Positions 1-64,000 of a stretch of DNA of 64,000 nucleotides are shown here, one piece after another (within the stretch, counting starts at the first letter, position 1; every line of letters starts with the position of its first letter). The translations under genes and the position numbers were made by a program. The stretch lies in IMG/VR virus record IMGVR_UViG_3300042261_002391, positions 1 to 64,000 of that record. One strand, given 5' to 3'. A model generated the notes under the pieces. It ran no database searches and was not told the origin of the DNA. It worked only from the letters and a program-made list of their open reading frames with translations. The DNA is from a virus.

Positions 1-243
1 ATGACAGATAAAAATCAATTAAATGCCAATGGTCAAAAGCATGACTATTGGGAAGTCTATTGGAGTAATGGTAATCTTTGTAATAGAGGAAATTACATCA
101 ATGGTAAACCTGATGGATATTGGGAAGGATATTATTCAAGCGGTAATCCCACATATAAAGGAAATTATAATAATGGTCAATGCAGTGGCTATTGGGAATA
201 TTATTCTAATGGCTGTCTCAATCATAAAGAATATATAATTTAA
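1..243 (+). CDS. MORN-like repeat protein
   Basis: 80 residues with three imperfect repeats of about 22 residues built around GYWE/YWE, Tyr-Tyr and Asn-Gly, such as GYWEGYYSSGN and GYWEYYSNG. This is the pattern of MORN-2 or YwqK-type repeats, which form short beta-hairpins and often mediate contacts. The ATG is the first base of the window, so the true start may lie further left. It stands on the opposite strand to the next genes. The role in the phage is unknown. Confidence 0.6.
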   Translation: MTDKNQLNANGQKHDYWEVYWSNGNLCNRGNYINGKPDGYWEGYYSSGNPTYKGNYNNGQCSGYWEYYSNGCLNHKEYII

Positions 244-274
244 ACCCCACCAGTACCTACCAGTGATATCACTT

Positions 275-330
275 TAATATCGATATGATATGATGATAAT
301 ATCGATATGATATGATGATAATATTGATAT
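275..330. repeat. 22-bp tandem repeat, AT-rich
   Basis: Two exact copies of a 22-bp unit (275-296 and 297-318), each containing ATCGATATGATATGATGA, followed by a 12-base partial third copy. It lies in the 350-base non-coding gap between convergent genes. No ORF is seen here. Confidence 0.8.
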
Positions 331-514
331 AAATTTAATATAATAATAACCTGTACTTATGTGTACTATAAACGCAAATAAATGTAAATTTTTATACTTT
401 TTTACACATTAATAGGAGCGTTGATTATCAACTAATTACACGCTGGAATATTATGGTTTATATTTAATATAGGGAGAGTTTATTGATTATCGATAAAAAT
501 TATGAGGAAAACAA

Positions 515-560
515 TAAAAAAAAGAGAAAACGTATGCCCCGCACCCGCATTCTCTTTCCA
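515..560. terminator. bidirectional hairpin terminator
   Basis: AAAGAGAA pairs with TTCTCTTT across a 20-base GC-richer loop, with A-run and T-run flanks on the two sides. It sits between the plus-strand MORN gene and the minus-strand pair at 596-1453. Confidence 0.5.
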
Positions 561-595
561 TAATATTTTTTTTAGAAAATCGATTTTATAAAAAA

Positions 596-1012
596 TTATA
601 AAACCTTAATTGATTCGATATTATTGCCAGCAATAACATGACTATCGAGATTACCATAATAGCCAGAGAAAGTATCGCCAGAGAAAGTTATCTTAGCTAT
701 TACCAGAGTATAGTTTTCAGATGCGCTCCCCAAAGTATTCATAAGGGATTGTGCATTTGATTTGTTTCTGAATGCTGAGGAAAACCCAGCGTATTCTTTA
801 TTGTAAAAAGCAGCACTTATTAATGAGTGAGAATCGAGAAGAAAGTTCCAATTGCTTAATCGTCTACAGTAAGCAGGTGGTTTAGGGACAGCACCTGTAT
901 TAAATGGTTGTCCGGTGAATGACGAGTATAGTTTACCAGATTCAATTTCTTGAGCCAATACTTTATAACCTGACTTACATTTGGACTTTTTATTGAAGTT
1001 AATATTGCACAT
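596..1012 (-). CDS. hypothetical protein, paralogue of next gene
   Basis: 138 residues. It begins MCNINFNKKSKCKSGYKV and ends with IAGNNIESIKVL; both ends match the neighbouring gene at 1019-1453, so the two are a tandem duplication. The shared YS-FTGQ motif near residue 35 and AFYNKEYAGF-like segment are also conserved. No known domain is recognised. The stop is 6 bases short of the neighbour's frame region, so the two are probably co-transcribed. Confidence 0.65.
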   Translation of the reverse strand: MCNINFNKKSKCKSGYKVLAQEIESGKLYSSFTGQPFNTGAVPKPPAYCRRLSNWNFLLDSHSLISAAFYNKEYAGFSSAFRNKSNAQSLMNTLGSASENYTLVIAKITFSGDTFSGYYGNLDSHVIAGNNIESIKVL

Positions 1013-1018
1013 ATGATT

Positions 1019-1453
1019 TTAATTTAAGATTTCGATTGATTCTATATTATTGCCAGCGATGACATTAAGATTTGATTGGAAAAACGAATATTGATATTCA
1101 CCAATAAATGTGTTTCCGGCGAACGTGAACTTAGCTATTTTTAATTTATATTGTTCTTTCTTATTAAGAATTTCAAATCTATTAAAGAGTAATTTAGCGT
1201 CTTTCATATTGATAAAGACTGAGGTATGCCCAACATATACATTTTTATAGAAAAAGCAATTTCGCAATAATTTGCTATGCAATTCGGAATTCCATTCGGT
1301 AATAGGTTTTGCTCTATCTGGTGGTGGTTCGACCATACCTTGTTTATACATTTGTCCTGTGAATATTGAATAGACGTTATTGTCACTATCGACAGCGACT
1401 ACTTTATAACCTGACTTACGGTTGGACTTTTTATTGAAGTTAATATCACACAT
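1019..1453 (-). CDS. hypothetical protein, paralogue of previous gene
   Basis: 144 residues, starting MCDINFNKKSNRKSGYKV and ending IAGNNIESIEILN, clearly homologous to the 596-1012 product over its whole length. The function is unknown. Upstream lies a 310-base non-coding tract with many GGACATT words, so its promoter is probably there, but no ECF-type promoter is seen. Confidence 0.65.
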   Translation of the reverse strand: MCDINFNKKSNRKSGYKVVAVDSDNNVYSIFTGQMYKQGMVEPPPDRAKPITEWNSELHSKLLRNCFFYKNVYVGHTSVFINMKDAKLLFNRFEILNKKEQYKLKIAKFTFAGNTFIGEYQYSFFQSNLNVIAGNNIESIEILN

Positions 1454-1524
1454 AGATAATATTTTAGATTAATATTAATACTTTATAACTTATACGTTTA
1501 TTAATTATAAATGTTACAAAATGC

Positions 1525-1737
1525 TCGTACATTATGAGTATGGACATTAGTTATTATATTAGCTATCCGGACATTAACTTGGACATTCTAGTTAATATGT
1601 TAATCGTTATTTTTAATCTAACATAATATCATCTCTCGTACAATAGGTGTTGTACATTCTCCCGGACATTCTCGTGGACATTTAGTGTCGGACAATCTTA
1701 AATAAAAAATGCCCCACGATAATATCGCAGGACATTT
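1525..1737. repeat. cluster of GGACATT/GTACATT words
   Basis: Ten copies of G(G/T)ACA(T/A)T occur in about 210 bases of non-coding DNA (near 1527, 1542, 1569, 1581, 1637, 1652, 1664, 1676, 1690 and 1730), all in the same orientation with irregular spacing. A second cluster of the same word lies at 30530-30640, at the other end of the minus-strand gene block. No ORF is seen here. It could be a protein-binding array. Confidence 0.55.
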
Positions 1738-1765
1738 CAAAAAAAAAATATATGAACAACAGAAA

Positions 1766-2119
1766 TTAGCTTACGATGGTAATGAACCATTGTATAAAGA
1801 GTCCGACCAATAAAACGACCCAAGGTGAGATATAGGTAGCAATCATTTGTGATTTTTTACCGTCATCTGTAACGAATTCAGGTTTGAATGTAGGTTGTGG
1901 ATGGAAGACCTGATTCTTAAACAAGTCGATGACAAACATCAGACCCACGGCTTTCCAGTAGCCTAATTCAGGTACGGTTGGGAATACTGGAATTAAGAAC
2001 CAGTCCCAGAAGCACCATAATACAACACCCCACGATAATGAAGAGTATAATAACCCCAGAGCAAATAAAACGGCGAAAATTAAAACGCCAACAAGAACGG
2101 CAATAATTAATGTGAACAT
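1766..2119 (-). CDS. small integral membrane protein
   Basis: 117 residues. Residues 1-30 and 32-58 are strongly hydrophobic, with a further segment at 93-116, so about three membrane helices are likely; a charged loop with PTFKPEFVTDDGKKS lies between. It is the last gene of a tight run of eleven minus-strand genes (5632 down to 1766) that has only one recognisable promoter, at 5657. The function is unknown. Confidence 0.65.
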   Translation of the reverse strand: MFTLIIAVLVGVLIFAVLFALGLLYSSLSWGVVLWCFWDWFLIPVFPTVPELGYWKAVGLMFVIDLFKNQVFHPQPTFKPEFVTDDGKKSQMIATYISPWVVLLVGLFIQWFITIVS

Positions 2120-2217
2120 AACGATTTTTAATTAAGATTAATGAATAAGTTTTAAATTAAAAGTATCGACAACTAGTAAGGGCATTTTTTAAATAAGAAC
2201 TTACGAGGGTGATTTGC

Positions 2218-2670
2218 TTACGATTTGAAAGTTGGGGATTGCTCGTCGTAGATTGAGTCATTCCAATTAGGGGGTTGTTTATCAAACTTGTTTCGGTAAG
2301 CTTGGTCGATATCATTGATAGTCCTGAAGCAACGGTTTTTAATAAGGTTGTAAGGACGATGGATTGACTCGTAATGGTCAAGCCAGAGTTTTTTAGCTAA
2401 TGCCGGAGAGTGGGGGTACTTATTAACGTACATTCTCTCAAGTTCGTAATTAACTTTAAAGCACGGGATGGACAATCTTCCGACGTAATCTAAGATTTTG
2501 AAGGTAGCTTCAAAGAGTTCTTCGTGTAATTTGTCGTTGATTGTTTCATTAACAATAACTGCAACGAGTCTAAGTTTTAAGGCATTGAGACTATCTTCTG
2601 CAGTTTTTAATTCTTCCTGATGATTTGGCAAACCGAAATCATGGACAATGAATTGAGGTATATCTTCCAT
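2218..2670 (-). CDS. hypothetical protein
   Basis: 150 residues, soluble, rich in Asn, Leu and aromatic residues, with no signal peptide and no recognised domain. It is part of the eleven-gene run read from the promoter at 5657. Confidence 0.6.
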   Translation of the reverse strand: MEDIPQFIVHDFGLPNHQEELKTAEDSLNALKLRLVAVIVNETINDKLHEELFEATFKILDYVGRLSIPCFKVNYELERMYVNKYPHSPALAKKLWLDHYESIHRPYNLIKNRCFRTINDIDQAYRNKFDKQPPNWNDSIYDEQSPTFKS

Positions 2671-2721
2671 AGTAATGAATATTTGGGAGCTAAGGTAAGT
2701 AAACTTATCCGAAGTACCAAA

Positions 2722-2973
2722 TTAATCTTCTGAATTATTTTTTAAAGCATCCCGGAGACTATCGACATATTCTTTACTTTCTCTCAATCCCCATCCCGTA
2801 CATTCTTTCACCCATTTAACTGCCTGAAGAATTTGTCCGTTTTTGATTAAAGCTATTGCTTTCTCACGTATATTATCTTTATTGAGACTAAACTCAATGG
2901 CTGTTTGGATTTCCATTAAGTCAGTATATGACATCGTGGGAATCTTTTCTAAAATAACATCTTTGAATTCCAT
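2722..2973 (-). CDS. ribosomal L7/L12 C-terminal-like small protein
   Basis: 83 residues. Residues 44-68 (AVKWVKECTGWGLRESKEYV) match the helix-turn-helix of the ribosomal protein L7/L12 C-terminal domain, whose usual form is VK-x-x-TGLGLKEAK-x-x-V. That domain recruits translation factors. The phage protein has this motif but no L7/L12 N-terminal dimerisation domain. It might contact elongation factors, but this is inference; small proteins with this fold are also found free in bacteria. Confidence 0.55.
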   Translation of the reverse strand: MEFKDVILEKIPTMSYTDLMEIQTAIEFSLNKDNIREKAIALIKNGQILQAVKWVKECTGWGLRESKEYVDSLRDALKNNSED

Positions 2974-2985
2974 ATTTGTTTTTAA

Positions 2986-3249
2986 TTAAAAGTAATTACA
3001 ATATACTTCTGGGTCACCATGTTCTTTAAGGTAATCTTGTACAATCTTCACAAGACCATCAGAGTTAGGTATCCCGGTACGATTGATTTCGAACCCGAAC
3101 AATCTTGAATGGTCTAGAACCAGACCTTCACCTTCAGGAGTTTCATCTTCCATTTCATTATCGAATAATTGAAGGAAAACACCAAGCATATGGTCATAAC
3201 CTTCAACAATCGTTAATCGATTATCTTTATATGTAGTTATCCTGCTCAT
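2986..3249 (-). CDS. hypothetical acidic protein
   Basis: 87 residues, with an acidic stretch (NEMEDETPEGEG) in the middle. The ATG overlaps the stop codon of the upstream gene by one base (TAATG), so the two are probably translationally coupled. No domain is recognised. Confidence 0.6.
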   Translation of the reverse strand: MSRITTYKDNRLTIVEGYDHMLGVFLQLFDNEMEDETPEGEGLVLDHSRLFGFEINRTGIPNSDGLVKIVQDYLKEHGDPEVYCNYF

Positions 3250-3533
3250 TACTTATTCAATATTAAACCGCCAAAAATTGAAATAATAACATATATGCCG
3301 TAGACAACAACTGAGAGTATTATTAATCGAATTATGTTATATATTCCAACAAAAGCTAGAGCAGCACAATTTTCCCAAGTGAATTCTGAGGTTAATTCAC
3401 GGCGCAATCTCTCTTTATCTTTACCAATGCCACTAATGCCAAGCTTAACAACAATCCATCCAATTAAGACCAGAACTGAGATTATAAATACTATAGCTAA
3501 AGTACCTACAATAAAATCAATAAATGTTTCCAT
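3249..3533 (-). CDS. small membrane protein
   Basis: 94 residues with hydrophobic segments at about 5-32 and 58-92 separated by a charged linker (GKDKERLRRELTSE), so two membrane helices with a polar loop. It overlaps its downstream neighbour by one base. The function is unknown; holin-like topology is possible but not shown. Confidence 0.6.
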   Translation of the reverse strand: METFIDFIVGTLAIVFIISVLVLIGWIVVKLGISGIGKDKERLRRELTSEFTWENCAALAFVGIYNIIRLIILSVVVYGIYVIISIFGGLILNK

Positions 3534-3540
3534 AATGTTT

Positions 3541-3996
3541 TTAATTAAAATCGTATACGGTTACATCAACAGTAATTGTCTCATCAATGATTTTCTCAAT
3601 AGTATCCCAATCACCTCCGGCAAGACCTGCGCCAAAGCGTGGACAATGGATTGTAGCGTTATTGGCGACAGCATGTTCATTCACTTTCATCAGACATTCT
3701 CTCACTGCATCATACCTGATTGGAGGTATACCATTCTCATACCAAGTCTGGTGTTGACCAATCATATTGGCGACTACGATATCGTCTTCAACATCGACGA
3801 ACTGTACATTGCCGAGCACCATGTCATCCTTGGACATTGCACGGTATGCTTTCTCCGGAGCGTCCCAGCGACGACTTAAGGCAATCACGAAGCCTAATCC
3901 CCAACCACCCAAATCATTACAGCAGTGAGCTATTATTTTATTCCCATTACCTATTGGTTTGGTTGCGTCTCCCTTAATGTAATTTATTTTCTTCAT
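3541..3996 (-). CDS. macro-domain ADP-ribose hydrolase-like protein
   Basis: 151 residues when started at MKKINYIKGDATKP. This start overlaps the stop of the upstream gene (ATGA), which supports it over a longer frame. The macro-domain signatures are visible in order: KGDATKPIG, then IIAHCCNDLGGWGLG (ADP-ribose loop), VANMIGQ, and the distal CPRFGAGLAGGDW glycine loop. The Asn-Asp-Gly layout resembles the Poa1/TARG1-like branch that cleaves ADP-ribose 1''-phosphate or ADP-ribosyl esters. A candidate ADP-ribosyltransferase lies at 34724. Phage macro domains can also process NAD-derived or tRNA-splicing by-products. Confidence 0.85.
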   Translation of the reverse strand: MKKINYIKGDATKPIGNGNKIIAHCCNDLGGWGLGFVIALSRRWDAPEKAYRAMSKDDMVLGNVQFVDVEDDIVVANMIGQHQTWYENGIPPIRYDAVRECLMKVNEHAVANNATIHCPRFGAGLAGGDWDTIEKIIDETITVDVTVYDFN

Positions 3997-4193
3997 AGTA
4001 TAATGATTATGATTATCGATATAATAATTGGGATTAACCAATAGAACAACATGAACTTATTGAAATCGTTTACAGTATTAAATTGCTTGACCACATATTT
4101 GATAAAGAAGTTGCCTTCCCAAGCAATAGTTAATAAAAATGCGAGTAAGCCTAGCATTAAATAAACCAGTGTTACAATAAACAATGCATTCAT
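3993..4193 (-). CDS. small membrane protein
   Basis: 66 residues, with one hydrophobic helix at 3-25 and a second, Ile-rich one at 47-66. Its TGA stop overlaps the ATG of the macro-domain gene. The function is unknown. Confidence 0.55.
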   Translation of the reverse strand: MNALFIVTLVYLMLGLLAFLLTIAWEGNFFIKYVVKQFNTVNDFNKFMLFYWLIPIIISIIIIIIL

Positions 4194-4202
4194 GGCGCAA
4201 AC

Positions 4203-4433
4203 TTACTGTTTTAAAATGTCAACTCCAAAATCTCTGCGAACATTTTCGCAAGAATTTAAGTATTCCACAACTGCAGCACTCATTGCATCGCCTTGTTTCT
4301 TCTTGAGATTAGAGACAAGTACAATGGTTTCAATTTCTTTGCCGTTCTCATCCATGTCAACACGAACGACTGGTGTTGGTGAATATTTTCTACCCTTGGT
4401 AGATATTCTGTAATGCGGGTATTGTTTTTCCAT
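4203..4433 (-). CDS. hypothetical protein
   Basis: 76 residues, basic N-terminus, no domain recognised. The gene junction upstream of it carries the palindrome TTTTTAATTAAAAA, which is the standard operon junction in this block: the TAA inside it is the stop of the previous gene and the A-run is the likely ribosome-binding region. Confidence 0.55.
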   Translation of the reverse strand: MEKQYPHYRISTKGRKYSPTPVVRVDMDENGKEIETIVLVSNLKKKQGDAMSAAVVEYLNSCENVRRDFGVDILKQ

Positions 4434-4438
4434 AGTTT

Positions 4439-4939
4439 TTAATTAAAAACCTTATCAGGATTAAATTGGTCAATCATTGCAATGTGATTTTTTTCAACCA
4501 TTTCCACATTCTCAGTCATTCCAGTTTTAAGTACAGCAACGAGATATAGATATAAATCATTTTTAACTCCGGAGGTTTGCATTGAATTGTAAAAATTGAT
4601 AGCTTTTTGATATTCTTTATTACTTAATAATGTGACGACGTAGTTAAAGTTTTTATAGGCACGATACAAAATGATTTTCTTTTTATATATCAACAAATCC
4701 TGACCATTAGTCTGGGCAAAAATGCCAAAAACCACCCCAGCAAAAATAAGAATCAATATAAACGCCATTATGCAAGGCATTATTGTAATTCTTGATTTAA
4801 ATGTTTTAAGGGATTCAACAGTAATAATCATTAGCATCATTGCAAAAAAACTCACAATCCCAATGATTGTTAATGTGTAGTAAAGTTTGGTAAATAATTT
4901 TGTCTTGCGACGTTTTTCTCTTTTTAATATTGCTTCCAT
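4439..4939 (-). CDS. two-helix membrane protein with cytoplasmic C-terminal domain
   Basis: 166 residues. A basic N-terminus (LKREKRRKTK) is followed by hydrophobic helices at about 19-43 and 54-78, then a soluble C-terminal half of some 85 residues with a YQKAINFYN-like helix-repeat segment. The protein ends VFN because its stop lies in TTTTTAATTAAAAA. The function is unknown. Confidence 0.6.
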   Translation of the reverse strand: MEAILKREKRRKTKLFTKLYYTLTIIGIVSFFAMMLMIITVESLKTFKSRITIMPCIMAFILILIFAGVVFGIFAQTNGQDLLIYKKKIILYRAYKNFNYVVTLLSNKEYQKAINFYNSMQTSGVKNDLYLYLVAVLKTGMTENVEMVEKNHIAMIDQFNPDKVFN

Positions 4940-4960
4940 AGTCTTAAAGTATTGGTTTAA

Positions 4961-5350
4961 TTATTTGATTTCAACTTCTTGATTTTCAAATCTTTTAGGT
5001 TCATCTTGATGAATGACTTCAAGACCAAATGACTTAAGTTGTTCTTTGAGTCTATGCCATTTACCACGCATGGCGTATAGGTCGTTATATTTTATGATTT
5101 CATATGCTGCGTCATAATCATATGTGCCGAGGAATTTCCCATCTTCATTATAGGATAATAATTTGATTTCTGTGAGATATATGTTCTCAACTGGCTCAGG
5201 ATTTCTAACCCAGAATGTTGGGGTTGGTGTTTCGATTTTGGTTTCGATTTTACAGCTTTTAAGCCACAATAAACGTCCATCATGAGCCATCATCATCCAA
5301 CCGACACTACCTTCTAATTCTCGTTTTTTTTCTATACTTATCCTTCTCAT
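4961..5350 (-). CDS. hypothetical protein
   Basis: 129 residues, with alternating beta-type sequence and several Trp and Tyr residues. No domain is recognised. It lies seven bases after the next gene upstream, in the run read from 5657. Confidence 0.6.
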   Translation of the reverse strand: MRRISIEKKRELEGSVGWMMMAHDGRLLWLKSCKIETKIETPTPTFWVRNPEPVENIYLTEIKLLSYNEDGKFLGTYDYDAAYEIIKYNDLYAMRGKWHRLKEQLKSFGLEVIHQDEPKRFENQEVEIK

Positions 5351-5356
5351 CTTGTT

Positions 5357-5632
5357 TTAATTAAAAAGTTTACCTTGAATAAAAGTAGCTTCACTCGCAA
5401 CTGCTTCTTCGATTATACGAATGTATTGGATTCTGGTTTCAACAGGAAGATTGTCGATATAATATCTAGTTAAACCTTTAGCATAGATATCAACGCCATT
5501 GAGTTTCAATATAACCACATTAGGACGCATAACTGATAGTTTTAATAGTCTTTCGCTTATTTCATTTTCGAGACGTTTAACTTCATTCTGTGCCTCATTA
5601 TATTCTCGTAGATAATCACTGCTTGTTTTCAT
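5357..5632 (-). CDS. hypothetical coiled-coil protein, first gene of an eleven-gene run
   Basis: 91 residues. Residues 8-35 (EYNEAQNEVKRLENEISERL) form a heptad pattern typical of a coiled coil. An ECF-type promoter lies 25 bases upstream. The run of genes down to 1766 follows with gaps of mostly under 60 bases. Confidence 0.6.
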   Translation of the reverse strand: MKTSSDYLREYNEAQNEVKRLENEISERLLKLSVMRPNVVILKLNGVDIYAKGLTRYYIDNLPVETRIQYIRIIEEAVASEATFIQGKLFN

Positions 5633-5656
5633 ATTACTTGTACATTACAATACTTA

Positions 5657-5683
5657 TACGTTTGTACATCCGGATTTGTTACA
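5657..5683 (-). promoter_or_regulatory. ECF-type promoter (N17) for the 5632-1766 gene run
   Basis: TGTAAC, 17 bases, CGTATAAG on the minus strand. The spacer is CCGG-containing rather than the usual AATTAA type. Confidence 0.75.
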
Positions 5684-5701
5684 ATTAAAGTAACACTTAA
5701 A

Positions 5702-5737
5702 ATAAACCCTCAAACCAACTAAGGTTCAAGGGTTTAT
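5702..5737 (-). terminator. hairpin terminator of the endonuclease VII-like gene
   Basis: ATAAACCCT pairs with AGGGTTTAT around an 18-base loop, followed on the minus strand by TTTTAAG, just downstream of the gene at 5758. Confidence 0.65.
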
Positions 5738-5757
5738 AAAAATAATGGCAATATTAA

Positions 5758-6360
5758 TTATTCAGAGGCAATATCGTCATCATGTATTAAGTATTTAATT
5801 GCTATTTGTAATAAATTTACATCATCATTAAAATGACCTAAACCTCTATTACATTTATCACATAACAATCCTCTCACAATATTTGTTTCGTGGCAGTGGT
5901 CAACAACCAATTTTTTATCTAATTCATCTTGGTGTGTGCCACATATTTTACAACAACCCTTTTGTTCGTCGAACAATTTATTATATTGGTCAAGAGTAAT
6001 GCCATAATTTTTCACATATTTTCGATTTCGTATAGAATCTTTATTATTAATTCGATAGCTTTTATACACTTCTTTTCTAATTTCAGATGCATTTGATGGG
6101 TAATTTTTTATTGCATCTTTATTTAAAGCTGCATATTGTTTCTGATATAAAGATATTTCATCAGCGTGTGTTTTTTTGTAATCAATATGTTGCTGCTTGA
6201 TTTTCTCTTTATTCTTTTTATCGTATTCAATTCGTTTCTCTCTAATTCTATCACAATTATCAATACGATATTGCTTTAATTTTTCTTTATTAGCTAACCG
6301 ATATTTTTTTTGATACTCTTTTTTTTCATCGTTTGTTTTCATAGTCAAAATTTTCCTCAT
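5758..6360 (-). CDS. endonuclease VII-like HNH homing endonuclease
   Basis: Up to 200 residues. The C-terminal third holds the recombination endonuclease VII signature: CKICGTHQ, then VVDHCHETN, then GLLCDKCNRGLGHF, giving a zinc-ligating ββα-metal nuclease with His of DHCH as catalytic residue. The N-terminal 110 residues are a Lys/Arg/Tyr-rich DNA-binding arm with repeats like KEKIKQQHIDYKK. Such stand-alone proteins are usually homing endonucleases. The second ATG (6342) fits better with the GTATTTATA box at 6370-6378. Confidence 0.85.
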   Translation of the reverse strand: MRKILTMKTNDEKKEYQKKYRLANKEKLKQYRIDNCDRIREKRIEYDKKNKEKIKQQHIDYKKTHADEISLYQKQYAALNKDAIKNYPSNASEIRKEVYKSYRINNKDSIRNRKYVKNYGITLDQYNKLFDEQKGCCKICGTHQDELDKKLVVDHCHETNIVRGLLCDKCNRGLGHFNDDVNLLQIAIKYLIHDDDIASE

Positions 6361-6369
6361 ATTATTTAA

Positions 6370-6378
6370 TATAAATAC
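6370..6378 (-). promoter_or_regulatory. GTATTTATA box
   Basis: GTATTTATA on the sense strand just before the endonuclease VII-like gene; the same box precedes most homing-endonuclease and tail-region genes of the window. Confidence 0.5.
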
Positions 6379-6413
6379 GAGGAAAATTTTAAAAAGGTGA
6401 TTATTAAATTATG

Positions 6414-7649
6414 TTATGAAACATCAAATATTCTTGTTTCTACAATCTTTAATAATTCGGACATTGGACGTGATTCTTTTTCAGCTTTAATTGCTTGTTG
6501 AATAGGTAGTTCATTTGCTCTAACTTTAGCAACCATTTCTTCAAGTTCTTTCTGTTCAAAGGTAGCGTAATCATCTTCAAAGTACTTGCTTTCAATGATT
6601 TCAATCTTACTATTAATAAAATTAGCTACTCCATATGGAAAGTATTCACACACACGCATTTTTGAATGGTCATATTTCGGAACAGCTACTACGTTTGCAG
6701 GATTAACCAAACACGCAAGAATAACTGAACCTCTGTTAGCATAGTTTTCAACATAACGAGTTCCACCAACGTGCAATCCATATGAACATTCTATTTCGGG
6801 GTCACCATCACATTCGCTACGAGGTTTTTGACAAGGCACGCCAAGTTCAATGGTCATTGTTTTGCTGTGCATATCGGTGTACTGAACTTTGATTGGAGTT
6901 TGTTCCTCATCAGCCTTTTTGTTATCGGCAGTAACCAATGCTGCATACAGGTCACCAAGTTTGCCTAAGATTTCAACGCCTTTTTCTTTTTCGTTCCATG
7001 TTTCGGCAGTAGTGGCTTTAGTGATTTCAAGCTTACCTTCGGTTGTTTTGTAAACCACATATTTGTTCGGAGAACATTTCCATTGTGATTTAACATACAG
7101 GTATTTGGTACTGACAAATTCGATGAATGTTTCAGCAAGTTTGACCTCCGGTTTAACTTCTTCTTTGGTATAATCAGATTTCCGGTAAACTGCTTTGTAC
7201 ACCAACATATAACCTTTGTCGGTCAGAACGAAATCGTGTTTCGAAATGAAATCGAACAGTGAGGTACGTACACGAGTGTCGGGATTAATCATCAACAGCT
7301 TCCAGAAGTTCAAGATTGGTTTCAATGGGAATCCATTTTCATGGTATTCTTTGATGATGTCAACCAATGCTTTTGGAACAGGAGTATTGAATCCTGCGAG
7401 ATATACTTCTCCGTTTTCGATATCGGCTTCAAGTTCCTTCAAGCCAACCATGTAGAGAGTGCGGGTTTTTTCGTTAACCAATACACGCAAATGCTTTAAA
7501 GCATCGTCGGTAGGATTTTCTTTGGTTTTCAGCACTTCCCTGAAAATTTCGTTTGCTTCGGTATCGGTTGAACAAACCTTTTTGTACAGCTTACCATCAA
7601 TTGAAATGTTAAGGGTTTTGCCTACTTTAATTACGTTAATCTTTTTCAT
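6414..7649 (-). CDS. rIIB: rIIB-like protein
   Basis: 411 residues. The central part has the rIIB pattern of a GF-x-x-P-x-x-NFW helix region followed by DKGYMLVYKAVYRK, and the C-terminal half has ECSYGLHVGGTRYV, VNPANVVAVPKYDHSKMRVCEY, both hallmark blocks of the family. T4 rIIB acts with rIIA at the membrane and is needed for growth in lysogens carrying exclusion systems; the biochemical role is still unclear. It lies directly after the rIIA-like gene, each with its own ECF-type promoter. Confidence 0.85.
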   Translation of the reverse strand: MKKINVIKVGKTLNISIDGKLYKKVCSTDTEANEIFREVLKTKENPTDDALKHLRVLVNEKTRTLYMVGLKELEADIENGEVYLAGFNTPVPKALVDIIKEYHENGFPLKPILNFWKLLMINPDTRVRTSLFDFISKHDFVLTDKGYMLVYKAVYRKSDYTKEEVKPEVKLAETFIEFVSTKYLYVKSQWKCSPNKYVVYKTTEGKLEITKATTAETWNEKEKGVEILGKLGDLYAALVTADNKKADEEQTPIKVQYTDMHSKTMTIELGVPCQKPRSECDGDPEIECSYGLHVGGTRYVENYANRGSVILACLVNPANVVAVPKYDHSKMRVCEYFPYGVANFINSKIEIIESKYFEDDYATFEQKELEEMVAKVRANELPIQQAIKAEKESRPMSELLKIVETRIFDVS

Positions 7650-7678
7650 ACTCTGAATAATTTATTTGTACTAACTTA

Positions 7679-7704
7679 TACGTTTTAAATTTAAATAGGT
7701 TACA
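7679..7704 (-). promoter_or_regulatory. ECF-type promoter for rIIB-like gene
   Basis: TGTAAC, 16 bases (AT-only apart from the first C), CGTATAAG; 30 bases ahead of the start codon. Confidence 0.85.
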
Positions 7705-7715
7705 AAGTTATGGCG

Positions 7716-10061
7716 TTAAAACACCATAACTTTTTTAAGTATCTTAAGAAGTCCATTATCTGAAAATCTTGAATATCTGTCGTAATAAATGTATTTGAGT
7801 ACATCACTATTGACTCGTTCTAAGAATTTAATATCTTCGATTTTAGCCAAAATCTCATTGTGAACCTTATCCACCTTAACTGAACTAATATCAAAGTAGG
7901 TTGATATTGCACTACGATTGCTGTATACATCAACTTTGCTGTCATTTGGCAATGAGTTCATATAATTATCAATATCAATAATCACATTACCCCAAGTTTC
8001 GTTCAGTTTAACAAAATTCCTATCACGATAGAAGTCTGATATGCTGTAATACTTATCGCTAAATAATTCGATTTTAGCTGATTTTTCAATAACATCGAAT
8101 TTCCTGTAAGCCATTCGATGTTTAAATTCAGACACATGGTAAGCATTTTTGCAGTACTTCATGTATTTGAGATTTCCGACGGCTATTTGGATGAACATTA
8201 CACCACCTTTAGGTTGATTTTTTGCTCCGTGTGAACAATCATAATGGGAGAAATAATTATGATACTCGTTGTAGCCAGTAATCAACATTTTCCTGTTGAA
8301 CAATTGGGAGAAATAGTTATACGCCCTTCCTAATAAATGTTTATCGTCCTGTGTACCATAGAAAATAGTTGCATTGGTTTTAAATAAATCCTGTAACAAT
8401 ACACGTTCTCTCGTGCCACCGTTGAATGAAGCAGGAATTGTTTTTTTCTTCATATCTTCGGTAAGCATTGAACCTCTTTTTCTCGAAAGGATAAATTCTT
8501 CCGGCACTTCCAATGTATCATAATTTTCTAAGTTCTCACGAACAATATCGAAATATTCATTTTGCATTTCAATCAATGATTCAATAAACGGATTCAATCT
8601 TTCACAAGTTCCATCATCGTTCTTAATCATCACACTATCCAAGTGTACATTGAACATATCGCAAATTTGAGAAAGCCTGAATGTATATGCAAGGTTGGTT
8701 GGTGAAACAATATGGAACACACCATTTCTTGTTAATGATTTCAGGTAAGCGAATTTCAAAATCTTACGTTGAAACTCTGAACCTTCTTCAAGATAAACTA
8801 CATTCCTTTTAGTACGGATTTCTTTATAGCTACCTTCGAATGAAGTATTATCGCTACTCCAACGTCTTTTATTTTTCGGTTCGCCATAAGACTGTACATT
8901 GAAAAACAGACTGAACAACTGTTTATCATTCGGCATCTTCATAAAACTATACTTGAAATTGGACAAATCAATTTCTGATTGTTTAATCAGATTACCAACA
9001 TAAATTGTTCTACCATTGCTGAATTCCAATTTACCGTAATCGTTTTTCAGTTCAAAGTACTGTTTAAGGCTCACAACATTTTCATATTGTTTGACCAGCA
9101 TTTCTTTGATTTCAGCTTTTGCCATGTCAAGCTTTTTAATTAACATAGCTATTGTTGTTTTACTGTAATCCAAGCTTTCACGTGATGCAGTTACATTAAC
9201 ATCCCCTATTTCAAGTTTTAATGCAATTGGTAGTTGATAATCATTTGAATATAAGCCAAGTGTGGAAAAATCAATTGGGTATGCTACTTTGCCTAAGCAA
9301 ACGTGAGCGTAATCATGATAATCATTGCCTCTGAATAGGAAGTTTTTGGCACGTACAATCTGATATTCGTTTACGAGAATATCTGAATAACGTTTGATGG
9401 ATTCAAATTCCTCAAAGCCTTCAAAAATGACATTCTCGAAGTAGTATAACTGGCGCACACATTCTTTGGCGAAGTTCGGTAAATCTGACAATAAGATTGG
9501 TACTCGTACTTCTGTACCATTGCGTTCTGTTGTTGGTTCTTCGTGCAATAGGCTGATGATTGGTGCGTCCTGACCTTCGTACATCATATAATAGTAACGT
9601 GTACCGTTATAGTTGGTAATGACGTAAAAGCTATTATCGTATTCATGGTCACCTGTACCTGTTGAACGTTTGTAAGCTAATGGGGTTTTACCACCGATAC
9701 CAAAGCCACCGATTTGTGTATTGTCAACACGTTTGGTTGATTCGAAGTAAACGCCATAGATATTTTCAACTCTGTCAGGTGACATACCTACACCGCTATC
9801 AATAAATGATATGTAATGCATTTCGCTCTCCGGTTCAAAACCTTTACGGACTATTACCGGAAAGTTCACTCCCGCTTCAACGTGACTATCAAAGCAATTG
9901 GATGTGATTTCACGCACGACTGTACCAATAGGATTGGAATATACGTTTTTGGTGAATAACTGAAACACCATTGAAGATGCGTGTTCTGATAACCGCATTT
10001 TCTTTTGTGCTGTTGTTGATTCGATTTCTTGCTTGCCTAACAGATGTAAATTGATTTCCAT
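7716..10061 (-). CDS. rIIA: rIIA-like GHKL ATPase
   Basis: 781 residues. The N-terminal GHKL ATP-binding fold is complete: N-box around residues 51-58 (EITSNCFD), G1 box at 88-92 (DSGVG) and G2 box at 118-124 (GGFGIGG), followed by KTPLAY. This arrangement and the length match T4-type rIIA proteins. The C-terminal 500 residues are unassigned. It is the largest gene of the left block and is paired with the rIIB-like gene. By analogy the two proteins protect replication against host exclusion functions. Confidence 0.88.
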   Translation of the reverse strand: MEINLHLLGKQEIESTTAQKKMRLSEHASSMVFQLFTKNVYSNPIGTVVREITSNCFDSHVEAGVNFPVIVRKGFEPESEMHYISFIDSGVGMSPDRVENIYGVYFESTKRVDNTQIGGFGIGGKTPLAYKRSTGTGDHEYDNSFYVITNYNGTRYYYMMYEGQDAPIISLLHEEPTTERNGTEVRVPILLSDLPNFAKECVRQLYYFENVIFEGFEEFESIKRYSDILVNEYQIVRAKNFLFRGNDYHDYAHVCLGKVAYPIDFSTLGLYSNDYQLPIALKLEIGDVNVTASRESLDYSKTTIAMLIKKLDMAKAEIKEMLVKQYENVVSLKQYFELKNDYGKLEFSNGRTIYVGNLIKQSEIDLSNFKYSFMKMPNDKQLFSLFFNVQSYGEPKNKRRWSSDNTSFEGSYKEIRTKRNVVYLEEGSEFQRKILKFAYLKSLTRNGVFHIVSPTNLAYTFRLSQICDMFNVHLDSVMIKNDDGTCERLNPFIESLIEMQNEYFDIVRENLENYDTLEVPEEFILSRKRGSMLTEDMKKKTIPASFNGGTRERVLLQDLFKTNATIFYGTQDDKHLLGRAYNYFSQLFNRKMLITGYNEYHNYFSHYDCSHGAKNQPKGGVMFIQIAVGNLKYMKYCKNAYHVSEFKHRMAYRKFDVIEKSAKIELFSDKYYSISDFYRDRNFVKLNETWGNVIIDIDNYMNSLPNDSKVDVYSNRSAISTYFDISSVKVDKVHNEILAKIEDIKFLERVNSDVLKYIYYDRYSRFSDNGLLKILKKVMVF

Positions 10062-10109
10062 AATTAAACTGATTAATGGTTAATAAATTTGTTGCTCGTG
10101 TACTTCTTA

Positions 10110-10136
10110 TACGTTGCGAAGATATAAAAGGTTACA
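10110..10136 (-). promoter_or_regulatory. ECF-type promoter for rIIA-like gene
   Basis: TGTAAC, 17 bases, CGTATAAG, about 50 bases before the start codon. Confidence 0.85.
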
Positions 10137-10270
10137 AAATAATCAAACAAATTTTAAATAAAGAAGATTCAGTTTCAATACATCAACCATTCTTAAATAA
10201 AAACTAATCGACTTTCGAATTTAAACACTTGTGTCTATAACGATAATTATATTAAATTATGAGAATATAA

Positions 10271-10312
10271 GGTAGGTGTGGATTATAACCACCACCCTCG
10301 AAAGACCTCGGC
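10271..10312 (-). ncRNA. small RNA family, copy 1 (divergent)
   Basis: No ORF between 10062 and 10361, yet an ECF-type promoter (10325) starts a transcript here. Its first 40 bases share the block TAATCCACACCT(A/G)CC and AGGGTG with two other promoter-linked units at 18518 and 25889. The downstream 130 bases to the rIIA promoter are AT-rich and hold nothing else recognisable. No clear terminator follows, so it may instead be a conserved leader. Confidence 0.4.
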
Positions 10313-10324
10313 ATATAGTTCTTA

Positions 10325-10350
10325 TACGTTTCTTAAATAAAAAGGTTACA
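10325..10350 (-). promoter_or_regulatory. ECF-type promoter of small RNA copy 1
   Basis: TGTAAC, 16 bases, CGTATAAG. No coding sequence follows before the next promoter. Confidence 0.8.
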
Positions 10351-10361
10351 GAATTTGTAAC

Positions 10362-10895
10362 CTATTTAGATTTTTTATTTTTAATGATATAGAAATTGTA
10401 ACCCCAAGTATTACCGGACTCACCAGCTTTTTTAATTAAAAACCTATTTGAGCTATACCAACCATTGAAATTATCTTTGGGATAGGATTCAATAGATTCT
10501 ACATGGGTTTTAATTTCATCCCAATTAACATCAATCCAATCACCATATCTTTTGATAAGTGCATCCATGTCGTCGAAGCTTTGGCTAAACCCACTATTGT
10601 TAATATCTTTAACAAAGGTATAACTAAACAAATCGATTTTTTCAACAGCATCGCTCACGAATATTAAAACCCATTCATCAACAACATCTAATTTAGCAGT
10701 AATGTTGGGGAATGTTTTTAATAGCTTCTCAACTAATTGCTGTCCTTCAAGTATGTCAATGCTTGAAGCTTTTTCGTTTACAACTGAACCATTTTCTCTT
10801 GTCGAAAATTCTAATGCTTCATCATTGTCCTCACAGTTTTCACAGTCAAAATATGAGTTTAGATTAACGAAATTAATGATGTTGTTGCGTTCCAT
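10362..10895 (-). CDS. hypothetical acidic protein
   Basis: 177 residues, acidic, with a Cys pair (DCENCEDNDE) near residue 18 and an internal FLIKK segment written by the TTTTTAATTAAAAA palindrome. No domain is recognised. It ends with TAG. Confidence 0.65.
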   Translation of the reverse strand: MERNNIINFVNLNSYFDCENCEDNDEALEFSTRENGSVVNEKASSIDILEGQQLVEKLLKTFPNITAKLDVVDEWVLIFVSDAVEKIDLFSYTFVKDINNSGFSQSFDDMDALIKRYGDWIDVNWDEIKTHVESIESYPKDNFNGWYSSNRFLIKKAGESGNTWGYNFYIIKNKKSK

Positions 10896-10924
10896 AGTGC
10901 TTGTATTGTTGGTTATAGTTTTTA

Positions 10925-10950
10925 TACGTTCTTAATTTAAAAAGGTTACA
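10925..10950 (-). promoter_or_regulatory. ECF-type promoter
   Basis: TGTAAC, 16 bases, CGTATAAA; it serves the gene at 10362-10895. Confidence 0.8.
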
Positions 10951-11019
10951 GGATTGTGATATTTCGGCGATATTAAACGTACATTGCCAGTATTGTGATA
11001 CTTGTACATTGCATAAAAT

Positions 11020-11051
11020 AAAAAAGCCGATGGGTAACCACTCCCATCGGC
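11020..11051 (-). terminator. rho-independent terminator
   Basis: GCCGATGGG pairs with CCCATCGGC around an 8-base loop, followed by TTTTTT on the minus strand, downstream of the gene at 11118. Confidence 0.85.
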
Positions 11052-11117
11052 ACATAACCAATAATAAACACAAACAACATCTACAAATTGGGTTCATAGG
11101 AAGAACCCGAAGTATTT

Positions 11118-11864
11118 TTATTTAAAACTGAATTTCTTTGGTATATGAAATTCAACTGAATAACCGTTTACTACTCCACCAACTCTGAACGTATGTAAAT
11201 TATACTCTTTCATTCGCAGCACTGAATGCTTAGGAATGTATTTTAATGGTGTATAGAACACATTCAAAACTTTAACTCCAAACGGTATTTTAACCTTTTC
11301 ATCTTTTTCATCTACTGCAACCACCCAAAGTTTACGTTTGAATTGTTTAACTACGTGTTTGCTGTTATCACGTTTGAGACGAATAGTCTGATAGAAATGC
11401 CTTTGTTCTGCATCTTCAAGCGTGATGTATTGGCGTTTAAACATCGCAATTCTTTCTTTATCTTTAGGATTGCCTAGTTTTTCCCAGAACTCAACCATAT
11501 CTTTGACCTTAACCAAATGAAACCTACCTATACCTTTAAAATTGTCAGCAGATACCTCGCCAGTCTCATAGTATTTGTCAACAGCTTCCTGTGTTCCAAA
11601 GCAACCGTGATAGTTAAGTGTTATTTCTTTTTCTTGTTCAGACATACTTTTGTCAGCAAGAATCTCGCTTCTTGTGCGCATATATGCACCTGATGATTCA
11701 TAAGCACGCCAGTCCAAGTTTTTAGTTAAAATCCTTATTGGATTGTCACAATCTTCGTTACGCATCTTAACCAGCCTCGCAGAATAGCCATAAGACAAAG
11801 CTTTGCGTAAATCGTTTAATGCTGCAAGATAATTTGTTTTCGGTGTGCTCCAATTCGTTTTCAT
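11118..11864 (-). CDS. hypothetical protein
   Basis: 248 residues, basic, soluble. It has own ECF-type promoter (11895) and own terminator (11020), so it is a single-gene unit. Sequence features include a long charged helical middle (around residues 120-160) and a beta-rich C-terminus. No domain is recognised. Confidence 0.65.
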   Translation of the reverse strand: MKTNWSTPKTNYLAALNDLRKALSYGYSARLVKMRNEDCDNPIRILTKNLDWRAYESSGAYMRTRSEILADKSMSEQEKEITLNYHGCFGTQEAVDKYYETGEVSADNFKGIGRFHLVKVKDMVEFWEKLGNPKDKERIAMFKRQYITLEDAEQRHFYQTIRLKRDNSKHVVKQFKRKLWVVAVDEKDEKVKIPFGVKVLNVFYTPLKYIPKHSVLRMKEYNLHTFRVGGVVNGYSVEFHIPKKFSFK

Positions 11865-11894
11865 TGTGTTTGTATTTTGTGGTTATACTTCTTA

Positions 11895-11920
11895 TACGTT
11901 TTGAATCTTGAAAGGTTACA
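11895..11920 (-). promoter_or_regulatory. ECF-type promoter
   Basis: TGTAAC, 16 bases, CGTATAAG; its TGTAAC contains the TAA stop codon of the next gene upstream (11916). Confidence 0.85.
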
Positions 11921-12332
11921 AATTTTCTTGTTTATTGTACCATTCAATAAACTCTACACAGGCAAGCCAAGCTGCCTCAATCACTGTTCTATCTTTTATA
12001 TAATATGTTTTTGAATATAAAAAACCCTCATCCTTTAACATATTTATGAGTGTCAATGAATAACGAATTGAAACATGACTATGGAATACTTCTACTTTTT
12101 CAAGCATACCATTTAAATTAATTTCAACATCTGCTCCAAGTGTTTTAATCTTTTCGAGAACTGGCAATAACCAATCTAAAGATGAATGGTATTTAAGCTC
12201 AGATACGTGTGGAACATATTTTACTGTTGGACTAGATTGCGATGCATAACTTCTTTCATGAAACGCTTTGTCCATTAATTTAGCAATATCCTTATTTCCG
12301 TTGATTATTTGTTCCGGTGTTAGAGTTGTCAT
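11916..12332 (-). CDS. hypothetical protein, EFIEWYNK family
   Basis: 138 residues when started at MTTLTPEQIING. This ATG is preceded by the same leader wording (CAAACACA) as other genes of the block, which favours it over an upstream ATG. It is a paralogue of the 20572-20958 product: both share LKYHSSLDWL/LKFHISWDWL and the C-terminal ACVEFIEWYNK/AVIIFIDWYNK block; the 41102-41497 product ends similarly (AICIEFIEYYND). The function is unknown. The transcript would have a leader of about 110 bases. Confidence 0.65.
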   Translation of the reverse strand: MTTLTPEQIINGNKDIAKLMDKAFHERSYASQSSPTVKYVPHVSELKYHSSLDWLLPVLEKIKTLGADVEINLNGMLEKVEVFHSHVSIRYSLTLINMLKDEGFLYSKTYYIKDRTVIEAAWLACVEFIEWYNKQENL

Positions 12333-12450
12333 TGTGTTTGAATTTGAGGTTATGATGTGAGAAGATGTCAATTCACCATATTTGAAACTAACGAGGTTTC
12401 CCATGTTTTTATTGCTCTGCACAAACTTAAACTATTCTCACAATATCTTA

Positions 12451-12476
12451 TACGTTTTGTTGCCGGAAAGGTTACA
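12451..12476 (-). promoter_or_regulatory. ECF-type promoter
   Basis: TGTAAC, 16 bases including CCGG, CGTATAAG. It follows directly after a hairpin terminator (12482-12547). Confidence 0.85.
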
Positions 12477-12481
12477 AAAAA

Positions 12482-12547
12482 GAATGGTGCTCTATAATTA
12501 TCGCAACTCGGACGTATTCCGCTTCACAATAAAAAAGAGCACCATTC
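12482..12547 (-). terminator. long-stem terminator ending a non-coding unit
   Basis: GAATGGTGCTC (12482-12492) pairs perfectly with GAGCACCATTC (12537-12547) around a 44-base loop; the minus strand continues with TTTTTTG directly into the next TGTAAC box. Confidence 0.65.
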
Positions 12548-12931
12548 ACATTCAGTCGTCATGGTTGGACGTACAACCTCTGAATGACCATTGCCGATTG
12601 GAGTGTCACTGTCACTGTACCCAGTTCGTTACGCTGGCTCTGGAGGGTTGCTCCCATGTTACTATACACCAATACAGCTATGTTTCTCCCGAACTTAATC
12701 GATTTCAACGGTTGGATTTCTCGCACTGGCATAGTTACTCGAAAACTTTTCAAACCCTGAACATTCCATGCGCATAGTTTGTTCTGAGGTATCGGGATTC
12801 ACGACCATTATTCGCCTTCATACTAGAATATATACTTTCATCTCCGTTCTTCTTATGCATCTTCCAAACTTTGAATCCGGCAACGCCTAGTTTACTAACT
12901 ACCCGAATTTCCTACCAGCATTTAATTTTGT
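12548..12931 (-). ncRNA. candidate structured non-coding RNA
   Basis: About 380 bases between the tRNA-like gene and the terminator, read from the ECF-type promoter at 13068. Base composition is less AT-rich than neighbouring genes and no frame looks like a phage gene; the only 64-codon frame (12559-12753) has foreign codon use. Near its 3' end CATTCAG and CTGAATG close a nested hairpin containing GGTTG/CAACC. The function is unknown. Confidence 0.35.
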
Positions 12932-13052
12932 GGGCGCAGAAGGATTCGAACCTCCAACTCAATCCTAATCATGTTAACCTAATTAAGACCGAGATACTAA
13001 CAACCAAAGTGCACTGTCATTAGTGTGCGTTTACCAATTCCGCTATGAACCC
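12932..13052 (-). tRNA. 121-nt tRNA-like RNA, Leu-type body
   Basis: A canonical T arm (GGAGG-TTCGAAT-CCTTC), a 7-bp acceptor (GGGTTCA with TGCGCCC, one mismatch) and a Leu-type D arm (GCG-GAATTGGTAAA-CGC) are present. Between them are ACTAA/TTAGT closing a 19-base loop where the anticodon arm should be, and a 12-bp hairpin (CTCGGTCTTAAT with ATTAGGATTGAG) in place of the variable arm. It is read from its own ECF-type promoter 16 bases upstream. It may be a non-decoding tRNA mimic, or a tRNA with insertions. Confidence 0.55.
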
Positions 13053-13067
13053 AAATTATACTTCTTA

Positions 13068-13093
13068 TACGTTTAAGCTATTAAAAGGTTACA
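13068..13093 (-). promoter_or_regulatory. ECF-type promoter of the tRNA-like unit
   Basis: TGTAAC, 16 bases, CGTATAAG. The TGTAAC and spacer are inside the last codons (CNLLIA) of the GNAT gene at 13073. Confidence 0.85.
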
Positions 13094-13438
13094 ATGACTA
13101 TTAACTTTTTTTGGTTTATATATCATTTTACCTTCCTTATCATTCTTAATTAAAAAGAAATTATGTTTGCCGTAGAAGCCATACAATTTCTTTAGTTCTA
13201 ATCCATGTGCATTGGTAACGTGTAAAATGATTCGAACATTATGTATCTCAGCGTACTTAATAATCTCGGACAATACTGCTGAACCATAACCTTTATTTCT
13301 TTGTGATTTTTTGATGACAATTGATTGTAAACATATGTACAATCCCTGTTCATCCGTACATTGAGATAGATTCAATTCCTGAATCTTGTTTTTGAACTTG
13401 TCCTTTTTTAAATAAGAACTGAATACATCTATATCCAT
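13073..13438 (-). CDS. GNAT-family N-acetyltransferase
   Basis: 121 residues. The acetyl-CoA binding motif A is clear at QRNKGYGSAVLSEIIKYA (Q-x-x-G-x-G/A), preceded by the beta strand YICLQSIVI and followed by LHVTNAHGLELKKLYGFYG, the motif B region in which the acceptor pocket forms. The fold is short but complete. The substrate is unknown. The C-terminus runs through the next promoter and stops 4 bases before its CGTA. Confidence 0.8.
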   Translation of the reverse strand: MDIDVFSSYLKKDKFKNKIQELNLSQCTDEQGLYICLQSIVIKKSQRNKGYGSAVLSEIIKYAEIHNVRIILHVTNAHGLELKKLYGFYGKHNFFLIKNDKEGKMIYKPKKVNSHCNLLIA

Positions 13439-13445
13439 AAAAAAA

Positions 13446-13476
13446 GGTTTAGTATAAATACCAAACCTTTTACTTT
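13446..13476 (-). promoter_or_regulatory. hairpin containing a GTATTTATA box
   Basis: AAAGGTTT and AAACCTTT form a stem whose loop holds GTATTTATA (13453-13461), followed by a T-run and then the GNAT start codon. It can act as a terminator for the upstream gene and also carries the late-type box for the GNAT gene. Confidence 0.5.
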
Positions 13477-13494
13477 ATATTATGTACATTGATG

Positions 13495-14415
13495 CTAATG
13501 TAACGGATTGCCTTCGAACATTAGCGTAGGTTCTTCAACATCACCATCCATGATAGCCAACAATTTCCATTTCTTGCTATTAGCAATCATTTCAATTGCC
13601 TGAGTACGATTGTACAAACAGAATGATGCGTCCATTTTTGGATGAATGTTGTTATCAGAATCAACAACCTGAAAGCCAACAAGATTTTCAGATGATATAA
13701 ACACACCATGTTCTTCACAGTCGTCACACCAAAAATCGTTACCATCATCACCTTCCGGATAATCAACAAACTTGTTGTTTTCATTTGGACGAGTCCAAGC
13801 TTTTTGCTGAACATTCTTGCTACCACAATGAGGGCAAACCCGATATGTTTTTTTAGATTGTGGGAATCGCTGATTGTAAATTTTCTCACAGTAGGTTTCG
13901 ATTTCATAACCATAATCATACATGCTTACATCATATGTTAAGTTACCATTCTCATCACGGGAAAACGAATCGGGATTTGAAGCCAAATCATTCAGAATTG
14001 TATCTCTGATGATTATCTTAATGATATCTGCGTGTGACTTATCATCAACAATTGATTCGATAAATTCTTTAGACATGGTTTCATTATCATACAAGGACGA
14101 ACCCTCAATATGCATTGAAAAGATGATATCAGCATTTGCATTGGCAAATATATCATACTCACTTTCAGTTGGTTCTTCACCATCATCAGATAGATTGAAT
14201 ACGAGTTTCTCATCAATACCCATTTCTTCTACGGCAAAGTCTTGCAAGGCATCAATTAAGTTTAATATGCCTTCAATATGTTTCAATCTTTCTTTGATAA
14301 CTATTGCTTCTTTAGGGTAATCATTATCATACTCTGAAATTACAGCAATCAGTGATTGTTTCTGTTCTTTCAACAGTTCCCAATTAATGTTCTGAATGAA
14401 TACAGGTACTTCCAT
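13495..14415 (-). CDS. hypothetical zinc-ribbon protein
   Basis: About 306 residues when started at MEVPVFIQNINWEL. The C-terminal third has a zinc ribbon: CPHCGSKNV, then FWCDDCEEHG about 35 residues later. The N-terminal part is acidic and helical. The stop is TAG followed four codons later by TAA. No catalytic motif is seen. Third gene of the unit read from 14811. Confidence 0.65.
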   Translation of the reverse strand: MEVPVFIQNINWELLKEQKQSLIAVISEYDNDYPKEAIVIKERLKHIEGILNLIDALQDFAVEEMGIDEKLVFNLSDDGEEPTESEYDIFANANADIIFSMHIEGSSLYDNETMSKEFIESIVDDKSHADIIKIIIRDTILNDLASNPDSFSRDENGNLTYDVSMYDYGYEIETYCEKIYNQRFPQSKKTYRVCPHCGSKNVQQKAWTRPNENNKFVDYPEGDDGNDFWCDDCEEHGVFISSENLVGFQVVDSDNNIHPKMDASFCLYNRTQAIEMIANSKKWKLLAIMDGDVEEPTLMFEGNPLH

Positions 14416-14434
14416 GTTGTTGTGTTTTAAGTGG

Positions 14435-14617
14435 TTAAAGCCATTCAATTACTTTCGAATAGAATCTCATTTGGTTTTTGTTTTCCTCTGGATTCTTAGC
14501 CAGCTCATCATAAGCTACTTTAGCATCAGCTTTGAATTCTTCTTTGGTTTGATGTTTGCTGATGTGACGGTCAAAAAATGACTGGATTGTTTTTTTGGTA
14601 ATGTAAACTTTTCTCAT
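14435..14617 (-). CDS. hypothetical small basic protein
   Basis: 60 residues, Lys-rich, mainly helical. It lies between two genes of the same unit. No domain is recognised. Confidence 0.55.
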   Translation of the reverse strand: MRKVYITKKTIQSFFDRHISKHQTKEEFKADAKVAYDELAKNPEENKNQMRFYSKVIEWL

Positions 14618-14631
14618 TATAATATTTTTAA

Positions 14632-14781
14632 TTAAAAGATTTGTTCTTCATCAACACCATTCAACAATTGTTCTAAATCGTTGATTGTTAATTCTTCGAG
14701 GGCTTCTAGTGTTTCCTCATCGTGTTCCTCGCCATCATATTTTGCGAGAATCTGATTAATTAGGTCTTGTCGTTGGCTCAT
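14632..14781 (-). CDS. hypothetical small acidic protein
   Basis: 49 residues when started at MSQRQDLINQIL, the only ATG downstream of the ECF-type promoter at 14811. It is strongly acidic (DGEEHDEETLEALEEL), the kind of composition seen in DNA mimics, but no assignment is made. Confidence 0.5.
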   Translation of the reverse strand: MSQRQDLINQILAKYDGEEHDEETLEALEELTINDLEQLLNGVDEEQIF

Positions 14782-14810
14782 CGTATTAGTTTTATTAATT
14801 ATACTTCTTA

Positions 14811-14836
14811 TACGTTTTAAATTCAATTAGGTTACA
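14811..14836 (-). promoter_or_regulatory. ECF-type promoter
   Basis: TGTAAC, 16 bases, CGTATAAG; contains the stop codon of the 14827 gene in its TGTAAC box. Confidence 0.85.
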
Positions 14837-15483
14837 GGCTGTTGTAAATAATCTGCAATAGCTTGTTCTTCTTCATTGTACAATGGATATAACTTAGGAA
14901 TCCAAACTTTGTTGGTATCTTCCCAAAAGTATGCTTCGCACATTGCATCATTAGCATTCTCCGAATCTGCATCGAGTTCAAGCTCAATAAATACTTCTTC
15001 TTCGCTTCTACCCCATTTCTTGATGAATGCCATAACTTTTGGGTAAGAGAAGTCAAACACCACATCTGCATCATCTTCTTCTTCCGGAGTTAAATCATCT
15101 TCCCAAATAGGCATTGAGTCAATATTTTCGTTTTGATTGTAAACATCAACAATAAAGCCATCATCATTTTTAATTAAAAACACATTGCCGTTTTTGCCAG
15201 CATGAATTTGAATTTGTTCACGTTGAAGTTCTTCATCGTAGCCTTGAGCAACAATTTCGAAATACAGATTTTCTTTCGGTTGTACATTGGCAATAGACTT
15301 GCTTTCAATCCATCTGCGGAATGCGATTGTAACGTCTTCAGAAGTCCAATTAACGGCATCAGCAGTTTCGTTAATATCTTCAAGACAATAATCAACAATT
15401 TCATCAAAATTTGAAGGAGTGTCCATTCTGTTGAAGTGCATTTCGGTTAATAATGCAGCAACTTCTAATCTTTTCTTTTCCAT
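14827..15483 (-). CDS. hypothetical acidic protein
   Basis: 218 residues, acidic (many Asp/Glu in EDDLTPEEEDDADVV). An internal FLIKNDDG is encoded by the TTTTTAATTAAAAA palindrome. The stop TAA is within the TGTAAC box of the next promoter. No domain is recognised. Confidence 0.65.
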   Translation of the reverse strand: MEKKRLEVAALLTEMHFNRMDTPSNFDEIVDYCLEDINETADAVNWTSEDVTIAFRRWIESKSIANVQPKENLYFEIVAQGYDEELQREQIQIHAGKNGNVFLIKNDDGFIVDVYNQNENIDSMPIWEDDLTPEEEDDADVVFDFSYPKVMAFIKKWGRSEEEVFIELELDADSENANDAMCEAYFWEDTNKVWIPKLYPLYNEEEQAIADYLQQPVT

Positions 15484-15513
15484 TGTGTTTATTTTTTTGG
15501 TTATAGTACATTA

Positions 15514-15540
15514 TACGTTAAAGCCTCCCGATTTGTTACA
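15514..15540 (-). promoter_or_regulatory. ECF-type promoter (N17) overlapping a hairpin
   Basis: TGTAAC, 17 bases, CGTATAAT. The inverted repeat GCCTCC/GGAGGC (15522-15549) spans the TGTAAC box, so terminator and promoter overlap. Confidence 0.75.
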
Positions 15541-15563
15541 ATCAGGAGGCAGTTATTTGTACA

Positions 15564-15929
15564 TTACGATTTATTTGCTCTACGTTTAGCAAACATTTCA
15601 TTCAATGCTTTTCGTTGAGCAATTTTTTCAAGTACTTCTTTCTTGGTTAACAAGTGAACATATTGAAATGTCCATGCATCATCAATTGGAAGATGAATAA
15701 GTCTAACGGGTTTTAAATCAAAAACCATGTACATTGCTTTGCCGTCAGCAACAGGAAAATCAATTATCTCCCCAACGTGTTCGCCCACCCATCCTAATTT
15801 AATCACGTGATTTTTTACCTGCTCAATGAACGCTTCAATCTTCTTTGTGTGTTCAGCATAATTGTAGTTAGCGAAATTAATCTGAGGCACTTCAATACCT
15901 TCCGGAACATTATAAACTTTTGCTGCCAT
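15564..15929 (-). CDS. hypothetical protein
   Basis: 121 residues with a beta-rich core and a basic C-terminal tail (FAKRRANKS). No domain is recognised; single-gene unit behind the promoter at 15974. Confidence 0.6.
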   Translation of the reverse strand: MAAKVYNVPEGIEVPQINFANYNYAEHTKKIEAFIEQVKNHVIKLGWVGEHVGEIIDFPVADGKAMYMVFDLKPVRLIHLPIDDAWTFQYVHLLTKKEVLEKIAQRKALNEMFAKRRANKS

Positions 15930-15973
15930 AATCTTGAATTTTAAATAGTTAATAATTAAATGGTATTAACTTA

Positions 15974-16000
15974 TACGTTTGTACATTGGCATTTGTTACA
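15974..16000 (-). promoter_or_regulatory. ECF-type promoter (N17)
   Basis: TGTAAC, 17 bases, CGTATAAG; the TAA inside TGTAAC is the stop codon of the 15996 gene. Confidence 0.8.
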
Positions 16001-16229
16001 CTAAATCAGGATATATTTCACCTAATGCATCTTCAATCATATCACGAGCAGTATCGACATCATTATCTTCAACAAATTGTGATGTGTATGAAGCAATTGT
16101 ATATATTGTTTCAGGGTCACCATCTGAGAAGTCGCTATCTTCGTCAATTTCTTTTAATAGCTTTCCTTTAACATTCTTTTCTCTTGCTACATTAATAGCT
16201 GACCTTATTGCTAATTCTGTTGTGTACAT
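15996..16229 (-). CDS. hypothetical small acidic protein
   Basis: 77 residues when started at MYTTELAIRSAIN; an upstream in-frame ATG would read straight through the usual TTTTTAATTAAAAA junction, so the later one is preferred. Acidic and helical. No domain is recognised. Confidence 0.55.
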   Translation of the reverse strand: MYTTELAIRSAINVAREKNVKGKLLKEIDEDSDFSDGDPETIYTIASYTSQFVEDNDVDTARDMIEDALGEIYPDLV

Positions 16230-16258
16230 AGTAGTTATATTTTTAATTAAAAACATAT

Positions 16259-16285
16259 GCGGTGAATATTGTGTACATTCACCGC
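16259..16285 (-). terminator. intergenic hairpin
   Basis: GCGGTGAA pairs with TTCACCGC around an 11-base loop between two co-directional genes; a T-rich stretch follows after six bases, so it may be an attenuator. Confidence 0.45.
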
Positions 16286-16299
16286 ATAGTTTGCGGTGA

Positions 16300-16839
16300 T
16301 TAAATCACCACACCGTATTTTTCAAGGTTAGTATTCAGGATAACAATCTCATTTGTACAATGCTTGCGTTTAATTTGATTAACAAGTGTTTGCAGTACAT
16401 TGGTTGAAAACGTGAACAATGGCTGTTTGTAGTTATAGAAACTATATTGCAAACCGTCAGGTGCACCGAACAATATACAGGTTTCCATGAGTTTCTGCAT
16501 TTTCTTTTTATGCTTTTCATTTTCAAGTTCGAGAAGTAAGTCATTAACATAGACCTCCAAATCAACTTTAATTTTGAACGTTTCTCCTTTGGTAAGACTG
16601 CTAGGCAGTTCTTTCTCCGGCAATGTAGCAACATAATCATTAAGCAATTTAATTTGCTCTATTACCTTTTCAGTGTTCTTTTCAAAAATGTTTGGCTGAA
16701 AATCCATTTGACCACCATCACCGGAATCAATAATGAAATAACAAAACACTCCATTAATGTACATATCAGCATTTAAGCCAATACCTTCCATACCCCGAAA
16801 CGTTTTGATTTTTTTGAATGTTACTTTTGGTTCTTTCAT
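16300..16839 (-). CDS. hypothetical protein
   Basis: 179 residues, with an N-terminal beta-rich part (YFIIDSGDGG) and a charged helical middle. No domain is recognised. Second gene of the unit that begins at 17122. Confidence 0.6.
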   Translation of the reverse strand: MKEPKVTFKKIKTFRGMEGIGLNADMYINGVFCYFIIDSGDGGQMDFQPNIFEKNTEKVIEQIKLLNDYVATLPEKELPSSLTKGETFKIKVDLEVYVNDLLLELENEKHKKKMQKLMETCILFGAPDGLQYSFYNYKQPLFTFSTNVLQTLVNQIKRKHCTNEIVILNTNLEKYGVVI

Positions 16840-16861
16840 AATAGTTTTTATTTAAAAATGT

Positions 16862-17122
16862 TTAATCTAATTGGTTAATGATATCAATCAAATCAATTAT
16901 TGTGCAATCGGCATAAAGAGAGTTATGATAGCCTTCTTTATCTAAGAATGTTAACCTATCATTAATGATAACTAATTCCTTATAACCAAATATATTTACC
17001 GGAATGCAGTTTTCGTTAATGTGTTTAGATTCAACTTTGCTTTCCTCAATTGCTTTTTTTAATGCAAGTTCAACATCAGCTTCAAGCTGGTCGTATCTTT
17101 CGCTAAAATTTTGCTTTGCCAT
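16862..17122 (-). CDS. hypothetical protein
   Basis: 86 residues when started at MAKQNFSERYDQLEAD, the ATG with the standard AAACACA leader behind the promoter at 17152. N-terminal half is an amphipathic helix. No domain is recognised. Confidence 0.6.
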   Translation of the reverse strand: MAKQNFSERYDQLEADVELALKKAIEESKVESKHINENCIPVNIFGYKELVIINDRLTFLDKEGYHNSLYADCTIIDLIDIINQLD

Positions 17123-17151
17123 TGTGTTTAATTTTGTGGTTATAACTCTTA

Positions 17152-17177
17152 TACGTTTTAAATTAAGAAAGGTTACA
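17152..17177 (-). promoter_or_regulatory. ECF-type promoter
   Basis: TGTAAC, 16 bases, CGTATAAG. Confidence 0.85.
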
Positions 17178-17207
17178 GAAATCAATCTATAACCTTTCTA
17201 TTATTGT

Positions 17208-18020
17208 TTAATACCCACACCTTTCATCTGTGGGTTGAACAACAAATACGCTGTTCTTAATTGCGTCATTATTGGCTTTATTTGCAATCTTTTTCCATTT
17301 CAAGCCTATGATAACACCTTTGCCGTCATTTGGTCTAAAATCGGTTAAATCACCATTTAAAACCGGATATTCCATAAACGATTTGGGTAGTTCAGTTTCT
17401 TTCTTGATGTTGAATACAACAGCAATATTAAAACCTCTATCCAATAACTTTTTGCAAGTTTCAGTATTTCTGCCTGAATAGCTGAAAGTCAGATGATAGT
17501 TTGCAGCTTTGTGAGCGAACTTTGCCGGATTTTTGGTATAATCATAAAAACTAACTTCGGGAAAGTGTTCAAAGATATTCTTTCCGTTAAAGGTTTCGTT
17601 CTGCCAATCAATATCAGACGTACCATTGAGACGAACAGAAAAATCAAAACCCAGTTTTTTTGCCTTGGCTTGTTTCAGCTTAATATCAGCTACAAGCCAT
17701 GCCATAAAAAACAGATTGTTTTCGTAGAACAATTTTGTCTTATTAATACGTGACATTTTAATTCTGTCACTCTTATTGGATATGATTTCCATTCCGGCAT
17801 GACCGGAAGTAGCTAAACAACCTAAACGGCATTCAGGAGTTGAATTAGGGCATACATTATAGCCTGATTCCATTGCCGGAGCAAGGTACAAAATGTAAGT
17901 AAGGTTATTCGAAACCTTTTGGTTTTTAATCAATTTAGCTGATGTGTTAACACCACCTAAATATGCAAAACCTGTCTGTTTGATTGCGTTACCTACAGTT
18001 GAGAAAATTAAATCGTTCAT
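17208..18020 (-). CDS. Gp88-like phage protein
   Basis: 270 residues. It matches the actinophage Gp88 family pattern: an N-terminal YILYLAPAMESGYNVCPNST segment, the Cys motif C-x6-C-x3-C-L (CPNSTPECRLGCL) with TSGHAG, then RLNGTSDIDWQ and FYDYTKNP, YHLTFSYSGRN and a C-terminal IIGLKWKK block. The family is a TIM-barrel-like protein of unknown function with possible cofactor binding. Single-gene unit. Confidence 0.75.
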   Translation of the reverse strand: MNDLIFSTVGNAIKQTGFAYLGGVNTSAKLIKNQKVSNNLTYILYLAPAMESGYNVCPNSTPECRLGCLATSGHAGMEIISNKSDRIKMSRINKTKLFYENNLFFMAWLVADIKLKQAKAKKLGFDFSVRLNGTSDIDWQNETFNGKNIFEHFPEVSFYDYTKNPAKFAHKAANYHLTFSYSGRNTETCKKLLDRGFNIAVVFNIKKETELPKSFMEYPVLNGDLTDFRPNDGKGVIIGLKWKKIANKANNDAIKNSVFVVQPTDERCGY

Positions 18021-18050
18021 GTGTCAAAAGTTAAATGGTTATGATTCTTA

Positions 18051-18076
18051 TACGTTTCTTATTTAAAAAGGTTACA
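18051..18076 (-). promoter_or_regulatory. ECF-type promoter
   Basis: TGTAAC, 16 bases, CGTATAAG, ahead of the Gp88-like gene. Confidence 0.85.
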
Positions 18077-18104
18077 ACAAAGATAAACATTTTTAATTAA
18101 AAAA

Positions 18105-18230
18105 CTATTTCTTACTTTTCTTTTTTGGCACGTATGAGAATGTTTCAGTTTGAGGTTCTTTAGGTTTAATATATTTAGCTTCTCTTTGTTTAGCTAAATG
18201 CTTTCTATTGGATGAGTATATTGTTGGCAT
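18105..18230 (-). CDS. hypothetical very small basic protein
   Basis: 41 residues, MPTIYSSNRKHLAKQREAKY at the start and PKKKSKK at the end, so highly basic. It ends with TAG backed by TAA three codons later. It follows the 18232 gene by one base and shares its promoter. It may bind nucleic acid. Confidence 0.55.
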   Translation of the reverse strand: MPTIYSSNRKHLAKQREAKYIKPKEPQTETFSYVPKKKSKK

Positions 18231-18231
18231 A

Positions 18232-18423
18232 TTATTGTTCTATGTATTCTGGGAATGCTTGTTTCAGTTTAGCTATCGAATAACCATGATGCCAATATAA
18301 AAAATATAAATAACGTTTCATAGTATCATTACATCTATTTGTAAGCTTCAAATCATCAAACGTTTCAACTTTTGGCTTAACCTCTTTGGTCATTTTGCTA
18401 GGGTCAATTATAATGCAAATCAT
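18232..18423 (-). CDS. hypothetical small protein
   Basis: 63 residues, predicted helical, with a C-terminal HGYSIAKLKQAFPEYIEQ that resembles a helix-turn-helix-like hairpin; this is only suggestive. First gene behind the promoter at 18453. Confidence 0.55.
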   Translation of the reverse strand: MICIIIDPSKMTKEVKPKVETFDDLKLTNRCNDTMKRYLYFLYWHHGYSIAKLKQAFPEYIEQ

Positions 18424-18452
18424 ATTGTGTTATTTATTGGTTGTACTTCTTA

Positions 18453-18478
18453 TACGTTCTTAAATAAAAATAGTTACA
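18453..18478 (-). promoter_or_regulatory. ECF-type promoter
   Basis: TGTAAC, 16 bases, CGTATAAG. Confidence 0.85.
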
Positions 18479-18517
18479 GTGTGGTTTTATTTAGAATGAT
18501 TCTAAGTTTAGAGTTTA

Positions 18518-18556
18518 GGGCAGGAGTGGATTACTGCACCCTAGTGTTACCCAGCC
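18518..18556 (-). ncRNA. small RNA family, copy 2
   Basis: Begins about 10 bases after the CGTATAAG of the promoter at 18568. Its 38-base block from GGCTGGGTAA to CCTGCC differs from copy 3 (25889) at only two positions. No ORF lies between this promoter and the next one. A TTAGAAT/ATTCTAA palindrome follows. Confidence 0.5.
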
Positions 18557-18567
18557 TATACTACTTA

Positions 18568-18593
18568 TACGTTCTTAAATAAAAAAGGTTACA
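18568..18593 (-). promoter_or_regulatory. ECF-type promoter of small RNA copy 2
   Basis: TGTAAC, 16 bases, CGTATAAG. Confidence 0.85.
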
Positions 18594-18781
18594 TTTCTGC
18601 AACCTTTATTTCATCAAACCAACATCGCCATATCTCAAGGTCGATTATTAAATCTCTGGCGTATCCTGAAATGCTGTTAATGCTTGATATAGATTAATTT
18701 TGTCACGGTTTAACCAACCTCTACACCATTTCTTAGATGGTCTGCGCAGTCTTTCTATTTCAGGGAATAATACATCCCACC
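18589..18781 (-). pseudogene. frameshifted gene remnant without start codon
   Basis: One frame reads NIKDNGRWDVLFPEIERL through LNRDKINLYQALTAFQ before stopping; shifting back one base at TTTCAGGA continues as GYARDLIIDLEIWRCWFDEI and ends at the TAA inside the TGTAAC box of the next promoter. Both halves have coding-like composition, but no ATG, GTG or TTG starts the first half. Either a decayed gene, a sequencing error, or a -1 frameshift. Confidence 0.45.
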
Positions 18782-18786
18782 TGCCG

Positions 18787-19155
18787 TTATCTTTTATGTT
18801 TTAATTGTTTATGCAACCACTTCAATTCTTTTTTGGTGAGTAATCGGTGAAATCTTTCGCCTTTATGACCTTCCATATAGTTATTGAAGTATTCAACAAA
18901 TTCTTCCTCAGAAAATACACCATGACAATAATAGATGCCGTTCAATACAATTACCTCGCCTTTATTATCTTCGAATTTAACGTATGGTAAACCATCACAA
19001 TTGTAAATTCTACCAACAAATGAAATGCGTTTTTCAAGCCAAAAACCCGGGTTTGCTGATTTTGTAATATCAACATCTTTCATGTTTTCAGTTAATTGGA
19101 TAATCCAACTACCTGTAACTTCCGATATTGAATCTAAGGTTAAAATTTCTTTCAT
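18787..19155 (-). CDS. hypothetical protein
   Basis: 122 residues; beta-rich first half with VGRIYNCDGLPYVKFEDNKG, then a basic helical C-terminus (KKELKWLHKQLKHKR). No domain is recognised. Confidence 0.6.
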   Translation of the reverse strand: MKEILTLDSISEVTGSWIIQLTENMKDVDITKSANPGFWLEKRISFVGRIYNCDGLPYVKFEDNKGEVIVLNGIYYCHGVFSEEEFVEYFNNYMEGHKGERFHRLLTKKELKWLHKQLKHKR

Positions 19156-19185
19156 GTTAATATGTGTTATTGGTTATACTACTTA

Positions 19186-19211
19186 TACGTTTTTGATTAA
19201 AAAAGGTTACA
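19186..19211 (-). promoter_or_regulatory. ECF-type promoter
   Basis: TGTAAC, 16 bases, CGTATAAG. Confidence 0.85.
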
Positions 19212-19229
19212 TTTCTGCAACCTTTTTTA

Positions 19230-19745
19230 TTATTCTTCCATTGTTTCAGCATAGCAATCTGAATAGTACTTTTCCATGATTTCAGCCACCTGACAAATGA
19301 TATCAAACGATAGTTTTTCATAAGGCAATTCGTGACTTGAAATATGCTGTTCACCAGCATAGAAATCAATAACAACACCATCACGTTGATATCCCTCAAT
19401 CAACTGCGATTGGTTTAGTTTGCCGTTTCCAAAAGATTGAATACATGGCGAAGCATTGAGTTTTAACTCTGATGAGGTAGTTTCACCCCATTCGTCAATA
19501 ATGGCTTTGATTCGTTTGATTTTGAAACTAGCTTCATATTCCAAAACACCATTCAATCTTTCAATCATTGCCGGAATGCTGTCGATTGGGACGTTAATAG
19601 CACAATTTGATAAATGACCTTTAGAGTTGATTGGTTCAAGCTGAATCGTGTTCATGTTGCGTGTAAAACCAATACCCTTTTGTTTACCCATTCCGTTTCT
19701 ACCAATGTAGTAGGTTTCTTCGGTGAAAATTAAATCTTTTACCAT
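19230..19745 (-). CDS. hypothetical protein
   Basis: 171 residues, soluble, mixed alpha/beta. Features a glycine-rich YYIGRNGMGKQKG loop near residue 12 that is not a Walker A motif. Own promoter at 19776. Confidence 0.6.
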   Translation of the reverse strand: MVKDLIFTEETYYIGRNGMGKQKGIGFTRNMNTIQLEPINSKGHLSNCAINVPIDSIPAMIERLNGVLEYEASFKIKRIKAIIDEWGETTSSELKLNASPCIQSFGNGKLNQSQLIEGYQRDGVVIDFYAGEQHISSHELPYEKLSFDIICQVAEIMEKYYSDCYAETMEE

Positions 19746-19775
19746 TGTTTCAATATTTAAGGTTTGTACTTCTTA

Positions 19776-19801
19776 TACGTTTTTAATTAGAAAAGGTTAC
19801 A
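19776..19801 (-). promoter_or_regulatory. ECF-type promoter
   Basis: TGTAAC, 16 bases, CGTATAAG; follows directly after a terminator. Confidence 0.85.
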
Positions 19802-19810
19802 GATATAAAC

Positions 19811-19841
19811 AAAAAAAACCGCACCATATTTAGTGCGGTTT
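19811..19841 (-). terminator. terminator of the non-coding unit
   Basis: AACCGCAC pairs with GTGCGGTT around 8 bases, followed by TTTTTT on the minus strand. Confidence 0.85.
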
Positions 19842-20240
19842 TCATTTACTACGGGTTATCAGGTAAGAGGCGATATTTGACCGCATTGCCCATAATTGGC
19901 AGCAGATTTCCGGCTATCGTACTGCTCTTGGCTGGCGGTTCTCGGCATTCGGTGGTCGGCGATTTCTCGGCGACCCCATTCATAGTTGTCAGCGATTTCT
20001 CGGTGACTAGTGCCTCGGTGTTCCCGTAGATTTTTTCAGGTTATTTAATAAGTATAATATATATCTTTACCTCTAGGGCGAATCTCTTGTTTTCATAATA
20101 CGCAACTTTAGCGAGTTCATTACTTTCTATAATATTAAGTTTTTTTACGTTCGTTTACCCATCAGGGTCGGTCTCTTGTTCTCATACCTTCCGGTTTTAG
20201 TGTGTTCTTAACTCCTTAATATTTATCTCTGCGCACCCTT
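19842..20240 (-). ncRNA. stand-alone structured non-coding RNA, about 400 nt
   Basis: It has its own ECF-type promoter (20252) and terminator (19811) but no credible ORF. Two hairpins, GTCACCGAGAAATCGCTGAC and GTCGCCGAGAAATCGCCGAC on the minus strand, have the same internal G·G-type mismatch, the same loop and a compensatory A-U to G-C change. Upstream, a second repeated module contains TATGA(A/G)AACAAGAGA twice. The function is unknown. Confidence 0.55.
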
Positions 20241-20251
20241 TGTACTTCTTA

Positions 20252-20277
20252 TACGTTTGGGTTTCGAAAAGGTTACT
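20252..20277 (-). promoter_or_regulatory. ECF-type promoter of the 400-nt RNA
   Basis: AGTAAC, 16 bases, CGTATAAG; one mismatch in the first box. Confidence 0.75.
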
Positions 20278-20289
20278 TTTTTCTCATAA

Positions 20290-20520
20290 CTATTCATCTT
20301 TAAATTTAACAATTTCATACGCTCTCTCAACAGCACCAAAAAATATGGCAGGATGAAGAAAGCCATTTTCCATTGATTTAGTAATCGCTTCCTTATCTTT
20401 AATTGTTTTCTCGCAAATTACTATGATTCGTTCTCTGACCATAGCTAAATCTACGTCTGAAAGTTCTTTTACCATTTTGGTTAGAACGTCTCTGTTTGTT
20501 AAATGTTTTTTCTTTGCCAT
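20290..20520 (-). CDS. hypothetical small protein
   Basis: 76 residues, basic N-terminus (MAKKKHLTNRDVL) then helical. The TAG stop is followed one codon later by TGA. No domain is recognised. Confidence 0.55.
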   Translation of the reverse strand: MAKKKHLTNRDVLTKMVKELSDVDLAMVRERIIVICEKTIKDKEAITKSMENGFLHPAIFFGAVERAYEIVKFKDE

Positions 20521-20550
20521 TGTGTTTGAATTTTGTGGTTATACTTCTTA

Positions 20551-20576
20551 TACGTTTTTTAATTAAAAAGGTTACA
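20551..20576 (-). promoter_or_regulatory. ECF-type promoter
   Basis: TGTAAC, 16 bases, CGTATAAG; TGTAAC supplies the stop codon of the 20572 gene. Confidence 0.85.
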
Positions 20577-20958
20577 GTTTATTATACCAATCAATGAAAA
20601 TAATAACTGCATCAAGCACTACTTCAAGGTCTGTTGCTGCAAAAACTTTGGATTTCTTTATGATAAGACCATTAGATATTTTATGTAGCATATCTTCAAA
20701 CGATTGAATGAATTCAACGTTTTCATGCTTGTAACCAGCATTATAAAATACAATCTTTTCTTCAATGCCTTCAATGGCAGTATTCAGCCAATCCCAAGAT
20801 ATGTGAAATTTAAGTTCTTCCGGCATTACTTGATATTCATCCCTGTTAAATGCTAGATATCCATTGGCATACCTTGTAGATTTCTCCCATTTTAAAAAAT
20901 CAGCTATCTTAACGTTTATGGCTGTTTTCTCTCCCCAAGTAAGTTTATTTAAATCCAT
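20572..20958 (-). CDS. hypothetical protein, EFIEWYNK family
   Basis: 128 residues, a paralogue of the 11916 product (shared FHISWDWL and FIDWYNK blocks). N-terminal MDLNKLTWGEKTAINVKIADFL differs. The function is unknown. Stop in the next TGTAAC box. Confidence 0.65.
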   Translation of the reverse strand: MDLNKLTWGEKTAINVKIADFLKWEKSTRYANGYLAFNRDEYQVMPEELKFHISWDWLNTAIEGIEEKIVFYNAGYKHENVEFIQSFEDMLHKISNGLIIKKSKVFAATDLEVVLDAVIIFIDWYNKL

Positions 20959-20988
20959 TGTTGTTGTATTTGCGGTTAATACTTCTTA

Positions 20989-21014
20989 TATGTTTTTAAA
21001 TAAAAAAGGTTACT
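20989..21014 (-). promoter_or_regulatory. variant ECF-type promoter
   Basis: AGTAAC, 16 bases, CATATAAG. Both boxes deviate by one base, so it is the weakest-looking member of the series; spacing is kept. Confidence 0.6.
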
Positions 21015-21225
21015 CTTTTGTGTATGGTTCTTCCCTATAGTTCAATTCTTGTTCTTTTCTTGTTTCAAACCATTGAACACCAACCAAGTCATTATTAAAC
21101 ATATCATCGGTGTCAATTTCTTCTTCCGGCACATCAAAAGTATAGATGCCAAAATGTTTACCGTCATTGTTGTCGGTTTCATCAACACGCTGTTGCTTCC
21201 AATCAACTAATAAATCTACTAGCAT
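21010..21225 (-). CDS. hypothetical acidic protein
   Basis: 71 residues, acidic (VPEEEIDTDDMFNND). Stop codon inside the next promoter's first box. No domain is recognised. Confidence 0.55.
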   Translation of the reverse strand: MLVDLLVDWKQQRVDETDNNDGKHFGIYTFDVPEEEIDTDDMFNNDLVGVQWFETRKEQELNYREEPYTKE

Positions 21226-21255
21226 AATATTTGATTTTTGTGGTTATACTTCTTA

Positions 21256-21281
21256 TACGTTTTTAAATAAAAAAGGTTACA
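21256..21281 (-). promoter_or_regulatory. ECF-type promoter
   Basis: TGTAAC, 16 bases, CGTATAAG. Confidence 0.85.
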
Positions 21282-21312
21282 TTTCTGTAACCCTTATTAT
21301 TCAGTACATTGC

Positions 21313-22530
21313 CTAGTACTCAAAAAACTTTTTATTCAGTGCGAACAAATCTTGTTTGAAGTACATTAGAAACATTGTTGGTGTCATTTGTTGCATCTTC
21401 CAACCTAGTTTTAATACACCTTTATGACAATCTCTAATGTATTCGGTAATCAACATTACTTGTTGTTCGTTGATATGAACATTCTCTTTGCCTAAATGAT
21501 GATTCAGGCATCCGGCATAGTTAATATTATTTCCATGTATTTTAACCCAACCATGTTGTTCAAGCCAAGCATCGGGATTAATTTTCATATCATGTTCTTC
21601 GTCACGTTCATTCTCGTACATTGGAATTACATCAGCTTCCTGTAAAGCACTTGCAATTTGATTGTGCAACATATTGGCAATTTCACCGTTCAAGCCATAG
21701 AACTTACAATCCGGACTTAACCAACCTGCTGACCAATTGTCCATAATGTTAACAGGTTCAATGCCTTTGCTGATTGTTTCTTCAATTTCTCTCATGCTTT
21801 CAATGAATGTTGTAATTCTAGCATCACGTTCGTCATTGAACTCGAAGTCCATGTTTAGGGTTTGCTGCATGGTCAACATAATTTCCATGTTATCAGAATA
21901 AACATCGCCTGAATATTCCTGATATTTATTGAAGTTATCGGTATTGTCGAACTCTTTCCAATTAATCATCATCCAACGCATTGTTTTTTCAATCTCGCTT
22001 GTTTTCAGAATGAATGCTTTGGTAACTTCAATAATTTGTTTAATAGATTCAACTTCTTCACTTTCACGATACCTATTCAATAAATCTTTGTCATTTCCGG
22101 CAATGAATTTGAAAACGTCTTCATAATAAACAGTGACCGAAATAACTTTATTATAACGTCGAATCATTCTCTGGACTTCATTCCAACCAACCAAAAGTTG
22201 ATTTCTACCTTTAGTCACTTTTCTGGCTTGTCTTTCCATGAAGTCTAAAACATTAACCTTTGGATAGGTTTTATAATACTCTGGATTTTCATCTGGTGAG
22301 CAAACAACAACTTCCTGTGTTTCGGTATCTACCATAAGCATTAAGTCACCTTTTAAGACTTTTAAAGCCATATCTACCGGAATACCTATAAGACCATCAG
22401 TAATCGTTTTTAATGCCTTAATCGGGTCATTTGCGTAGATTAAATGCTCTTGTGCGATTGTGGTTAATAGCTTTCCAAAATCTTCTCCGATTGTGAAATG
22501 CACTACACCTGATTCTTTTTTTGTTGCCAT
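21313..22530 (-). CDS. large hypothetical phage protein
   Basis: 405 residues, largely helical, soluble, no membrane segments. A C-terminal block, WLSPDCKFYGLNGEIANMLH followed by DAWLEQHGWVKIHGNN and a His-rich CLNHHLGKENVH, looks conserved in character but matches no domain I can name. The stop is TAG followed by TGA after three codons. Confidence 0.65.
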   Translation of the reverse strand: MATKKESGVVHFTIGEDFGKLLTTIAQEHLIYANDPIKALKTITDGLIGIPVDMALKVLKGDLMLMVDTETQEVVVCSPDENPEYYKTYPKVNVLDFMERQARKVTKGRNQLLVGWNEVQRMIRRYNKVISVTVYYEDVFKFIAGNDKDLLNRYRESEEVESIKQIIEVTKAFILKTSEIEKTMRWMMINWKEFDNTDNFNKYQEYSGDVYSDNMEIMLTMQQTLNMDFEFNDERDARITTFIESMREIEETISKGIEPVNIMDNWSAGWLSPDCKFYGLNGEIANMLHNQIASALQEADVIPMYENERDEEHDMKINPDAWLEQHGWVKIHGNNINYAGCLNHHLGKENVHINEQQVMLITEYIRDCHKGVLKLGWKMQQMTPTMFLMYFKQDLFALNKKFFEY

Positions 22531-22560
22531 TGTCGTATTATTTATCGGTTATACTTCTTA

Positions 22561-22586
22561 TACGTTTTTAATTAAAAATAGTTACA
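22561..22586 (-). promoter_or_regulatory. ECF-type promoter
   Basis: TGTAAC, 16 bases, CGTATAAG; holds the stop of the 22582 gene. Confidence 0.85.
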
Positions 22587-22896
22587 CTTGTTTGTATTTA
22601 ATTAGTGTATATAAACCGGAAGAAATTAATGGCACTTTAAACCGTTGTTCGTCAGTTTGGGCAACAATAGTTTGAATATAGTATTCATCAACATCTTCAT
22701 TCGTGATTGCTAGTTTATAGATAGCATTTTCAAGGTCTTTTTGTGTTGCCAACATTGCTCTGGCATATACACAATACTTATACCCACAGTGAACACCATC
22801 AACCAACCAATCAAAAAAGATTGCAATTAGTTTTGATTCACGCTGTCTGCCGTAGTGATGAACACTAATTTTGGTTTTAAATTCTTTCTTTGTCAT
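22582..22896 (-). CDS. hypothetical protein
   Basis: 104 residues; basic N-terminus with a Cys/Tyr segment (HCGYKYCVYARAML). No domain is recognised. Single-gene unit. Confidence 0.6.
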   Translation of the reverse strand: MTKKEFKTKISVHHYGRQRESKLIAIFFDWLVDGVHCGYKYCVYARAMLATQKDLENAIYKLAITNEDVDEYYIQTIVAQTDEQRFKVPLISSGLYTLIKYKQV

Positions 22897-22920
22897 AGCT
22901 GTAAGTGTTTGTACTTCTTA

Positions 22921-22946
22921 TACGTTTTTAATTAAAATTAGTTACA
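22921..22946 (-). promoter_or_regulatory. ECF-type promoter
   Basis: TGTAAC, 16 bases, CGTATAAG. Confidence 0.85.
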
Positions 22947-23040
22947 AATATAAACAAAAAAGCGAAACCCTTGGTTGACTGACCAAGGGTTTCTAAGTAC
23001 AAACCTAAATACACAATATGACAAGTAAGACACCTAAGAA

Positions 23041-23253
23041 TCAATCTTCGAGTTCAACGTAGACTACAAAGCAACCGGACATTGAAAATGGGTCAGGTAT
23101 TTTTGGGTTTTCTTCGTCAACACATTGGTCAAGATATGAAGAATCAACACCAAACATTCCACCGCCTTCGTGCTTGTAAATTGCGACCTCAACAGGTAAA
23201 TTTGTGTCGGGGTCAGTTACGGTAACTTCGGTAATAAATTTTGCTTTGCTCAT
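23041..23253 (-). CDS. hypothetical small protein
   Basis: 70 residues with VTDPDTNLPVEVAIYKHEGGGMFG and an acidic C-terminus; the pattern resembles small phage proteins that carry a conserved D-x-D and glycine turn, but no function is known. Confidence 0.6.
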   Translation of the reverse strand: MSKAKFITEVTVTDPDTNLPVEVAIYKHEGGGMFGVDSSYLDQCVDEENPKIPDPFSMSGCFVVYVELED

Positions 23254-23283
23254 AACATCAATTTTTATTTGTTGTACTTCTTA

Positions 23284-23309
23284 TACGTTTGCTTCGGGAA
23301 AAGGTTACA
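23284..23309 (-). promoter_or_regulatory. ECF-type promoter
   Basis: TGTAAC, 16 bases, CGTATAAG. Confidence 0.85.
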
Positions 23310-23311
23310 AA

Positions 23312-23791
23312 TTATGCTACTTTTATTTTTTCACATATCATTTCACAATATTCATCAAAACTACCATACCAGATTTTGTTCATTGGGATTTTCTTTTCAA
23401 TGATTTTATTTGCTAACATCAAAAGATTATACGGCAACAAATAAGCACCATCAAGAATAATACACAATCTATCCTCATGTATATGGATTATAGAATCTAA
23501 ATCCCTATCAATACGATGAATTAATTCGGAATCATTTATTTGTGATTTACATTCAATTCTATCGTTAATTTTATATAACGGGCAATTAAGAACAAATTCA
23601 TTTTTTCGTTCGTTTCCCTTTGGTGTTAAAAATGGCGAACAAGCATCTTCAAATAGTTTATTTTTATTACTGTACTTCTTTAAATTTTCAATTGTTGTGC
23701 TATCATAAGAGCAATACAATTCTTCAATATTTAAAGTACTTAAAATAAACTCTTTTACCTTATTTTCAAGAACGTTATGTCTCTTTATCAT
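23312..23791 (-). CDS. hypothetical protein
   Basis: 159 residues, mixed alpha/beta. The central KNEFVLNCPLYKINDRIECK and the C-terminal GAYLLPYNLLMLANKIIE (with DEYCEMICEKIKVA) are notable but match no family I recognise; a nuclease-like E-x-K is present in IECKSQ. Confidence 0.55.
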   Translation of the reverse strand: MIKRHNVLENKVKEFILSTLNIEELYCSYDSTTIENLKKYSNKNKLFEDACSPFLTPKGNERKNEFVLNCPLYKINDRIECKSQINDSELIHRIDRDLDSIIHIHEDRLCIILDGAYLLPYNLLMLANKIIEKKIPMNKIWYGSFDEYCEMICEKIKVA

Positions 23792-23816
23792 AATATGATA
23801 TTTAATGATTAAAATT

Positions 23817-23857
23817 AAAGGTGTCTGCTGAACATTATACGTTTAACAGACACCTTT
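23817..23857 (-). terminator. 11-bp inverted repeat enclosing a promoter core
   Basis: AAAGGTGTCTG (23817-23827) pairs with CAGACACCTTT (23847-23857); the loop contains the CGTATAAT of the next promoter. It can end the 23863 transcript while the same DNA starts the 23312 transcript. Confidence 0.6.
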
Positions 23858-23864
23858 GGTTACT
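23838..23864 (-). promoter_or_regulatory. ECF-type promoter (N17) inside a terminator loop
   Basis: AGTAAC, 17 bases, CGTATAAT, for the gene at 23312. Confidence 0.7.
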
Positions 23865-24756
23865 ACCATGAAGTTAATTTTTTCTTTGGATTGATGTTGA
23901 GTAAAGTATGTATATATTTCTTTACTGAACCAGAGTTGTTACTAACCTTTTTGAAATCATCATTTAATATTGCATTATATGCTGCTTTCATAGTAACTGT
24001 TTCATCCCAAATCAACGGCATAATGGCACGAATTACATAGAAAGGAGTAATATCGGATTTTTTTATCATATTGTCACAAACAGCGCAAACAAACCCAAAC
24101 TCAGTGTTAAATTTTTCCTCTTTTATTTTAGACACCAATGAATCGTCGCAATATACGGACATTTCCCTACTTTTCCCATTCAAGCCATCAGAATCTTTTA
24201 CTAATAAGGCATAAATTCGACTAGGTGTTAATAAGTTCTTTTTAAAATGATATACAGATTCAAATTTAGCTTTCAAAGTAGCAATCTCCATTGCTAACAT
24301 AGCATCACATTTAGTAGCAACTTTGAAATTTGCAGTACCATTCCATTTTTGATTAACAGCATTGATTCTTGACATTGCATTCAGTTTCACTTTAATATCT
24401 GGACTATTGAAGTCAGGTTCTGGTGTTACTAAGAAATTAAGCGGAATATTACAAATCTTGTGCATTTCTTCTCTGTTTGTACCATCACACATTTCAAAAA
24501 TCATGTTGACTATCGTATGTGTCATATTTCCATAATAACGATTTTCTTCAACCAATCGTTTAAACGTGTTCACCCTGTTTTTTTCAATACCACTGGCTTC
24601 GCCACGGTTGTGTTCCATTCTTTTGAAAATATCAAAATTTAAAGTAGTGTATGTTCTACCAAATTCGGTTACTTCGTCAATACTCTCAATAATTGGATAA
24701 TAACTTTCAATTGTTACACCATTGATAACTTTTGAATAAGATTTTTTTAATTCCAT
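23863..24756 (-). CDS. possible ParB-like nuclease-domain protein
   Basis: 297 residues. The N-terminal third has NFDIFKRMEHNRGEASG..NR, then NIPLNFLVTPEPDFNSPDI and LNAMSRINAVNQKWNG, an order resembling phage ParB/DUF262-type domains (NR motif, then D-x-x-x-I-x-x-LN-x-x-x-x-W). The remainder is helical with two Cys (FVCAVCDNM). Assignment is tentative. The stop is TAG directly followed by TAA. Confidence 0.4.
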   Translation of the reverse strand: MELKKSYSKVINGVTIESYYPIIESIDEVTEFGRTYTTLNFDIFKRMEHNRGEASGIEKNRVNTFKRLVEENRYYGNMTHTIVNMIFEMCDGTNREEMHKICNIPLNFLVTPEPDFNSPDIKVKLNAMSRINAVNQKWNGTANFKVATKCDAMLAMEIATLKAKFESVYHFKKNLLTPSRIYALLVKDSDGLNGKSREMSVYCDDSLVSKIKEEKFNTEFGFVCAVCDNMIKKSDITPFYVIRAIMPLIWDETVTMKAAYNAILNDDFKKVSNNSGSVKKYIHTLLNINPKKKLTSW

Positions 24757-24805
24757 AATTGGTTAATTTATGAATTACTAATAATGAGATTGTTTGTACT
24801 TCTTA

Positions 24806-24831
24806 TACGTTTTTAAATAAAAATGGTTACA
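24806..24831 (-). promoter_or_regulatory. ECF-type promoter
   Basis: TGTAAC, 16 bases, CGTATAAG. Confidence 0.85.
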
Positions 24832-24880
24832 GATTTTAATGTTTTTATTTAAAAAAGAAAAGGGGATTTCTCCCCTATCT

Positions 24881-25768
24881 TTATGCAGTTTCCAACAAGT
24901 ATTCCAAAACTTTCGAATCGGTTTCCTGTCGTTTCTCCGGTACGGCAATGTTCCGGTTATCATCGTTCAGGTACTGATTGATACCGTTATAAATCAGCCA
25001 ATCATTAACTCTGCCTTTGTAACCTAAGTTAGGTATTTGTGCTTCGTGGTTGATTCTTGACATGATATCATTCAACGTATTGAAGTTCTTATTGTCAACC
25101 ATAGCGATTTTGGTAGCTTCCAGAACTTCTGCTAAACGTTCAACCGGATTTTTAACCCAACTTCCACCAAGTGCTTCGTATCTTGCAGTAATAGCCAGAT
25201 TTATCTGAACTGCATTTTCGGCAAAGTGTTCCATCATTGCATTAAGCTTTTTAAAGCTTTGTTTAATGCTGTCAGTATGTTTGCCAACAATGCAAAGATT
25301 AAATTCTTTCATTTCCTGAACCGGAACAGTTAAACCATTGGTGCAAACCAAACGGAAGTAACCAAAAGTGATTTTGTATTTGGTCAAACCATTGTAAGAA
25401 TGTTGAACTCTCAGCATCGGGCGAATCTTATCGTTAGTACCTTTCATCTGATAGGCATAACGGTCGTCAGTAATGGTATAATCAGCATAAAAACGGACGT
25501 TATTGATATGGCGATAAGTCACTTCGAATTTAATTCCGTTATCGTTTAATACCTTTTCAATCTCCGGAAAGATTTCTTCGTTTTTCACCAATGCATAAAC
25601 AGGAGAACAATAATTTAAATCCACTTCTTCACCGTCAATAGTTCCGGTTACTACTCGTGAATATTCCTTGTTGGTTTTCCTTGGATTCTTGCGCAATTCA
25701 ACAGGAAAGTAAAATCCTTCTGCTGTCACAATCTGTGCGCCTTGTTTAATCTTTTTTTCTTTTGCCAT
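24881..25768 (-). CDS. DUF932-like phage/plasmid protein
   Basis: 295 residues. The DUF932 hallmarks are visible: VNYCSPVYALVKNEEIFP near residue 55, then DYTITDDRYAYQMKG, RVQHSYNGLTKYKITFGYFR with LVCTNGL, and a C-terminal INHEAQIPNLGYKGRVNDW domain followed by LIYNGINQYLN. DUF932 proteins are widespread in phages and plasmids and their role is unknown; a link to replication or recombination has been proposed from gene context. Confidence 0.75.
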   Translation of the reverse strand: MAKEKKIKQGAQIVTAEGFYFPVELRKNPRKTNKEYSRVVTGTIDGEEVDLNYCSPVYALVKNEEIFPEIEKVLNDNGIKFEVTYRHINNVRFYADYTITDDRYAYQMKGTNDKIRPMLRVQHSYNGLTKYKITFGYFRLVCTNGLTVPVQEMKEFNLCIVGKHTDSIKQSFKKLNAMMEHFAENAVQINLAITARYEALGGSWVKNPVERLAEVLEATKIAMVDNKNFNTLNDIMSRINHEAQIPNLGYKGRVNDWLIYNGINQYLNDDNRNIAVPEKRQETDSKVLEYLLETA

Positions 25769-25815
25769 GATTAGCTGTATTAAGTGATTAATAATTGAAC
25801 TATTTGTACTTCTTA

Positions 25816-25842
25816 TACGTTTCTTAATTAAAAAAGGTTACA
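25816..25842 (-). promoter_or_regulatory. ECF-type promoter (N17)
   Basis: TGTAAC, 17 bases, CGTATAAG. Confidence 0.85.
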
Positions 25843-25888
25843 CAAATATACACATTTTTTAAATAAAAATACACTCACCAAAATATAA

Positions 25889-25926
25889 GGCAGGTGTGGA
25901 TTACTGCACCCTAGTATTACCCAGCC
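25889..25926 (-). ncRNA. small RNA family, copy 3
   Basis: A 38-base block nearly identical to copy 2 (18518), starting close to the transcription start of its own ECF-type promoter at 25941. No ORF and no clear terminator before the next promoter at 25816, so it could be a second, longer leader of the DUF932 gene. Confidence 0.5.
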
Positions 25927-25940
25927 TCATATAATTATTA

Positions 25941-25967
25941 TACGTTTCTTAATTAAAAAAGGTTACA
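25941..25967 (-). promoter_or_regulatory. ECF-type promoter (N17) of small RNA copy 3
   Basis: TGTAAC, 17 bases, CGTATAAT. Confidence 0.8.
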
Positions 25968-26013
25968 CATTTCTGTGCAACCTCAAATGATTAACTGCTA
26001 GTACCTTTTTGCA

Positions 26014-26490
26014 TTATCCTAGCATTTCTTTCAGCTTCTGTTTCACCTTCAAATCAATCTGTTCTTCCAATGATTCATTGGTTAGTTCTTCGGCAATGTA
26101 TTTCGCTGCTTTTTCTGCCTGCGTTTGAATGCTTTCTCTCAATTCGTCAATTTTCAGGTTTGATTTAATCTCCTGTCTCAATTCTTCCATTAAGCCATAC
26201 TTGGCAGTTTCAAGCAATTCTTTTCTGAGTTCTGGTTTTATCACAACAGTACTCCAAAAGCTACCGGATTTCTTAACCTCAGTCAGCATGAATGTTTTAA
26301 GTTCATTCCTGATTTCATCAACCACATGATTGGCAGCATCTTTCATCGCATCAGTAGCAACAATTGATTTCAAATGCTTTTTGCTGAACTCATGAACGAT
26401 GTTACCACGGATTTCGACTTCAATTTCACTGTCGCCACCAATCAGCCTTTCTAAGGCTTGTAAGCTGTTAATTTGTATCTTTATGCTCAT
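26014..26490 (-). CDS. hypothetical helical protein
   Basis: 158 residues, almost entirely helical and charged (ELKTFMLTEVKKSG, LMEELRQEIKSNLKIDELRE), likely coiled coil or helical bundle. No domain is recognised. Confidence 0.6.
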   Translation of the reverse strand: MSIKIQINSLQALERLIGGDSEIEVEIRGNIVHEFSKKHLKSIVATDAMKDAANHVVDEIRNELKTFMLTEVKKSGSFWSTVVIKPELRKELLETAKYGLMEELRQEIKSNLKIDELRESIQTQAEKAAKYIAEELTNESLEEQIDLKVKQKLKEMLG

Positions 26491-26521
26491 AATAATGTAA
26501 TTAATTGGTTTATAGTTCTTA

Positions 26522-26547
26522 TACGTTTTTTAATTAAAAAGGTTACA
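26522..26547 (-). promoter_or_regulatory. ECF-type promoter
   Basis: TGTAAC, 16 bases, CGTATAAG. Confidence 0.85.
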
Positions 26548-26558
26548 AAATTTCAAAT

Positions 26559-26891
26559 TCATTTTTCATTGAATCCATTTAACAGTTCTTCAATCAATAT
26601 ATAACCAACACCTGTAAATGGTAATCCACCATCATAACTCCAATTATATTGAAGTCTTATTTGTGGTTGGTTTGTGGTTGGTTTTACCCTGAAGTTTTGA
26701 AATCTGCTGAATCCAAATATTGATTTTTTCAATATGTTGGTTACAACATCAATTTTTGATAGTTCATCAACAGAAAGATTAGATTTATTAATAGTTTCAT
26801 AACCTTTATTCTGAAGTGATAAATTAGGGTAATTAGTAAAAATATCCATTAAAACATCAAATTCTTCCTTAGTAATTAAATTGATTTTCAT
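26559..26891 (-). CDS. hypothetical protein
   Basis: 110 residues; helical N-terminal half and a beta-rich C-terminal half (RLQYNWSYDGGLPFTGVGYI). No domain is recognised. Confidence 0.6.
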   Translation of the reverse strand: MKINLITKEEFDVLMDIFTNYPNLSLQNKGYETINKSNLSVDELSKIDVVTNILKKSIFGFSRFQNFRVKPTTNQPQIRLQYNWSYDGGLPFTGVGYILIEELLNGFNEK

Positions 26892-26921
26892 TGTGTTTGT
26901 ATTTGTGGTTTGTACTTCTTA

Positions 26922-26947
26922 TACGTTTTAAATTAAGAAAGGTTACA
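26922..26947 (-). promoter_or_regulatory. ECF-type promoter
   Basis: TGTAAC, 16 bases, CGTATAAG. Confidence 0.85.
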
Positions 26948-27012
26948 CATTTCTGCGTAACCTTTCAACCATTTAACCACTTAAATTAACTATTATGACA
27001 ACAACAAAAGTC

Positions 27013-27342
27013 TTATTCGTCTTCTTCCATCTCATCTGGTTCTGGGTCTGGATAATCAATTTCAATTACTCCGTCTTCAACACCTTGCCAGAAATTTTGG
27101 CTATTACCTAAAGTACCTTTAGTACCCTCCTGAAGTCTGTTCCTGCTGGGAACTATATTCCCGTAATAATCCTGAGTATCTTCTTCAGGCAAAAAGCACG
27201 CACCAGATTCTAATAAACTCATCGCCTTCCTACCCATTGAACCTTCGAACTTCCACACCTCACCAGATTCAATAAGATTCTGCATCTGGGTCATCCCGTG
27301 TTTGTTCTGAAGTTCTGTTATTCTTTCAAGTGTCATCTCCAT
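27013..27342 (-). CDS. hypothetical protein behind a structured leader
   Basis: 109 residues, acidic tail (DPEPDEMEEDE). The segment MQNLIESGEVWKFEGSMGRKA with the following ESGACFLPEE looks like a phage protein seen in helper families, but I cannot name it. A three-way-junction RNA structure stands in its leader. Confidence 0.6.
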   Translation of the reverse strand: MEMTLERITELQNKHGMTQMQNLIESGEVWKFEGSMGRKAMSLLESGACFLPEEDTQDYYGNIVPSRNRLQEGTKGTLGNSQNFWQGVEDGVIEIDYPDPEPDEMEEDE

Positions 27343-27372
27343 TGCCGTCAGTTTTATTGGTTTGTATTGATA

Positions 27373-27455
27373 GCATTGGTACTGACCACCAGTCCAGTAC
27401 TTTAGGGCTTCCCTTATTGCGAAGGGACGTTGCTGGATTTCACAACTTTCAATGC
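27373..27455 (-). promoter_or_regulatory. three-way-junction RNA leader
   Basis: GCATTG (27373-27378) pairs with CAATGC (27450-27455); directly inside are a 6-bp hairpin (GTACTG/CAGTAC, 27379-27400) and a 5-bp hairpin (CCCTT/AAGGG, 27411-27426). It lies between the ECF-type promoter and the start codon of the 27013 gene, the usual place of a riboswitch or protein-binding leader. Confidence 0.5.
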
Positions 27456-27465
27456 TAATTTCTTA

Positions 27466-27491
27466 TACGTTTGAGCTGGGAAAAGGTTACA
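27466..27491 (-). promoter_or_regulatory. ECF-type promoter
   Basis: TGTAAC, 16 bases, CGTATAAG. Confidence 0.85.
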
Positions 27492-27494
27492 AAT

Positions 27495-27968
27495 TTAATG
27501 ACGATTATCAATCAAATATCTACCCGCCTTAATATGACCATCTTCAAACAAGCATTTGAATACATGATGAATGCAATACATTGGGTACTTTCCGGCACGA
27601 ATCTTTTCACATTCGCCAAAGTCCATTGTTATTTTTGCGTCATGTTCACTAATCTCGTATTTGTATAAAGCATTATTAGCTTCTTCAATTGCTTCAAACT
27701 CAAAGCTACCACCATAATGCTTTTCAACCAGACGATTAAATTCATCAGCATCCATTTCAATTAACTCTGGTTTGGCTGGCTCTTCCTCGAATAATACATT
27801 GAAAGGATTTTCTTCTGTACATTCAATAACAACATCAACTGGTCTGGCAATTCTTCTTATATCCAATCCCCAATAAATGCCTTTCCGTATAGCATTAATT
27901 ACTTCATCAGTTTCTTTATGGGTTTGAATTCCAACCTCAACATTAATTTTCACTTCTCTTGTTTCCAT
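27495..27968 (-). CDS. hypothetical protein
   Basis: 157 residues when started at METREVKINVEVGIQ, the first ATG after the promoter at 28000. It contains an acidic middle (EEEPAKPELIEMDADEF) and an HDAKITMDFGECEKI segment. No domain is recognised. Longer in-frame starts would run through the promoter and are rejected. Confidence 0.6.
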   Translation of the reverse strand: METREVKINVEVGIQTHKETDEVINAIRKGIYWGLDIRRIARPVDVVIECTEENPFNVLFEEEPAKPELIEMDADEFNRLVEKHYGGSFEFEAIEEANNALYKYEISEHDAKITMDFGECEKIRAGKYPMYCIHHVFKCLFEDGHIKAGRYLIDNRH

Positions 27969-27999
27969 AACAGTATTGTTTATTGGTTTGTACTTCTTA

Positions 28000-28025
28000 T
28001 ACGTTCTTAAATAAAAAAGGTTACC
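28000..28025 (-). promoter_or_regulatory. ECF-type promoter
   Basis: GGTAAC, 16 bases, CGTATAAG. Confidence 0.8.
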
Positions 28026-28175
28026 GAAATATATTTTAATAATGTAGGTATTTATATAATATTTAGCTACATTTGTAGCAGTGTTTATTGTGACGCACAT
28101 AGTGATTCTCGAATAGACGAGAAATAATGGAGAATATCTCACTCACTAAGATATGTTATTTATAGCATAATCACA

Positions 28176-28206
28176 CAAAAAAGTTGCCCCTACTAGTAAA
28201 AGCAAC
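28176..28206 (-). terminator. terminator
   Basis: GTTGC/GCAAC stem with TTTTTTG following on the minus strand, downstream of the 28233 gene. The 150 bases between it and the next promoter hold two small hairpins (GCTAC/GTAGC, TCTCG/CGAGA) but no clear gene. Confidence 0.65.
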
Positions 28207-28232
28207 ATTAAATTTGTAAGTTCAGGTGTACA

Positions 28233-28631
28233 TTACCCATAGACAAGTTCGTCGAACAATGCGTATTGTACAATGCTGTCAGCATCTCCGGCATCGTGAT
28301 TATCAATCAATTCGGCAGGGTCAGTACATCTATCTTCGCAGAACATTTTAATGCCTTTAAGCATAGAATCTCTAGTCAGTTTCCATTTGTCTGACGATTC
28401 AGCATCATGCAATGTCAACGAGCCACCGTAACCAATTACGTCTGATGCATAGTTTACTTTTTCTTGGTCTTCATCGCTTACACCAATGATTTTACCATCC
28501 CTGTCTTTATTGATTACAGCTTTCCCACACCAATAGTTGATACCACCTTCAAGTGCAGTTACAACTAAGTCGTTAATGTCTTGAGTGCTGAACTCATGTG
28601 ATAAGGTAATCTCTACTTTAAACTTGTCCAT
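28233..28631 (-). CDS. hypothetical protein
   Basis: 132 residues. TFSTQDINDLVVTALEGGINYW-like opening and a C-terminal DRCTDPAELIDNHDAGDADSI are typical of a small phage protein family with GG-I-x-YW and D-x-x-DAD motifs; function unknown. Single-gene unit. Confidence 0.65.
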   Translation of the reverse strand: MDKFKVEITLSHEFSTQDINDLVVTALEGGINYWCGKAVINKDRDGKIIGVSDEDQEKVNYASDVIGYGGSLTLHDAESSDKWKLTRDSMLKGIKMFCEDRCTDPAELIDNHDAGDADSIVQYALFDELVYG

Positions 28632-28662
28632 GATAGTATGTTTTAAATGGTTATACTTCTTA

Positions 28663-28688
28663 TACGTTCTTAATTAAAAAAGGTTACA
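28663..28688 (-). promoter_or_regulatory. ECF-type promoter
   Basis: TGTAAC, 16 bases, CGTATAAG; holds the stop of the 28684 gene. Confidence 0.85.
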
Positions 28689-28947
28689 GCTCAATTACAC
28701 TATTTAGTACATTAACAGCATTCGAAATGCCATCCTTACCTATGAAGAATAGGTAATCGTAAGATGTTGAACCTAATCTCATTCCATCATTATCATACCA
28801 ATAGTTATATCCTTTGTTATATTCCTTTTTATCGCCTTTAGCATCATAATAAAAAGAACTTGAACTTGTTTTGGTCTGGTATTTTCCATCAGTAGTTTGA
28901 TATGACTTACCTACAATCTTAATATCTTCTTTACTGTACATTGCCAT
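28684..28947 (-). CDS. hypothetical protein
   Basis: 87 residues, Tyr- and Ser-rich (SSSSFYYDAKGDKKEYNKGY), no domain recognised. Stop within the next TGTAAC box. Confidence 0.55.
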   Translation of the reverse strand: MAMYSKEDIKIVGKSYQTTDGKYQTKTSSSSFYYDAKGDKKEYNKGYNYWYDNDGMRLGSTSYDYLFFIGKDGISNAVNVLNSVIEL

Positions 28948-28970
28948 ATGTGTATTGGTTATACTTCTTA

Positions 28971-28996
28971 TACGTTCTTAATTAAAAAAGGTTACA
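28971..28996 (-). promoter_or_regulatory. ECF-type promoter
   Basis: TGTAAC, 16 bases, CGTATAAG. Confidence 0.85.
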
Positions 28997-29005
28997 AACG
29001 TACAA

Positions 29006-29080
29006 TAAAAAAGGCGTACATTGCTGCACGCCTTTTCATTAAACAATGTCACAAATAAAAAGAACAAAACAAAATCGATA
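29006..29080 (-). ncRNA. very short transcription unit
   Basis: From the promoter at 29086 to a terminator (GGCGT/ACGCC stem, 29013-29032, followed by TTTTTT) is only about 75 bases. The only frame inside, 15 codons beginning MKRRAAMYAFF, overlaps the terminator and ends in the next TGTAAC box. Either a small RNA or a mini-gene. Confidence 0.45.
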
Positions 29081-29085
29081 TCTTA

Positions 29086-29111
29086 TACGTTTAATCTTTA
29101 AAAAGGTTACA
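29086..29111 (-). promoter_or_regulatory. ECF-type promoter of the short unit
   Basis: TGTAAC, 16 bases, CGTATAAG. Confidence 0.85.
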
Positions 29112-29120
29112 ATTATTATG

Positions 29121-29195
29121 AGCATGGAGTGGGATTCGAACCCACGACTTTACAGTTTTGCAGACTGTTGCCTTTGACCACTCGACCATCCATGC
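29121..29195 (-). tRNA. tRNA-Cys (GCA), copy 1
   Basis: Full cloverleaf: acceptor GCATGGA/TCCATGC, D arm with GAGTGGTCAA, anticodon loop CTGCAAA (GCA), T loop TTCGAAT, discriminator U73. CGTATAAG of its promoter ends 6 bases before G1, so transcription probably starts at or next to the mature 5' end. CCA is not encoded. A near-identical copy lies at 60320. Confidence 0.92.
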
Positions 29196-29204
29196 ATTAT
29201 CTTA

Positions 29205-29230
29205 TACGTTTTTAATTAAAAAAGGTTACA
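29205..29230 (-). promoter_or_regulatory. ECF-type promoter of tRNA-Cys
   Basis: TGTAAC, 16 bases with TTTTTAATTAAAAA, CGTATAAG. Confidence 0.85.
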
Positions 29231-29231
29231 A

Positions 29232-29492
29232 TTATCCGGCACAACTTTTATACGCTAAGTGAAACACATCAAACTTCTTTTTAATAACGTACAACTCATA
29301 AAAACTATCTGTTTTAGGCTGTACATTATCTACATGAATAATTTTAAATCTGGGTTCATCCGGATAAGTATGTTCTTCAATCGTTTCATGCTTGGCAAAG
29401 TATTCATTCAATGATGCAACCAGCCATTTATGAAACTCTAGTCCTAAATTCTGTTTAATCTTATTCTGATTCCTTAATGCGTACCTTGCCAT
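29232..29492 (-). CDS. hypothetical protein
   Basis: 86 residues, basic, with EEHTYPDEPRFKIIHVDNV in the middle. It follows the 29498 gene by 5 bases and shares its promoter. No domain is recognised. Confidence 0.6.
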   Translation of the reverse strand: MARYALRNQNKIKQNLGLEFHKWLVASLNEYFAKHETIEEHTYPDEPRFKIIHVDNVQPKTDSFYELYVIKKKFDVFHLAYKSCAG

Positions 29493-29497
29493 CAGTT

Positions 29498-29755
29498 TTA
29501 ATTTAAGAGTTTACGACTTCTTTTTGATACCAGCTTTAACTCATAACCAATACCAATCAATTCAGCTTTTAATTCGTTTATTTCGGCTTCTGTTGGCTTC
29601 TTGCTGTTCTTCACAACATAATCATAGTCACAAGTACTGTGCTGTCCTACGTGTGCATAACAACAAACATCTCCGTTTTGATTTTCAACTTCATAAGGGA
29701 ATATTGCTAGTACTTCTCCTTTGAACTTCCTGAACATTACTCTTATTAGTTTCAT
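29498..29755 (-). CDS. hypothetical protein
   Basis: 85 residues. The order VMFRKFKGEVLAIFPYE, then CCYAHVGQHSTCDYDYV and a C-terminal LKAELIGIGYELK is shared by many small phage proteins seen in other genomes (conserved, function unknown). Confidence 0.65.
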   Translation of the reverse strand: MKLIRVMFRKFKGEVLAIFPYEVENQNGDVCCYAHVGQHSTCDYDYVVKNSKKPTEAEINELKAELIGIGYELKLVSKRSRKLLN

Positions 29756-29785
29756 AACAGTAAGATATAAGCTTGTATTTCTTCT

Positions 29786-29811
29786 ACGTTTTTAATTAAA
29801 AAAGGTTACAA
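29786..29811 (-). promoter_or_regulatory. ECF-type promoter, CGTAGAAG variant
   Basis: TGTAAC, 16 bases, CGTAGAAG. The conserved part is CGTA; the T to G change here shows the TATAAG part is less constrained. Confidence 0.7.
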
Positions 29812-29821
29812 ATGAGTATGC

Positions 29822-30412
29822 TTAAATTGCATACTCATTTTTCAGGCTTTCAAGTTCTGATTGAAGCATTTCCCGACACCGGAATACCATTCCTTTAACT
29901 GTGCCTAATGGAACTTCGCAAAGTTCAGCTATTTCGTTATATTCCATTTCCTTAATGAAAAACAGTTCAGCAATACGCTGATATTTTGGTTTCAAACGAC
30001 TGATAGCAGAATTAATCGTATTCATTGATTCATTGCTTTCAATCGTTTCCTGAACATCGTTACTTGCTTCAAATTGAAACAGTTCGTTTCCATCTTCGTC
30101 AACATAACCGTCAACGTTGATATTCTTACCAAACTTTGCATTTTTGGTTCTCCAATAGTCAATTACCCTATTGTTTGCAATGCTGTAAAGCCATGTAGTG
30201 AAAGCATTTTTGCTATCATATTGGCTGATAAAACGCTGAACTTTCATAAAGGTATCAGCAGTTAAATCTTCGGCTGTCATTTCGTCTTTCACCTTACCAT
30301 TGATGAAGAACTTAACCTGATTGTAAAACTCATTGTAAACTCCGGTAATGTTTCCGGTTGAAACAGCTAACTGAATTGCTTGTTCTTTTGTCTTTGTCAT
30401 TGTAGTTGCCAT
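29822..30412 (-). CDS. ECF-like RNA polymerase sigma factor
   Basis: 196 residues, the normal size of an ECF (group 4) sigma factor with only regions 2 and 4. Region 2 spans about residues 40-90 (TAEDLTADTFMKVQRFI, then FTTWLYSIANNRVIDYWR, the -10 recognition and melting helices). A charged linker follows. Region 4 spans about 140-185 (RLKPKYQRIAELFFIKEMEY, then IAELCEVPLGTVKGMVFRCR, the -35 helix-turn-helix). It would redirect host core polymerase. It stands at the head of a gene block carrying 37 TGTAAC-N16/17-CGTA promoters, and its own promoter is of host type. No anti-sigma gene is recognised beside it. Confidence 0.88.
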   Translation of the reverse strand: MATTMTKTKEQAIQLAVSTGNITGVYNEFYNQVKFFINGKVKDEMTAEDLTADTFMKVQRFISQYDSKNAFTTWLYSIANNRVIDYWRTKNAKFGKNINVDGYVDEDGNELFQFEASNDVQETIESNESMNTINSAISRLKPKYQRIAELFFIKEMEYNEIAELCEVPLGTVKGMVFRCREMLQSELESLKNEYAI

Positions 30413-30455
30413 TGTTGTAAGTATTAAGGTTAAACGTTTGTTCTGAATTGTTTAG

Positions 30456-30487
30456 CAAAGTAAGCGATTATAAATTTACTGTGCAAA
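30456..30487 (-). promoter_or_regulatory. host-type (Bacteroidota) promoter of the sigma gene
   Basis: TTTG, 20 bases, TTACTTTGC on the minus strand, close to the Bacteroidota primary-sigma consensus TTTG-N19/20-TAnnTTTGY. No ECF-type box precedes this gene. Confidence 0.6.
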
Positions 30488-30529
30488 TTTTTTAATACTT
30501 TTTTTAATTAAAATTGTAACATTTTTTTT

Positions 30530-30640
30530 CGGACAATGATTATCAGATACTTAACTCGTACAATCTTTGCTTTATAATACCGTACAATGTTGAACTATAC
30601 CGTACAATGTGACAAACATTAGTACATTGAACATTCTACA
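30530..30640. repeat. cluster of GGACAAT/GTACAAT words
   Basis: GGACAATG, GTACAATC, GTACAATG twice and GTACATTG within about 100 bases of non-coding DNA, related to the cluster at 1525-1737. Confidence 0.5.
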
Positions 30641-30765
30641 TTCTATGTTAATTATCTTTTTTTTTATGCTGTTGATATATTCATGTTGCTATCATATTGT
30701 TGATAGCTAAGTAAAACTATTGTCCTTAATCAAACATAAATCTATTATTAATACACTTTAATATT

Positions 30766-30860
30766 TGCCGGATATTGCCGGATAGTTAATAATACTGTTC
30801 TGATTATATTGATAATAAACAAATTTGTTTATTTCTTCTCTGCCGGATATTGCCGGATAG
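30766..30860. repeat. two copies of TGCCGGATATTGCCGGATAG
   Basis: Exact 20-base copies at 30766-30785 and 30841-30860; each is itself a double GCCGGATA. Further GCCGG words follow at 30952-30995. Lies in the 840-base non-coding strand-switch region; possible replication or segregation iterons. Confidence 0.7.
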
Positions 30861-30921
30861 ATTAATATTTGTTTTGTTATCATAATATTCTGAGGTTTGT
30901 TTTTAATTGTTTTTGTAGTTT

Positions 30922-30951
30922 CATATATAAAGTATATATACTTTATATATG
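30922..30951. repeat. 30-bp perfect palindrome
   Basis: CATATATAAAGTATA and its exact reverse complement, without a spacer. It lies at the strand switch between GCCGGATA repeats. Confidence 0.85.
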
Positions 30952-31187
30952 CCGGATGATATAAACATAATAATCCGGCATGGTTCTCCGGCTTCCGGCA
31001 TCATGTATGGTATCATGTATGGCGCATACGTGTGTGTCTGCGCATCACTCGCTTACGCTCGTGTATTACGCATACGTGAAGAAATCTTCCTTGACAAAAT
31101 ACTAATCCTCCGGATATATCCTAATTTCTATTGATGTTTTTTAACACATTGCCCTTATCTAAAATCATTCTAAATAAGGCTTAGATG

Positions 31188-31218
31188 TTTTTTAATTAAA
31201 AACTATTCACTAACTTTG
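31188..31218 (+). promoter_or_regulatory. host-type promoter of the helicase gene
   Basis: TAACTTTG matches TAnnTTTG exactly; the -33 box is only TTTT. Preceded by the TTTTTAATTAAAAA palindrome and the shared word AAAACTATT. Confidence 0.55.
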
Positions 31219-31250
31219 TCACATCGTTTAATCTTTAAAACCTCAATACT

Positions 31251-32798
31251 ATGGCAATTATTGTTAAAAAAGCAAATCAGCAAAATGTAGCTATTAGCGA
31301 ACCAATTAAACCCGCTTTCATCCCTAGTGTTTATCAACAGCGTGTTTATGATTTCATTACCTCCGGTAATGGGAATGCTGTGATTGATGCTGTTGCTGGC
31401 TCAGGCAAAAGTACGACAATTGTTAATGCTTTGCGCCTTATTCCCTCTGATAAATCAGTTTTATTCTTAGCTTTTAACAAATCAATTGTTGATGAATTGA
31501 AGTTGAAAATCAGTAACTCAAAAATTGATATTCAAACCTTGCATTCACTTGGTATGCAAACAATTAAAGATACTTTAAGGTTTGTTAATGTTGACGCTTC
31601 AAAGTATAAAATCTATGTTAAAGACTCCCTGAAATACGGCTATATCAAACCAACCGTAAAACTCGAAGAAGAAGAAATGGGCGAATATACCCAAAATATC
31701 AATAAGTTAGTTGATTTGATTCGTGTTTATTTGGCTTCCGATATCAATTTAGTTTATGATATCGCTGATAAGTATCAGATTAATATTATTGATAATGAAG
31801 CTGATGTTGCTTTAAATGCTGTTAATTGGGGTATCAGCAATACCAAAAGTATTGATTTTACCGATATGATTTTTCTGCCGAACGTGAAAAACTACCGGAC
31901 TAAAAAATATGATTTCGTGTTTATTGATGAGTGTCAAGACCTGAACACAGCGCAAAGGGAATTATTTCTGCAATGCCTGAATGATAACGGTCGTTTTATT
32001 GCCGTAGGTGACCCAAGACAAGCGATTTATGGCTTTGCCGGAGCAGATGTAGAAAGCTTCAAAATATTGGCTAATTTGCCTAATACTATCAATTTGCCTT
32101 TATCAATCTCCTATCGTTGTGACTCTGATATCATTAACCTTGCCAAAACTATTGTTCCTCAAATTGAATCTAGACCGAATGCACTTGCCGGAACAGTTGA
32201 CCGGAATGCGCATTTAATTGATATTCAGGACGGTGACATGATTCTTTGCCGGAATACCGCTCCTTTAGTTGACCTTTGCATGAAATTTATTGCTGACAAT
32301 ACCAAAGCCTATGTAAAAGGCAAGGATATAGGCGCAAACCTAATCAATATTATCAAACGTACCAATAAAAAGCTAATGAAAGACGTTTTTGAACGTTTAA
32401 ACAAAGAATTATATAAGATTGGCTGCAAAGTATGTAACAAGCAAAAATGCGATTTTAAGGAAGCTAAAAGCGATTCTCTTTATACTTCTATGAAAGATAA
32501 GATTGAAGCAATTGAAGTGCTTTCAAATAGCCTTGAAACAGCAAACGAAGTAATTGAAAGAATTGAATTAATTTTCAAGGATGAAGATAGAACCGGAATT
32601 TGTTTATCTACTATTCACAAAGCTAAAGGATTGGAAAGTAATAATGTTTACATAATCTGCGAAGAGTTATTCTTTCCTAAACGTGCTATGAAAGTAGCTT
32701 GGCAAGCTGAACAGGAATATAACATCGTTTATGTAGCTTATACACGTGCAAAGCATAAACTAGGATTTGTTATCGACTACGTTTATAAACGTGATTAA
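31251..32798 (+). CDS. UvrD/Rep-like superfamily 1 DNA helicase
   Basis: 515 residues. SF1A motifs in order: Walker A AVAGSGKSTTIV (about 43-54), Ia LFLAFNKSIVDEL, II FVFIDECQDLN (about 222-232), III FIAVGDPRQAIYGFAGAD, IV LPLSISYRCDS, V ICLSTIHKAKGLE, VI YVAYTRAKHKLG. It would unwind DNA 3' to 5' during replication or recombination, like phage Dda/UvrD-type helicases. Length is short, so the 2B-type accessory domain is probably reduced. Four Cys (CKVCNKQKC, then IC) sit in an insertion near residue 393. Own promoter and terminator. Confidence 0.92.
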   Translation: MAIIVKKANQQNVAISEPIKPAFIPSVYQQRVYDFITSGNGNAVIDAVAGSGKSTTIVNALRLIPSDKSVLFLAFNKSIVDELKLKISNSKIDIQTLHSLGMQTIKDTLRFVNVDASKYKIYVKDSLKYGYIKPTVKLEEEEMGEYTQNINKLVDLIRVYLASDINLVYDIADKYQINIIDNEADVALNAVNWGISNTKSIDFTDMIFLPNVKNYRTKKYDFVFIDECQDLNTAQRELFLQCLNDNGRFIAVGDPRQAIYGFAGADVESFKILANLPNTINLPLSISYRCDSDIINLAKTIVPQIESRPNALAGTVDRNAHLIDIQDGDMILCRNTAPLVDLCMKFIADNTKAYVKGKDIGANLINIIKRTNKKLMKDVFERLNKELYKIGCKVCNKQKCDFKEAKSDSLYTSMKDKIEAIEVLSNSLETANEVIERIELIFKDEDRTGICLSTIHKAKGLESNNVYIICEELFFPKRAMKVAWQAEQEYNIVYVAYTRAKHKLGFVIDYVYKRD

Positions 32799-32816
32799 AC
32801 AGGCTAAAAACAAGCT

Positions 32817-32849
32817 AAAAAAGGCAGTCAAATATTGATTGCCTTTTTG
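32817..32849 (+). terminator. helicase gene terminator
   Basis: GGCAGTCAA pairs with TTGATTGCC, then TTTTTT. Confidence 0.85.
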
Positions 32850-32912
32850 CTTTGTGTACATTGCACACGTACATACGGGAAACTATTTTTAATTAAAAAA
32901 GTTTGTCTACCT

Positions 32913-32944
32913 ATTGCACAATTCAAAACTATTTACTTACTTTG
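32913..32944 (+). promoter_or_regulatory. host-type promoter
   Basis: ATTG, 20 bases, TTACTTTG; the upstream AAAACTATTTAC matches the helicase promoter wording. Confidence 0.55.
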
Positions 32945-32983
32945 TGCCGTTATTCAATCATTAATCTTTAATTCTTTGACACT

Positions 32984-33250
32984 ATGAACACTCAAGCAAC
33001 AACAAATCAGACAGTTAGAAGTTTATCAACTATCGCTCGTGAAATCCGTCAGGATTGGGGTGCAAAAGTTTATTTTGGTGCTAAACCCTATCTTCAGGCA
33101 ATGGGAACACTTGACAAAATATCTGATAACTATTATCAGGACTCAGGCAAAAGTATCGTTTTATACTTTCTCGCAAATGCCGGAACTTGGAGAGGCGAAA
33201 CAGCCAAACGTATTAAGGCAGAACTCAAAAAAATGGCAGGCATCAAATAA
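32984..33250 (+). CDS. conserved phage hypothetical protein
   Basis: 88 residues. The order IAREIRQDWGAKVYFGAKPYLQAM, then YYQDSGKSIVLYFLANAGTWRG and AKRIKAELKKM is a widely distributed small phage protein pattern (DW, PYL-x-AM, FL-x-NA-x-x-WRG), with no known function. Own promoter and terminator. Confidence 0.75.
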   Translation: MNTQATTNQTVRSLSTIAREIRQDWGAKVYFGAKPYLQAMGTLDKISDNYYQDSGKSIVLYFLANAGTWRGETAKRIKAELKKMAGIK

Positions 33251-33263
33251 GACCTGACCGGGC

Positions 33264-33296
33264 AAAAAAGCTATCAATACCTGATAGCTTTTTTTA
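33264..33296 (+). terminator. terminator
   Basis: AGCTATCA pairs with TGATAGCT, followed by TTTTTTT. Confidence 0.85.
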
Positions 33297-33466
33297 TTTC
33301 CAGATTCCTTATCTGGAATCAGTCTAAATAAAAATAACATCCTCTGGCGCATATGCGCATACCTATGCACACGTGAATAACATTTTTTTTCAATTATCCA
33401 AACTTTAATGCAATTATTTTCACCCTGAAAAAAAAATCATTTTTAATTAAAAAAAGTTAGCTAAAA

Positions 33467-33498
33467 GTTTTTTTATTCAAAACTAATTCCGATATTTG
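33467..33498 (+). promoter_or_regulatory. host-type promoter, weaker match
   Basis: GTTT, 20 bases, GATATTTGC; preceded by AAAACTAATT as in the other two plus-strand promoters. Confidence 0.45.
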
Positions 33499-33544
33499 CA
33501 TAGAGTTATTTAACCAAATTTTTTAACCGTTTAAATTTAACAAC

Positions 33545-34201
33545 ATGAAAAACATTGCTTTAACAATCGAAATTACTTTGAAAGTGTTAATTGAATTAGT
33601 TATGGGTAAATTAACTACCTTTAAAGCCTTGAAAATCAGTACTAAATTCTCTGATATTATTGAAAGTGTTGCCCGACCTACTTTTGTAGGCATAAACAGC
33701 TATCTTTCAAGTACTTCCGGCGAACTTGCAAACCATGTAATTCTTTGCAATTTCAGCTATAAAAATGCTGTTTTGCGTGACTTGTCAAAACTGCAAAATT
33801 CGACAATTGCCGACGTTGAAGCAATTGCAAAAAACTGTTCTATGCCTATTGAATTAGTGAATGAAGCTATTGAAAAGCTAAAAAATAGCTTTATTAACAA
33901 CATGAATAAAGAAACAGCAAGCAATCAAAGCCTAGCCCAAAAAGATACTTTTACTGTTATTTCCGAAGCTGTTAAAGTTCACAACGAAACCAAACAGATT
34001 TATATCTATGGTTTGGCAATCAGCAAAAAAGTAATTGAAAAAGGCGAATATAAAACAGTTAACAGCAGACCGTTAACAGTCGCACAGAATGAAGTTAAAA
34101 AGTACTTCAACTTCTCTTCTGATAAGTATCGCCAATTTATTGTTAACTCTGAAAATTTGAGTAGTGTTAAAATAAACGGTCAGGAATTAGAACTATGTTA
34201 A
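33545..34201 (+). CDS. hypothetical protein
   Basis: 218 residues, soluble. N-terminal half mixed; a possible helix-turn-helix-like segment lies at IADVEAIAKNCSMPIELVNEA (around residue 85). The C-terminal half has ETKQIYIYGLAISKKVI. Own terminator. The function is unknown. Confidence 0.7.
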   Translation: MKNIALTIEITLKVLIELVMGKLTTFKALKISTKFSDIIESVARPTFVGINSYLSSTSGELANHVILCNFSYKNAVLRDLSKLQNSTIADVEAIAKNCSMPIELVNEAIEKLKNSFINNMNKETASNQSLAQKDTFTVISEAVKVHNETKQIYIYGLAISKKVIEKGEYKTVNSRPLTVAQNEVKKYFNFSSDKYRQFIVNSENLSSVKINGQELELC

Positions 34202-34215
34202 AAACTAATTCCATT

Positions 34216-34246
34216 AAAAAGCTAGTCACCTGACTAGCTTTTTTTA
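34216..34246 (+). terminator. terminator
   Basis: GCTAGTCA pairs with TGACTAGC, followed by TTTTTTT. Confidence 0.85.
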
Positions 34247-34425
34247 TTGACTATAATCTTATTAAGAATCATTTTAAATAAGCATCAAACATGAAAATAA
34301 CAGCCAAAATATTTGCATATATCAATTTCAATTTATTGCCAGTTTTTAGGCGTTTTAAAGCACTCACCTTTCAACCGGATGCCTTAATCAGATTAGAAAA
34401 GATAATAAATTGCTGGGCAGATAAA

Positions 34426-34510
34426 CCCTACCCACAGGCGTATCCCACCCTCCCCGATACCCCCCAAGACCCCCCCTTTTCACGTCCGGGGTGCAGCGTC
34501 CATGTCCCCT
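34426..34510 (-). other. C-rich tract; G-quadruplex-forming on minus strand
   Basis: On the minus strand runs of seven, six, four, three and three G fall within about 35 bases (34444-34476), with more GGG on both sides, in an otherwise very AT-rich genome. The region 34250-34720 otherwise holds only a doubtful 74-codon frame (34291-34515) that ends in this low-complexity C-rich stretch. Confidence 0.65.
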
Positions 34511-34698
34511 CATAGTTAAAAAAATTCTCTAAAAAAATTTTTAAAAATCCTAAATCATTTGCCTGATTTCCTGATACTTACGCCATTCTATTAATTTTCA
34601 CGACTAAAAAATTTTCAAAAAAAATTTGTGTGTGGCTTGTGATAATAATCTTGAAGATATTAAACGTCATATTAAAAATCTCACAAGTCATTAACGTA

Positions 34699-34707
34699 GT
34701 ATTTATA
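34699..34707 (+). promoter_or_regulatory. GTATTTATA box
   Basis: GTATTTATA on the plus (sense) strand, 17 bases before the ART-like gene, showing that the box follows gene orientation. Confidence 0.5.
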
Positions 34708-34723
34708 GATAAACATTAGTAAA

Positions 34724-35557
34724 ATGTCAGTTATTAGCATCATAAAAGAAGAGGTATACAAATTTAACGAAGAATATAATCCGGGGGATAAACAATTGTA
34801 TGGGTATCATGTAACGTCTAAAGAGAAATTAGAATCGATTTTCGCCAATGGTTTTACTGTAGGCACACGTCAGATGCAAGGCAGGGGTTTTTATGCTTTT
34901 TATGATTATAGTCATGCTGTACGATATTTAATGAAGGGTGAAATTCAGAATCCTGTAATGGTTAAGTTTGTTGTTACGTGTAAGAATTGTTTACTGTACT
35001 TGAATACTGAGATTGCCAAGCAGGTATTAGGGGCAGATTATCATTTAAAACTGCAATTAGAGCAGCAGTTTAAGTATAGGGGTGGATTAGAGTTTTTATT
35101 AAAGGAAGTTCAGACTGTATATGATAAGAATATGACGATGGAAGACTTAATACAGAAGTTAGATTATATTGAAGAAAACAATAGTGAGGGCAATCAGAGT
35201 TTTTTTATTTTTAACATGATATCTACGAATACTAATGACAGGTTAGATTTAGTATGGAATGGCAATTATGGTTTAGAATATCGAGTGAATTATGTCAGGA
35301 TATTAGACCCTATTGGTTATTATGACTACACGACAACTGACAGGAAATATTATCAGAAGCCTCAAAAGTCTATTGTACCTGATACTGAAGATTATAAAGA
35401 TTTACGTTTGATGTTACGTGATAGTAATCTTTTAGGGACGAAATCAGATTTATTAGAGTTGAAGTACAAGTTATATGATAGGTTAGCTCAGGTAAGAAAC
35501 AACAGAGATTATGACTATTTCGATAATATAATTAATCAGATACAAAATCTTATATAA
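34724..35557 (+). CDS. PARP-like ADP-ribosyltransferase candidate
   Basis: 277 residues. Residues about 27-70 fit the NAD-binding core of PARP/ART folds: GYHVTSKEKLESIFANGF (H of the H-Y-E triad), then MQGRGFYAFYDYSHAVRYL (the G-x-G-x-Y-F and A-x-Y motif). A glutamate for the third position is plausible in the C-terminal half but cannot be fixed by eye. It would transfer ADP-ribose from NAD to a host target. A macro-domain protein at 3541 could reverse such marks. Not related in sequence to T4 Alt/Mod as far as I can see. Confidence 0.55.
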   Translation: MSVISIIKEEVYKFNEEYNPGDKQLYGYHVTSKEKLESIFANGFTVGTRQMQGRGFYAFYDYSHAVRYLMKGEIQNPVMVKFVVTCKNCLLYLNTEIAKQVLGADYHLKLQLEQQFKYRGGLEFLLKEVQTVYDKNMTMEDLIQKLDYIEENNSEGNQSFFIFNMISTNTNDRLDLVWNGNYGLEYRVNYVRILDPIGYYDYTTTDRKYYQKPQKSIVPDTEDYKDLRLMLRDSNLLGTKSDLLELKYKLYDRLAQVRNNRDYDYFDNIINQIQNLI

Positions 35558-35559
35558 GC

Positions 35560-35592
35560 AAAAAAAGAGTGGTTATATAACCGCTCTTTTTT
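35560..35592. terminator. bidirectional terminator
   Basis: GAGTGGTTAT pairs with ATAACCGCTC with A-run and T-run flanks between convergent genes. Confidence 0.85.
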
Positions 35593-35619
35593 GTTTTCAC
35601 TTCCCCATTTGTCATCATT

Positions 35620-35847
35620 TTAGTTCTCCACTTGTCTCATAAATTTTCTGCATCTTGGTGACATATTGTTAAAATCTCTGTCGGTGATAACACGTGGTAG
35701 TCTTATTATTTCGCCTTTTAGTTTATAGTTTGTGTTATAGAGGAATAATATTGGTAGGTAGTCATAGCCTCTGTGTAGCCATTTTTCGAGTGAATCATAG
35801 ATGAATTCACGATAGATATTGTCTTTAGGTATTGTAATAATTATCAT
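35620..35847 (-). CDS. hypothetical protein
   Basis: 75 residues, basic, beta-rich (MIIITIPKDNIYREFIYDSL). Last of a five-gene minus-strand run that starts at 38127. No domain is recognised. Confidence 0.6.
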   Translation of the reverse strand: MIIITIPKDNIYREFIYDSLEKWLHRGYDYLPILFLYNTNYKLKGEIIRLPRVITDRDFNNMSPRCRKFMRQVEN

Positions 35848-35857
35848 TGTATTAGTC

Positions 35858-36121
35858 TTATTTGTATTTAATTATTTCGTTTGCATCGTCATTAACTAGG
35901 TATTCGAGCACTTCCATTACTCTCAGGTCTTCTTTTCTCATTATGCCACAATAGTCCCATTTTTCCGGGTTGGATATATATTCCATCCATTTTTTTAGTT
36001 CTTCGGGTTTGTCTTGGCAATACTCGACTTTATTTTTAGCTTCATGAATAATTTTGGTAAGTAATGACTTGCGTAATTCAGCTAAAAGTTTATGTGCTTT
36101 ATATTCTATTTTTTCTGCCAT
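35858..36121 (-). CDS. hypothetical protein
   Basis: 87 residues, helical and highly charged (AEKIEYKAHKLLAELRKS). No domain is recognised. Confidence 0.6.
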   Translation of the reverse strand: MAEKIEYKAHKLLAELRKSLLTKIIHEAKNKVEYCQDKPEELKKWMEYISNPEKWDYCGIMRKEDLRVMEVLEYLVNDDANEIIKYK

Positions 36122-36125
36122 ACAA

Positions 36126-36569
36126 TTATCGCATTATAGTGTCGTCGATTTTCAATAATTGTTTTTCCTTGTCATCAGGTCGATAAACAACGATTAATTC
36201 TTTATTGAAGTTCCTAAAGTTAATTAGTTCCAAGAATGTTTTATTTTGGAATGCTTTAGATTTAGCTTCGTTTGCTGATAATGCGAAGGTTGAGAAATAT
36301 ATCGATTTTTGATTAGGATTTGTATCGGATTCCGGGTAGCCATATTTAACAACCCATAGTTCGAGTTCGATTGTATCTACATCAACAAAATCCATATATG
36401 GATATTGTTTATCGGTGAATGTTTCGTTGTAGTCACAATGATTGCATTTATGTGGAAATTTTGCCGGGTATGTTGAATATACTACGCCAGTTGGTCTGAG
36501 GAATCCCACATTACATTTAGGACATTTAAAATCGACTTGTACTGTTTTAACATCTTTTCTAGTTTCCAT
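36126..36569 (-). CDS. zinc-ribbon protein
   Basis: 147 residues. An N-terminal four-cysteine ribbon is formed by CPKCNVGFLRPTG and HKCNHCDYNETF (residues about 15-46); the rest is beta-rich. The start overlaps the TAG stop of the upstream gene (ATGGAAACTAG), so translation is probably coupled. The function is unknown. Confidence 0.7.
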   Translation of the reverse strand: METRKDVKTVQVDFKCPKCNVGFLRPTGVVYSTYPAKFPHKCNHCDYNETFTDKQYPYMDFVDVDTIELELWVVKYGYPESDTNPNQKSIYFSTFALSANEAKSKAFQNKTFLELINFRNFNKELIVVYRPDDKEKQLLKIDDTIMR

Positions 36570-36804
36570 TTTTCTTCTCTTTTTTAAGATATGATATTAC
36601 TGTCTTCAATGCCATGTGGTAGTCATATTCTTCTTTGGTTATTTCTTCTTTATCGTCGAATGAATGTTGACCTGCGCCTACTTCAAAATTGCGATAATAT
36701 CTACCATTTTCTTCGGTGTACCAGTAACCAGCACCACGTAATGATGTTAAAACATCAATAGGGTCGATTTCCACCTTTGTTCTTAAATTTCCCCAAACTT
36801 CCAT
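36559..36804 (-). CDS. hypothetical protein
   Basis: 81 residues with GYWYTEENGRYYRNFEVGAGQH and a Lys-rich tail. It ends with TAG, backed by TAA four codons later. No domain is recognised. Confidence 0.6.
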   Translation of the reverse strand: MEVWGNLRTKVEIDPIDVLTSLRGAGYWYTEENGRYYRNFEVGAGQHSFDDKEEITKEEYDYHMALKTVISYLKKEKKNGN

Positions 36805-36822
36805 AGTGTTTTTATTTAAAAT

Positions 36823-38127
36823 TTATAATATAAATGCATTATAACTATCATCGACCACTCCTTTGATATCGTATATAATTGATTTATCGTCTTTTTTAAA
36901 TTGATTCAAATCAATTGTAAGAAATTCGTTATGAGCGACGGCTAATGTGATGATATCATATTTTCCCAATTCAGATATATTGTTAATTATATCAATATCG
37001 TATTCTGTTTTTGCTTGTTCTTTATTTACCCAAGGGTCATAGATATCAATGTCATATACGCCTAATTTATTTAGTTGATTGCAGATGTCCACGACTTTGG
37101 TATTACGGATGTCGGTACAATTTTCTTTGAATGTAAAGCCGAGAATTAATATTTTTATAGTTGTAGTATTTCCGTATTTGCGATTTACCAGCATTTTAAC
37201 TGCGACATATTTTGGAAAGCCTTCGTTTACTTTACGTGCATCACTAATAAAATCGGGACGTACACCATATTTTTTAGCTTCTTCGATAAGGTAATATGGG
37301 TCAACGCCAATGCAATGACCACCTACGAGTCCCGGAGTGAATTTCAAGAAATTCCATTTAGTCCCGGCAGCGTTTATAACGTCGTATATATTTATACCCA
37401 TTGCCCGGTAAACAATTGCAAGTTCATTCATTAACGCAATATTTACGTCACGTTGGATATTCTCTGTTATTTTAGCTGCTTCAGCAACTTTAATGCTTGG
37501 TGCGAGATATGTACCGATTGTAATTACTTTTCGATATACGTCATCGATTAATTTAGCTGCTTCGGGGTTTGAGCCTGATGTTATCTTAATAACCTTATCA
37601 ATTGTGTGAATACTATCGCCCGGGTTAACACGTTCAGGTGAATATCCCACATAGAAATCAGTATTACAGATTAACTTTGAATCTAATTGTAGTAAAGGTA
37701 TGCATATGTTTTCAGTTGCTCCCGGGAAGACTGTTGATTCATATACAACAATATCGTCTTTTTTCAACACGGCACTAACGCTACGTGTTGCGAATTTAAG
37801 TGTCGTTATGTCAGGGTTATTATCTTGGTCGATTGGTGTAGGGACAGTAACAATATAGAAGTTACAGTTTTTAACGTCCTCAAGTTTATCGCTAACATAT
37901 AATCCAATTTGATTTGTTTCTGCCGGGTTATCATTAATCAACACAGAAATCAATAATTCCTTATCAACCTCAAGTGTAGTATCATTACCAGCACGCAATT
38001 CATTAACTCTACGTGAGTTTATATCAATACCTACGACTGGAAATTTTGTGGCGAATAATCTGGCTAAAGGTAGTCCAACATATCCTAAGCCAATTACGGC
38101 AATTTTAATATTATCAATATTATTCAT
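36823..38127 (-). CDS. nucleotide-sugar (UDP-sugar) dehydrogenase
   Basis: 434 residues, full length for the UDP-glucose/UDP-ManNAc dehydrogenase family. N-terminal NAD fold IAVIGLGYVGLPLARLFA (residues 8-25), then YESTVFPGATENICIPLL, GYSPERVNPGD, the central EAAKITENIQRDVNIALMNE, the catalytic-cysteine block TPGLVGGHCIGVDPYYL, and the C-terminal LGFTFKENCTDIRNTK. Closest in pattern to the WecC/TviB group acting on UDP-HexNAc. It oxidises C6 of the sugar to a carboxylate. In a phage it may modify host polysaccharide or decorate DNA or virion parts. Confidence 0.93.
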   Translation of the reverse strand: MNNIDNIKIAVIGLGYVGLPLARLFATKFPVVGIDINSRRVNELRAGNDTTLEVDKELLISVLINDNPAETNQIGLYVSDKLEDVKNCNFYIVTVPTPIDQDNNPDITTLKFATRSVSAVLKKDDIVVYESTVFPGATENICIPLLQLDSKLICNTDFYVGYSPERVNPGDSIHTIDKVIKITSGSNPEAAKLIDDVYRKVITIGTYLAPSIKVAEAAKITENIQRDVNIALMNELAIVYRAMGINIYDVINAAGTKWNFLKFTPGLVGGHCIGVDPYYLIEEAKKYGVRPDFISDARKVNEGFPKYVAVKMLVNRKYGNTTTIKILILGFTFKENCTDIRNTKVVDICNQLNKLGVYDIDIYDPWVNKEQAKTEYDIDIINNISELGKYDIITLAVAHNEFLTIDLNQFKKDDKSIIYDIKGVVDDSYNAFIL

Positions 38128-38185
38128 TATAAACTATATTGACGCAAAACTACTTATATTTATTTGAAAATACAAGGGTTTATAT

Positions 38186-39088
38186 CTATTTTTTCAATTC
38201 TTTTTCAAGAATTGTTGCCATGTTTTCGAGTTTACGCACAATTGAATTTTCATATAGTTTTTCCACGATTGAGTTTCCCCTCATATATTCAATAGTTGAT
38301 TCGCCATACATTTCGATTACTTTTGAATCTTCACACATATGATTAATTCTCGCATTGTCGAACATTTTTTCAACAATAGACCAGTCACGCATTTCTTCAA
38401 TAACAGAGTGTCCGTGCATTTCCATAACTTTAGACATATGTGCAAGCCTATCTGCTTTGGAGGCTTCATGCATTTCTTCAATATAAGCATCGCCTTTAAC
38501 CATTACAATGCGTGAATGGTCAAACATTTTACAAACCTTAGCATCTTCAGTCATTTTCATGATTTTACTATATTGGTACAACTCTTTAACCTTAGCACAC
38601 CCCATTAATTCAATTATTTTTGTACCGTCGTGCATTTCTTCAATATAACAATCATCGGTGACAAGTCGTATTTCTGTACTATCTTCAACAATTTTTATTC
38701 TAGCATTATCATACATAGCAAAGATTACTGAATACTTAACTTCACCTATACTAGCGTTTTTAGTTAAGATTGCACCTTCATTTAACAATAGATTTCTACG
38801 ACCTTTAATAATCATAGAGAATATGATTTGATTTAGTTTAGCAATTATAGCATCTTGAAAAGCACCATTGAACCATTCCGGGATGAATGTTTCTTCCACA
38901 ACTAAACGATATTCATCTAGCTCATCTAAACGTGACCCTTCTTTAGGCGAATATGTTGCCCGGAAGAATGTTTTATTTTCAATATCATCAGGAGTGATAT
39001 ACTTTTCAATCAAATCGTTATGTGATTTTGCAAATATATTATGAATCACATCTCCATTCTTTTTAATTAAAACCAAGTAAAATTCCAT
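38186..39088 (-). CDS. repeat protein with about 20-residue beta-solenoid-like repeats
   Basis: 300 residues. From about residue 115 on, units such as CYIEEMHDGTKIIEL, AKVCKMFDHSRIVMV, SVIEEMRDWSIVEKM recur every 10 or 20 residues with alternating short beta strands and conserved M, S and hydrophobic positions, the look of a left- or right-handed beta helix. N-terminal 110 residues are globular. Ends TAG-ATA-TAA. May be a virion or adhesion component; not certain. Confidence 0.6.
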   Translation of the reverse strand: MEFYLVLIKKNGDVIHNIFAKSHNDLIEKYITPDDIENKTFFRATYSPKEGSRLDELDEYRLVVEETFIPEWFNGAFQDAIIAKLNQIIFSMIIKGRRNLLLNEGAILTKNASIGEVKYSVIFAMYDNARIKIVEDSTEIRLVTDDCYIEEMHDGTKIIELMGCAKVKELYQYSKIMKMTEDAKVCKMFDHSRIVMVKGDAYIEEMHEASKADRLAHMSKVMEMHGHSVIEEMRDWSIVEKMFDNARINHMCEDSKVIEMYGESTIEYMRGNSIVEKLYENSIVRKLENMATILEKELKK

Positions 39089-39136
39089 AGTCGTTTTTTC
39101 ATAAATATGAAAAAAATAAAAAAAATATTGAAAAAA

Positions 39137-39162
39137 TGTAACCTTTTTAAATATCTAACGTA
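39137..39162 (+). promoter_or_regulatory. ECF-type promoter on the plus strand
   Basis: TGTAAC, 16 bases, CGTATATT reading rightwards, before the plus-strand tRNA-like trio and the gene at 39575. Confidence 0.75.
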
Positions 39163-39230
39163 TATTTGTGTATCCTAGTTGGAAGACGAGGATTGCATTG
39201 GAGATAATTACGTAATAATACCAATGTATC

Positions 39231-39304
39231 TGTGACGTAGCGCAGTTGGTTAGCGTGCCTCCGGGATAGGGAGAAAGTCGTAGGTTCAAGTCCTGCCGTC
39301 ACTA
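39231..39304 (+). tRNA. tRNA-like gene, Ile (GAT)-like, no U33
   Basis: Acceptor TGTGACG/CGTCACT (first pair U·U), D arm GCGC-AGTTGGTTA-GCGT, T arm GTAGG-TTCAAGT-CCTGC. The anticodon stem CTCC/GGAG encloses GGGATAG: position 33 is G instead of U and the triplet at 34-36 reads GAT. Function as a decoding tRNA is uncertain. Confidence 0.7.
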
Positions 39305-39310
39305 CAAAGC

Positions 39311-39384
39311 AGCAATATAGCATAATTGGTAAATGTGCCTGCCAGTGTTGTAGGAGATTAAGATTCGAGTTCTTTTTATTGTTG
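39311..39384 (+). tRNA. tRNA-like gene, His (GTG)-like, no U33
   Basis: Acceptor AGCAATA/TATTGTT, D arm GCAT-AATTGGTAA-ATGT, anticodon arm CCTGC-CAGTGTT-GTAGG with A33 and GTG at 34-36, T loop TTCGAGT on a weak stem. Degenerate but all arms can be drawn. Confidence 0.55.
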
Positions 39385-39421
39385 GGTTGAAAGCATATTA
39401 AGTACTGTATGCGGTTCAACA

Positions 39422-39457
39422 AAACATCGAAAATAAGTGTACATATGTTTCGATGTT
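39422..39457. repeat. 10-bp inverted repeat between tRNA-like genes
   Basis: AACATCGAAA pairs with TTTCGATGTT around a 15-base loop; may be an RNA processing hairpin. Confidence 0.6.
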
Positions 39458-39531
39458 GAGCGTGCCTTCTATGTGGTGTGGATACTCCCTGATTTGTGGA
39501 GAAATTGTTGGTTCAAGTCCAATCACGCTCG
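39458..39531 (+). tRNA. tRNA-like gene, anticodon unclear, no U33
   Basis: Strong acceptor GAGCGTG/CACGCTC and T arm GTTGG-TTCAAGT-CCAAT. The anticodon stem CTCC/GGAG encloses CTGATTTGT; in standard register position 33 is G and 34-36 is ATT, in a shifted register GAT. D arm weak. Confidence 0.6.
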
Positions 39532-39574
39532 CTTTTTGGGGTCTGCTAAAAACAGACACGTGGTTGATATTAGA

Positions 39575-40060
39575 ATGCTTAACGAACCCGAAATTGCCAG
39601 AGTCTGGTTTACTATAGAATGCTTAACAGACCGAAATGCTCTGGCAATTTCCCAAATTTTTAAAACTATGAATAAAATTTATCCAGTAATTCAAGTACCA
39701 GCGAATGGCAAACCGGATTGGTACACAGGAGCGAGGACTCTTTGTTTTGTATATTCTAAGCATCATGGAAACTTCATTCTTGAAGGTTATCGTGGTGAAG
39801 TAATGGAATTTCTTAAAAAGAACTGCACACATTATTTTTATTACGTGTCGATGTGGCATAATGGAAAAGCCAGAGGACATTGGGGTTTTTGGAGAAATTA
39901 TATCACCATAGCTGAACCCGATAAGCGAGTACCAAAGTATAGGAAGCCGGAACACAAATATCGAATATTTACTCGACCAGATGGTTACAGCAATTCAATT
40001 GAGGTAATGAAATTAAAAAGATTACCAAAACGTTGGATACCTGATTTTGATGACTTATAA
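39575..40060 (+). CDS. hypothetical protein
   Basis: 161 residues when started at MLNEPEIARVWFTIE; longer in-frame starts would overlap the tRNA-like gene. Basic, aromatic-rich (WHNGKARGHWGFWRNY). The 5' coding part contains a 12-bp inverted repeat (39591-39602 with 39640-39651). The gene ends convergently with the 40055 gene, overlapping by 6 bases. The function is unknown. Confidence 0.6.
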   Translation: MLNEPEIARVWFTIECLTDRNALAISQIFKTMNKIYPVIQVPANGKPDWYTGARTLCFVYSKHHGNFILEGYRGEVMEFLKKNCTHYFYYVSMWHNGKARGHWGFWRNYITIAEPDKRVPKYRKPEHKYRIFTRPDGYSNSIEVMKLKRLPKRWIPDFDDL

Positions 40061-40474
40061 TTTTTTATATCTACTACCGTAACAATATGGACAGATTTTT
40101 TTACCCGCAGTGGATGTATTATCATCAATAATACCATTACCACAGCAATATGGGCATATTTGAAAAACAGGAATTTGATTTTTTAGAACATCAATTCTAT
40201 TTAGCACTGCCTCATCGATTTTCCAATAGTCGAATTCATTTTCTTTGGGTTCATAATAATGCTGCATGTAAGTAGTTATATCTTCATATAGCTCATACAT
40301 TCCATTAAAATTGGTAATAAGTTCCCATGTAGTTGCGGGGGTATTGGTATTCCATCGAACTTGGTATGCTTTTTCGGTTACCAATAAAATGGTGATACAC
40401 AATAATGAACTGCTTGATGAAGTCATTCGTATTAAATAAGAATGATTTGCTTCTAAATTTTTATTAATCGACAT
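40055..40474 (-). CDS. DnaJ-type zinc-finger protein
   Basis: 139 residues when started at MSINKNLEANHSYLI. The C-terminus has two CPYC-x-G motifs (CPYCCGNGIID and CPYCYGSRYKKL) as in the DnaJ/CR-type zinc finger. The rest is not recognised. The start codon overlaps the stop of the upstream small gene by 11 bases. Possibly a chaperone-like or RNA-binding accessory protein. Confidence 0.65.
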   Translation of the reverse strand: MSINKNLEANHSYLIRMTSSSSSLLCITILLVTEKAYQVRWNTNTPATTWELITNFNGMYELYEDITTYMQHYYEPKENEFDYWKIDEAVLNRIDVLKNQIPVFQICPYCCGNGIIDDNTSTAGKKICPYCYGSRYKKL

Positions 40475-40637
40475 ATCCAATAATTTTTAATGATTTTGGG
40501 TCACAAAGTAATTTTACTTCTCTTCCTTCCTTTTCGATATAAACAATTTGTTTTTTACCAACTAAATTATCCCGGTGAAGTGTTCTACCCTTCAAGCCGG
40601 TTTTAGTTTCAACTAAATATCCTGAATTTCTACTCAT
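40464..40637 (-). CDS. small hypothetical protein
   Basis: 57 residues (MSRNSGYLVETKTGLKGRTL at the start), an SH3-like barrel pattern with LVGKKQIVYIEKEGREVKLL. The ATG overlaps the TGA of the upstream gene (ATGA), and its own end overlaps the next start, so three genes form a coupled set. Confidence 0.65.
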   Translation of the reverse strand: MSRNSGYLVETKTGLKGRTLHRDNLVGKKQIVYIEKEGREVKLLCDPKSLKIIGYVD

Positions 40638-40831
40638 GGCATTGATTGTTTTTTACCTACGACCATAATTACACGAATTTTTGGTGTAGAATCATTTAAT
40701 AATGGATATTCATTAGCTTCATGATAATGGATTATTTCGAAACCATCGGCAACTAAATCATAAAAAATTATTTGAAGTTCAGCAAGAGTTACTGATTCTT
40801 CAATTCGTTTGTATTTTATATATCGCTCCAT
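40634..40831 (-). CDS. hypothetical protein
   Basis: 65 residues, ending IRVIMVVGKKQSMP. It leads a translationally coupled trio (40831 down to 40055). Its length and beta-alpha pattern (LQIIFYDLVADGFEIIHYHE) resemble the small PTH2-like or ferredoxin-like proteins, without a firm match. Confidence 0.6.
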   Translation of the reverse strand: MERYIKYKRIEESVTLAELQIIFYDLVADGFEIIHYHEANEYPLLNDSTPKIRVIMVVGKKQSMP

Positions 40832-40884
40832 ATCACATTAAACCGCAAATTTATTAAATTTAAATGTAAATTGCAAGTTTTTTT

Positions 40885-40893
40885 GTATTTATA
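40885..40893 (+). promoter_or_regulatory. GTATTTATA box
   Basis: GTATTTATA in sense orientation, 34 bases before the small gene at 40927. Confidence 0.45.
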
Positions 40894-40926
40894 AGAAAAT
40901 AATTTAAGTATTAATTTTTAACTATT

Positions 40927-41088
40927 ATGAGCAAGGAAAGAGATATTGAGATATTAGAGTATAAAATCACTGAAATCGTTGAAAAAATAGCTGCATTTAA
41001 AAAACACGGTATTTCGGAGAAAAAAATGGAAAATCTAATAAGAATGAAAATAAAATACGAAGACCAATTAATCGAATTAAAGCAATAA
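40927..41088 (+). CDS. small coiled-coil protein
   Basis: 53 residues, one long charged amphipathic helix (KERDIEILEYKITEIVEKI). An A-rich leader precedes the ATG and a terminator follows at once. Lone plus-strand gene among minus-strand genes. The function is unknown. Confidence 0.65.
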   Translation: MSKERDIEILEYKITEIVEKIAAFKKHGISEKKMENLIRMKIKYEDQLIELKQ

Positions 41089-41118
41089 AAAAAGGGTAGC
41101 CTCAGACTACCCTTTTTT
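41089..41118. terminator. bidirectional terminator
   Basis: GGGTAG/CTACCC with A7 and T7 flanks; also encodes the last residues and stop of the convergent 41102 gene. Confidence 0.85.
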
Positions 41119-41497
41119 TATTTTGTATAAAATTTCTCACAAAACTAACATCCCTGTCGTATTCACTTGAGTATAAAACAATATCCTCAATATATTTTTG
41201 ATGTCCATCATTATAATATTCAATGAATTCAATACAGATTGCAATTATATCGGCTTCAGTTGTTTTATTCTTTTTGTATAGATTTAGAACCACCACAGCA
41301 CACCATGCCTTAACATCTTTATGTAGTTCAGTATGATAGAGTTTAAAGTATTTTTGAAGATAATCTATCACATATATTTTTTCAATAATGTGATTTTTAT
41401 CACTTAAACCATCAGCAATTTCACCATATGTTTTAATTAAAACATCTGTATCAATAACTGGAAGATTATTAACAATATCTGTTATAGTACTACTCAT
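41102..41497 (-). CDS. hypothetical protein, related to EFIEWYNK family
   Basis: 131 residues, helical. Its block AICIEFIEYYNDGHQKYI resembles the C-termini of the 11916 and 20572 products. The last codons and TGA are within the terminator. The 180 bases upstream hold no gene, but include CATTAATCTTTAAT, also found in the leader of the 32984 gene. Confidence 0.6.
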   Translation of the reverse strand: MSSTITDIVNNLPVIDTDVLIKTYGEIADGLSDKNHIIEKIYVIDYLQKYFKLYHTELHKDVKAWCAVVVLNLYKKNKTTEADIIAICIEFIEYYNDGHQKYIEDIVLYSSEYDRDVSFVRNFIQNKKRVV

Positions 41498-41678
41498 TTT
41501 TTACATAAAAAGGAATGTGTATTTATTTAAATAAAACGTGTTGTAAAATAAGTCTTGATTCTTAAATCATTAATCTTTAATCCCTGAATACACGAAAATT
41601 GAACATTCAAATCGTTATCGTTTCATGTCGGAAATCAACACAGTGTCTTATATCAACAAATAACACATTCCAATACAA

Positions 41679-42131
41679 TTATTCATCCATTCCCCAAGGA
41701 ATGTCGGTTGTGTAGTTAAAAGTATCTAATTCTTCTTGCAATGCATCGACTTTTTTCTGAAATTGATTGACAATTGTGTTGCGGGTATTTTCGTCATATT
41801 GAACTTCATATTCCCGGAGCATTTCTGCGTAACCTGAAGTTTGTGCGCCTTCAACAACGCTTACTTCATTCCAAAAAACAATCAATGCTTTATATTCAGC
41901 AAGCAAATATATCTTAGACTGAATCTCACGATTGGCTTCGTTGATGACATATTTTAATGCAGTAAGAGTTTCAATCTTACGTAATAATTCAGTATATGCT
42001 TCATCAACGCTAAATTTTTTACCGTTCTGTGAACCAACAAGATACGAGTTCTTATCTTTAATTTGTTGCTTTAGTTTGACAATTTCGCCAACTAAACTCT
42101 TTTTTAATTTTAATGCCTTATATAGTTTCAT
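41679..42131 (-). CDS. DIP1984-family-like protein
   Basis: 150 residues when started at MKLYKALKLKKSLVGEIVK. The family pattern is visible: an MKL-x-x-AL start, a long helical coiled-coil body with LLRKIETLTALKYVINEANREI, and the ending VDALQEELDTFNYTTDIPW, which matches the usual L-x-x-EL-x-x-LDxx-x-x-x-NWTTD-x. The family is found in bacteria and phages; the function is unknown. Confidence 0.55.
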   Translation of the reverse strand: MKLYKALKLKKSLVGEIVKLKQQIKDKNSYLVGSQNGKKFSVDEAYTELLRKIETLTALKYVINEANREIQSKIYLLAEYKALIVFWNEVSVVEGAQTSGYAEMLREYEVQYDENTRNTIVNQFQKKVDALQEELDTFNYTTDIPWGMDE

Positions 42132-42183
42132 AACTAAAATTTTGTACAAAGAAAGTTAATTATATTTGAAAATACAAGTGTTT

Positions 42184-43071
42184 TTAAATTTTTGTTTTAA
42201 TCCTGAAATCAACTGACCATCCGATTGGCATGTGTTGTGGATTCATTGTATCGATAAAGTGGTTTCGCCAGAGCTTAACAAAATTTTCGATTTTATCTTC
42301 AGAATCAAGTTTTTGAATCACGTGATAGCCGTGGTCATAATACATTCTATTTTCAGCTTTAAACTTATCAACATTATTAAAATGTTCATCTGACAAATAT
42401 TTGTAAATCTTGTATAACTGCAGATAATTATAGCTACATAATGTTTCAAACGGAATACCACTTAACTCAGAAATAAGCTTTAATTTTTCCAATTTCAGTT
42501 CATAACTAATCCAATGATATGATTTAAATAATGAACCAATATTACTAATTAAAATCACATCATCACGACTAAATTCACGAAGTTTGGTGGTATATTCTGC
42601 ATTGAGTTCAGCAATTGTTTTAACGCCATAAATTCGGGCAATTTCATCCTTAAATTGGGTTGCTTTCACTTCATAATCAGCATGTGGCTTATAATTGATT
42701 AAAACAACATCATGATGATTTTTAGACTTATATTCTTCCGGGAAGAAAGACCTATAGCAATATGGAACAATGTGGTGGCGTTGCAGTCCATCTACAACGC
42801 CACTAACAACACATCTGTTTTCACGAGCATTTCTACCAAATTCCTCATTGTCTTCAAAACCATTACCACGTGGGTCGAAGGTGAATTTAATTTTCTTGTT
42901 GCCAATGACTTTAGCAAGGTCTTTTTCCAAGTACCACATTGCTTTTTTCTCACCACAAGTAAACATATGTCTACCATTCGGGTGATGTACCATCCAATTT
43001 TCCTTGTTGAGACTATTACTGCCTTCAATCAATACATTATTATTATTTTTCTTAAACTGATTACCGTTCAT
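42184..43071 (-). CDS. HNH-type protein resembling the EXD2 C-terminal domain
   Basis: 295 residues. Residues about 78-130 read FGRNARENRCVVSG, then LQRHHIVPYCYRSFFPEEYKSKNHHDVVLINYKPHADYE, closely following the extra C-terminal HNH-like module of EXD2-type exonucleases (C-x2-C/G, HHIVP, FP, SHD-x-V, CH). Here one Cys of each pair is replaced (CVVSG, NYKPH), so zinc binding may be lost. It overlaps the nucleotidyltransferase gene by 11 bases, suggesting joint function in RNA or DNA end processing. Confidence 0.5.
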   Translation of the reverse strand: MNGNQFKKNNNNVLIEGSNSLNKENWMVHHPNGRHMFTCGEKKAMWYLEKDLAKVIGNKKIKFTFDPRGNGFEDNEEFGRNARENRCVVSGVVDGLQRHHIVPYCYRSFFPEEYKSKNHHDVVLINYKPHADYEVKATQFKDEIARIYGVKTIAELNAEYTTKLREFSRDDVILISNIGSLFKSYHWISYELKLEKLKLISELSGIPFETLCSYNYLQLYKIYKYLSDEHFNNVDKFKAENRMYYDHGYHVIQKLDSEDKIENFVKLWRNHFIDTMNPQHMPIGWSVDFRIKTKI

Positions 43072-44062
43072 AATAAATCAACATAAATCGATTTTTAATT
43101 GCTTCATAGGATGAATTTAAAATAAAATCATTATAGTCATCATCTAAAGCGTTTTTAAATTTTGAAATAGCTGCACCTAATTCACCGCCCCGTAAATCAG
43201 GTAGCCAAGACATAACAATATCACCATTAAATTTTTGTGAAATCATTTTGTTCCGGGCATCGATTTTGTTTAATCTATCGAGTTCGCCAGTCAAATTAGC
43301 TTCAGGAAAATATTGACTAATTATATCAACATAATCACTTTTGTTACGATTAAACGGATATGAAACATTAATTTCATTATCCTTTAAGTAGTTAAGGAAT
43401 AGATGATATGAACCACGTTTACGATTTCTTTTTTTATCGATGCTGTTTAGGTTTTCCATTTGAAACATAACAGTATCAAAATACTTTCCAGCAATGCAAA
43501 ATTTAAAAATATCTTCAAGCGTATCGAAACCTTGAAGGTATCTATCGTAATCGTATCCACCAAATTCAAAAATTTTTCGTGCATCATTACTCAACAAAAT
43601 ATCGTGTGAGTTTGAACCTTTAAAATTCCTGAATTTGTAAAAAAGTCCCTGCCATCCATATGACAAACCAAACTTATGGTATGTTTTACCCATGATATTA
43701 CCAAGCGGGTCGTAAGAAAAATAAATCTTTGCTGTTTCCCACTTAGTGTTGATAATTGGGATGATGTCAACCTGAAAATTCTTATAATCGAATGAATACA
43801 CACCACCGTTGCAATAAATAGCATTAGGTTTGAAAGTAAATTCAATATAATTTTTCCAATTGATATTTGAATTATGGTCAACCATAACTAACAAATCCAA
43901 ATCTCCATGAGTTTCTTTAGTATGGTAACAAGTGACTACTTCACAAATAGTATTGAAGTCAGATGATACTATCTGAGCTAATTCATAACCGATTTGTTTG
44001 AATTCATCGGTGTTTTTTCTCTCAGTAAAAACACCATATTTTTGTAATGCTCTTCCTCCCAT
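43061..44062 (-). CDS. DNA polymerase beta-like nucleotidyltransferase
   Basis: 333 residues. The NTase signature is present: a helix ending in THGDLDLLVMVD (G-x-DLD, metal-binding Asp pair) and a later VDIIP (third Asp), with EFTFKP between. The C-terminal helical domain contains LRGGELGAAISKFK, similar to the RNA-binding region of class I tRNA nucleotidyltransferases. It could add CCA to the phage tRNAs, none of which encode CCA, but this is inference. ECF-type promoter directly upstream. Confidence 0.6.
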   Translation of the reverse strand: MGGRALQKYGVFTERKNTDEFKQIGYELAQIVSSDFNTICEVVTCYHTKETHGDLDLLVMVDHNSNINWKNYIEFTFKPNAIYCNGGVYSFDYKNFQVDIIPIINTKWETAKIYFSYDPLGNIMGKTYHKFGLSYGWQGLFYKFRNFKGSNSHDILLSNDARKIFEFGGYDYDRYLQGFDTLEDIFKFCIAGKYFDTVMFQMENLNSIDKKRNRKRGSYHLFLNYLKDNEINVSYPFNRNKSDYVDIISQYFPEANLTGELDRLNKIDARNKMISQKFNGDIVMSWLPDLRGGELGAAISKFKNALDDDYNDFILNSSYEAIKNRFMLIYYER

Positions 44063-44095
44063 TTCAATTTATTTTTCGTTAATATTTTGCAATTA

Positions 44096-44122
44096 TACGA
44101 AAAATAAATTGAATATGTTACA
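44096..44122 (-). promoter_or_regulatory. ECF-type promoter (N17)
   Basis: TGTAAC, 17 bases, CGTATAAT, for the nucleotidyltransferase gene; outside the main block. Confidence 0.7.
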
Positions 44123-44129
44123 GGTTTTA

Positions 44130-44462
44130 TTAAAATATTTTAAAAGAAATCGTATTGTCTAGGATATCAGGCTCAGACATTGACCAATTTTCAGTTTCTT
44201 CTATTTCATCTAAAAATATTTCAAGTAGTTCATGGTCTTCATCATAAGCTTCTTGTAATAATTCTTCAGTACTTATAGATTCAAAATCGAAAATTTCTTC
44301 TTCTTCTCCATCTTCATTAATATATGGTATTGAAGTTTCTTCAGGACAATTATCTAAATCATACGACCAAACTATACAATTTCCATCCAATGAATAATTA
44401 CCATTAATCTCATCATCGATGAATTTACTTTCAATTCTTTCGAATAGTTGTTTTATGTTCAT
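44130..44462 (-). CDS. acidic hypothetical protein
   Basis: 110 residues, very acidic throughout (EDGEEEEIFDFESISTEELL), no basic patches, no Cys pair. Such composition is typical of DNA-mimic anti-restriction proteins, but no family match is visible. Confidence 0.6.
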   Translation of the reverse strand: MNIKQLFERIESKFIDDEINGNYSLDGNCIVWSYDLDNCPEETSIPYINEDGEEEEIFDFESISTEELLQEAYDEDHELLEIFLDEIEETENWSMSEPDILDNTISFKIF

Positions 44463-44476
44463 ATTTAACTATTATA

Positions 44477-45010
44477 TTAATTAACTAATTTTAATTTATC
44501 AATTCCTGATTTATTCCATATGCAACCAGAAGGTATATCCCAGAAATATAACCATGAATAATAATTATCGAGAGCGTTATTCATAGCATATTTATTAAAT
44601 AGCTCTATATAATTAACTATTTCAATACCAGCATAATCTTGTGTAACTTTAATCCAATCAATACCAGGACTTATTGGCTTAATTTTTCTTGATGTATCGA
44701 ATCCTTGATGATATTTTTTAGTAAATTCAATAAAATCTTCATTATTTTTAATTGAAAATACTTTATTATTTGGGAAAACTTCATAGATATATTTTGCATC
44801 ATTTGGTCTATGTCTTTGCGTAATATTAATCCATTTAGTCCCAATTGCATACCAAAACCCTGATGGTTTCATAGTACGTTCATAAGTAATTATTTGTGAT
44901 TTATCAAATACAGAATCAATTTTATTTGGTGATGTATGATATCTACCATCAGGGTTTAACTCTGAATTAAAATTATCTATTTCTTCTTTTATATATTTCA
45001 TTAGTTTCAT
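44477..45010 (-). CDS. possible ART-fold protein
   Basis: 177 residues. Opening IKEEIDNFNSELNPDGRYHTSPNK parallels that of the ART candidate at 34724 (IKEEVYKFNEEYNPG-x-Y-H). It then has MKPSGFWYAIGTKWINITQ, the KP-x-G-F/L-W pattern found in several phage ART-like folds. The catalytic residues cannot be assigned. The two proteins may be distant relatives. Confidence 0.4.
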   Translation of the reverse strand: MKLMKYIKEEIDNFNSELNPDGRYHTSPNKIDSVFDKSQIITYERTMKPSGFWYAIGTKWINITQRHRPNDAKYIYEVFPNNKVFSIKNNEDFIEFTKKYHQGFDTSRKIKPISPGIDWIKVTQDYAGIEIVNYIELFNKYAMNNALDNYYSWLYFWDIPSGCIWNKSGIDKLKLVN

Positions 45011-45069
45011 AACTTAATTTAATTTTAGATACAATTAACGTGTTTTTCACATAAATACAATAATAATAA

Positions 45070-45096
45070 AAAAAGCCAGTTTTCACTGGCTTTATA
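45070..45096 (-). terminator. terminator
   Basis: AAAGCCAGT pairs with ACTGGCTTT, followed by TTTTTTT on the minus strand. Confidence 0.85.
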
Positions 45097-45721
45097 TTTC
45101 AACTACGATAGGCTCGTATATTGGTACGTAATTATCGTTGAGCAATGCTGCATTAATAAATTTAATACCATCAATTTCACAAATCCCATGACTTTCATGT
45201 AAATGACCAAAACAATGAATCTTAGGTTTTACTCTTTCAAGTACTTCAGTACGTAAAGATTCACTACCTTCATTACTTTTCTTATGCGGTATGTAGTCAA
45301 GAATTTGATGTGGTGGAGTATGTGTTATTAACACATCAGTCTTATCAGGAATCATTTCCCAATATTGTTTTAGTATCTCTTCAGGACGATTAAATGCCCA
45401 ATCATAAAAGGGTTTAGATACTGGTGTTCCATAGAAATACAAACCATCAAGTTCAATACCATCATCTTCCAAATAAAATACATTACTCGGCACTAAACTT
45501 TTTGCTAAATGTGGATTGGTTTCAAATAGAAAATCATGATTTCCGGCAATACAAATTCGATATTTATATTGATTCAAGCTAGAAAACCATTTAAAAAAAT
45601 TAGTCAATTCATGGACACGACCGAGCGGTGTCATATCACCACAATGGATAATTGCATCAGCTTGTGGAAGCACGAATTTTTTATGTAAATTATGAGTATC
45701 AGATATTATACAGATTTTCAT
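45092..45721 (-). CDS. calcineurin-like metallophosphoesterase
   Basis: 209 residues. All metal-binding motifs are present: ISDTHN (D-x-H, residue 5 on), IHCGDMT (GD), IAGNHDF (GNHD), LITHTPPH (H) and CFGHLHESHG (GH-x-H). It is a class III phosphodiesterase or phosphatase; size and motif spacing resemble phage and bacterial MPE proteins that act on nucleic acid ends or 2',3'-cyclic phosphates. Its ATG overlaps the TGA of the upstream gene (ATGA). Confidence 0.9.
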   Translation of the reverse strand: MKICIISDTHNLHKKFVLPQADAIIHCGDMTPLGRVHELTNFFKWFSSLNQYKYRICIAGNHDFLFETNPHLAKSLVPSNVFYLEDDGIELDGLYFYGTPVSKPFYDWAFNRPEEILKQYWEMIPDKTDVLITHTPPHQILDYIPHKKSNEGSESLRTEVLERVKPKIHCFGHLHESHGICEIDGIKFINAALLNDNYVPIYEPIVVEI

Positions 45722-46029
45722 TTAGTGTTTTTATTAAATTTTTTTAACTCAAGCAACAAGACATCGATACTAATTTCAATGTCACTAAAAACTCTTGAAT
45801 TAAACAAGTATTCTATTTTATCTTCACAATAGTAATTTAATTCAAAATTATAAAAAGTATTTCCGACGCTATACCAAATTGAATTAATATATATGTCATA
45901 TGTATTTCCTTTGCTTATTATTTTTTCTGGTAAACCATCAAATTTTTCAATAATTTCACCACCAACATTATTTTTAATTAAAAAAACCTTAAATGATTCT
46001 TTATTGTATTGAGTCGGATACACTCCCAT
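45718..46029 (-). CDS. hypothetical protein
   Basis: 103 residues with KVFLIKNNVGG encoded by the TTTTTAATTAAAAA palindrome near its N-terminus and a C-terminal helix. Coupled to the metallophosphoesterase gene. No domain is recognised. Confidence 0.6.
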   Translation of the reverse strand: MGVYPTQYNKESFKVFLIKNNVGGEIIEKFDGLPEKIISKGNTYDIYINSIWYSVGNTFYNFELNYYCEDKIEYLFNSRVFSDIEISIDVLLLELKKFNKNTK

Positions 46030-46041
46030 ATAGAAATTAAG

Positions 46042-46344
46042 TTATTTACTTATTATTTTTTCATATATGGCATCGATTCTTTTATTGCTATCATTGATTC
46101 TATTATCTATTTTATCCAAACGACTGTTCATTTCATTCTCTAAATCAATAATAGCGTTTTTATTCTCGACACCGTTTTTTTCAATATCATTGATTTTATT
46201 GATTGCAATAACTTTAAATTCACCAATAATGAATGCAGCAATAATTGCAAATATTGCTATTCTCAAAATCCATTTGATAATGATTTTTGTTTTACTTGGC
46301 TTAATTACAACATCTTCAACAATATCATCTAAGATATTACTCAT
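46042..46344 (-). CDS. membrane-anchored coiled-coil protein
   Basis: 100 residues. A cytosolic N-terminus is followed by a membrane helix at about 22-44 (IIIKWILRIAIFAIIAAFII) and a C-terminal heptad-repeat region (IDLENEMNSRLDKIDNRIND) that should form a coiled coil. Resembles small phage membrane proteins such as Rz-type spanins or superinfection proteins, without a specific match. Confidence 0.6.
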   Translation of the reverse strand: MSNILDDIVEDVVIKPSKTKIIIKWILRIAIFAIIAAFIIGEFKVIAINKINDIEKNGVENKNAIIDLENEMNSRLDKIDNRINDSNKRIDAIYEKIISK

Positions 46345-46364
46345 ATATTTAAAATTATTTCACA

Positions 46365-46373
46365 TATAAATAC
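46365..46373 (-). promoter_or_regulatory. GTATTTATA box
   Basis: GTATTTATA 21 bases before the 46042 gene. Confidence 0.45.
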
Positions 46374-46423
46374 ATCAATATGAGATAAGAACAGTATAAT
46401 ACGTGTTAAATAGTGTTGATTTT

Positions 46424-47305
46424 TTACGTTAATAATGGGATTTCTTTCAATGAATCTAAACGCATGTGACCAACACCATATTTAGTATTCCAGCTATTTG
46501 TAAATAAATAAGTGAAAATCCCGGCATTATTTAGTTCAACAAAATTTTCGAATCTGTCATCAACAAAAATTTCAATGCCTGCTTGTTTTGCTGCATCAAC
46601 CTTACTTTCCATAATATCAAGACTATAGACTGGTTTTTTCGGATAATTATGTTTATCCAACCATTGTTCAGTAATTTCTTTCTTAACTGGTCTTGATGTT
46701 ATGTAGCAATGAGGTTCGAATGGCAATTCTTCAGCCAAGACCAACGGTTTTAAATTAAGATAAAACTCATCGAGTGTATTGGCATTACGCATAGCCTCAA
46801 ATCTTTTGGTAATTTTTCTATCAAGAAAGAACGAATTTGGCGTTGAGCTAATTTCAGGATACAATTCATGCCATCCACCAGTAAAATCAGCTAATACACC
46901 ATCAATGTCCAATCCGATTTTAGGCATTTTCAAAAATCTTTTTGGTCTATCATCCCCTTGTGGAAATGTGTAATAAAAGGCATTTAAAAAATGTACGTTG
47001 CATGCTGCATGTGCAATGTGTAAGCAACCTGTTTCCGGGTCATAATCTTCGCCAGCTTCCATCGCAGCCACATGTCGTTTTAATGAAGCAATTACTGAAG
47101 TCCAACTAAAACCATTTTCCCAATTCCGGTCATAATATTTGTTTGCCCCAATTGTTAGTACTTCAACAAAATCACGAAAAGCACGAGGTTCTACCAAGTC
47201 ATATCTTAATTTACCTTGATTGAATCTAAGTCCACCGCCTTTGCTGGTGACAGCATTAATATCTTTACCATCAGCCAATAATTTTTCTTTAATATTTTCT
47301 TCCAT
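46424..47305 (-). CDS. dATP/dGTP pyrophosphohydrolase-like domain fused to HAD nucleotidase
   Basis: 293 residues when started at MEENIKEKLLADGKD. Residues about 20-125 carry the DUF5664 (dATP/dGTP diphosphohydrolase) pattern: GLRFNQGKLRYDLVEP, GANKYYDRNWENGFSW, LKRHVAAMEAGEDYDPETG, LHIAHAACNVHFLNA. Residues about 140-290 are a HAD domain: IGLDIDGVLADFTGGW (catalytic D-x-D), CYITSRPV, and EIFVDDRFENFVEL. The fusion would turn dNTPs to dNMPs and then to nucleosides. It may shape the dNTP pool or help base modification. Confidence 0.8.
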   Translation of the reverse strand: MEENIKEKLLADGKDINAVTSKGGGLRFNQGKLRYDLVEPRAFRDFVEVLTIGANKYYDRNWENGFSWTSVIASLKRHVAAMEAGEDYDPETGCLHIAHAACNVHFLNAFYYTFPQGDDRPKRFLKMPKIGLDIDGVLADFTGGWHELYPEISSTPNSFFLDRKITKRFEAMRNANTLDEFYLNLKPLVLAEELPFEPHCYITSRPVKKEITEQWLDKHNYPKKPVYSLDIMESKVDAAKQAGIEIFVDDRFENFVELNNAGIFTYLFTNSWNTKYGVGHMRLDSLKEIPLLT

Positions 47306-47312
47306 TTTTTTA

Positions 47313-47672
47313 TTATTCAAATATTTTTACGCCGAACAACTCTTGAAGTTCTCTTAATGGAGCTTCATATGTTTGAGTTTCTGTTTTAATATAGTCAGCA
47401 ATTGAATATACTTCCAATTCAGTAATTTCCATCTGACAATCTTCAATAGTTTGTAATTTTTCAGGTCTTGATTTTTTACGAATACTTGTTACATAAGTAA
47501 AAATTGCACGTAAATGTCCCGGTGGTAGGTCTGGATGTGAGGCAATACGTAACGAACCATACGATTTATCAGTATCGCTATTACGTAATACCCAACGTGC
47601 ATCAACACGTAATTCACTAACAAAACCCCTGACTCTATCCCAATAGGTGTTGTTTAAATCAATATCTTCCAT
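47313..47672 (-). CDS. hypothetical protein
   Basis: 119 residues. ARWVLRNSDTDKSYGSLRIAS and HPDLPPGHLRAIFTYV are notable; otherwise unassigned. Gap of 7 bases to the fusion gene downstream, so they are co-transcribed. Confidence 0.6.
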   Translation of the reverse strand: MEDIDLNNTYWDRVRGFVSELRVDARWVLRNSDTDKSYGSLRIASHPDLPPGHLRAIFTYVTSIRKKSRPEKLQTIEDCQMEITELEVYSIADYIKTETQTYEAPLRELQELFGVKIFE

Positions 47673-47675
47673 TTA

Positions 47676-47945
47676 TTATTTTATTACCCTTTCAGGACAA
47701 CCATGAATTTCCATTGCTCTAACGCCCAAAGCAGTTACTTTTCGTATTTCGGCAAGAGCTTCTTCATCATTCAAATAATATACAGAATTTTTTGCTTTTT
47801 GTAAATGAAATTCCATATAGTTAATCCATTCAGCAATCGATTTTTCTTCATCTGGAATACCTATTGCTTCCCTTCGTGGTGTCCACGTTGCATCTTGATA
47901 GTCTCTTTCGCCATCAATACGCTTATATACTTCCTGTCTTTCCAT
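47676..47945 (-). CDS. conserved phage protein, possibly MazG-like
   Basis: 89 residues. Pattern YKRIDGERDYQDATW, then IAEWINYMEFHLQKAKN and ALAEIRKVTALGVRAMEIHG is common in phages next to nucleotide-metabolism genes; the helical EW/E-x2-H layout recalls all-alpha NTP pyrophosphatases but the metal-binding glutamates are not complete. It precedes the dNTP-hydrolase fusion gene. Confidence 0.6.
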   Translation of the reverse strand: MERQEVYKRIDGERDYQDATWTPRREAIGIPDEEKSIAEWINYMEFHLQKAKNSVYYLNDEEALAEIRKVTALGVRAMEIHGCPERVIK

Positions 47946-48346
47946 TATTTTTTACGATTATTCTTACGTGATTGTTTCTGCATTTTGTTACGATTTTGAC
48001 GTTTCTTTTTGTACGCAGCATCGAATTGATTAACAGTAACATTTCCCCGGTGAACAATTGGTTTGAATTTAATTTTCGATTGTTTCAACTGTTCAATCAA
48101 AAATTCACGTTTCTGTTCTTCAGTGAGTTCTAATAGTTCTTCAGCATCAGGTACTAATTCAAATTCCGGTGAGGAAATAAAACCGTCAGCTAATTCGTTT
48201 TTTAATTCATCAACAACAGGAGCATTACTTAATACATCCTGCAAATCATCTTTTTCTCGCATATTGTAATAATTTTTAATGTCATCTAAAGTTAACTCAA
48301 TATCTGGATATACCACCTGTTCAATGTCTCGTTTACCTTTAGTCAT
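47945..48346 (-). CDS. hypothetical protein with basic tail
   Basis: 133 residues: an acidic N-terminal two thirds and an extremely basic C-terminus (KKKRQNRNKMQKQSRKNNRK), likely to bind nucleic acid. Its stop overlaps the next start (TAATG). Confidence 0.6.
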   Translation of the reverse strand: MTKGKRDIEQVVYPDIELTLDDIKNYYNMREKDDLQDVLSNAPVVDELKNELADGFISSPEFELVPDAEELLELTEEQKREFLIEQLKQSKIKFKPIVHRGNVTVNQFDAAYKKKRQNRNKMQKQSRKNNRKK

Positions 48347-48393
48347 GTAATTTATTTTTGTGTAAAAATATAAAATGTTTTTTTTATATACAA

Positions 48394-48422
48394 GAAAAAA
48401 GGGAGCATTGCCCCCTTTTTTA
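48394..48422 (-). terminator. terminator
   Basis: GGGAGC/GCCCCC-type stem between A6 and T6 runs, downstream of the 48424 gene. Confidence 0.7.
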
Positions 48423-48423
48423 T

Positions 48424-48867
48424 TTACTTCTTGTAAAAATCACCCTTTTCGGCTTTATACACATCATATGCATCGATTGCTATTTTACGTGCTGCTATAT
48501 ATTTTTTACGTGCTTCTTGAATTTTTTCTTCCTTAAGACTTATTTTTACTGATGGTGCTGGACTTTTAAAATCCTTATACACCTCACGTTGCAAGAAGTG
48601 AAAGAAACGATTAATTGTACGCAATGTTTGTTTATTAACACAACTATTGATATTATTCTTCAATTTCTTTCTTTGGTTGAGAGATAAGTTTGTAATCATT
48701 AATGATAAAATGTTTTCATTAATGTTGAAGTTATTCAATCTCCAATTTTCAATTGCAATTTTTTCATTGATTTTTTGTACTGCGGTGTTTACACCTTTTA
48801 CTAACTCGTTTACGCTTCTGTGATTTAATACGTTATTTTCTTTTACTAAAGTTTCCATAATATACAT
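48424..48867 (-). CDS. hypothetical helical basic protein
   Basis: 147 residues (144 if started at METLVKENNVLNH). All-helical, Lys/Asn-rich, with a C-terminal KKYIAARKIAIDAYDVYKAEKG. No domain is recognised. Confidence 0.6.
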   Translation of the reverse strand: MYIMETLVKENNVLNHRSVNELVKGVNTAVQKINEKIAIENWRLNNFNINENILSLMITNLSLNQRKKLKNNINSCVNKQTLRTINRFFHFLQREVYKDFKSPAPSVKISLKEEKIQEARKKYIAARKIAIDAYDVYKAEKGDFYKK

Positions 48868-48990
48868 TTTTTATTTTTGATTATAATTTATTGAACAATA
48901 ATAATATTCCAAATTCCGATATGGAATATTTGCGATTCTCAAATCACGAATCTGGTTATAATCAAACTATTATGGAGGTCTGTTGATAAT

Positions 48991-49005
48991 CTATGTGTCT
49001 TTCAT
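48991..49005 (-). other. short ATG-AAA-GAC-ACA-TAG motif
   Basis: MKDT then UAG, followed in frame by IINRPP and TAA. It copies the wording at the start of the PTH2 frame (ATG-AAA-GAT-AAG-TAG-ATT, 49348) and of the frame at 50353. It is probably a leftover of a duplicated 5' end, or a minigene. Confidence 0.45.
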
Positions 49006-49009
49006 ACTT

Positions 49010-49348
49010 TTAATTTTTTAATGCTAAATCTAATGATTGAGTAATTTTACGCATCTCCGGAGTACCGTAGAAGCATACAGAGGTCATTTGGTTGTCGATG
49101 TCAGGTTCGTGGAACGAAATAACATCAGCACCATTAGAAACTAATTTTGAATAAAGTTTTTGGAGTTCATCTTCATTATTAATTTCAAGTACGATAATGT
49201 AATTAGAAGCTTCATACCATCTATTAAACAATTTATTATTTTTTATCGAAAAATCAGCAATGGCATGATTTGATTGTGCAATCATTAATCCATTACTTAA
49301 ATCATTTCTAACAACAATAACTAATTTATCAATCTACTTATCTTTCAT
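49010..49348 (-). CDS. peptidyl-tRNA hydrolase 2-like protein, in-frame UAG near start
   Basis: About 112 residues including one UAG codon. The PTH2 core is clear: KLVIVVRNDLSNGLMIAQSNHA (strand 1 and the catalytic helix), then IVLEINNEDELQKLYSKLVSNG and the C-terminal TSVCFYGTPEMRKI strand. The frame opens at ATG-AAA-GAT-AAG, then UAG at 49334-49336, then IDKLV; after the UAG there is no ATG until the middle of the catalytic helix (49285). So either UAG is read through, AUU is the start, or the protein is truncated. A CUA tRNA lies at 50441. Confidence 0.65.
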
Positions 49349-50251
49349 AACTAAACAATTTAATTTATTAATAATATTTTCGTTATATTTTATTCTAATC
49401 ATTCTTATTTTATTTTCAAAGCAATAGTTGTTTTTTATTAAGTCCCTTCTTTTAATGTTTAAAAATTCTGACTTCCCGCCAAATGCATCAATTGGCTTAT
49501 AATGTTGAATTCCATCAAATTCAATGACAATATTTAAATCAGGTAAATAAAAATCAAATCTAAGATTACCATTATCGATACAATTATCAAATGATTTTTC
49601 TCTTATATAGAGTATATTTTCATTGTTTAAAAATTCAGCAATAATAGATTCTCCTTTTGATTCATTACATATTGGACATCCAATTCCTCTCATGTGATGT
49701 ACTGGTGCTTGTTGAAACATACCGTGATTAGGACATATTATTGTAACTTTGGTTTTATTGTTAATATAATTAACCAATGAATAGTCATACTTTCTATTAT
49801 GAATATTATTCGATGTTTCAATAAATTCTTCCTGAGATAATTTAAGTTTATTAGCCTTATATTCAATTGCGCATTTAGGACAGCCTGACTTTTTTAAAAT
49901 GTGACTTTTAGGCGTTTGTTGAAATATACCGTGTTTTTTACACTGAATTTTTATTTTGGTATAATAATTTACATAATCAACCAATGTATAATCATACGTA
50001 TCGCCATGTATCTCGACACATTTAGCAATAATATCTAATGTGGTATGCCTATTTTTTTGCAAAATTTTAGTATACCCACATTTTTTACAACCTTGACCAG
50101 CTATATGATTTTTAGGCGTTTGAAAAAAATCGCCATGAATTGGACACGTGATAATTATTTTTGTAGTGTTATTAATATATTCGACTTTATTATAGTCATA
50201 CTTATCACCATGTTTTTTTATTGCATTAAGTATAAATTTACTAGTATTCAT
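49334..50251 (-). CDS. homing endonuclease with three zinc repeats and a Vsr-like nuclease domain
   Basis: 305 residues. Three repeats of about 60 residues, each H-G-D/R-x-YDY, TK-x-x-I-x-CPIHG-x-F-Q-x-P-x-x-H and C-x2-C, are DUF723-type modules. The C-terminal domain NLRFDFYLPDLNIVIEFDG, QHY, RRDLIKNNYCFENKIRMIRI is a PD-(D/E)XK/EDxHD-type nuclease of the homing family related to very-short-patch endonucleases. It is inserted between PTH2-like sequences and in the same frame as both. Confidence 0.85.
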   Translation of the reverse strand: MNTSKFILNAIKKHGDKYDYNKVEYINNTTKIIITCPIHGDFFQTPKNHIAGQGCKKCGYTKILQKNRHTTLDIIAKCVEIHGDTYDYTLVDYVNYYTKIKIQCKKHGIFQQTPKSHILKKSGCPKCAIEYKANKLKLSQEEFIETSNNIHNRKYDYSLVNYINNKTKVTIICPNHGMFQQAPVHHMRGIGCPICNESKGESIIAEFLNNENILYIREKSFDNCIDNGNLRFDFYLPDLNIVIEFDGIQHYKPIDAFGGKSEFLNIKRRDLIKNNYCFENKIRMIRIKYNENIINKLNCLVMKDK

Positions 50252-50353
50252 AATATCGTTTACTATAAATACTAAGTATTTGTCTAAAAGATAACCAGCT
50301 TTTAAATCCTTTCTGGTAATCGTAACTAATTTAACCTAGTGTGTGTGTCTCAT
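50252..50353 (-). pseudogene. PTH2-like N-terminal fragment, in-frame UAG
   Basis: ATG-AGA-CAC-ACA-CAC-UAG, then VKLVTITRKDLKAGY, the typical start of phage peptidyl-tRNA hydrolase 2 proteins, then 14 unrelated codons leading in frame into the ATG of the homing endonuclease. It appears to be the 5' part of a PTH2 gene interrupted by the endonuclease insertion. The UAG stands at the same place as in the downstream copy. Confidence 0.6.
50264..50272 (-). promoter_or_regulatory. GTATTTATA box
   Basis: GTATTTATA 13 bases before the homing endonuclease ATG; here it also lies in the open frame of the PTH2-like N-terminal fragment. Confidence 0.5.
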
Positions 50354-50370
50354 AACTTTTAGAGTTTAAT

Positions 50371-50379
50371 TATAAATAC
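50371..50379 (-). promoter_or_regulatory. GTATTTATA box
   Basis: GTATTTATA 18 bases before the ATG of the UAG-containing frame. Confidence 0.45.
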
Positions 50380-50440
50380 TATTGAATTGCAAATGTAATG
50401 AATAATTTTTAATATACAAGCAATTTCAAATAAATTTTTG

Positions 50441-50514
50441 AGATTCTAGTGGGATTCGAACCCACGATTTTCAAGTTTTAGAGACCTGTGCAATAACCAC
50501 TCTGCCATAGAACC
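50441..50514 (-). tRNA. suppressor tRNA, anticodon CTA (reads UAG)
   Basis: Complete cloverleaf: acceptor GGTTCTA/TAGAATC, D arm with AGAGTGGTTATT, anticodon arm CAGGT-CTCTAAA-ACTTG giving U33 and CTA at 34-36, T arm GTGGG-TTCGAAT-CCCAC, discriminator U73. It decodes the amber codon. The amino acid cannot be told by eye; T arm and U73 are shared with the phage tRNA-Cys. It lies 88 bases upstream of a frame interrupted twice by UAG. Confidence 0.85.
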
Positions 50515-50523
50515 ATTTAATTA

Positions 50524-50973
50524 TTAATCAACTACGATTTCAAAATCGACATCTTTTTCACTTGAGCTGCAGTAAAATCTAAAGCTATAACCCTTATCTT
50601 TACAGGCAGCAATTAATCTGTGAGCAAATTCTTCACCACCACCATCATTTTCAGGCATTAATACCTCAATATCGTCAATTATAATCGTCTTGAATGGCGG
50701 TTCTTTAATACTATCATCATATCTTGCAATGACGCATTTTTTAATAACTTCTTCTTTAACTGTAACATCATTAAGAAGATTAAATTTATTTAAAACACTT
50801 CTCACGTTTTTATGAAATGTATTGCCATTACGAAAACTTACTGATGTTTCAGTGGGTAACACACCTAATTTACCTTCTTTATTCAGAATTGAATTTGCAG
50901 TTCCCAATGCTTTCTCTAAACGAACTACATATTCAGCTATATTGTAGATTTTATTATTCCTATTAATCTTCAT
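50524..50973 (-). CDS. hypothetical protein
   Basis: 149 residues when started at MKINRNNKIYNIAEYV; the ATG lies inside the 3' end of the upstream gene (11-base overlap). C-terminal KTIIIDDIEVLMPENDGGGEEF and YSFRFYCSSSEKDVDFE form a beta-rich domain. No family recognised. Confidence 0.6.
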   Translation of the reverse strand: MKINRNNKIYNIAEYVVRLEKALGTANSILNKEGKLGVLPTETSVSFRNGNTFHKNVRSVLNKFNLLNDVTVKEEVIKKCVIARYDDSIKEPPFKTIIIDDIEVLMPENDGGGEEFAHRLIAACKDKGYSFRFYCSSSEKDVDFEIVVD

Positions 50974-51235
50974 TGTCTTCAAATTTAAACATTTTTTTTC
51001 GTATTATCTCGTAGTTTTTAAAGCATAAGCACATTGTTTTAAACTCTTTGCCTTCTTTAGCTACTTGATAAATATATTTTTCACCTTCTTTAATTGTTAT
51101 CTGCAAACCATTATCAATTCCCCAATCTTTTCTTTCTTCCGGGGTACTATGACTCATTATATAAACATAGCCATCACATAAACGTTCGAATTTAGATATT
51201 GGATATGTTCGTTTTAATAATTCAAAGTTTTGCAT
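50963..51235 (-). CDS. hypothetical protein
   Basis: 90 residues with HSTPEERKDWGIDNGLQITIK and a CLCFKNYEIIRKKMF ending. First gene behind the ECF-type promoter at 51251. No domain is recognised. Confidence 0.6.
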   Translation of the reverse strand: MQNFELLKRTYPISKFERLCDGYVYIMSHSTPEERKDWGIDNGLQITIKEGEKYIYQVAKEGKEFKTMCLCFKNYEIIRKKMFKFEDNED

Positions 51236-51250
51236 AGAACTACATTTATA

Positions 51251-51276
51251 TACGAAACAGATTGAAAAAGGTTACA
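51251..51276 (-). promoter_or_regulatory. ECF-type promoter
   Basis: TGTAAC, 16 bases, CGTATATA; outside the main block, for genes 50963 and 50524. Its TGTAAC contains the stop codon of the 51272 gene. Confidence 0.7.
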
Positions 51277-51487
51277 AAATATCTTTAATAATTTCATCAA
51301 ACTCTTCTGCGGTCATACTTACTTCCATTCTAAGCTCAGAAATCTTTCTTATAGCAAACACTGCTTCGCCATAAGCATCTTCATAAATAACAAATAATTG
51401 ATTGTCGTATTCGCCGGAAAATGGCTTCAACAAAGTCATTGCTGAATCTTCGTCGTAAATTGTAATTGCTTTTCTTTTATTTGACAT
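51272..51487 (-). CDS. hypothetical protein
   Basis: 71 residues when started at MSNKRKAITIYDEDSAM; longer frames run into tRNA-Met. Beta-rich with a helical C-terminus (TAEEFDEIIKDIL). No domain is recognised. Confidence 0.55.
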   Translation of the reverse strand: MSNKRKAITIYDEDSAMTLLKPFSGEYDNQLFVIYEDAYGEAVFAIRKISELRMEVSMTAEEFDEIIKDIL

Positions 51488-51505
51488 GTTGAGTAAATTT
51501 TTTTG

Positions 51506-51591
51506 TAGCGGATACAGGATTCGAACCTGTGACTCCTTTTGGGAGTTCTGGCTTATGAGACCAGCGAGATAGTCCACTTCTCTAATCCACA
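51506..51591 (-). tRNA. tRNA with CAT anticodon and long variable arm
   Basis: D stem GAGA/TCTC, anticodon arm CTGGT-CTCATAA-GCCAG (CAT), T arm ACAGG-TTCGAAT-CCTGT, A73. The variable region is 17 bases with a 5-bp stem (ACTCC/GGAGT), a class II feature not normal for Met or Ile2 tRNAs. The first acceptor pair is U·U. Amino acid identity is uncertain. Confidence 0.85.
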
Positions 51592-51596
51592 ATGTG

Positions 51597-51688
51597 CGGA
51601 AGGTGAGGGATTCGAACCCTCGGTGCGGAGGTTCTCTCCGCACGGTAGTTTAGCAAACTACTGATTTAAGCCACTCATCCAACCTTCC
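51597..51688 (-). tRNA. tRNA-Ser (GCT)
   Basis: Acceptor GGAAGGT/ACCTTCC, anticodon arm GTAGT-TTGCTAA-ACTAC, long variable arm (GTGCGGAG/CTCCGCAC), T arm GAGGG-TTCGAAT-CCCTC, G73. It reads AGC/AGU. Confidence 0.92.
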
Positions 51689-51898
51689 TTAATTAATAAC
51701 AATATCCTTATCTGAAAAAGCTTCGCATATTTCAGTATTTGGTTTAATCCATGCTTCACCACATTCAAGCAAATATCTTGGATATAAATGCTCTTTAGCA
51801 AATTTCCTAATATGCTCACAATCTTGAAGCGATAATAACAATACCTTTTCAAGCCGTTCTGCATTATTTGCAGCCAATGCTTCGCTAACTATACTCAT
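51689..51898 (-). CDS. hypothetical protein, paralogue of next gene
   Basis: 69 residues. Its second half (FAKEHLYPRYLLECGEAWIK) parallels FARRKLLPWYLSECKGKPNP in the 51901 product, so the two adjacent genes are duplicates of one domain. It starts two bases before the tRNA-Ser gene ends. The function is unknown. Confidence 0.6.
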   Translation of the reverse strand: MSIVSEALAANNAERLEKVLLLSLQDCEHIRKFAKEHLYPRYLLECGEAWIKPNTEICEAFSDKDIVIN

Positions 51899-51900
51899 AC

Positions 51901-52302
51901 TTACTGAACATTAAAGTTTTTCAATATAAATGGATTTGGTTTACCTTTACATTCCGATAAATACCAAGGCAACAACTTTCTTCTCGCAAATGCACTAACA
52001 GCACTTCTAATATCACTCCAATCTGAACCGTTCATTGCATCAAGAATAAGCCTTTCCAAGATTTGAGATGTTTCATATTGTACTTCAGATTTGCTTGCTT
52101 TAATTGTATTTTCAACTAATGTCTGTTCATAGGCTTCTTCAAGAGTATCGCCCGGATAATACCAATGTGGACATAAATGAGCTTCAATACCAAGTGTTTC
52201 GGCTTCATGCTCCCATTCAGGTTTTTCCCACCTATTTGTACGTTTATTTAAACACCAACCATTTTCGATTAGATATTGTTCTCTTTCAAGATTTGTTTTC
52301 AT
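51901..52302 (-). CDS. hypothetical protein
   Basis: 133 residues when started at MKTNLEREQYLIENGW. N-terminal half resembles a WW-like CLNKRTNRWEKPEWE segment, C-terminal half duplicates the next gene. No domain is recognised. Confidence 0.6.
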   Translation of the reverse strand: MKTNLEREQYLIENGWCLNKRTNRWEKPEWEHEAETLGIEAHLCPHWYYPGDTLEEAYEQTLVENTIKASKSEVQYETSQILERLILDAMNGSDWSDIRSAVSAFARRKLLPWYLSECKGKPNPFILKNFNVQ

Positions 52303-52303
52303 A

Positions 52304-52525
52304 TTATTCAACTTTTACGTGTTTCAATGAATCACATGGAACACAAGTTATCGATGAATATGAACCGCCTTGTGTGCTAACGCTATTAACAACAGCATAG
52401 CATAAGCCAGTCCGTTCATCTTTAAAATATGTCAAATTTTTCTTAACCTGTTTAATATCTGTTTCTTCACTCATTTGACATGAGGCAACAAAAAATACCA
52501 ATAATAACAATGCAATCTTTTTCAT
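52304..52525 (-). CDS. small lipoprotein
   Basis: 73 residues from MKKIALLLLVFFVASC. A lipoprotein signal peptide with lipobox VASC places the mature N-terminal Cys at residue 16. The mature part FKDERTGLCYAVVNS followed by SSITCVPC matches a frequent phage pattern (YFKD-x-RTGLCFA). It should be attached to a membrane and could block superinfection or help lysis. ECF-type promoter upstream. Confidence 0.75.
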   Translation of the reverse strand: MKKIALLLLVFFVASCQMSEETDIKQVKKNLTYFKDERTGLCYAVVNSVSTQGGSYSSITCVPCDSLKHVKVE

Positions 52526-52544
52526 ACCATTCTTTTTGCAATTA

Positions 52545-52570
52545 TACGAAAACAATTTGAAATTGTTACA
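52545..52570 (-). promoter_or_regulatory. ECF-type promoter
   Basis: TGTAAC, 16 bases, CGTATAAT, for the lipoprotein gene; holds the stop of the 52566 gene. Confidence 0.75.
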
Positions 52571-53261
52571 ACTTTTTCAATAAATTTTTATTTTCATTTC
52601 TTTTTTCTCTTCTTTTAGTTCTCCCGTTACCCTTATTTAATGCACCATATGTCGGTGTTAATGAATGGCAATTAGGACATAATAATTCTAAATTATTCAA
52701 GCTATTATTGTCAGAATTTCCATCTTTATGTTCTAATTGTATTGGTACTAATCCAGTAGTTTGATTAATTTCATGCCATCCACACTTCATACATTTATCA
52801 CCACATTTAAATATTAAATATTTTTTATATGTATCTGAGCTATATGTTGTGTTACCCGATTCGATATTATTGAAAATTAAATTTTGTTTATATGTATTAC
52901 TACATTCAACAGAACAAAATTTATTTTGATTACTGTTTAAATCATTTCCACAATTTAAACATTTTTTTAGCTTTACAAAATTGCTCACTCTTTTAGGATA
53001 TTTTCTATTATTATATTTAGCACTACACGACCTACAACAAAATTTTCTACTATCATTAATCATTCCGATAAATTCGCCACCACAATTTAAGCAAACAATC
53101 TTTTCACGTATATTAGATGTATTTTGTTTATATCCTAATTTATTTAATTTAACTTGAACGCTCCTAAAACTACGATTTAATTCTTTAGCGATTCCTTCAA
53201 GTCTCATACCTGATTTATTCAAAAAAACAGCTTTTTCAATATCTTCTTTCGACCATTTCAT
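52566..53261 (-). CDS. HNH homing endonuclease with zinc fingers
   Basis: 231 residues: an N-terminal helix-turn-helix (WSKEDIEKAVFLNKSGMRLE), two C-x2-C pairs as zinc fingers (CLNCGGEF with FCCRSCSAKY; CLNCGNDL with FCSVECSNTY), then HNH: CMKCGWHE, LEHKDGNSDNNSLNNLELLCPNCHS. Similar in C-terminus to the 55092 product. Inserted among tRNA genes. Confidence 0.88.
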   Translation of the reverse strand: MKWSKEDIEKAVFLNKSGMRLEGIAKELNRSFRSVQVKLNKLGYKQNTSNIREKIVCLNCGGEFIGMINDSRKFCCRSCSAKYNNRKYPKRVSNFVKLKKCLNCGNDLNSNQNKFCSVECSNTYKQNLIFNNIESGNTTYSSDTYKKYLIFKCGDKCMKCGWHEINQTTGLVPIQLEHKDGNSDNNSLNNLELLCPNCHSLTPTYGALNKGNGRTKRREKRNENKNLLKKL

Positions 53262-53275
53262 AATATATAATTTAT

Positions 53276-53284
53276 TATAAATAC
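53276..53284 (-). promoter_or_regulatory. GTATTTATA box
   Basis: GTATTTATA 15 bases before the HNH gene at 52566. Confidence 0.5.
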
Positions 53285-53319
53285 TATAAAATGCGAAAAA
53301 AGATTTTCGAAACTAATTG

Positions 53320-53393
53320 TGCGGGTAAAGGGAGTCGAACCCTCTCTATTTCTGCTTGGCAAGCAGATGCACCACCAACTATGCGTCACCCGC
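53320..53393 (-). tRNA. tRNA-Gly (GCC)
   Basis: Acceptor GCGGGTG with TACCCGC, anticodon arm TCTGC-TTGCCAA-GCAGA, T arm GAGGG-TTCGACT-CCCTT, A73. Confidence 0.92.
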
Positions 53394-53425
53394 AAATTAG
53401 CAGGAATTACTTCCTGCAATTTTTT

Positions 53426-53626
53426 TTAAGGCATGAGCCTAAATGTTAGCTTATTTCTAAGTTTTGGATTGCCAACCCAATACACATATTCTTCAGCTTT
53501 TTCATAAGCATAGAATTGGGAAATAGCTTTAACATAGAACGTTAGAACTTCACCACTCGTAAGCGTGAATTCTACCAACCAATATTTCATTGGTTGTTTT
53601 TCGATAACCTTTTTTGAATTCTTCAT
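53426..53626 (-). CDS. hypothetical protein
   Basis: 66 residues. MKYWLVEFTLTSGEVLTFYVKA then FYAYEKAEEYVYWVGN; similar overall shape to the 57740 product (KYVLLEYTYTYYCQG). Probably a ferredoxin-like small protein. The function is unknown. Confidence 0.6.
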   Translation of the reverse strand: MKNSKKVIEKQPMKYWLVEFTLTSGEVLTFYVKAISQFYAYEKAEEYVYWVGNPKLRNKLTFRLMP

Positions 53627-53695
53627 TCTTGCAATTTATCAGATAATCTGATAAACTACGAACTGTTAACTTTTCTCATACTCATTATTACATTG

Positions 53696-53771
53696 AACGT
53701 CTGGAGGGATTCGAACCCTCATGTATCCAATTACACTTCTCTACGTTCGTAGCGTAGCGTGATACAGACGC
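53696..53771 (-). tRNA. tRNA-Arg (ACG)-like with swapped D and anticodon arms
   Basis: Outer acceptor GCGTCTG/CAGACGT and T arm GAGGG-TTCGAAT-CCCTC are normal. Reading from the 5' end, the anticodon arm (CTACG-CTACGAA-CGTAG, ACG with U33) comes first, and the D-arm-like hairpin (GTGT-AATTGGAT-ACAT, with the Arg-type AATTGGATA loop) follows it. No D arm fits in the normal position. TGTATC near the 5' end can also pair with GATACA. Confidence 0.65.
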
Positions 53772-53775
53772 ATGT

Positions 53776-54366
53776 TTATTTTTTTCTGTTTTCGTATTTT
53801 AAGTATCTTTCTTTTCTTGCAGAATTTTTATTTTTAGATGTAAATGTATCCAATTGACTATTACAATTAGAACAAACTAATCGTAAATTTTCTCGTTTAT
53901 TATTTGAAGCATCACCGTTAATATGGTCTAGCACAAATACTAAAGGTTTCCCATTCCAAAAATTTTCAATACCACAAATCGCACATTTATTATCTTGTTC
54001 TTTTAATACGTGTTTTTTTACAAACACAGGCATATAATCGGCTCTACAATATTTTTCGTTATTTTTTAAAAAATCTTCGTATTTTATTTTTGCCTTATAT
54101 TCAAACTCACATGTTTTATTACAATATTTCCCACAATAATAATCACATTCTTTACCACAATTAAGACAATAAACAATCTTTTTTTTACCCTTATTTGCTG
54201 GAACAAAATTAATTGGGAATTTAGCTCTCCTTGGTAATGAAATTCCTAAACTATTACATATTTTTTTTATATATGTATCGGAAACATTATACATTTTACC
54301 GATTTCACGATATGTTTTTTTTTCAACAAAAATTAAATTTTCTAATTCTTCTTTAATGTATTTCAT
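53776..54366 (-). CDS. HNH homing endonuclease
   Basis: 196 residues: N-terminal helix-turn-helix (YREIGKMYNVSDTYIKKICN), a Cys-rich zinc finger (CLNCGKECDYYCGKYC), then HNH with CAICGIENF, FVLDHINGDASNNKRENLRLVCSNCNSQLDTF. A free-standing endonuclease between tRNA-Arg-like and tRNA-Arg genes. Confidence 0.88.
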   Translation of the reverse strand: MKYIKEELENLIFVEKKTYREIGKMYNVSDTYIKKICNSLGISLPRRAKFPINFVPANKGKKKIVYCLNCGKECDYYCGKYCNKTCEFEYKAKIKYEDFLKNNEKYCRADYMPVFVKKHVLKEQDNKCAICGIENFWNGKPLVFVLDHINGDASNNKRENLRLVCSNCNSQLDTFTSKNKNSARKERYLKYENRKK

Positions 54367-54378
54367 AATATTTTTTTA

Positions 54379-54387
54379 TATAAATAC
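54379..54387 (-). promoter_or_regulatory. GTATTTATA box
   Basis: GTATTTATA 13 bases before the HNH gene at 53776. Confidence 0.5.
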
Positions 54388-54449
54388 TATGAATATTAAA
54401 ATCGAACTAAAAAATCAAAAATAAATTTTATTGTTATTGGTTCGATTAG

Positions 54450-54521
54450 TAGGGATTAGAGGATTCGAACCTTTACAATTTTGTTAGGAACAAAATATGC
54501 TATCCATTACATCAAACCCCC
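54450..54521 (-). tRNA. tRNA-Arg (CCT)
   Basis: Anticodon arm TTTTG-TTCCTAA-CAAAA; D arm ATGT-AATGGATA-GCAT; T loop TTCGAAT on a stem with one mismatch. Sister gene of the next tRNA-Arg. Confidence 0.88.
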
Positions 54522-54523
54522 AT

Positions 54524-54634
54524 TTAATTTTCATCTGTTTTAATTGGTATATAAATAACCTCACCGCAACATAAACCATAGTCACTTCCATTAATTGGAG
54601 CTACTGGTTGATTACATTTAGGACAATATGCCAT
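54524..54634 (-). CDS. very small Cys-rich protein
   Basis: 36 residues, MAYCPKCNQPVAPINGSDYG followed by LCCGEVI, a single zinc-ribbon hairpin (CPKC and CC). It fills the gap between two tRNA-Arg genes. The function is unknown. Confidence 0.55.
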   Translation of the reverse strand: MAYCPKCNQPVAPINGSDYGLCCGEVIYIPIKTDEN

Positions 54635-54649
54635 ATGTTTTAAATTTAG

Positions 54650-54721
54650 TAGGAATTAGAGGATTCGAACCTCTACGATTTCGTTAGAAGCGAAATATGC
54701 TATCCATTACATCAAATCCCC
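54650..54721 (-). tRNA. tRNA-Arg (TCT)
   Basis: Anticodon arm TTTCG-CTTCTAA-CGAAA, same D arm as the CCT gene, T arm AGAGG-TTCGAAT-CCTCT. The pair arose by duplication and reads AGA and AGG, codons frequent in AT-rich phage genes. Confidence 0.92.
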
Positions 54722-54759
54722 GTTAGTGAACATTACCCTATTACCTATAGAGGCAAATA

Positions 54760-54984
54760 TTATTTCTTTCTAAAGAAAACTTTTAATGGGTTTAATTTAG
54801 CAAAGATAAAGTAGAGTATAAAGAAAAATAGAGACAATAGGTAGAAAATAGAAATTGAAAACCAATAACTTCCCGTTGTGTCTATTAACCACTTCAGAAT
54901 AGCGTCGTAACCCATAGGATTGAAAAATGTTCCTAAAAAGAGGAACAGAGTCGCTAGTTTCTCCCTGTTTATTACCTTCATCAC
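54760..54984 (-). CDS. small membrane protein
   Basis: 74 residues with hydrophobic helices at about 9-22 and 40-63 (ISIFYLLSLFFFILYFIF) and a basic tail (KVFFRKK). The function is unknown. Confidence 0.6.
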   Translation of the reverse strand: MMKVINREKLATLFLFLGTFFNPMGYDAILKWLIDTTGSYWFSISIFYLLSLFFFILYFIFAKLNPLKVFFRKK

Positions 54985-55027
54985 TTTCCATATTTTTCGA
55001 ATTAATAAATGTAATTTTTTTCATATG

Positions 55028-55101
55028 AGCCGAGGACAGGACTCGAACCTGCAACTTCCTGATTACAAGTCAGGCACTCTACCAATTAAAGTTACCTCGG
55101 C
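55028..55101 (-). tRNA. tRNA-Thr (TGT)
   Basis: Acceptor GCCGAGG/CCTCGGC, anticodon arm CCTGA-CTTGTAA-TCAGG, T arm GCAGG-TTCGAGT-CCTGT. Its 5' ten bases are also the last codons of the HNH gene at 55092. Confidence 0.92.
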
Positions 55102-55550
55102 ATTGTTCTTTCTTTTCGACCATTTCCACGATTAGCACCTTTATATGTTGGTGTTAAACTATGACAATTAGGACATAAAAGTTTTAAATTTTCTTCTTTA
55201 TTATTCAAATAATTACCATCAATATGTTCGATTTCCAACGGTATTTTACCAGTGTATTGATTAACTTCAGACCATCCGCATTCAGAGCATTTGTTGGAGA
55301 ATTTTTCAAATATATATCTTTTAATGTGACATGATAATTGATATTCACCTCTCATTCCATCAACTAATCCAGCTTTCCATTTATCGATATACTCCAGATA
55401 TTTAATATCTGCGCCAATTTTTGCTTTTTCAGATGAATGTAATTTTGAGCAATCTTTGCAATATACCACCTTCCATTTTTTTATTTCGGAAGGTCTTCGA
55501 TAGATTGGTTTATTACAATCACTACAATTACAATTTGGTTTTCTCACCAT
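55092..55550 (-). CDS. HNH homing endonuclease
   Basis: 152 residues: zinc finger CNCSDCNKPI with YCKDCSKLH, then CSECGWSE, LEIEHIDGNYLNNKEENLKLLCPNCHSLTPTY. C-terminus MPR-stop overlaps the 5' end of tRNA-Thr. Related to the 52566 product. Confidence 0.88.
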   Translation of the reverse strand: MVRKPNCNCSDCNKPIYRRPSEIKKWKVVYCKDCSKLHSSEKAKIGADIKYLEYIDKWKAGLVDGMRGEYQLSCHIKRYIFEKFSNKCSECGWSEVNQYTGKIPLEIEHIDGNYLNNKEENLKLLCPNCHSLTPTYKGANRGNGRKERTMPR

Positions 55551-55567
55551 ATTTATTTTCTATTTTG

Positions 55568-55639
55568 AGCCGACTATTGGAATCGAACCAATATTTACGG
55601 GTTACAAAGCCGTAGTAATAACCGTTATACGAAGTCGGC
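55568..55639 (-). tRNA. tRNA, probably Thr (TGT), with C·C at 31-39
   Basis: Acceptor GCCGACT/AGTCGGC, anticodon arm ACGGC-TTTGTAA-CCCGT with one C·C pair next to the loop, T arm ATTGG-TTCGATT-CCAAT. The reading TGT assumes a seven-base loop. Confidence 0.75.
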
Positions 55640-55644
55640 ATTTG

Positions 55645-55989
55645 TTATATTATATGACCAATTCTCTCTTTCACATGTGCTTTATATCTTTCGATATTTC
55701 TAACACTACCACGTGTTGCCGGGTGATAAATGAATTCATGCGATATTTGGTGCTTTTTAAGCTCTTTTTCGACCTTTCTGCCCATTGCTATTACAACACC
55801 ATTAAATGATTGAATATCGTTTATATCATCTTCAAATACGTTTTTAAACTCACATTCATTCCAATCAATTCCAATGTTTTCAACTGCTTTTGATAAATGT
55901 GCTGCAGCTAATCGCTTATCAACCCAAGTAACATTCATTCTAATTGCAGTATTACTTCTTCTTTCTCCGACAAATAAAAATCGTTTCAT
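55645..55989 (-). CDS. possible uracil-DNA-glycosylase-fold phage protein
   Basis: 114 residues. MKRFLFVGERRSNTAIRM at the start, a central NGVVIAMGRKVEKELKK and the C-terminal FIYHPATRGSVRNIERYKAHVKERIG recall the small UDG-like fold (GE-x-x-S/N start, H-P near the end) carried by phages, but catalytic residues are not clear. Confidence 0.45.
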   Translation of the reverse strand: MKRFLFVGERRSNTAIRMNVTWVDKRLAAAHLSKAVENIGIDWNECEFKNVFEDDINDIQSFNGVVIAMGRKVEKELKKHQISHEFIYHPATRGSVRNIERYKAHVKERIGHII

Positions 55990-55993
55990 ATTA

Positions 55994-56356
55994 TTAATTG
56001 TTAATCATTTCGTTTTTAGATTCCAAAAATTTTTCTAAAATCAATTCCTTCCTGAATGTTGTTGTTACATATTCATCAATTTTATTCAAAGTTAGGTTTT
56101 TAATTAGTTCTTCAACAGTAATGTATTTACCTTCAGAATAAACCATTGGTGGATATGAAACACCTTTCCAAATACGTGGAGTAAAATATTTTACTCCCAG
56201 CCTTGCCCAACCATAGATTGCAATTTCTTTTGGTCTAATATTGGTGATTTTTTGGCATTCACTACAATAGCATAAAGAAACCGGAGCATAATCAGTAGAA
56301 TAAACACCTTCACTTTCCCGTTCTTCACAAAAATCACAAATTGTTGCGTTATTCAT
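55994..56356 (-). CDS. zinc-finger protein
   Basis: 120 residues with CDFCEERESEG and CYCSECQKITN (two Cys pairs) at the N-terminus and an all-helical C-terminus. The function is unknown. It is separated from the 55645 gene by 4 bases. Confidence 0.65.
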   Translation of the reverse strand: MNNATICDFCEERESEGVYSTDYAPVSLCYCSECQKITNIRPKEIAIYGWARLGVKYFTPRIWKGVSYPPMVYSEGKYITVEELIKNLTLNKIDEYVTTTFRKELILEKFLESKNEMINN

Positions 56357-56377
56357 TCTTTTTATTTAAAAAGTTTG

Positions 56378-56449
56378 CGCTCCGAGGGAATTACGATATC
56401 CCAACCCTCACTTTAACAGAGTGACGCTCTACCTTTGAGCTACCGAAGC
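56378..56449 (-). tRNA. tRNA-Asn (GTT), variant T loop
   Basis: Acceptor GCTTCGG/TCGGAGC, D arm GCTC-AAAGGTA-GAGC, anticodon arm TCACT-CTGTTAA-AGTGA, G73. T arm GGGAT-ATCGTAA-TTCCC: the loop lacks the canonical TTCRANY wording and the last stem pair is U·U. Confidence 0.8.
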
Positions 56450-56456
56450 ATTTGTT

Positions 56457-56615
56457 TTAAACATCATCGATGTCTTTTTGTTTTTTCCTATCATACTTCT
56501 TTTTTGATGTATGAATTTTGTTTACTGTCACCCAACCAGTGGAATTTTCTAGTTCGGCTTCTCTCGACCCTTTTCTCGATGCGAGAACATAGTCCGATAG
56601 TTTCTTCTTTTTCAT
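56457..56615 (-). CDS. small basic protein
   Basis: 52 residues, MKKKKLSDYVLASRKGSREA at the start, then GWVTVNKIHTSKKKYDRKKQ. Very basic, so it may bind RNA. Lies between the two tRNA-Asn genes. No family recognised. Confidence 0.6.
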   Translation of the reverse strand: MKKKKLSDYVLASRKGSREAELENSTGWVTVNKIHTSKKKYDRKKQKDIDDV

Positions 56616-56631
56616 TTCACTAGTTTTTTTG

Positions 56632-56703
56632 CGCCCCGAATAGGACTCGAACCTATAATCTATTGGTTAACAGCCAATTGCTTCACCATTAAGCTATCGG
56701 AGC
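56632..56703 (-). tRNA. tRNA-Asn (GTT), canonical
   Basis: Acceptor GCTCCGA/TCGGGGC, anticodon arm ATTGG-CTGTTAA-CCAAT, T arm ATAGG-TTCGAGT-CCTAT, G73. The last 15 bases of the HNH gene at 56689 are shared with its 5' end. Confidence 0.9.
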
Positions 56704-57420
56704 ATTGTTTATTTTTTCATGTAATTCAATATGACAATTAGCACATAGTAATATACATTTATCCACTTCTTTTTTTAAACGTTCGATTGAATAACTTTTA
56801 CCACTAACCGTAAAATCTTTCATATTTGGATTGGTGTGATGAAATTGTAACACACTTATTGACTTATCATATCCACAAATTTCACACTTACCTCCCTTAT
56901 ATTGAATTAACTCAATTTTTTTTCGCTTTCTCCATTCAATAACTGATTGAGATTTTGTTTTTGTCTTTTCCCTCTTAAATATTTTCAAATCGGGTATTAA
57001 TTTTCTCAAAGTATCTCTACTGGTATTAAAATGCTTTGCAGTTAATCTTAGTGATTTTACGGTATTATAGTATGTAATAATCTCATCAACATCAAATCTT
57101 TTTTTTACAGTATTAATTGGTTTATTTAACTTATATTTTCTACATATTTTAATTAACTTATCTTCACTAATGTCAACTATTTTAAGTATTTCATCATATG
57201 TTTTTTCTTCAATCCTTAATTTTTTTATTAATTCGATTGTCCTTTCATCAACGCCAAATAAAAAACTGTTAATATTACCACCAAGACCAGCATTATTTAA
57301 ATGATATGATACCGTACTTTTACTACAATTTAAGTTTTTGGCGATTTCATTAATACTTTTACCCCTTTTCCTTAATTCTAAAATTTTTTCTTTCATATTA
57401 TTAATACCGATGATTAACAT
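56689..57420 (-). CDS. HNH homing endonuclease with helix-turn-helix repeats
   Basis: Up to 243 residues (235 from MKEKILELRKRGKS). Several helix-turn-helix segments (SINEIAKNLNCSKSTVSYHL; TYDEILKIVDISEDKLI; RLTAKHFNTSRDTLRKLI) precede CEICGYDKSISVLQFHHTNP and CILLCANCHIELH (HNH). C-terminus NNAPIA-stop is written by the tRNA-Asn acceptor strand. Confidence 0.88.
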   Translation of the reverse strand: MLIIGINNMKEKILELRKRGKSINEIAKNLNCSKSTVSYHLNNAGLGGNINSFLFGVDERTIELIKKLRIEEKTYDEILKIVDISEDKLIKICRKYKLNKPINTVKKRFDVDEIITYYNTVKSLRLTAKHFNTSRDTLRKLIPDLKIFKREKTKTKSQSVIEWRKRKKIELIQYKGGKCEICGYDKSISVLQFHHTNPNMKDFTVSGKSYSIERLKKEVDKCILLCANCHIELHEKINNAPIA

Positions 57421-57485
57421 CTTTTGTTAATAAATACGTATAACTGCAAAAAAGTTCGATTCTTTATCACAAAATTAATATTTTA

Positions 57486-57553
57486 GCTCTCGTATTGGAC
57501 TCGAACCAATCCCGCCCTGCTTCACGCAGAGTGTACCTTCCACTATACGAACG
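57486..57553 (-). tRNA. divergent tRNA, His (GTG)-like
   Basis: T arm ATTGG-TTCGAGT-CCAAT is normal and the acceptor CGTTCGT/ACGAGAG has one mismatch. The D arm AGTG-GAAGGTA-CACT leads directly into CTGC-GTGAA-GCAG, a five-base loop with GTG; another register gives a seven-base loop CGTGAAG without U33. C73, as in tRNA-His. Possibly non-functional. Confidence 0.6.
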
Positions 57554-57656
57554 AAATAACTACTACTCAACTTCACCGCTAAATTCCATTTTTTGTAGAG
57601 AACATAAATCTAATCAATGATGTTAGCGCATCATGTTTCAACTTCCAATTCTTTTG

Positions 57657-57730
57657 TAGTGAGGGTGAGGGTCGAACTCACACATCTTTTGCTTATAAGA
57701 CAAATGCCGTCACCATTTAGCTACCTCACC
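57657..57730 (-). tRNA. tRNA-Ile (TAT)
   Basis: Anticodon arm TTTGT-CTTATAA-GCAAA, T arm GTGAG-TTCGACC-CTCAC, acceptor GGTGAGG/CCTCACT, A73. It reads AUA directly. Confidence 0.9.
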
Positions 57731-57739
57731 ATTTATTAA

Positions 57740-57946
57740 CTACCATTCAATAGTAACATCTTTTACTGATTCAACATCAATTTCATGATAATATTTCCTA
57801 TGTTTTTTATTGAAAAGAGTGCTTCTAATATTATTAAAACTACAATCACTTGGGCAATGAATTAGTGCAGTTCCATTTCCTTTTTCTTCCGTGCCTTGAC
57901 AATAATATGTATAGGTATATTCAAGTAAAACATATTTCCATTCCAT
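57740..57946 (-). CDS. hypothetical protein
   Basis: 68 residues. MEWKYVLLEYTYTYYCQGTE and CPSDCSFNNIRSTLF; similar in shape to the 53426 product. Stop is TAG. No domain is recognised. Confidence 0.55.
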   Translation of the reverse strand: MEWKYVLLEYTYTYYCQGTEEKGNGTALIHCPSDCSFNNIRSTLFNKKHRKYYHEIDVESVKDVTIEW

Positions 57947-57951
57947 AACAA

Positions 57952-58353
57952 CTAACTTAAAATTTGTTTTACAATATTACTTACAATAATGTTATCAGCT
58001 TTTCCTTTGTACAGTGCATTAAATTTGCCCATTATCATTCCGAATGATTTCATGTCCAATGCGATTGCATAATCAGCAATAATTGAATCAACTGCTATCT
58101 TAATTTCATCATCAGACATTAATTCTGGTAAATATGCAGCATAGAAATTAGCTTCCTCGATATTTGAACATTCAATCGCCGAATTTTTCATTTGTTTCAA
58201 TACTTCAAACGCAACTGAATCGGGAAGATTTGTAGTCCCTTTACGCTGTAATTCACTTTTAATCATTTTCAAACGATTGATTAGCACGTTGTCACGATTT
58301 TTTTCTGCAAGTGCTTGTTTCAATTCTTCATTTACTTTTTCCTGCAATAGCAT
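57952..58353 (-). CDS. YqeY / GatB-YqeY-domain protein
   Basis: 133 residues when started at MLLQEKVNEELKQALAEKN. The YqeY pattern is clear: RDNVLINRLKMIKSELQRKG, then YAAYLPELMSDDEI, and the C-terminal KSFGMIMGKFNALYKGKADN followed by IVSNIVKQILS. YqeY domains resemble the tRNA-binding tail of GatB amidotransferases. In this tRNA cluster it may act on tRNA charging, but its molecular role is unknown. Confidence 0.82.
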   Translation of the reverse strand: MLLQEKVNEELKQALAEKNRDNVLINRLKMIKSELQRKGTTNLPDSVAFEVLKQMKNSAIECSNIEEANFYAAYLPELMSDDEIKIAVDSIIADYAIALDMKSFGMIMGKFNALYKGKADNIIVSNIVKQILS

Positions 58354-58427
58354 AGTTTCAATTTTTAAATTAACACACAAAATTAACTAAATAATTCAAT
58401 CTACCAAAATATTTGATAAATTTTTTG

Positions 58428-58501
58428 AGCAGCATCCCGGATTTGAACCGAGACCTCAACCTTGGAAGGGTCATATGCTAACCGTTAAACACCAATGCTG
58501 C
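58428..58501 (-). tRNA. tRNA-Gly (TCC)
   Basis: Acceptor GCAGCAT/ATGCTGC, anticodon arm TGACC-CTTCCAA-GGTTG, T arm CTCGG-TTCAAAT-CCGGG, U73. Confidence 0.9.
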
Positions 58502-58572
58502 TTATGTGATAAAGAGATAATCAATATGAAGCAATTAAATCGACATACCTCGAACTTTCCGTCATTACCTCG

Positions 58573-59634
58573 CTATAATGTCCGGGAGTTTATCTCTTCA
58601 CATTTTAAGTTAATTAAATCATCATAACTATATTCTTTATTTTCAAGTATTAATAATACAGAAAACCCCAACTTAATATATTCATTAAACTTATCAATAA
58701 TATTATTTTTATTTAATGTAAATTTTGATTTAATTTCAATTATTTTATTTTCATGAGGAATATAAAAATCTGGGATTGCTACTCTATATTTTTTATTAGA
58801 TGAATCCCAATATTTAATTCTAAAATACTCTACTTCATAATCAATTTTATTATTATCTAAATTAATTGCAAAATTTAATTCATATGAACTTCTATAGTAT
58901 ATTTTTTTTCCGTTCCATGTTTCATGCCAGCCATGTTTATATTGGTATTTAGTCTCTGAACTTAAAACATTATTGTTTAACTTACCTATCAAACATGCGT
59001 TAATTTCACTCTCGGATAGATTTCTAGTTTTAATACCAAATGATTTTAATATATGCAATATATTTTCAGAATTTTTATTATAATTATATTTAATTGCAAT
59101 ATCTTTAGGTGATAAATTATTGTCAAAATATTCCTTTAACAATAACTCCCTTATCCTATAATACTCTTCAAATATTTTCAATGTTCCAACAGAATCCAAA
59201 TCAAACCCAAATTCAATTAAATTATTAAACCATTTTTTTGAGTGTTTACATATTTCAATATTTACACATTTTTCCTGTCCACAAATTTTACATAATTTAG
59301 GTTTGTTATTTTTTTGTGACTTTATCGATAAAGTATTTTTTATTTTGTTCTTAGTTGCTTCACTCACTATTCTAATTTGATTATTGAATTTAGCTGAACA
59401 TGAATGTGAACAAAAATTAAGTTGTCTTTTATTCAATGAAGTATTACAAAATTTACATTTATTAGTACATTCAACTCTTCGTCGATTATATGTATTTAAG
59501 TCAAAACCAACAGATTTTGCAATATTTTTCAACTTTAAAATACCTGCAGAATTATCTGAAAATCCAAAATAAACATACGCTTCTGTTCTACTATTAAAAC
59601 TATTTAAAATATCAAACATTTTGCTATTTTCCAT
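58573..59634 (-). CDS. zinc-finger homing endonuclease, PD-(D/E)XK type
   Basis: 353 residues. Two Cys pairs and a FCSHSCSAKFNN finger (CKFCNTSL, residues about 58-80), a second finger CKICGQEKCVNIEICKH, a helix-turn-helix (SPKDIAIKYNYNKNSENILH), then nuclease residues: YRSSYELNFAINLD, VAIPDFYIP and KIIEIKSKF (E then D, E-x-K). Ends with TAG; the frame stays open for about 25 codons afterwards into tRNA-Gly. Confidence 0.82.
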   Translation of the reverse strand: MENSKMFDILNSFNSRTEAYVYFGFSDNSAGILKLKNIAKSVGFDLNTYNRRRVECTNKCKFCNTSLNKRQLNFCSHSCSAKFNNQIRIVSEATKNKIKNTLSIKSQKNNKPKLCKICGQEKCVNIEICKHSKKWFNNLIEFGFDLDSVGTLKIFEEYYRIRELLLKEYFDNNLSPKDIAIKYNYNKNSENILHILKSFGIKTRNLSESEINACLIGKLNNNVLSSETKYQYKHGWHETWNGKKIYYRSSYELNFAINLDNNKIDYEVEYFRIKYWDSSNKKYRVAIPDFYIPHENKIIEIKSKFTLNKNNIIDKFNEYIKLGFSVLLILENKEYSYDDLINLKCEEINSRTL

Positions 59635-59731
59635 ACTAAAGTTTATAATAAATACTTACTTTAGCGGAAAAAACACGTTATGAGCCAAATATAATAAACA
59701 TATTTCCAAGGTTCATAATAATCATATTTCG

Positions 59732-59804
59732 TTGGAAAGGTGGAAATCGAATCCACTTAAACGGTTTTTCAAACCGTCAGATACACCACGTCTCTCACTT
59801 TCCA
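59732..59804 (-). tRNA. tRNA-Phe (GAA)
   Basis: Acceptor TGGAAAG/CTTTCCA, anticodon arm ACGGT-TTGAAAA-ACCGT, T arm GTGGA-TTCGATT-TCCAC, A73. Confidence 0.9.
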
Positions 59805-59842
59805 ATATTAAATTTCACATATAAAGAAATTCATATAAAAAT

Positions 59843-59996
59843 GGTTCTGGTGTGAGCCTCCTACTCACGTCTCCCGATGATATTTCGACCATCATAAATG
59901 TCTCGGAGATTATTGATGTATCAAACCGTATTGCCAAGTACGTTTACATTAACTTTCTACTGAACATTAGGTCAGCCTCTTATGCAATCCAGAACC
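59843..59996 (-). ncRNA. candidate structured RNA with tRNA-like closure
   Basis: GGTTCTGG and CCAGAACC close a 154-base region without ORF. Next to the 3' strand is a 5-bp, 7-base-loop hairpin (GTGAG-TAGGAGG-CTCAC on the minus strand) placed as a T arm would be; further inside TCGGAG can pair with CTCCCGA. It lies between tRNA-Phe and tRNA-Ser. Another hairpin (CAAAAC..GTTTTG, 60038-60070) follows upstream. Confidence 0.4.
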
Positions 59997-60070
59997 TTCA
60001 CATCTAAAGATTCATGACTTCTTTTCGATGCACAAACCAAAACGATGGTGTCCTATCCATTTTGGTTTTG

Positions 60071-60165
60071 AGGAAGAAGTCGGACTCGAACCGACACACC
60101 ACGTTCTTCACATGATTACTCGTAGTTTTCAAGACTACTCCCTTACCAATTAGGGTTATTCTTCC
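60071..60165 (-). tRNA. tRNA-Ser (TGA)
   Basis: Acceptor GGAAGAA/TTCTTCC, anticodon arm GTAGT-CTTGAAA-ACTAC, a long variable region with a 7-bp stem (ATCATGT/ACGTGGT), T arm GTCGG-TTCGAGT-CCGAC. Confidence 0.9.
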
Positions 60166-60175
60166 ATTATTATCG

Positions 60176-60256
60176 TAGTGATGGTGGGATTCGAACCCAC
60201 ATTACCTTACGGTACACCTTATCAGGGTGCTGCCTTAACCAATCGACCACATCACT
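60176..60256 (-). tRNA. tRNA with GAT anticodon and class II body
   Basis: Acceptor AGTGATG/CATCACT, three-pair D stem GTC/GGC with GATTGGTTAA as in Ser/Leu tRNAs, anticodon arm GCACC-CTGATAA-GGTGT (GAT, Ile), a 13-base variable region with ACC/GGT, T arm GTGGG-TTCGAAT-CCCAC, A73. The body is Leu-type although the anticodon is for Ile. Confidence 0.85.
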
Positions 60257-60319
60257 ATATTTTAGTAATACTATGCATTAATTATTGAAAAGCGATAATT
60301 TTCGCATAATATTACTATG

Positions 60320-60394
60320 AGCACGGAGTGGGATTTGAACCCACGACTTTACAGTTTTGCAGACTGTTGCCTTTGACCACTCGACCATCCGTGC
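60320..60394 (-). tRNA. tRNA-Cys (GCA), copy 2
   Basis: Nearly identical to 29121-29195. The acceptor pair differs by a compensatory change (GCACGGA/TCCGTGC against GCATGGA/TCCATGC) and the T loop is TTCAAAT. No ECF-type promoter directly upstream. Confidence 0.92.
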
Positions 60395-60427
60395 ATTATT
60401 TTTACCCAACATGTCAATGAACTAAAA

Positions 60428-60459
60428 CAAAAAACCCGAAACTTTTGATTTCGGGTTTT
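60428..60459 (-). terminator. terminator
   Basis: AAACCCGAAA pairs with TTTCGGGTTT, followed by TTTTTTG on the minus strand. Confidence 0.85.
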
Positions 60460-60478
60460 ACTTTATGCTTAATATTCT

Positions 60479-60613
60479 TTACGAACCTATCGCATCCTCT
60501 ACACCCGAATCAATTACAATATTTCTGCCTGTAATGTTAGAACAGAATATACCATTTCCATTGCGACTTGATGTCCCAAAATTTGAACTTGATATGGTTG
60601 TAAAAGTATTCAT
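60479..60613 (-). CDS. very small hypothetical protein
   Basis: 44 residues: MNTFTTISSSNFGTSSRNGN, then GIFCSNITGRNIVIDSG. The N-x-FG and C-x-N wording resembles the nonapeptide repeats of the tail-type protein at 60764. Own ECF-type promoter and terminator. Confidence 0.6.
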   Translation of the reverse strand: MNTFTTISSSNFGTSSRNGNGIFCSNITGRNIVIDSGVEDAIGS

Positions 60614-60657
60614 CGTTTTTATTTTTAATTGTTAATATTAATTCGTTTTCATCTAAA

Positions 60658-60684
60658 TACGTTGCAAAGGTAAAAAAGGTTACA
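60658..60684 (-). promoter_or_regulatory. ECF-type promoter (N17)
   Basis: TGTAAC, 17 bases, CGTATTTA, for the 60479 gene. Confidence 0.65.
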
Positions 60685-60763
60685 CAATTTGCAAACATTT
60701 TTCAGGAAAAAATGAAAAAAAAATCATTAATTTTTATAAGTATTTAATTTTCAAACATATCCA

Positions 60764-63520
60764 TTATGTGGTTACATCAACAATTTTTATTGTATTATCA
60801 CTACCATCAATATATTTTAGCTTAATTGTACCTGTAGATGTTTTAATAATTTCCTTAGAATAGTCGGCAAAGATATGTGTTGCACTTGAAAAATCAATTC
60901 CGACAAAATTAATATTACCAAATATCATATTTTGTTGAAATGTCACTCCCGATATTGGTATATTAAAATATGAAACCAAATGACCGAAAGTATTTAAATT
61001 ACTACCACTTGATAATGTGATATCTATACAACTATCTCCAAATATATTATTAAAACAATTATCATTCAAATGGATGCTATTGCAAGCAACTCCAAATATG
61101 TTTGAATCACACGTAATGCTCAAAAAATTACCATTACAATGATTGCCAAATACATTATTAGTGCAATTCTCACCAATATTGTTATACATACATTTATTAC
61201 CTAAAATAATTGAGTTACAATGACTGCCAAAATTGTTTTCCACACAATTAAAACCTAAAACTGTTGAGGTAACTCCTGATGAAAATACATTTGATATATT
61301 AGCAGCACCTAAAGTACAATTATTTAACCCAAATCCCGATGTATTTATTTGACAATCATCGCCAAAAGTGTTTGAGGTACACTCATCGCCAAAAGTGTTT
61401 GTGGAATTATTTGAATCAAAACGATTAAAGCCACAAGTATTGCCAAAAGTGTTCGCATAACAGTTATAGCCAAAAATGTTCCCATAACAAGTATTGCCAA
61501 AAATATTTTCATTACAACCATCACCAAAAATATTTGAATGACAACTATTACCAAAAGTATTTGAACCACAATTATCACTAAAAATATTTGAATAACAACT
61601 ATTGCCAAAAAAATTCACTGAGCAACTATTGTTAAAAGTATTTGAATAACAGCTATCGCCAAAAGTGTTTCCATAACAAGTATTGCCAAAAATATTTAAA
61701 TAACAACCTACGCCAAAAGTGTTTCCATAACAAGTATTGCCAAAAATATTTAAATAACAACCTACGCCTAAAGTGTTTGAGCTACAATTATTGCCAAAAA
61801 TATTTTCACTACAACCATCAGCTAAAATATTTCCACTACAGTTAATGCCAAATCTGTTATTATAAGAGCCACCGCTTAAAGTGTTTAACCTACAAATATC
61901 ACTAAAAATGTTTTCATTACAACCATTAGCTAAATTATTGGTATTACAGTTATCACCCAAAATATTTGAATAAGAACCACTAAATACATTATCATAACAA
62001 CCATAACCCAAAGTATTGTTATAACATATATTATTAAAAATATTATTATAAGAATAACTTCCAAATTTATTGTAATAACAATTATATGTTAAAGTATTAT
62101 TATTACAATTATCAGCAAAAGTATTGTTAGCACACACACTATATAACGTGTTTGAATAACATCCATCACCAAAAGTATTATTTACAGAATTATTACCTAA
62201 AAAATTTGACTGGCAACCACCATTAAAAATATTTGAAGAGCAATTATTTCCAAACGTGCATAAACTAAAATTTTTTCCTAAAATATTAAAATTACATGAC
62301 TTACCAAAAACATTTGACTGACAATAATCACCAAAAACATTCGAGGCAAATTCCCTTCCAATAATATTATTATCACACCCATTACCAAAAGTATTTGAGT
62401 CACAGTTTATACCAAATATATTACGAGTACAATTATTACCAAAAGTGTTTGATGTAAATAAATCGGAAATAGTATTTAGCTGAAAATCAGCCCCATATTT
62501 ATTATTAGTAATTGAAGAGAATTGGCTATCAATATTACTATTAGATAAATAAAATACGTTATTTTGTAATATCGATGGGATGTACCCTGTTTGGCTATTT
62601 ACGCCATTAATTATTGAATCGAAAATATTATTCTTAACTAATAATTCATATGTATTATACTCATCAAAACCTTGAAACGTTAAACAGTCAATATAGTTCG
62701 AATAACCATCAGAATAAGACATATAGCTCCAATATTGTGTTATATTGTAGTCAACAATTTTTGCCCAAGATGTATCATCTGTGACATCATTTAAATTATC
62801 ATCAATTACACTAAGATAAACACCACCTGTAGAACCTGTTACTTGTACATAAGTATTTACGCTGTATGCAGTCCCACCACTCCACTGAGGATATCCATTA
62901 GTATCTTCAGTAAACAAATATCTTCTGAATTTAACATTTCTAAAGTCATACCCTAAGCTATTATTGTTTTTTACGTCATGTCTTTTATATATAACACCCT
63001 TAAAATCAGGTATTAATGTAACATTAGTTAAATCAGGATTTAAAGCTGTGCCACCAGCATTTTCAGCAGTCGCAAAACCATAATCTAGCATCCAATTGTT
63101 TGGATTCCAGTCGTAATAAATTATATCTTGTGGATATTGTTGTGAATATGCTTGTGGATAGAATTCGCTAATTGTACTTGCTTTAATAATTAGCGGTTCT
63201 AAGTTCCCAACATTAATATCATCAAGTCTATCGTAACCATCAAACATATAATGAACAGTTCTATAATCATTTATTCTATAGAAAGTATTGGGTGTTAATC
63301 CGGAGGTAGTTGTTAAACCAGTTAATTGATTATAAGTTAAATTAATCACACCTGCAGTATTACCACTGATTTCAACAAAATATCCTTCACCATTGAGATA
63401 GGTGTCTGGGTCTTGTGATAGTGTAGTATTTATTGGTGATGATGATACATAAACATCGCCAGTTCTAAGATAATTTCTATAATCGGAAACTGAAAGTTTA
63501 TCTAGTTCTTGTGTTGCCAT
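60764..63520 (-). CDS. tail-type protein with cysteine-ladder beta-helix
   Basis: 918 residues. The N-terminal 330 residues contain beta-rich domains with repeated Gly/Thr/Tyr (LTYNQLTGLTTTSGL; GVIYKRHDVKNNNSLGYDFR) typical of phage tail proteins of Bacteroidota phages. Residues about 340-830 are tens of nonapeptides N-x-F-G-x-x-C-x-x, giving a parallel beta helix with a ladder of cysteines and asparagines. A 54-bp tandem duplication (near 61661-61768) shows recent growth. The C-terminal 90 residues form a cap. Probably a tail fibre or adhesion protein. Confidence 0.75.
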   Translation of the reverse strand: MATQELDKLSVSDYRNYLRTGDVYVSSSPINTTLSQDPDTYLNGEGYFVEISGNTAGVINLTYNQLTGLTTTSGLTPNTFYRINDYRTVHYMFDGYDRLDDINVGNLEPLIIKASTISEFYPQAYSQQYPQDIIYYDWNPNNWMLDYGFATAENAGGTALNPDLTNVTLIPDFKGVIYKRHDVKNNNSLGYDFRNVKFRRYLFTEDTNGYPQWSGGTAYSVNTYVQVTGSTGGVYLSVIDDNLNDVTDDTSWAKIVDYNITQYWSYMSYSDGYSNYIDCLTFQGFDEYNTYELLVKNNIFDSIINGVNSQTGYIPSILQNNVFYLSNSNIDSQFSSITNNKYGADFQLNTISDLFTSNTFGNNCTRNIFGINCDSNTFGNGCDNNIIGREFASNVFGDYCQSNVFGKSCNFNILGKNFSLCTFGNNCSSNIFNGGCQSNFLGNNSVNNTFGDGCYSNTLYSVCANNTFADNCNNNTLTYNCYYNKFGSYSYNNIFNNICYNNTLGYGCYDNVFSGSYSNILGDNCNTNNLANGCNENIFSDICRLNTLSGGSYNNRFGINCSGNILADGCSENIFGNNCSSNTLGVGCYLNIFGNTCYGNTFGVGCYLNIFGNTCYGNTFGDSCYSNTFNNSCSVNFFGNSCYSNIFSDNCGSNTFGNSCHSNIFGDGCNENIFGNTCYGNIFGYNCYANTFGNTCGFNRFDSNNSTNTFGDECTSNTFGDDCQINTSGFGLNNCTLGAANISNVFSSGVTSTVLGFNCVENNFGSHCNSIILGNKCMYNNIGENCTNNVFGNHCNGNFLSITCDSNIFGVACNSIHLNDNCFNNIFGDSCIDITLSSGSNLNTFGHLVSYFNIPISGVTFQQNMIFGNINFVGIDFSSATHIFADYSKEIIKTSTGTIKLKYIDGSDNTIKIVDVTT
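61661..61768. repeat. 54-bp tandem duplication inside the tail-type gene
   Basis: Two nearly exact copies of an 18-codon unit (NTFGVGCYL plus NIFGNTCYG). Confidence 0.75.
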
Positions 63521-63537
63521 ATTAATTTCTAGTTTAA

Positions 63538-63546
63538 TATAAATAC
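63538..63546 (-). promoter_or_regulatory. GTATTTATA box
   Basis: GTATTTATA 18 bases before the tail-type gene. Confidence 0.5.
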
Positions 63547-63593
63547 AAAATATTAACTAAATAACTATAATATTATATACAAATCAAGAACAT

Positions 63594-63626
63594 AAAAAAA
63601 AGGCTGTCCATTTGGACAGCCTTTAA
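63594..63626 (-). terminator. terminator
   Basis: AAAGGCTGTCC pairs with GGACAGCCTTT, followed by a T-run on the minus strand. Confidence 0.85.
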
Positions 63627-63643
63627 TATTATAGAATTATGAA

Positions 63644-64000
63644 TTAAATCTTTTCTTCTTTTTCGCACATGTCGAAAGTGAAATCAACAGATTGTCCGTC
63701 AAGAGTGAGTGTTAATTTATTTTCGTCAAAACTCTTGAACTCGGTGAACCATTTTTTCGATAAGATAAGAGCAAATTTAATTTCAGCAATTTCTTGCATA
63801 ATTTTTCTCTTTTGCTTATTCAAAATGTTCGATTTTGTTTCGAGATATGTTTTTAACACACCCTTTTGCTGTTCTTCAGATAATGTTTTGTAAATATCAG
63901 ATTCGGTCTGTGCAACGTATTTATTAATCGCATCAGCCATAACCAATTCATTAATCTTCAAAGGAGCACCGGATTTAATTTTAGCTACAACATCTTCGAC
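63644..64000 (-). CDS. partial hypothetical protein, 5' end outside window
   Basis: The frame is open from the right window edge (VEDVVAKIKSGAPLKINELV onwards), so the start codon is not in the window; at least 118 residues are visible. Helical, charged, with a beta-rich ending (LTLTLDGQSVDFTFDM). The function is unknown. Confidence 0.65.
   Translation of the reverse strand, partial: VEDVVAKIKSGAPLKINELVMADAINKYVAQTESDIYKTLSEEQQKGVLKTYLETKSNILNKQKRKIMQEIAEIKFALILSKKWFTEFKSFDENKLTLTLDGQSVDFTFDMCEKEEKI

What the first reader, a model, noticed from the sequence alone, without database searches (positions are those of the whole stretch)
19811..20277. Stand-alone 400-nt non-coding RNA with covarying repeated hairpins
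Own ECF-type promoter and terminator, no ORF. Two hairpins with the same loop and the same internal mismatch differ by a compensatory base-pair change, and a related CCGAGAA element occurs a third time just downstream. A second pair of repeats with TATGA(A/G)AACAAGAGA lies upstream. Repeated stem-loops with one shared loop suggest a multi-site protein or RNA sponge.
Basis: seen in the sequence. Interest (0 to 1): 0.66.

Follow-up and report, generated by a model that had tools for sequence, protein, structure and literature searches.

The report
Orphan two-part phage RNA gene
A large bacterial virus carries a small stand-alone gene that seems to make a folded RNA rather than a protein; its front part has a relative in one other virus, its hairpin part so far has none, and what it does is not known.

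Summary
A phage-type promoter (GTAACC-N15-CGTATAAGAAGTA, about 30-47 copies in this phage) and an intrinsic terminator frame a ~420-nt transcript without a credible gene. Two tandem hairpins (GAAA tetraloop, C.C mismatch) differ by one A-U to G-C exchange, and both repeat pairs exceed all 200 shuffles. The 3' part (20029-19849) is the most GC-rich 181 nt of the window (53.6% against 32.1%), closed by CUACGGG/CCCGUAG; its 45-codon ORF has codon usage unlike the phage's genes. The 5' repeats are larger than reported: two ~82-nt unfolded units, each with a micro-ORF. A single unit occurs behind the same promoter type in a related 327-kb phage (0 of 1000 shuffles as good), with start, stop and frame kept, but substitutions show no coding bias. 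The hairpin domain has no relative in 1.18 Mb of related phages, so 'covarying' rests on one pair in two paralogous copies, and the sponge reading is untested. Best view: an orphan phage RNA with a conserved 5' unit and a lineage-specific folded 3' domain that probably docks a protein. A separate ~70-nt small-RNA family, in six related phages, is arguably the better lead.

The parts
20243..20276 (-). Promoter: GTAACC (20276-20271) and CGTATAAGAAGTA (20255-20243), the class used in front of most genes at about 10-30 kb
19811..20238 (-). Whole RNA gene, about 420 nt; transcription start inferred from promoter spacing
   Evidence: GC 42.1% against 32.1% for the window
20144..20225 (-). 5' unit R1
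   Evidence: repeat test; alignment A5; model search
20055..20136 (-). 5' unit R2, homologous to the G001 transcript at L018 6970-6894 minus
20162..20185 (-). Micro-ORF in R1: MRTRDRP* (the position matching R2's first ATG is AAG here)
   Evidence: translation not shown
20073..20120 (-). Micro-ORF in R2: MNSLKLRIMKTRDSP* (an inner ATG at 20096 gives MKTRDSP*)
   Evidence: start and stop kept in G001; translation not shown
19849..20029 (-). 3' folded domain, most GC-rich 181 nt of the window; closing helices CTACGGG/CCCGTAG (20029-20023 with 19855-19849) and GAGGC/GCCTC (20016-20012 with 19871-19867)
19988..20007 (-). Hairpin A, GAAA tetraloop, C.C mismatch, outer stem GTCA/TGAC
19955..19974 (-). 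Hairpin B, same loop and mismatch, outer stem GTCG/CGAC
19880..19939 (-). Third branch closed by ACCGC/GCGGT, with inner helix GCAGTA/TGCTGC
   Evidence: pair probabilities 0.86-0.98
19849..19983 (-). 45-codon ATG open frame across the 3' domain, judged non-coding
   Evidence: codon usage; no protein relatives above chance; no Pfam
19814..19843 (-). Intrinsic terminator

Best explanation
This is a real stand-alone RNA gene of a large phage, transcribed from the minus strand as its own unit in the cluster of small unknown (probably early) genes. It has two parts: an AU-rich, largely unfolded 5' part with two tandem copies of an ~82-nt unit, and a GC-rich 3' part that folds into a closed multi-branch domain with two near-identical GAAA-capped hairpins side by side. 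Most likely it works in trans as RNA. The paired hairpins and the closed domain present repeated docking sites to an RNA-binding protein of host or phage, while the 5' units, which ribosomes may briefly enter at their micro-ORFs, serve as a single-stranded or translated handle. Shown: signals, repeats, the one compensatory pair, base composition, homology of the 5' unit to another phage's transcript. Inferred: expression, the fold, a protein partner, a decoy effect.
For: Promoter class and terminator. GC peak of the 64-kb window in the 3' domain and codon usage unlike genes. Full transcript folds better than shuffles (z -2.6; 1 of 100 as good); hairpin pair z -2.9. The two copies of the hairpin differ only by a compensatory pair, while both resulting amino-acid changes would be nonsynonymous (T/A and L/P, read from the sequence), as expected if the RNA and not a frame is kept. 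The 5' unit matches the G001 transcript at Smith-Waterman score 57 against shuffles with mean 24.5 and maximum 48, so a separate transcript with this unit exists in another phage.
Against: No relative of the 3' domain was found, so no true covariation. The domain alone (z -1.6) and the transcript without terminator (z -1.6) are only modestly more stable than shuffles. No expression data and no partner. The best candidate homologue by position (G009, L041 7555-7210 minus) folds no better than shuffles (z 0.0).
Confidence: 0.38

Rival explanations
1. The functional product is a micropeptide or the act of translating the 5' micro-ORF (7-16 codons ending in Pro-stop); the 3' domain is a stabilising tail.
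For: Start, stop and frame are kept between R2 and G001 although 6 nt are missing; all copies end in P-stop (MRTRDRP*, MNSLKLRIMKTRDSP*, MKTLNPNSERGSP*), and a syntenic candidate in G009 reads MPKTAVNMEARNKGSP*. The units do not fold. In G001 the micro-ORF is essentially the whole transcript.
Against: Substitutions are spread evenly over codon positions and are mostly nonsynonymous (7 of 10, 8 of 9 and 8 of 9 changed codons). R1 has lost the outer start codon. Similarity extends beyond the stop codon. The G009 candidate is not significant by alignment of the ORF part (131 of 1000 shuffles).
Confidence: 0.24
2. A fast-evolving or decaying region: a GC-rich insert and recent tandem duplications between a promoter and a terminator, with no selected function.
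For: The 3' domain has no relative even among phages with the same neighbouring genes, and G022 lacks an RNA at the syntenic place. Recent duplications give repeats for free.
Against: Complete promoter and terminator; the only two differences between the hairpin copies fall on the two partners of one base pair; the 5' unit persists in G001.
Confidence: 0.2
3. A small member of the ornate scaffold RNA type (like GOLLD or ROOL) that self-assembles through GAAA-tetraloop contacts.
For: Phage-encoded, GC-rich, multi-branched, two GAAA tetraloops.
Against: No Rfam match even at relaxed thresholds; half the length of GOLLD or less; nearest tRNA genes are about 7-9 kb away.
Confidence: 0.08
4. An antisense regulator that pairs with phage leaders or with the phage's small RNAs.
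For: Stand-alone terminated RNA with unfolded stretches.
Against: Duplex energies with 31 promoter-led phage leaders and the 18.5-kb small RNA are no better than with shuffled versions (best z -1.3). Host targets could not be tested.
Confidence: 0.1

Closest known systems
Transcript with the same 5' unit in the 327-kb phage contig IMGVR_UViG_3300042261_001312 (G001, L018 6970-6894 minus)
   Same: Same promoter class, one copy of the unit, micro-ORF start, stop and frame kept, own terminator
   Different: Only ~150 nt, a single unit, no 3' folded domain
GOLLD and ROOL RNAs (PMC12286853)
   Same: Stand-alone, phage-encoded, structured RNAs of unknown function
   Different: No sequence or covariance match; much shorter; not beside a tRNA island
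Dual-function bacterial RNAs with a short ORF and a structured RNA part (SgrS, RNAIII; from general knowledge)
   Same: Short ORF plus a folded non-coding part in one terminated transcript
   Different: Translation and a target not shown here; the ORF shows no coding constraint

Membership tests
GOLLD / ROOL / OLE | Match to the Rfam covariance models | tested here: not met
GOLLD / ROOL / OLE | Location in or near a tRNA array | tested here: not met
   nearest tRNA genes 12931-13052 and 29120-29195
GOLLD / ROOL / OLE | Homo-oligomer formation | not testable with these tools
   needs biochemistry
tmRNA | tRNA-like ends and tag ORF recognised by ARAGORN | tested here: not met
   one search lists tRNAs only
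Any Rfam family (RNase P, 6S, SRP, introns, riboswitches) | Score above the gathering threshold | tested here: not met
Stand-alone terminated small RNA gene | Own promoter of the genome's class and an intrinsic terminator, no downstream gene in the transcript | tested here: met
   the next gene has its own promoter at 19800
Stand-alone terminated small RNA gene | Transcript observed | not testable with these tools
   no RNA-seq available
Structured RNA family with covariation | Compensatory changes across homologues | tested here: inconclusive
   one pair between two paralogous copies; no homologues found
Dual-function RNA | Reading frame under coding selection | tested here: inconclusive
   start, stop and frame kept but no codon-position bias

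The most novel reading that the evidence does not exclude
A new type of phage effector RNA in which tandem micro-ORF units with a conserved Pro-stop end engage ribosomes and are coupled to a protein-binding hairpin domain, so that the RNA tethers a host factor to ribosomes or sequesters both.
Probability: 0.08. Interest if true: 0.8.

Novelty: new member of a known kind. Interest (0 to 1): 0.4.

Why it matters
Stand-alone RNAs of lytic phages with cargo or decoy functions are rarely characterised, and this phage group seems to carry several, all under one recognisable promoter class, which makes them easy to find. If the paired hairpins bind a host protein, the RNA would be a compact takeover device and a handle on an unknown host factor.

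Tried and rejected
Rfam at gathering and relaxed thresholds: nothing relevant. BLAST of the RNA against 50,697 phage records: one chance match at the terminator. Exact hairpin pattern in IMG/VR: none. The window's exact promoter in IMG/VR: none; a relaxed form found the relatives. Close relatives by the 405-aa neighbour: none. BLAST of the RNA in 23 related records: AT-rich or terminator matches except the G001 unit. A weak match in G022 that looked syntenic proved to be AT-rich sequence next to an ordinary gene promoter. Covariance model of the 3' domain over 1.18 Mb: none; unfiltered over the G009 locus: only noise. Sequence model of the 5' unit: only the three known copies. 3' domain as a coding gene: rejected on codon usage, with no protein relatives. 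Antisense pairing inside the phage: no excess. Alignment of the G009 candidate: its ORF part is not significant, the whole is borderline (18 of 1000), its 3' part is not similar. Prokaryote genome collection searched with the phrog_21518-like neighbour: no relative.

Full report
Setting. The window is part of an 88,468-base virus record. Its genes include T4-like rIIA and rIIB, a Dda-like helicase and many tRNAs, so it is a tailed phage, distant from cultured ones. A host in the Bacteroidota is my inference from TAnnTTTG-like boxes at some promoters (general knowledge of that phylum), not tested. Nearly all genes between 10 and 30 kb are on the minus strand and most have their own promoter of one class, GTAACCttt-N-CGTATAAgaagta. 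The 13-mer CGTATAAGAAGTA occurs 30 times with up to 2 mismatches against 2.2 expected; a relaxed pattern gives 46 minus-strand and 1 plus-strand sites in the 88 kb. The finding is one of these units.

The observation. Read on the minus strand, a promoter at 20276-20243 is followed by about 420 nt and a 13-bp terminator at 19843-19814. The neighbouring genes have their own promoters. Hairpins A (20007-19988) and B (19974-19955) have the same GAAA loop, the same C.C mismatch and outer stems GUCA/UGAC and GUCG/CGAC, so the only two differences in 20 nt are the two partners of one pair. Both hairpins have pair probabilities near 1, and the stretch holding them folds better than shuffles (z -2.9). 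Both repeat pairs are beyond chance (0 of 200 shuffles each).

Anatomy. The 3' part, 20029-19849, is closed by CUACGGG/CCCGUAG and GAGGC/GCCUC and holds hairpins A and B and a third branch. The closing helices are near certain when the domain is folded alone (0.99 and 0.89) but compete with other pairings in the full transcript (about 0.5), so the global fold is a proposal. The domain is the most GC-rich 181-nt stretch of the window (53.6% against 32.1%, similar to the tRNAs), which in an AT-rich genome points to a folded RNA. A 45-codon ATG frame crosses it, but its synonymous codon usage is below all 178 gene windows compared, and it has no protein relatives above chance. The 5' part has two units of about 82 nt (alignment A5). 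Both contain micro-ORFs.

Relatives. An exact search for the hairpin found nothing in IMG/VR. A relaxed promoter search and protein searches led to related records: G001 (327 kb), G005, G007, G009, G010 and G022, which share neighbouring genes. In G001 a ~150-nt transcript behind the same promoter class carries one copy of the 5' unit: local alignment score 57 against shuffles of mean 24.5, sd 4.1, maximum 48 in 1000. Start codon, stop codon and frame are kept across a net 6-nt difference (MNSLKLRIMKTRDSP* and MKTLNPNSERGSP*). In G009 a ~345-nt promoter-led, terminated, apparently non-coding transcript lies next to the homologue of the window's 405-aa gene and contains MPKTAVNMEARNKGSP*; similarity is only borderline (18 of 1000 for the whole, not significant for the ORF part), so I treat it as a candidate. 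The 3' domain was not found anywhere else: not by BLAST, nor by a covariance model over 1.18 Mb of related phage DNA (the same model finds the window copy at 237 bits). That model comes from a single sequence and is weak for distant relatives.

Coding or not. For the 5' unit the picture is mixed: frame and ends are kept, but changes are spread evenly over codon positions (5/7/6, 4/5/5, 3/5/7) and are mostly nonsynonymous, and similarity continues past the stop codon. The units may be linear RNA elements, or micro-ORFs whose translation rather than peptide matters. For the 3' domain coding is unlikely.

Mechanism. I commit to a trans-acting RNA whose 3' domain docks a protein at two equivalent hairpins, with a 5' part of unknown partner (confidence 0.38 for the whole statement; about 0.85 that it is a genuine stand-alone RNA gene). 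Steps not shown: expression, fold, partner, effect. Pairing with phage leaders shows no excess; host RNAs could not be tested.

Comparison. It is not GOLLD, ROOL, OLE, tmRNA or any Rfam family. GOLLD and ROOL are phage RNAs that form nanocages, often near tRNA islands, and many GOLLD members exceed 800 nt (PMC12286853); this RNA is shorter and not beside an array. It resembles them only as an orphan structured phage RNA.

A better lead nearby. The same promoter class drives a short RNA that recurs in this phage (promoters at 18592, 25966, 10349) and in G001 (two copies), G007, G009, G010 and G022, several of them just upstream of the phrog_21518-like or phrog_1617-like gene. Consensus of the close members: AGGCUGGGUAAnACUAGGGUGCAGUAAUCCACUCCUGCC, then a UUUAGAAUnAUUCUAAA hairpin. 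RNAalifold on six members gives 10 pairs, two of them with a change on both sides in some sequence, but a positive (unfavourable) covariation term; on ten members it gives no structure. Conservation is clear by eye, structure is unproven, and Rfam has no match.

Noticed in passing
window minus strand, transcripts behind promoters at 18592, 25966 and 10349; L009 180+, L018 15416-, L203 8135+, L207 10175-, L041 3122-, L252 15351+, L053 8101+: Conserved ~70-nt small-RNA family (AGGCUGGGUAAnACUAGGGUGCAGUAAUCCACUCCUGCC...UUUAGAAUnAUUCUAAA) with its own promoter, in six related phages, several copies just upstream of phrog_21518-like or phrog_1617-like genes; no Rfam match.
   Followed up: partly
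window 27460-27372 minus: Structured leader or small RNA behind promoter 27490, upstream of the 109-aa gene at 27342-27013; folds far better than shuffles (z -3.3, 0 of 200); no relevant Rfam match.
   Followed up: partly
window, 10-30 kb: About 30 minus-strand promoters of an ECF-like form GTAACC-N15/16-CGTATAA, shared with related large phages; which sigma factor reads them was not examined.
   Followed up: partly
window 50440-50514 minus: tRNA with anticodon CTA (amber suppressor or Pyl-like), although 7 of 33 sampled genes end in TAG.
   Followed up: no
window 12931-13052 minus: tRNA-like gene of 122 nt found by Rfam but not by ARAGORN, with a long extra stem, behind its own phage promoter (13092).
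   Followed up: no
L018 minus strand, transcripts at 13161, 14057, 18559 and 3' of 13367: Repeated hairpin element GAGUGC-YGAAUUUUUGCCUACCAUAGCAAC-GGCACUC in promoter-led units of G001, a further multi-copy RNA element.
   Followed up: no
window 34420-34515 plus: Short C-rich stretch (runs of C up to 7) in an otherwise AT-rich genome, within a 74-aa ORF of unknown nature.
   Followed up: no
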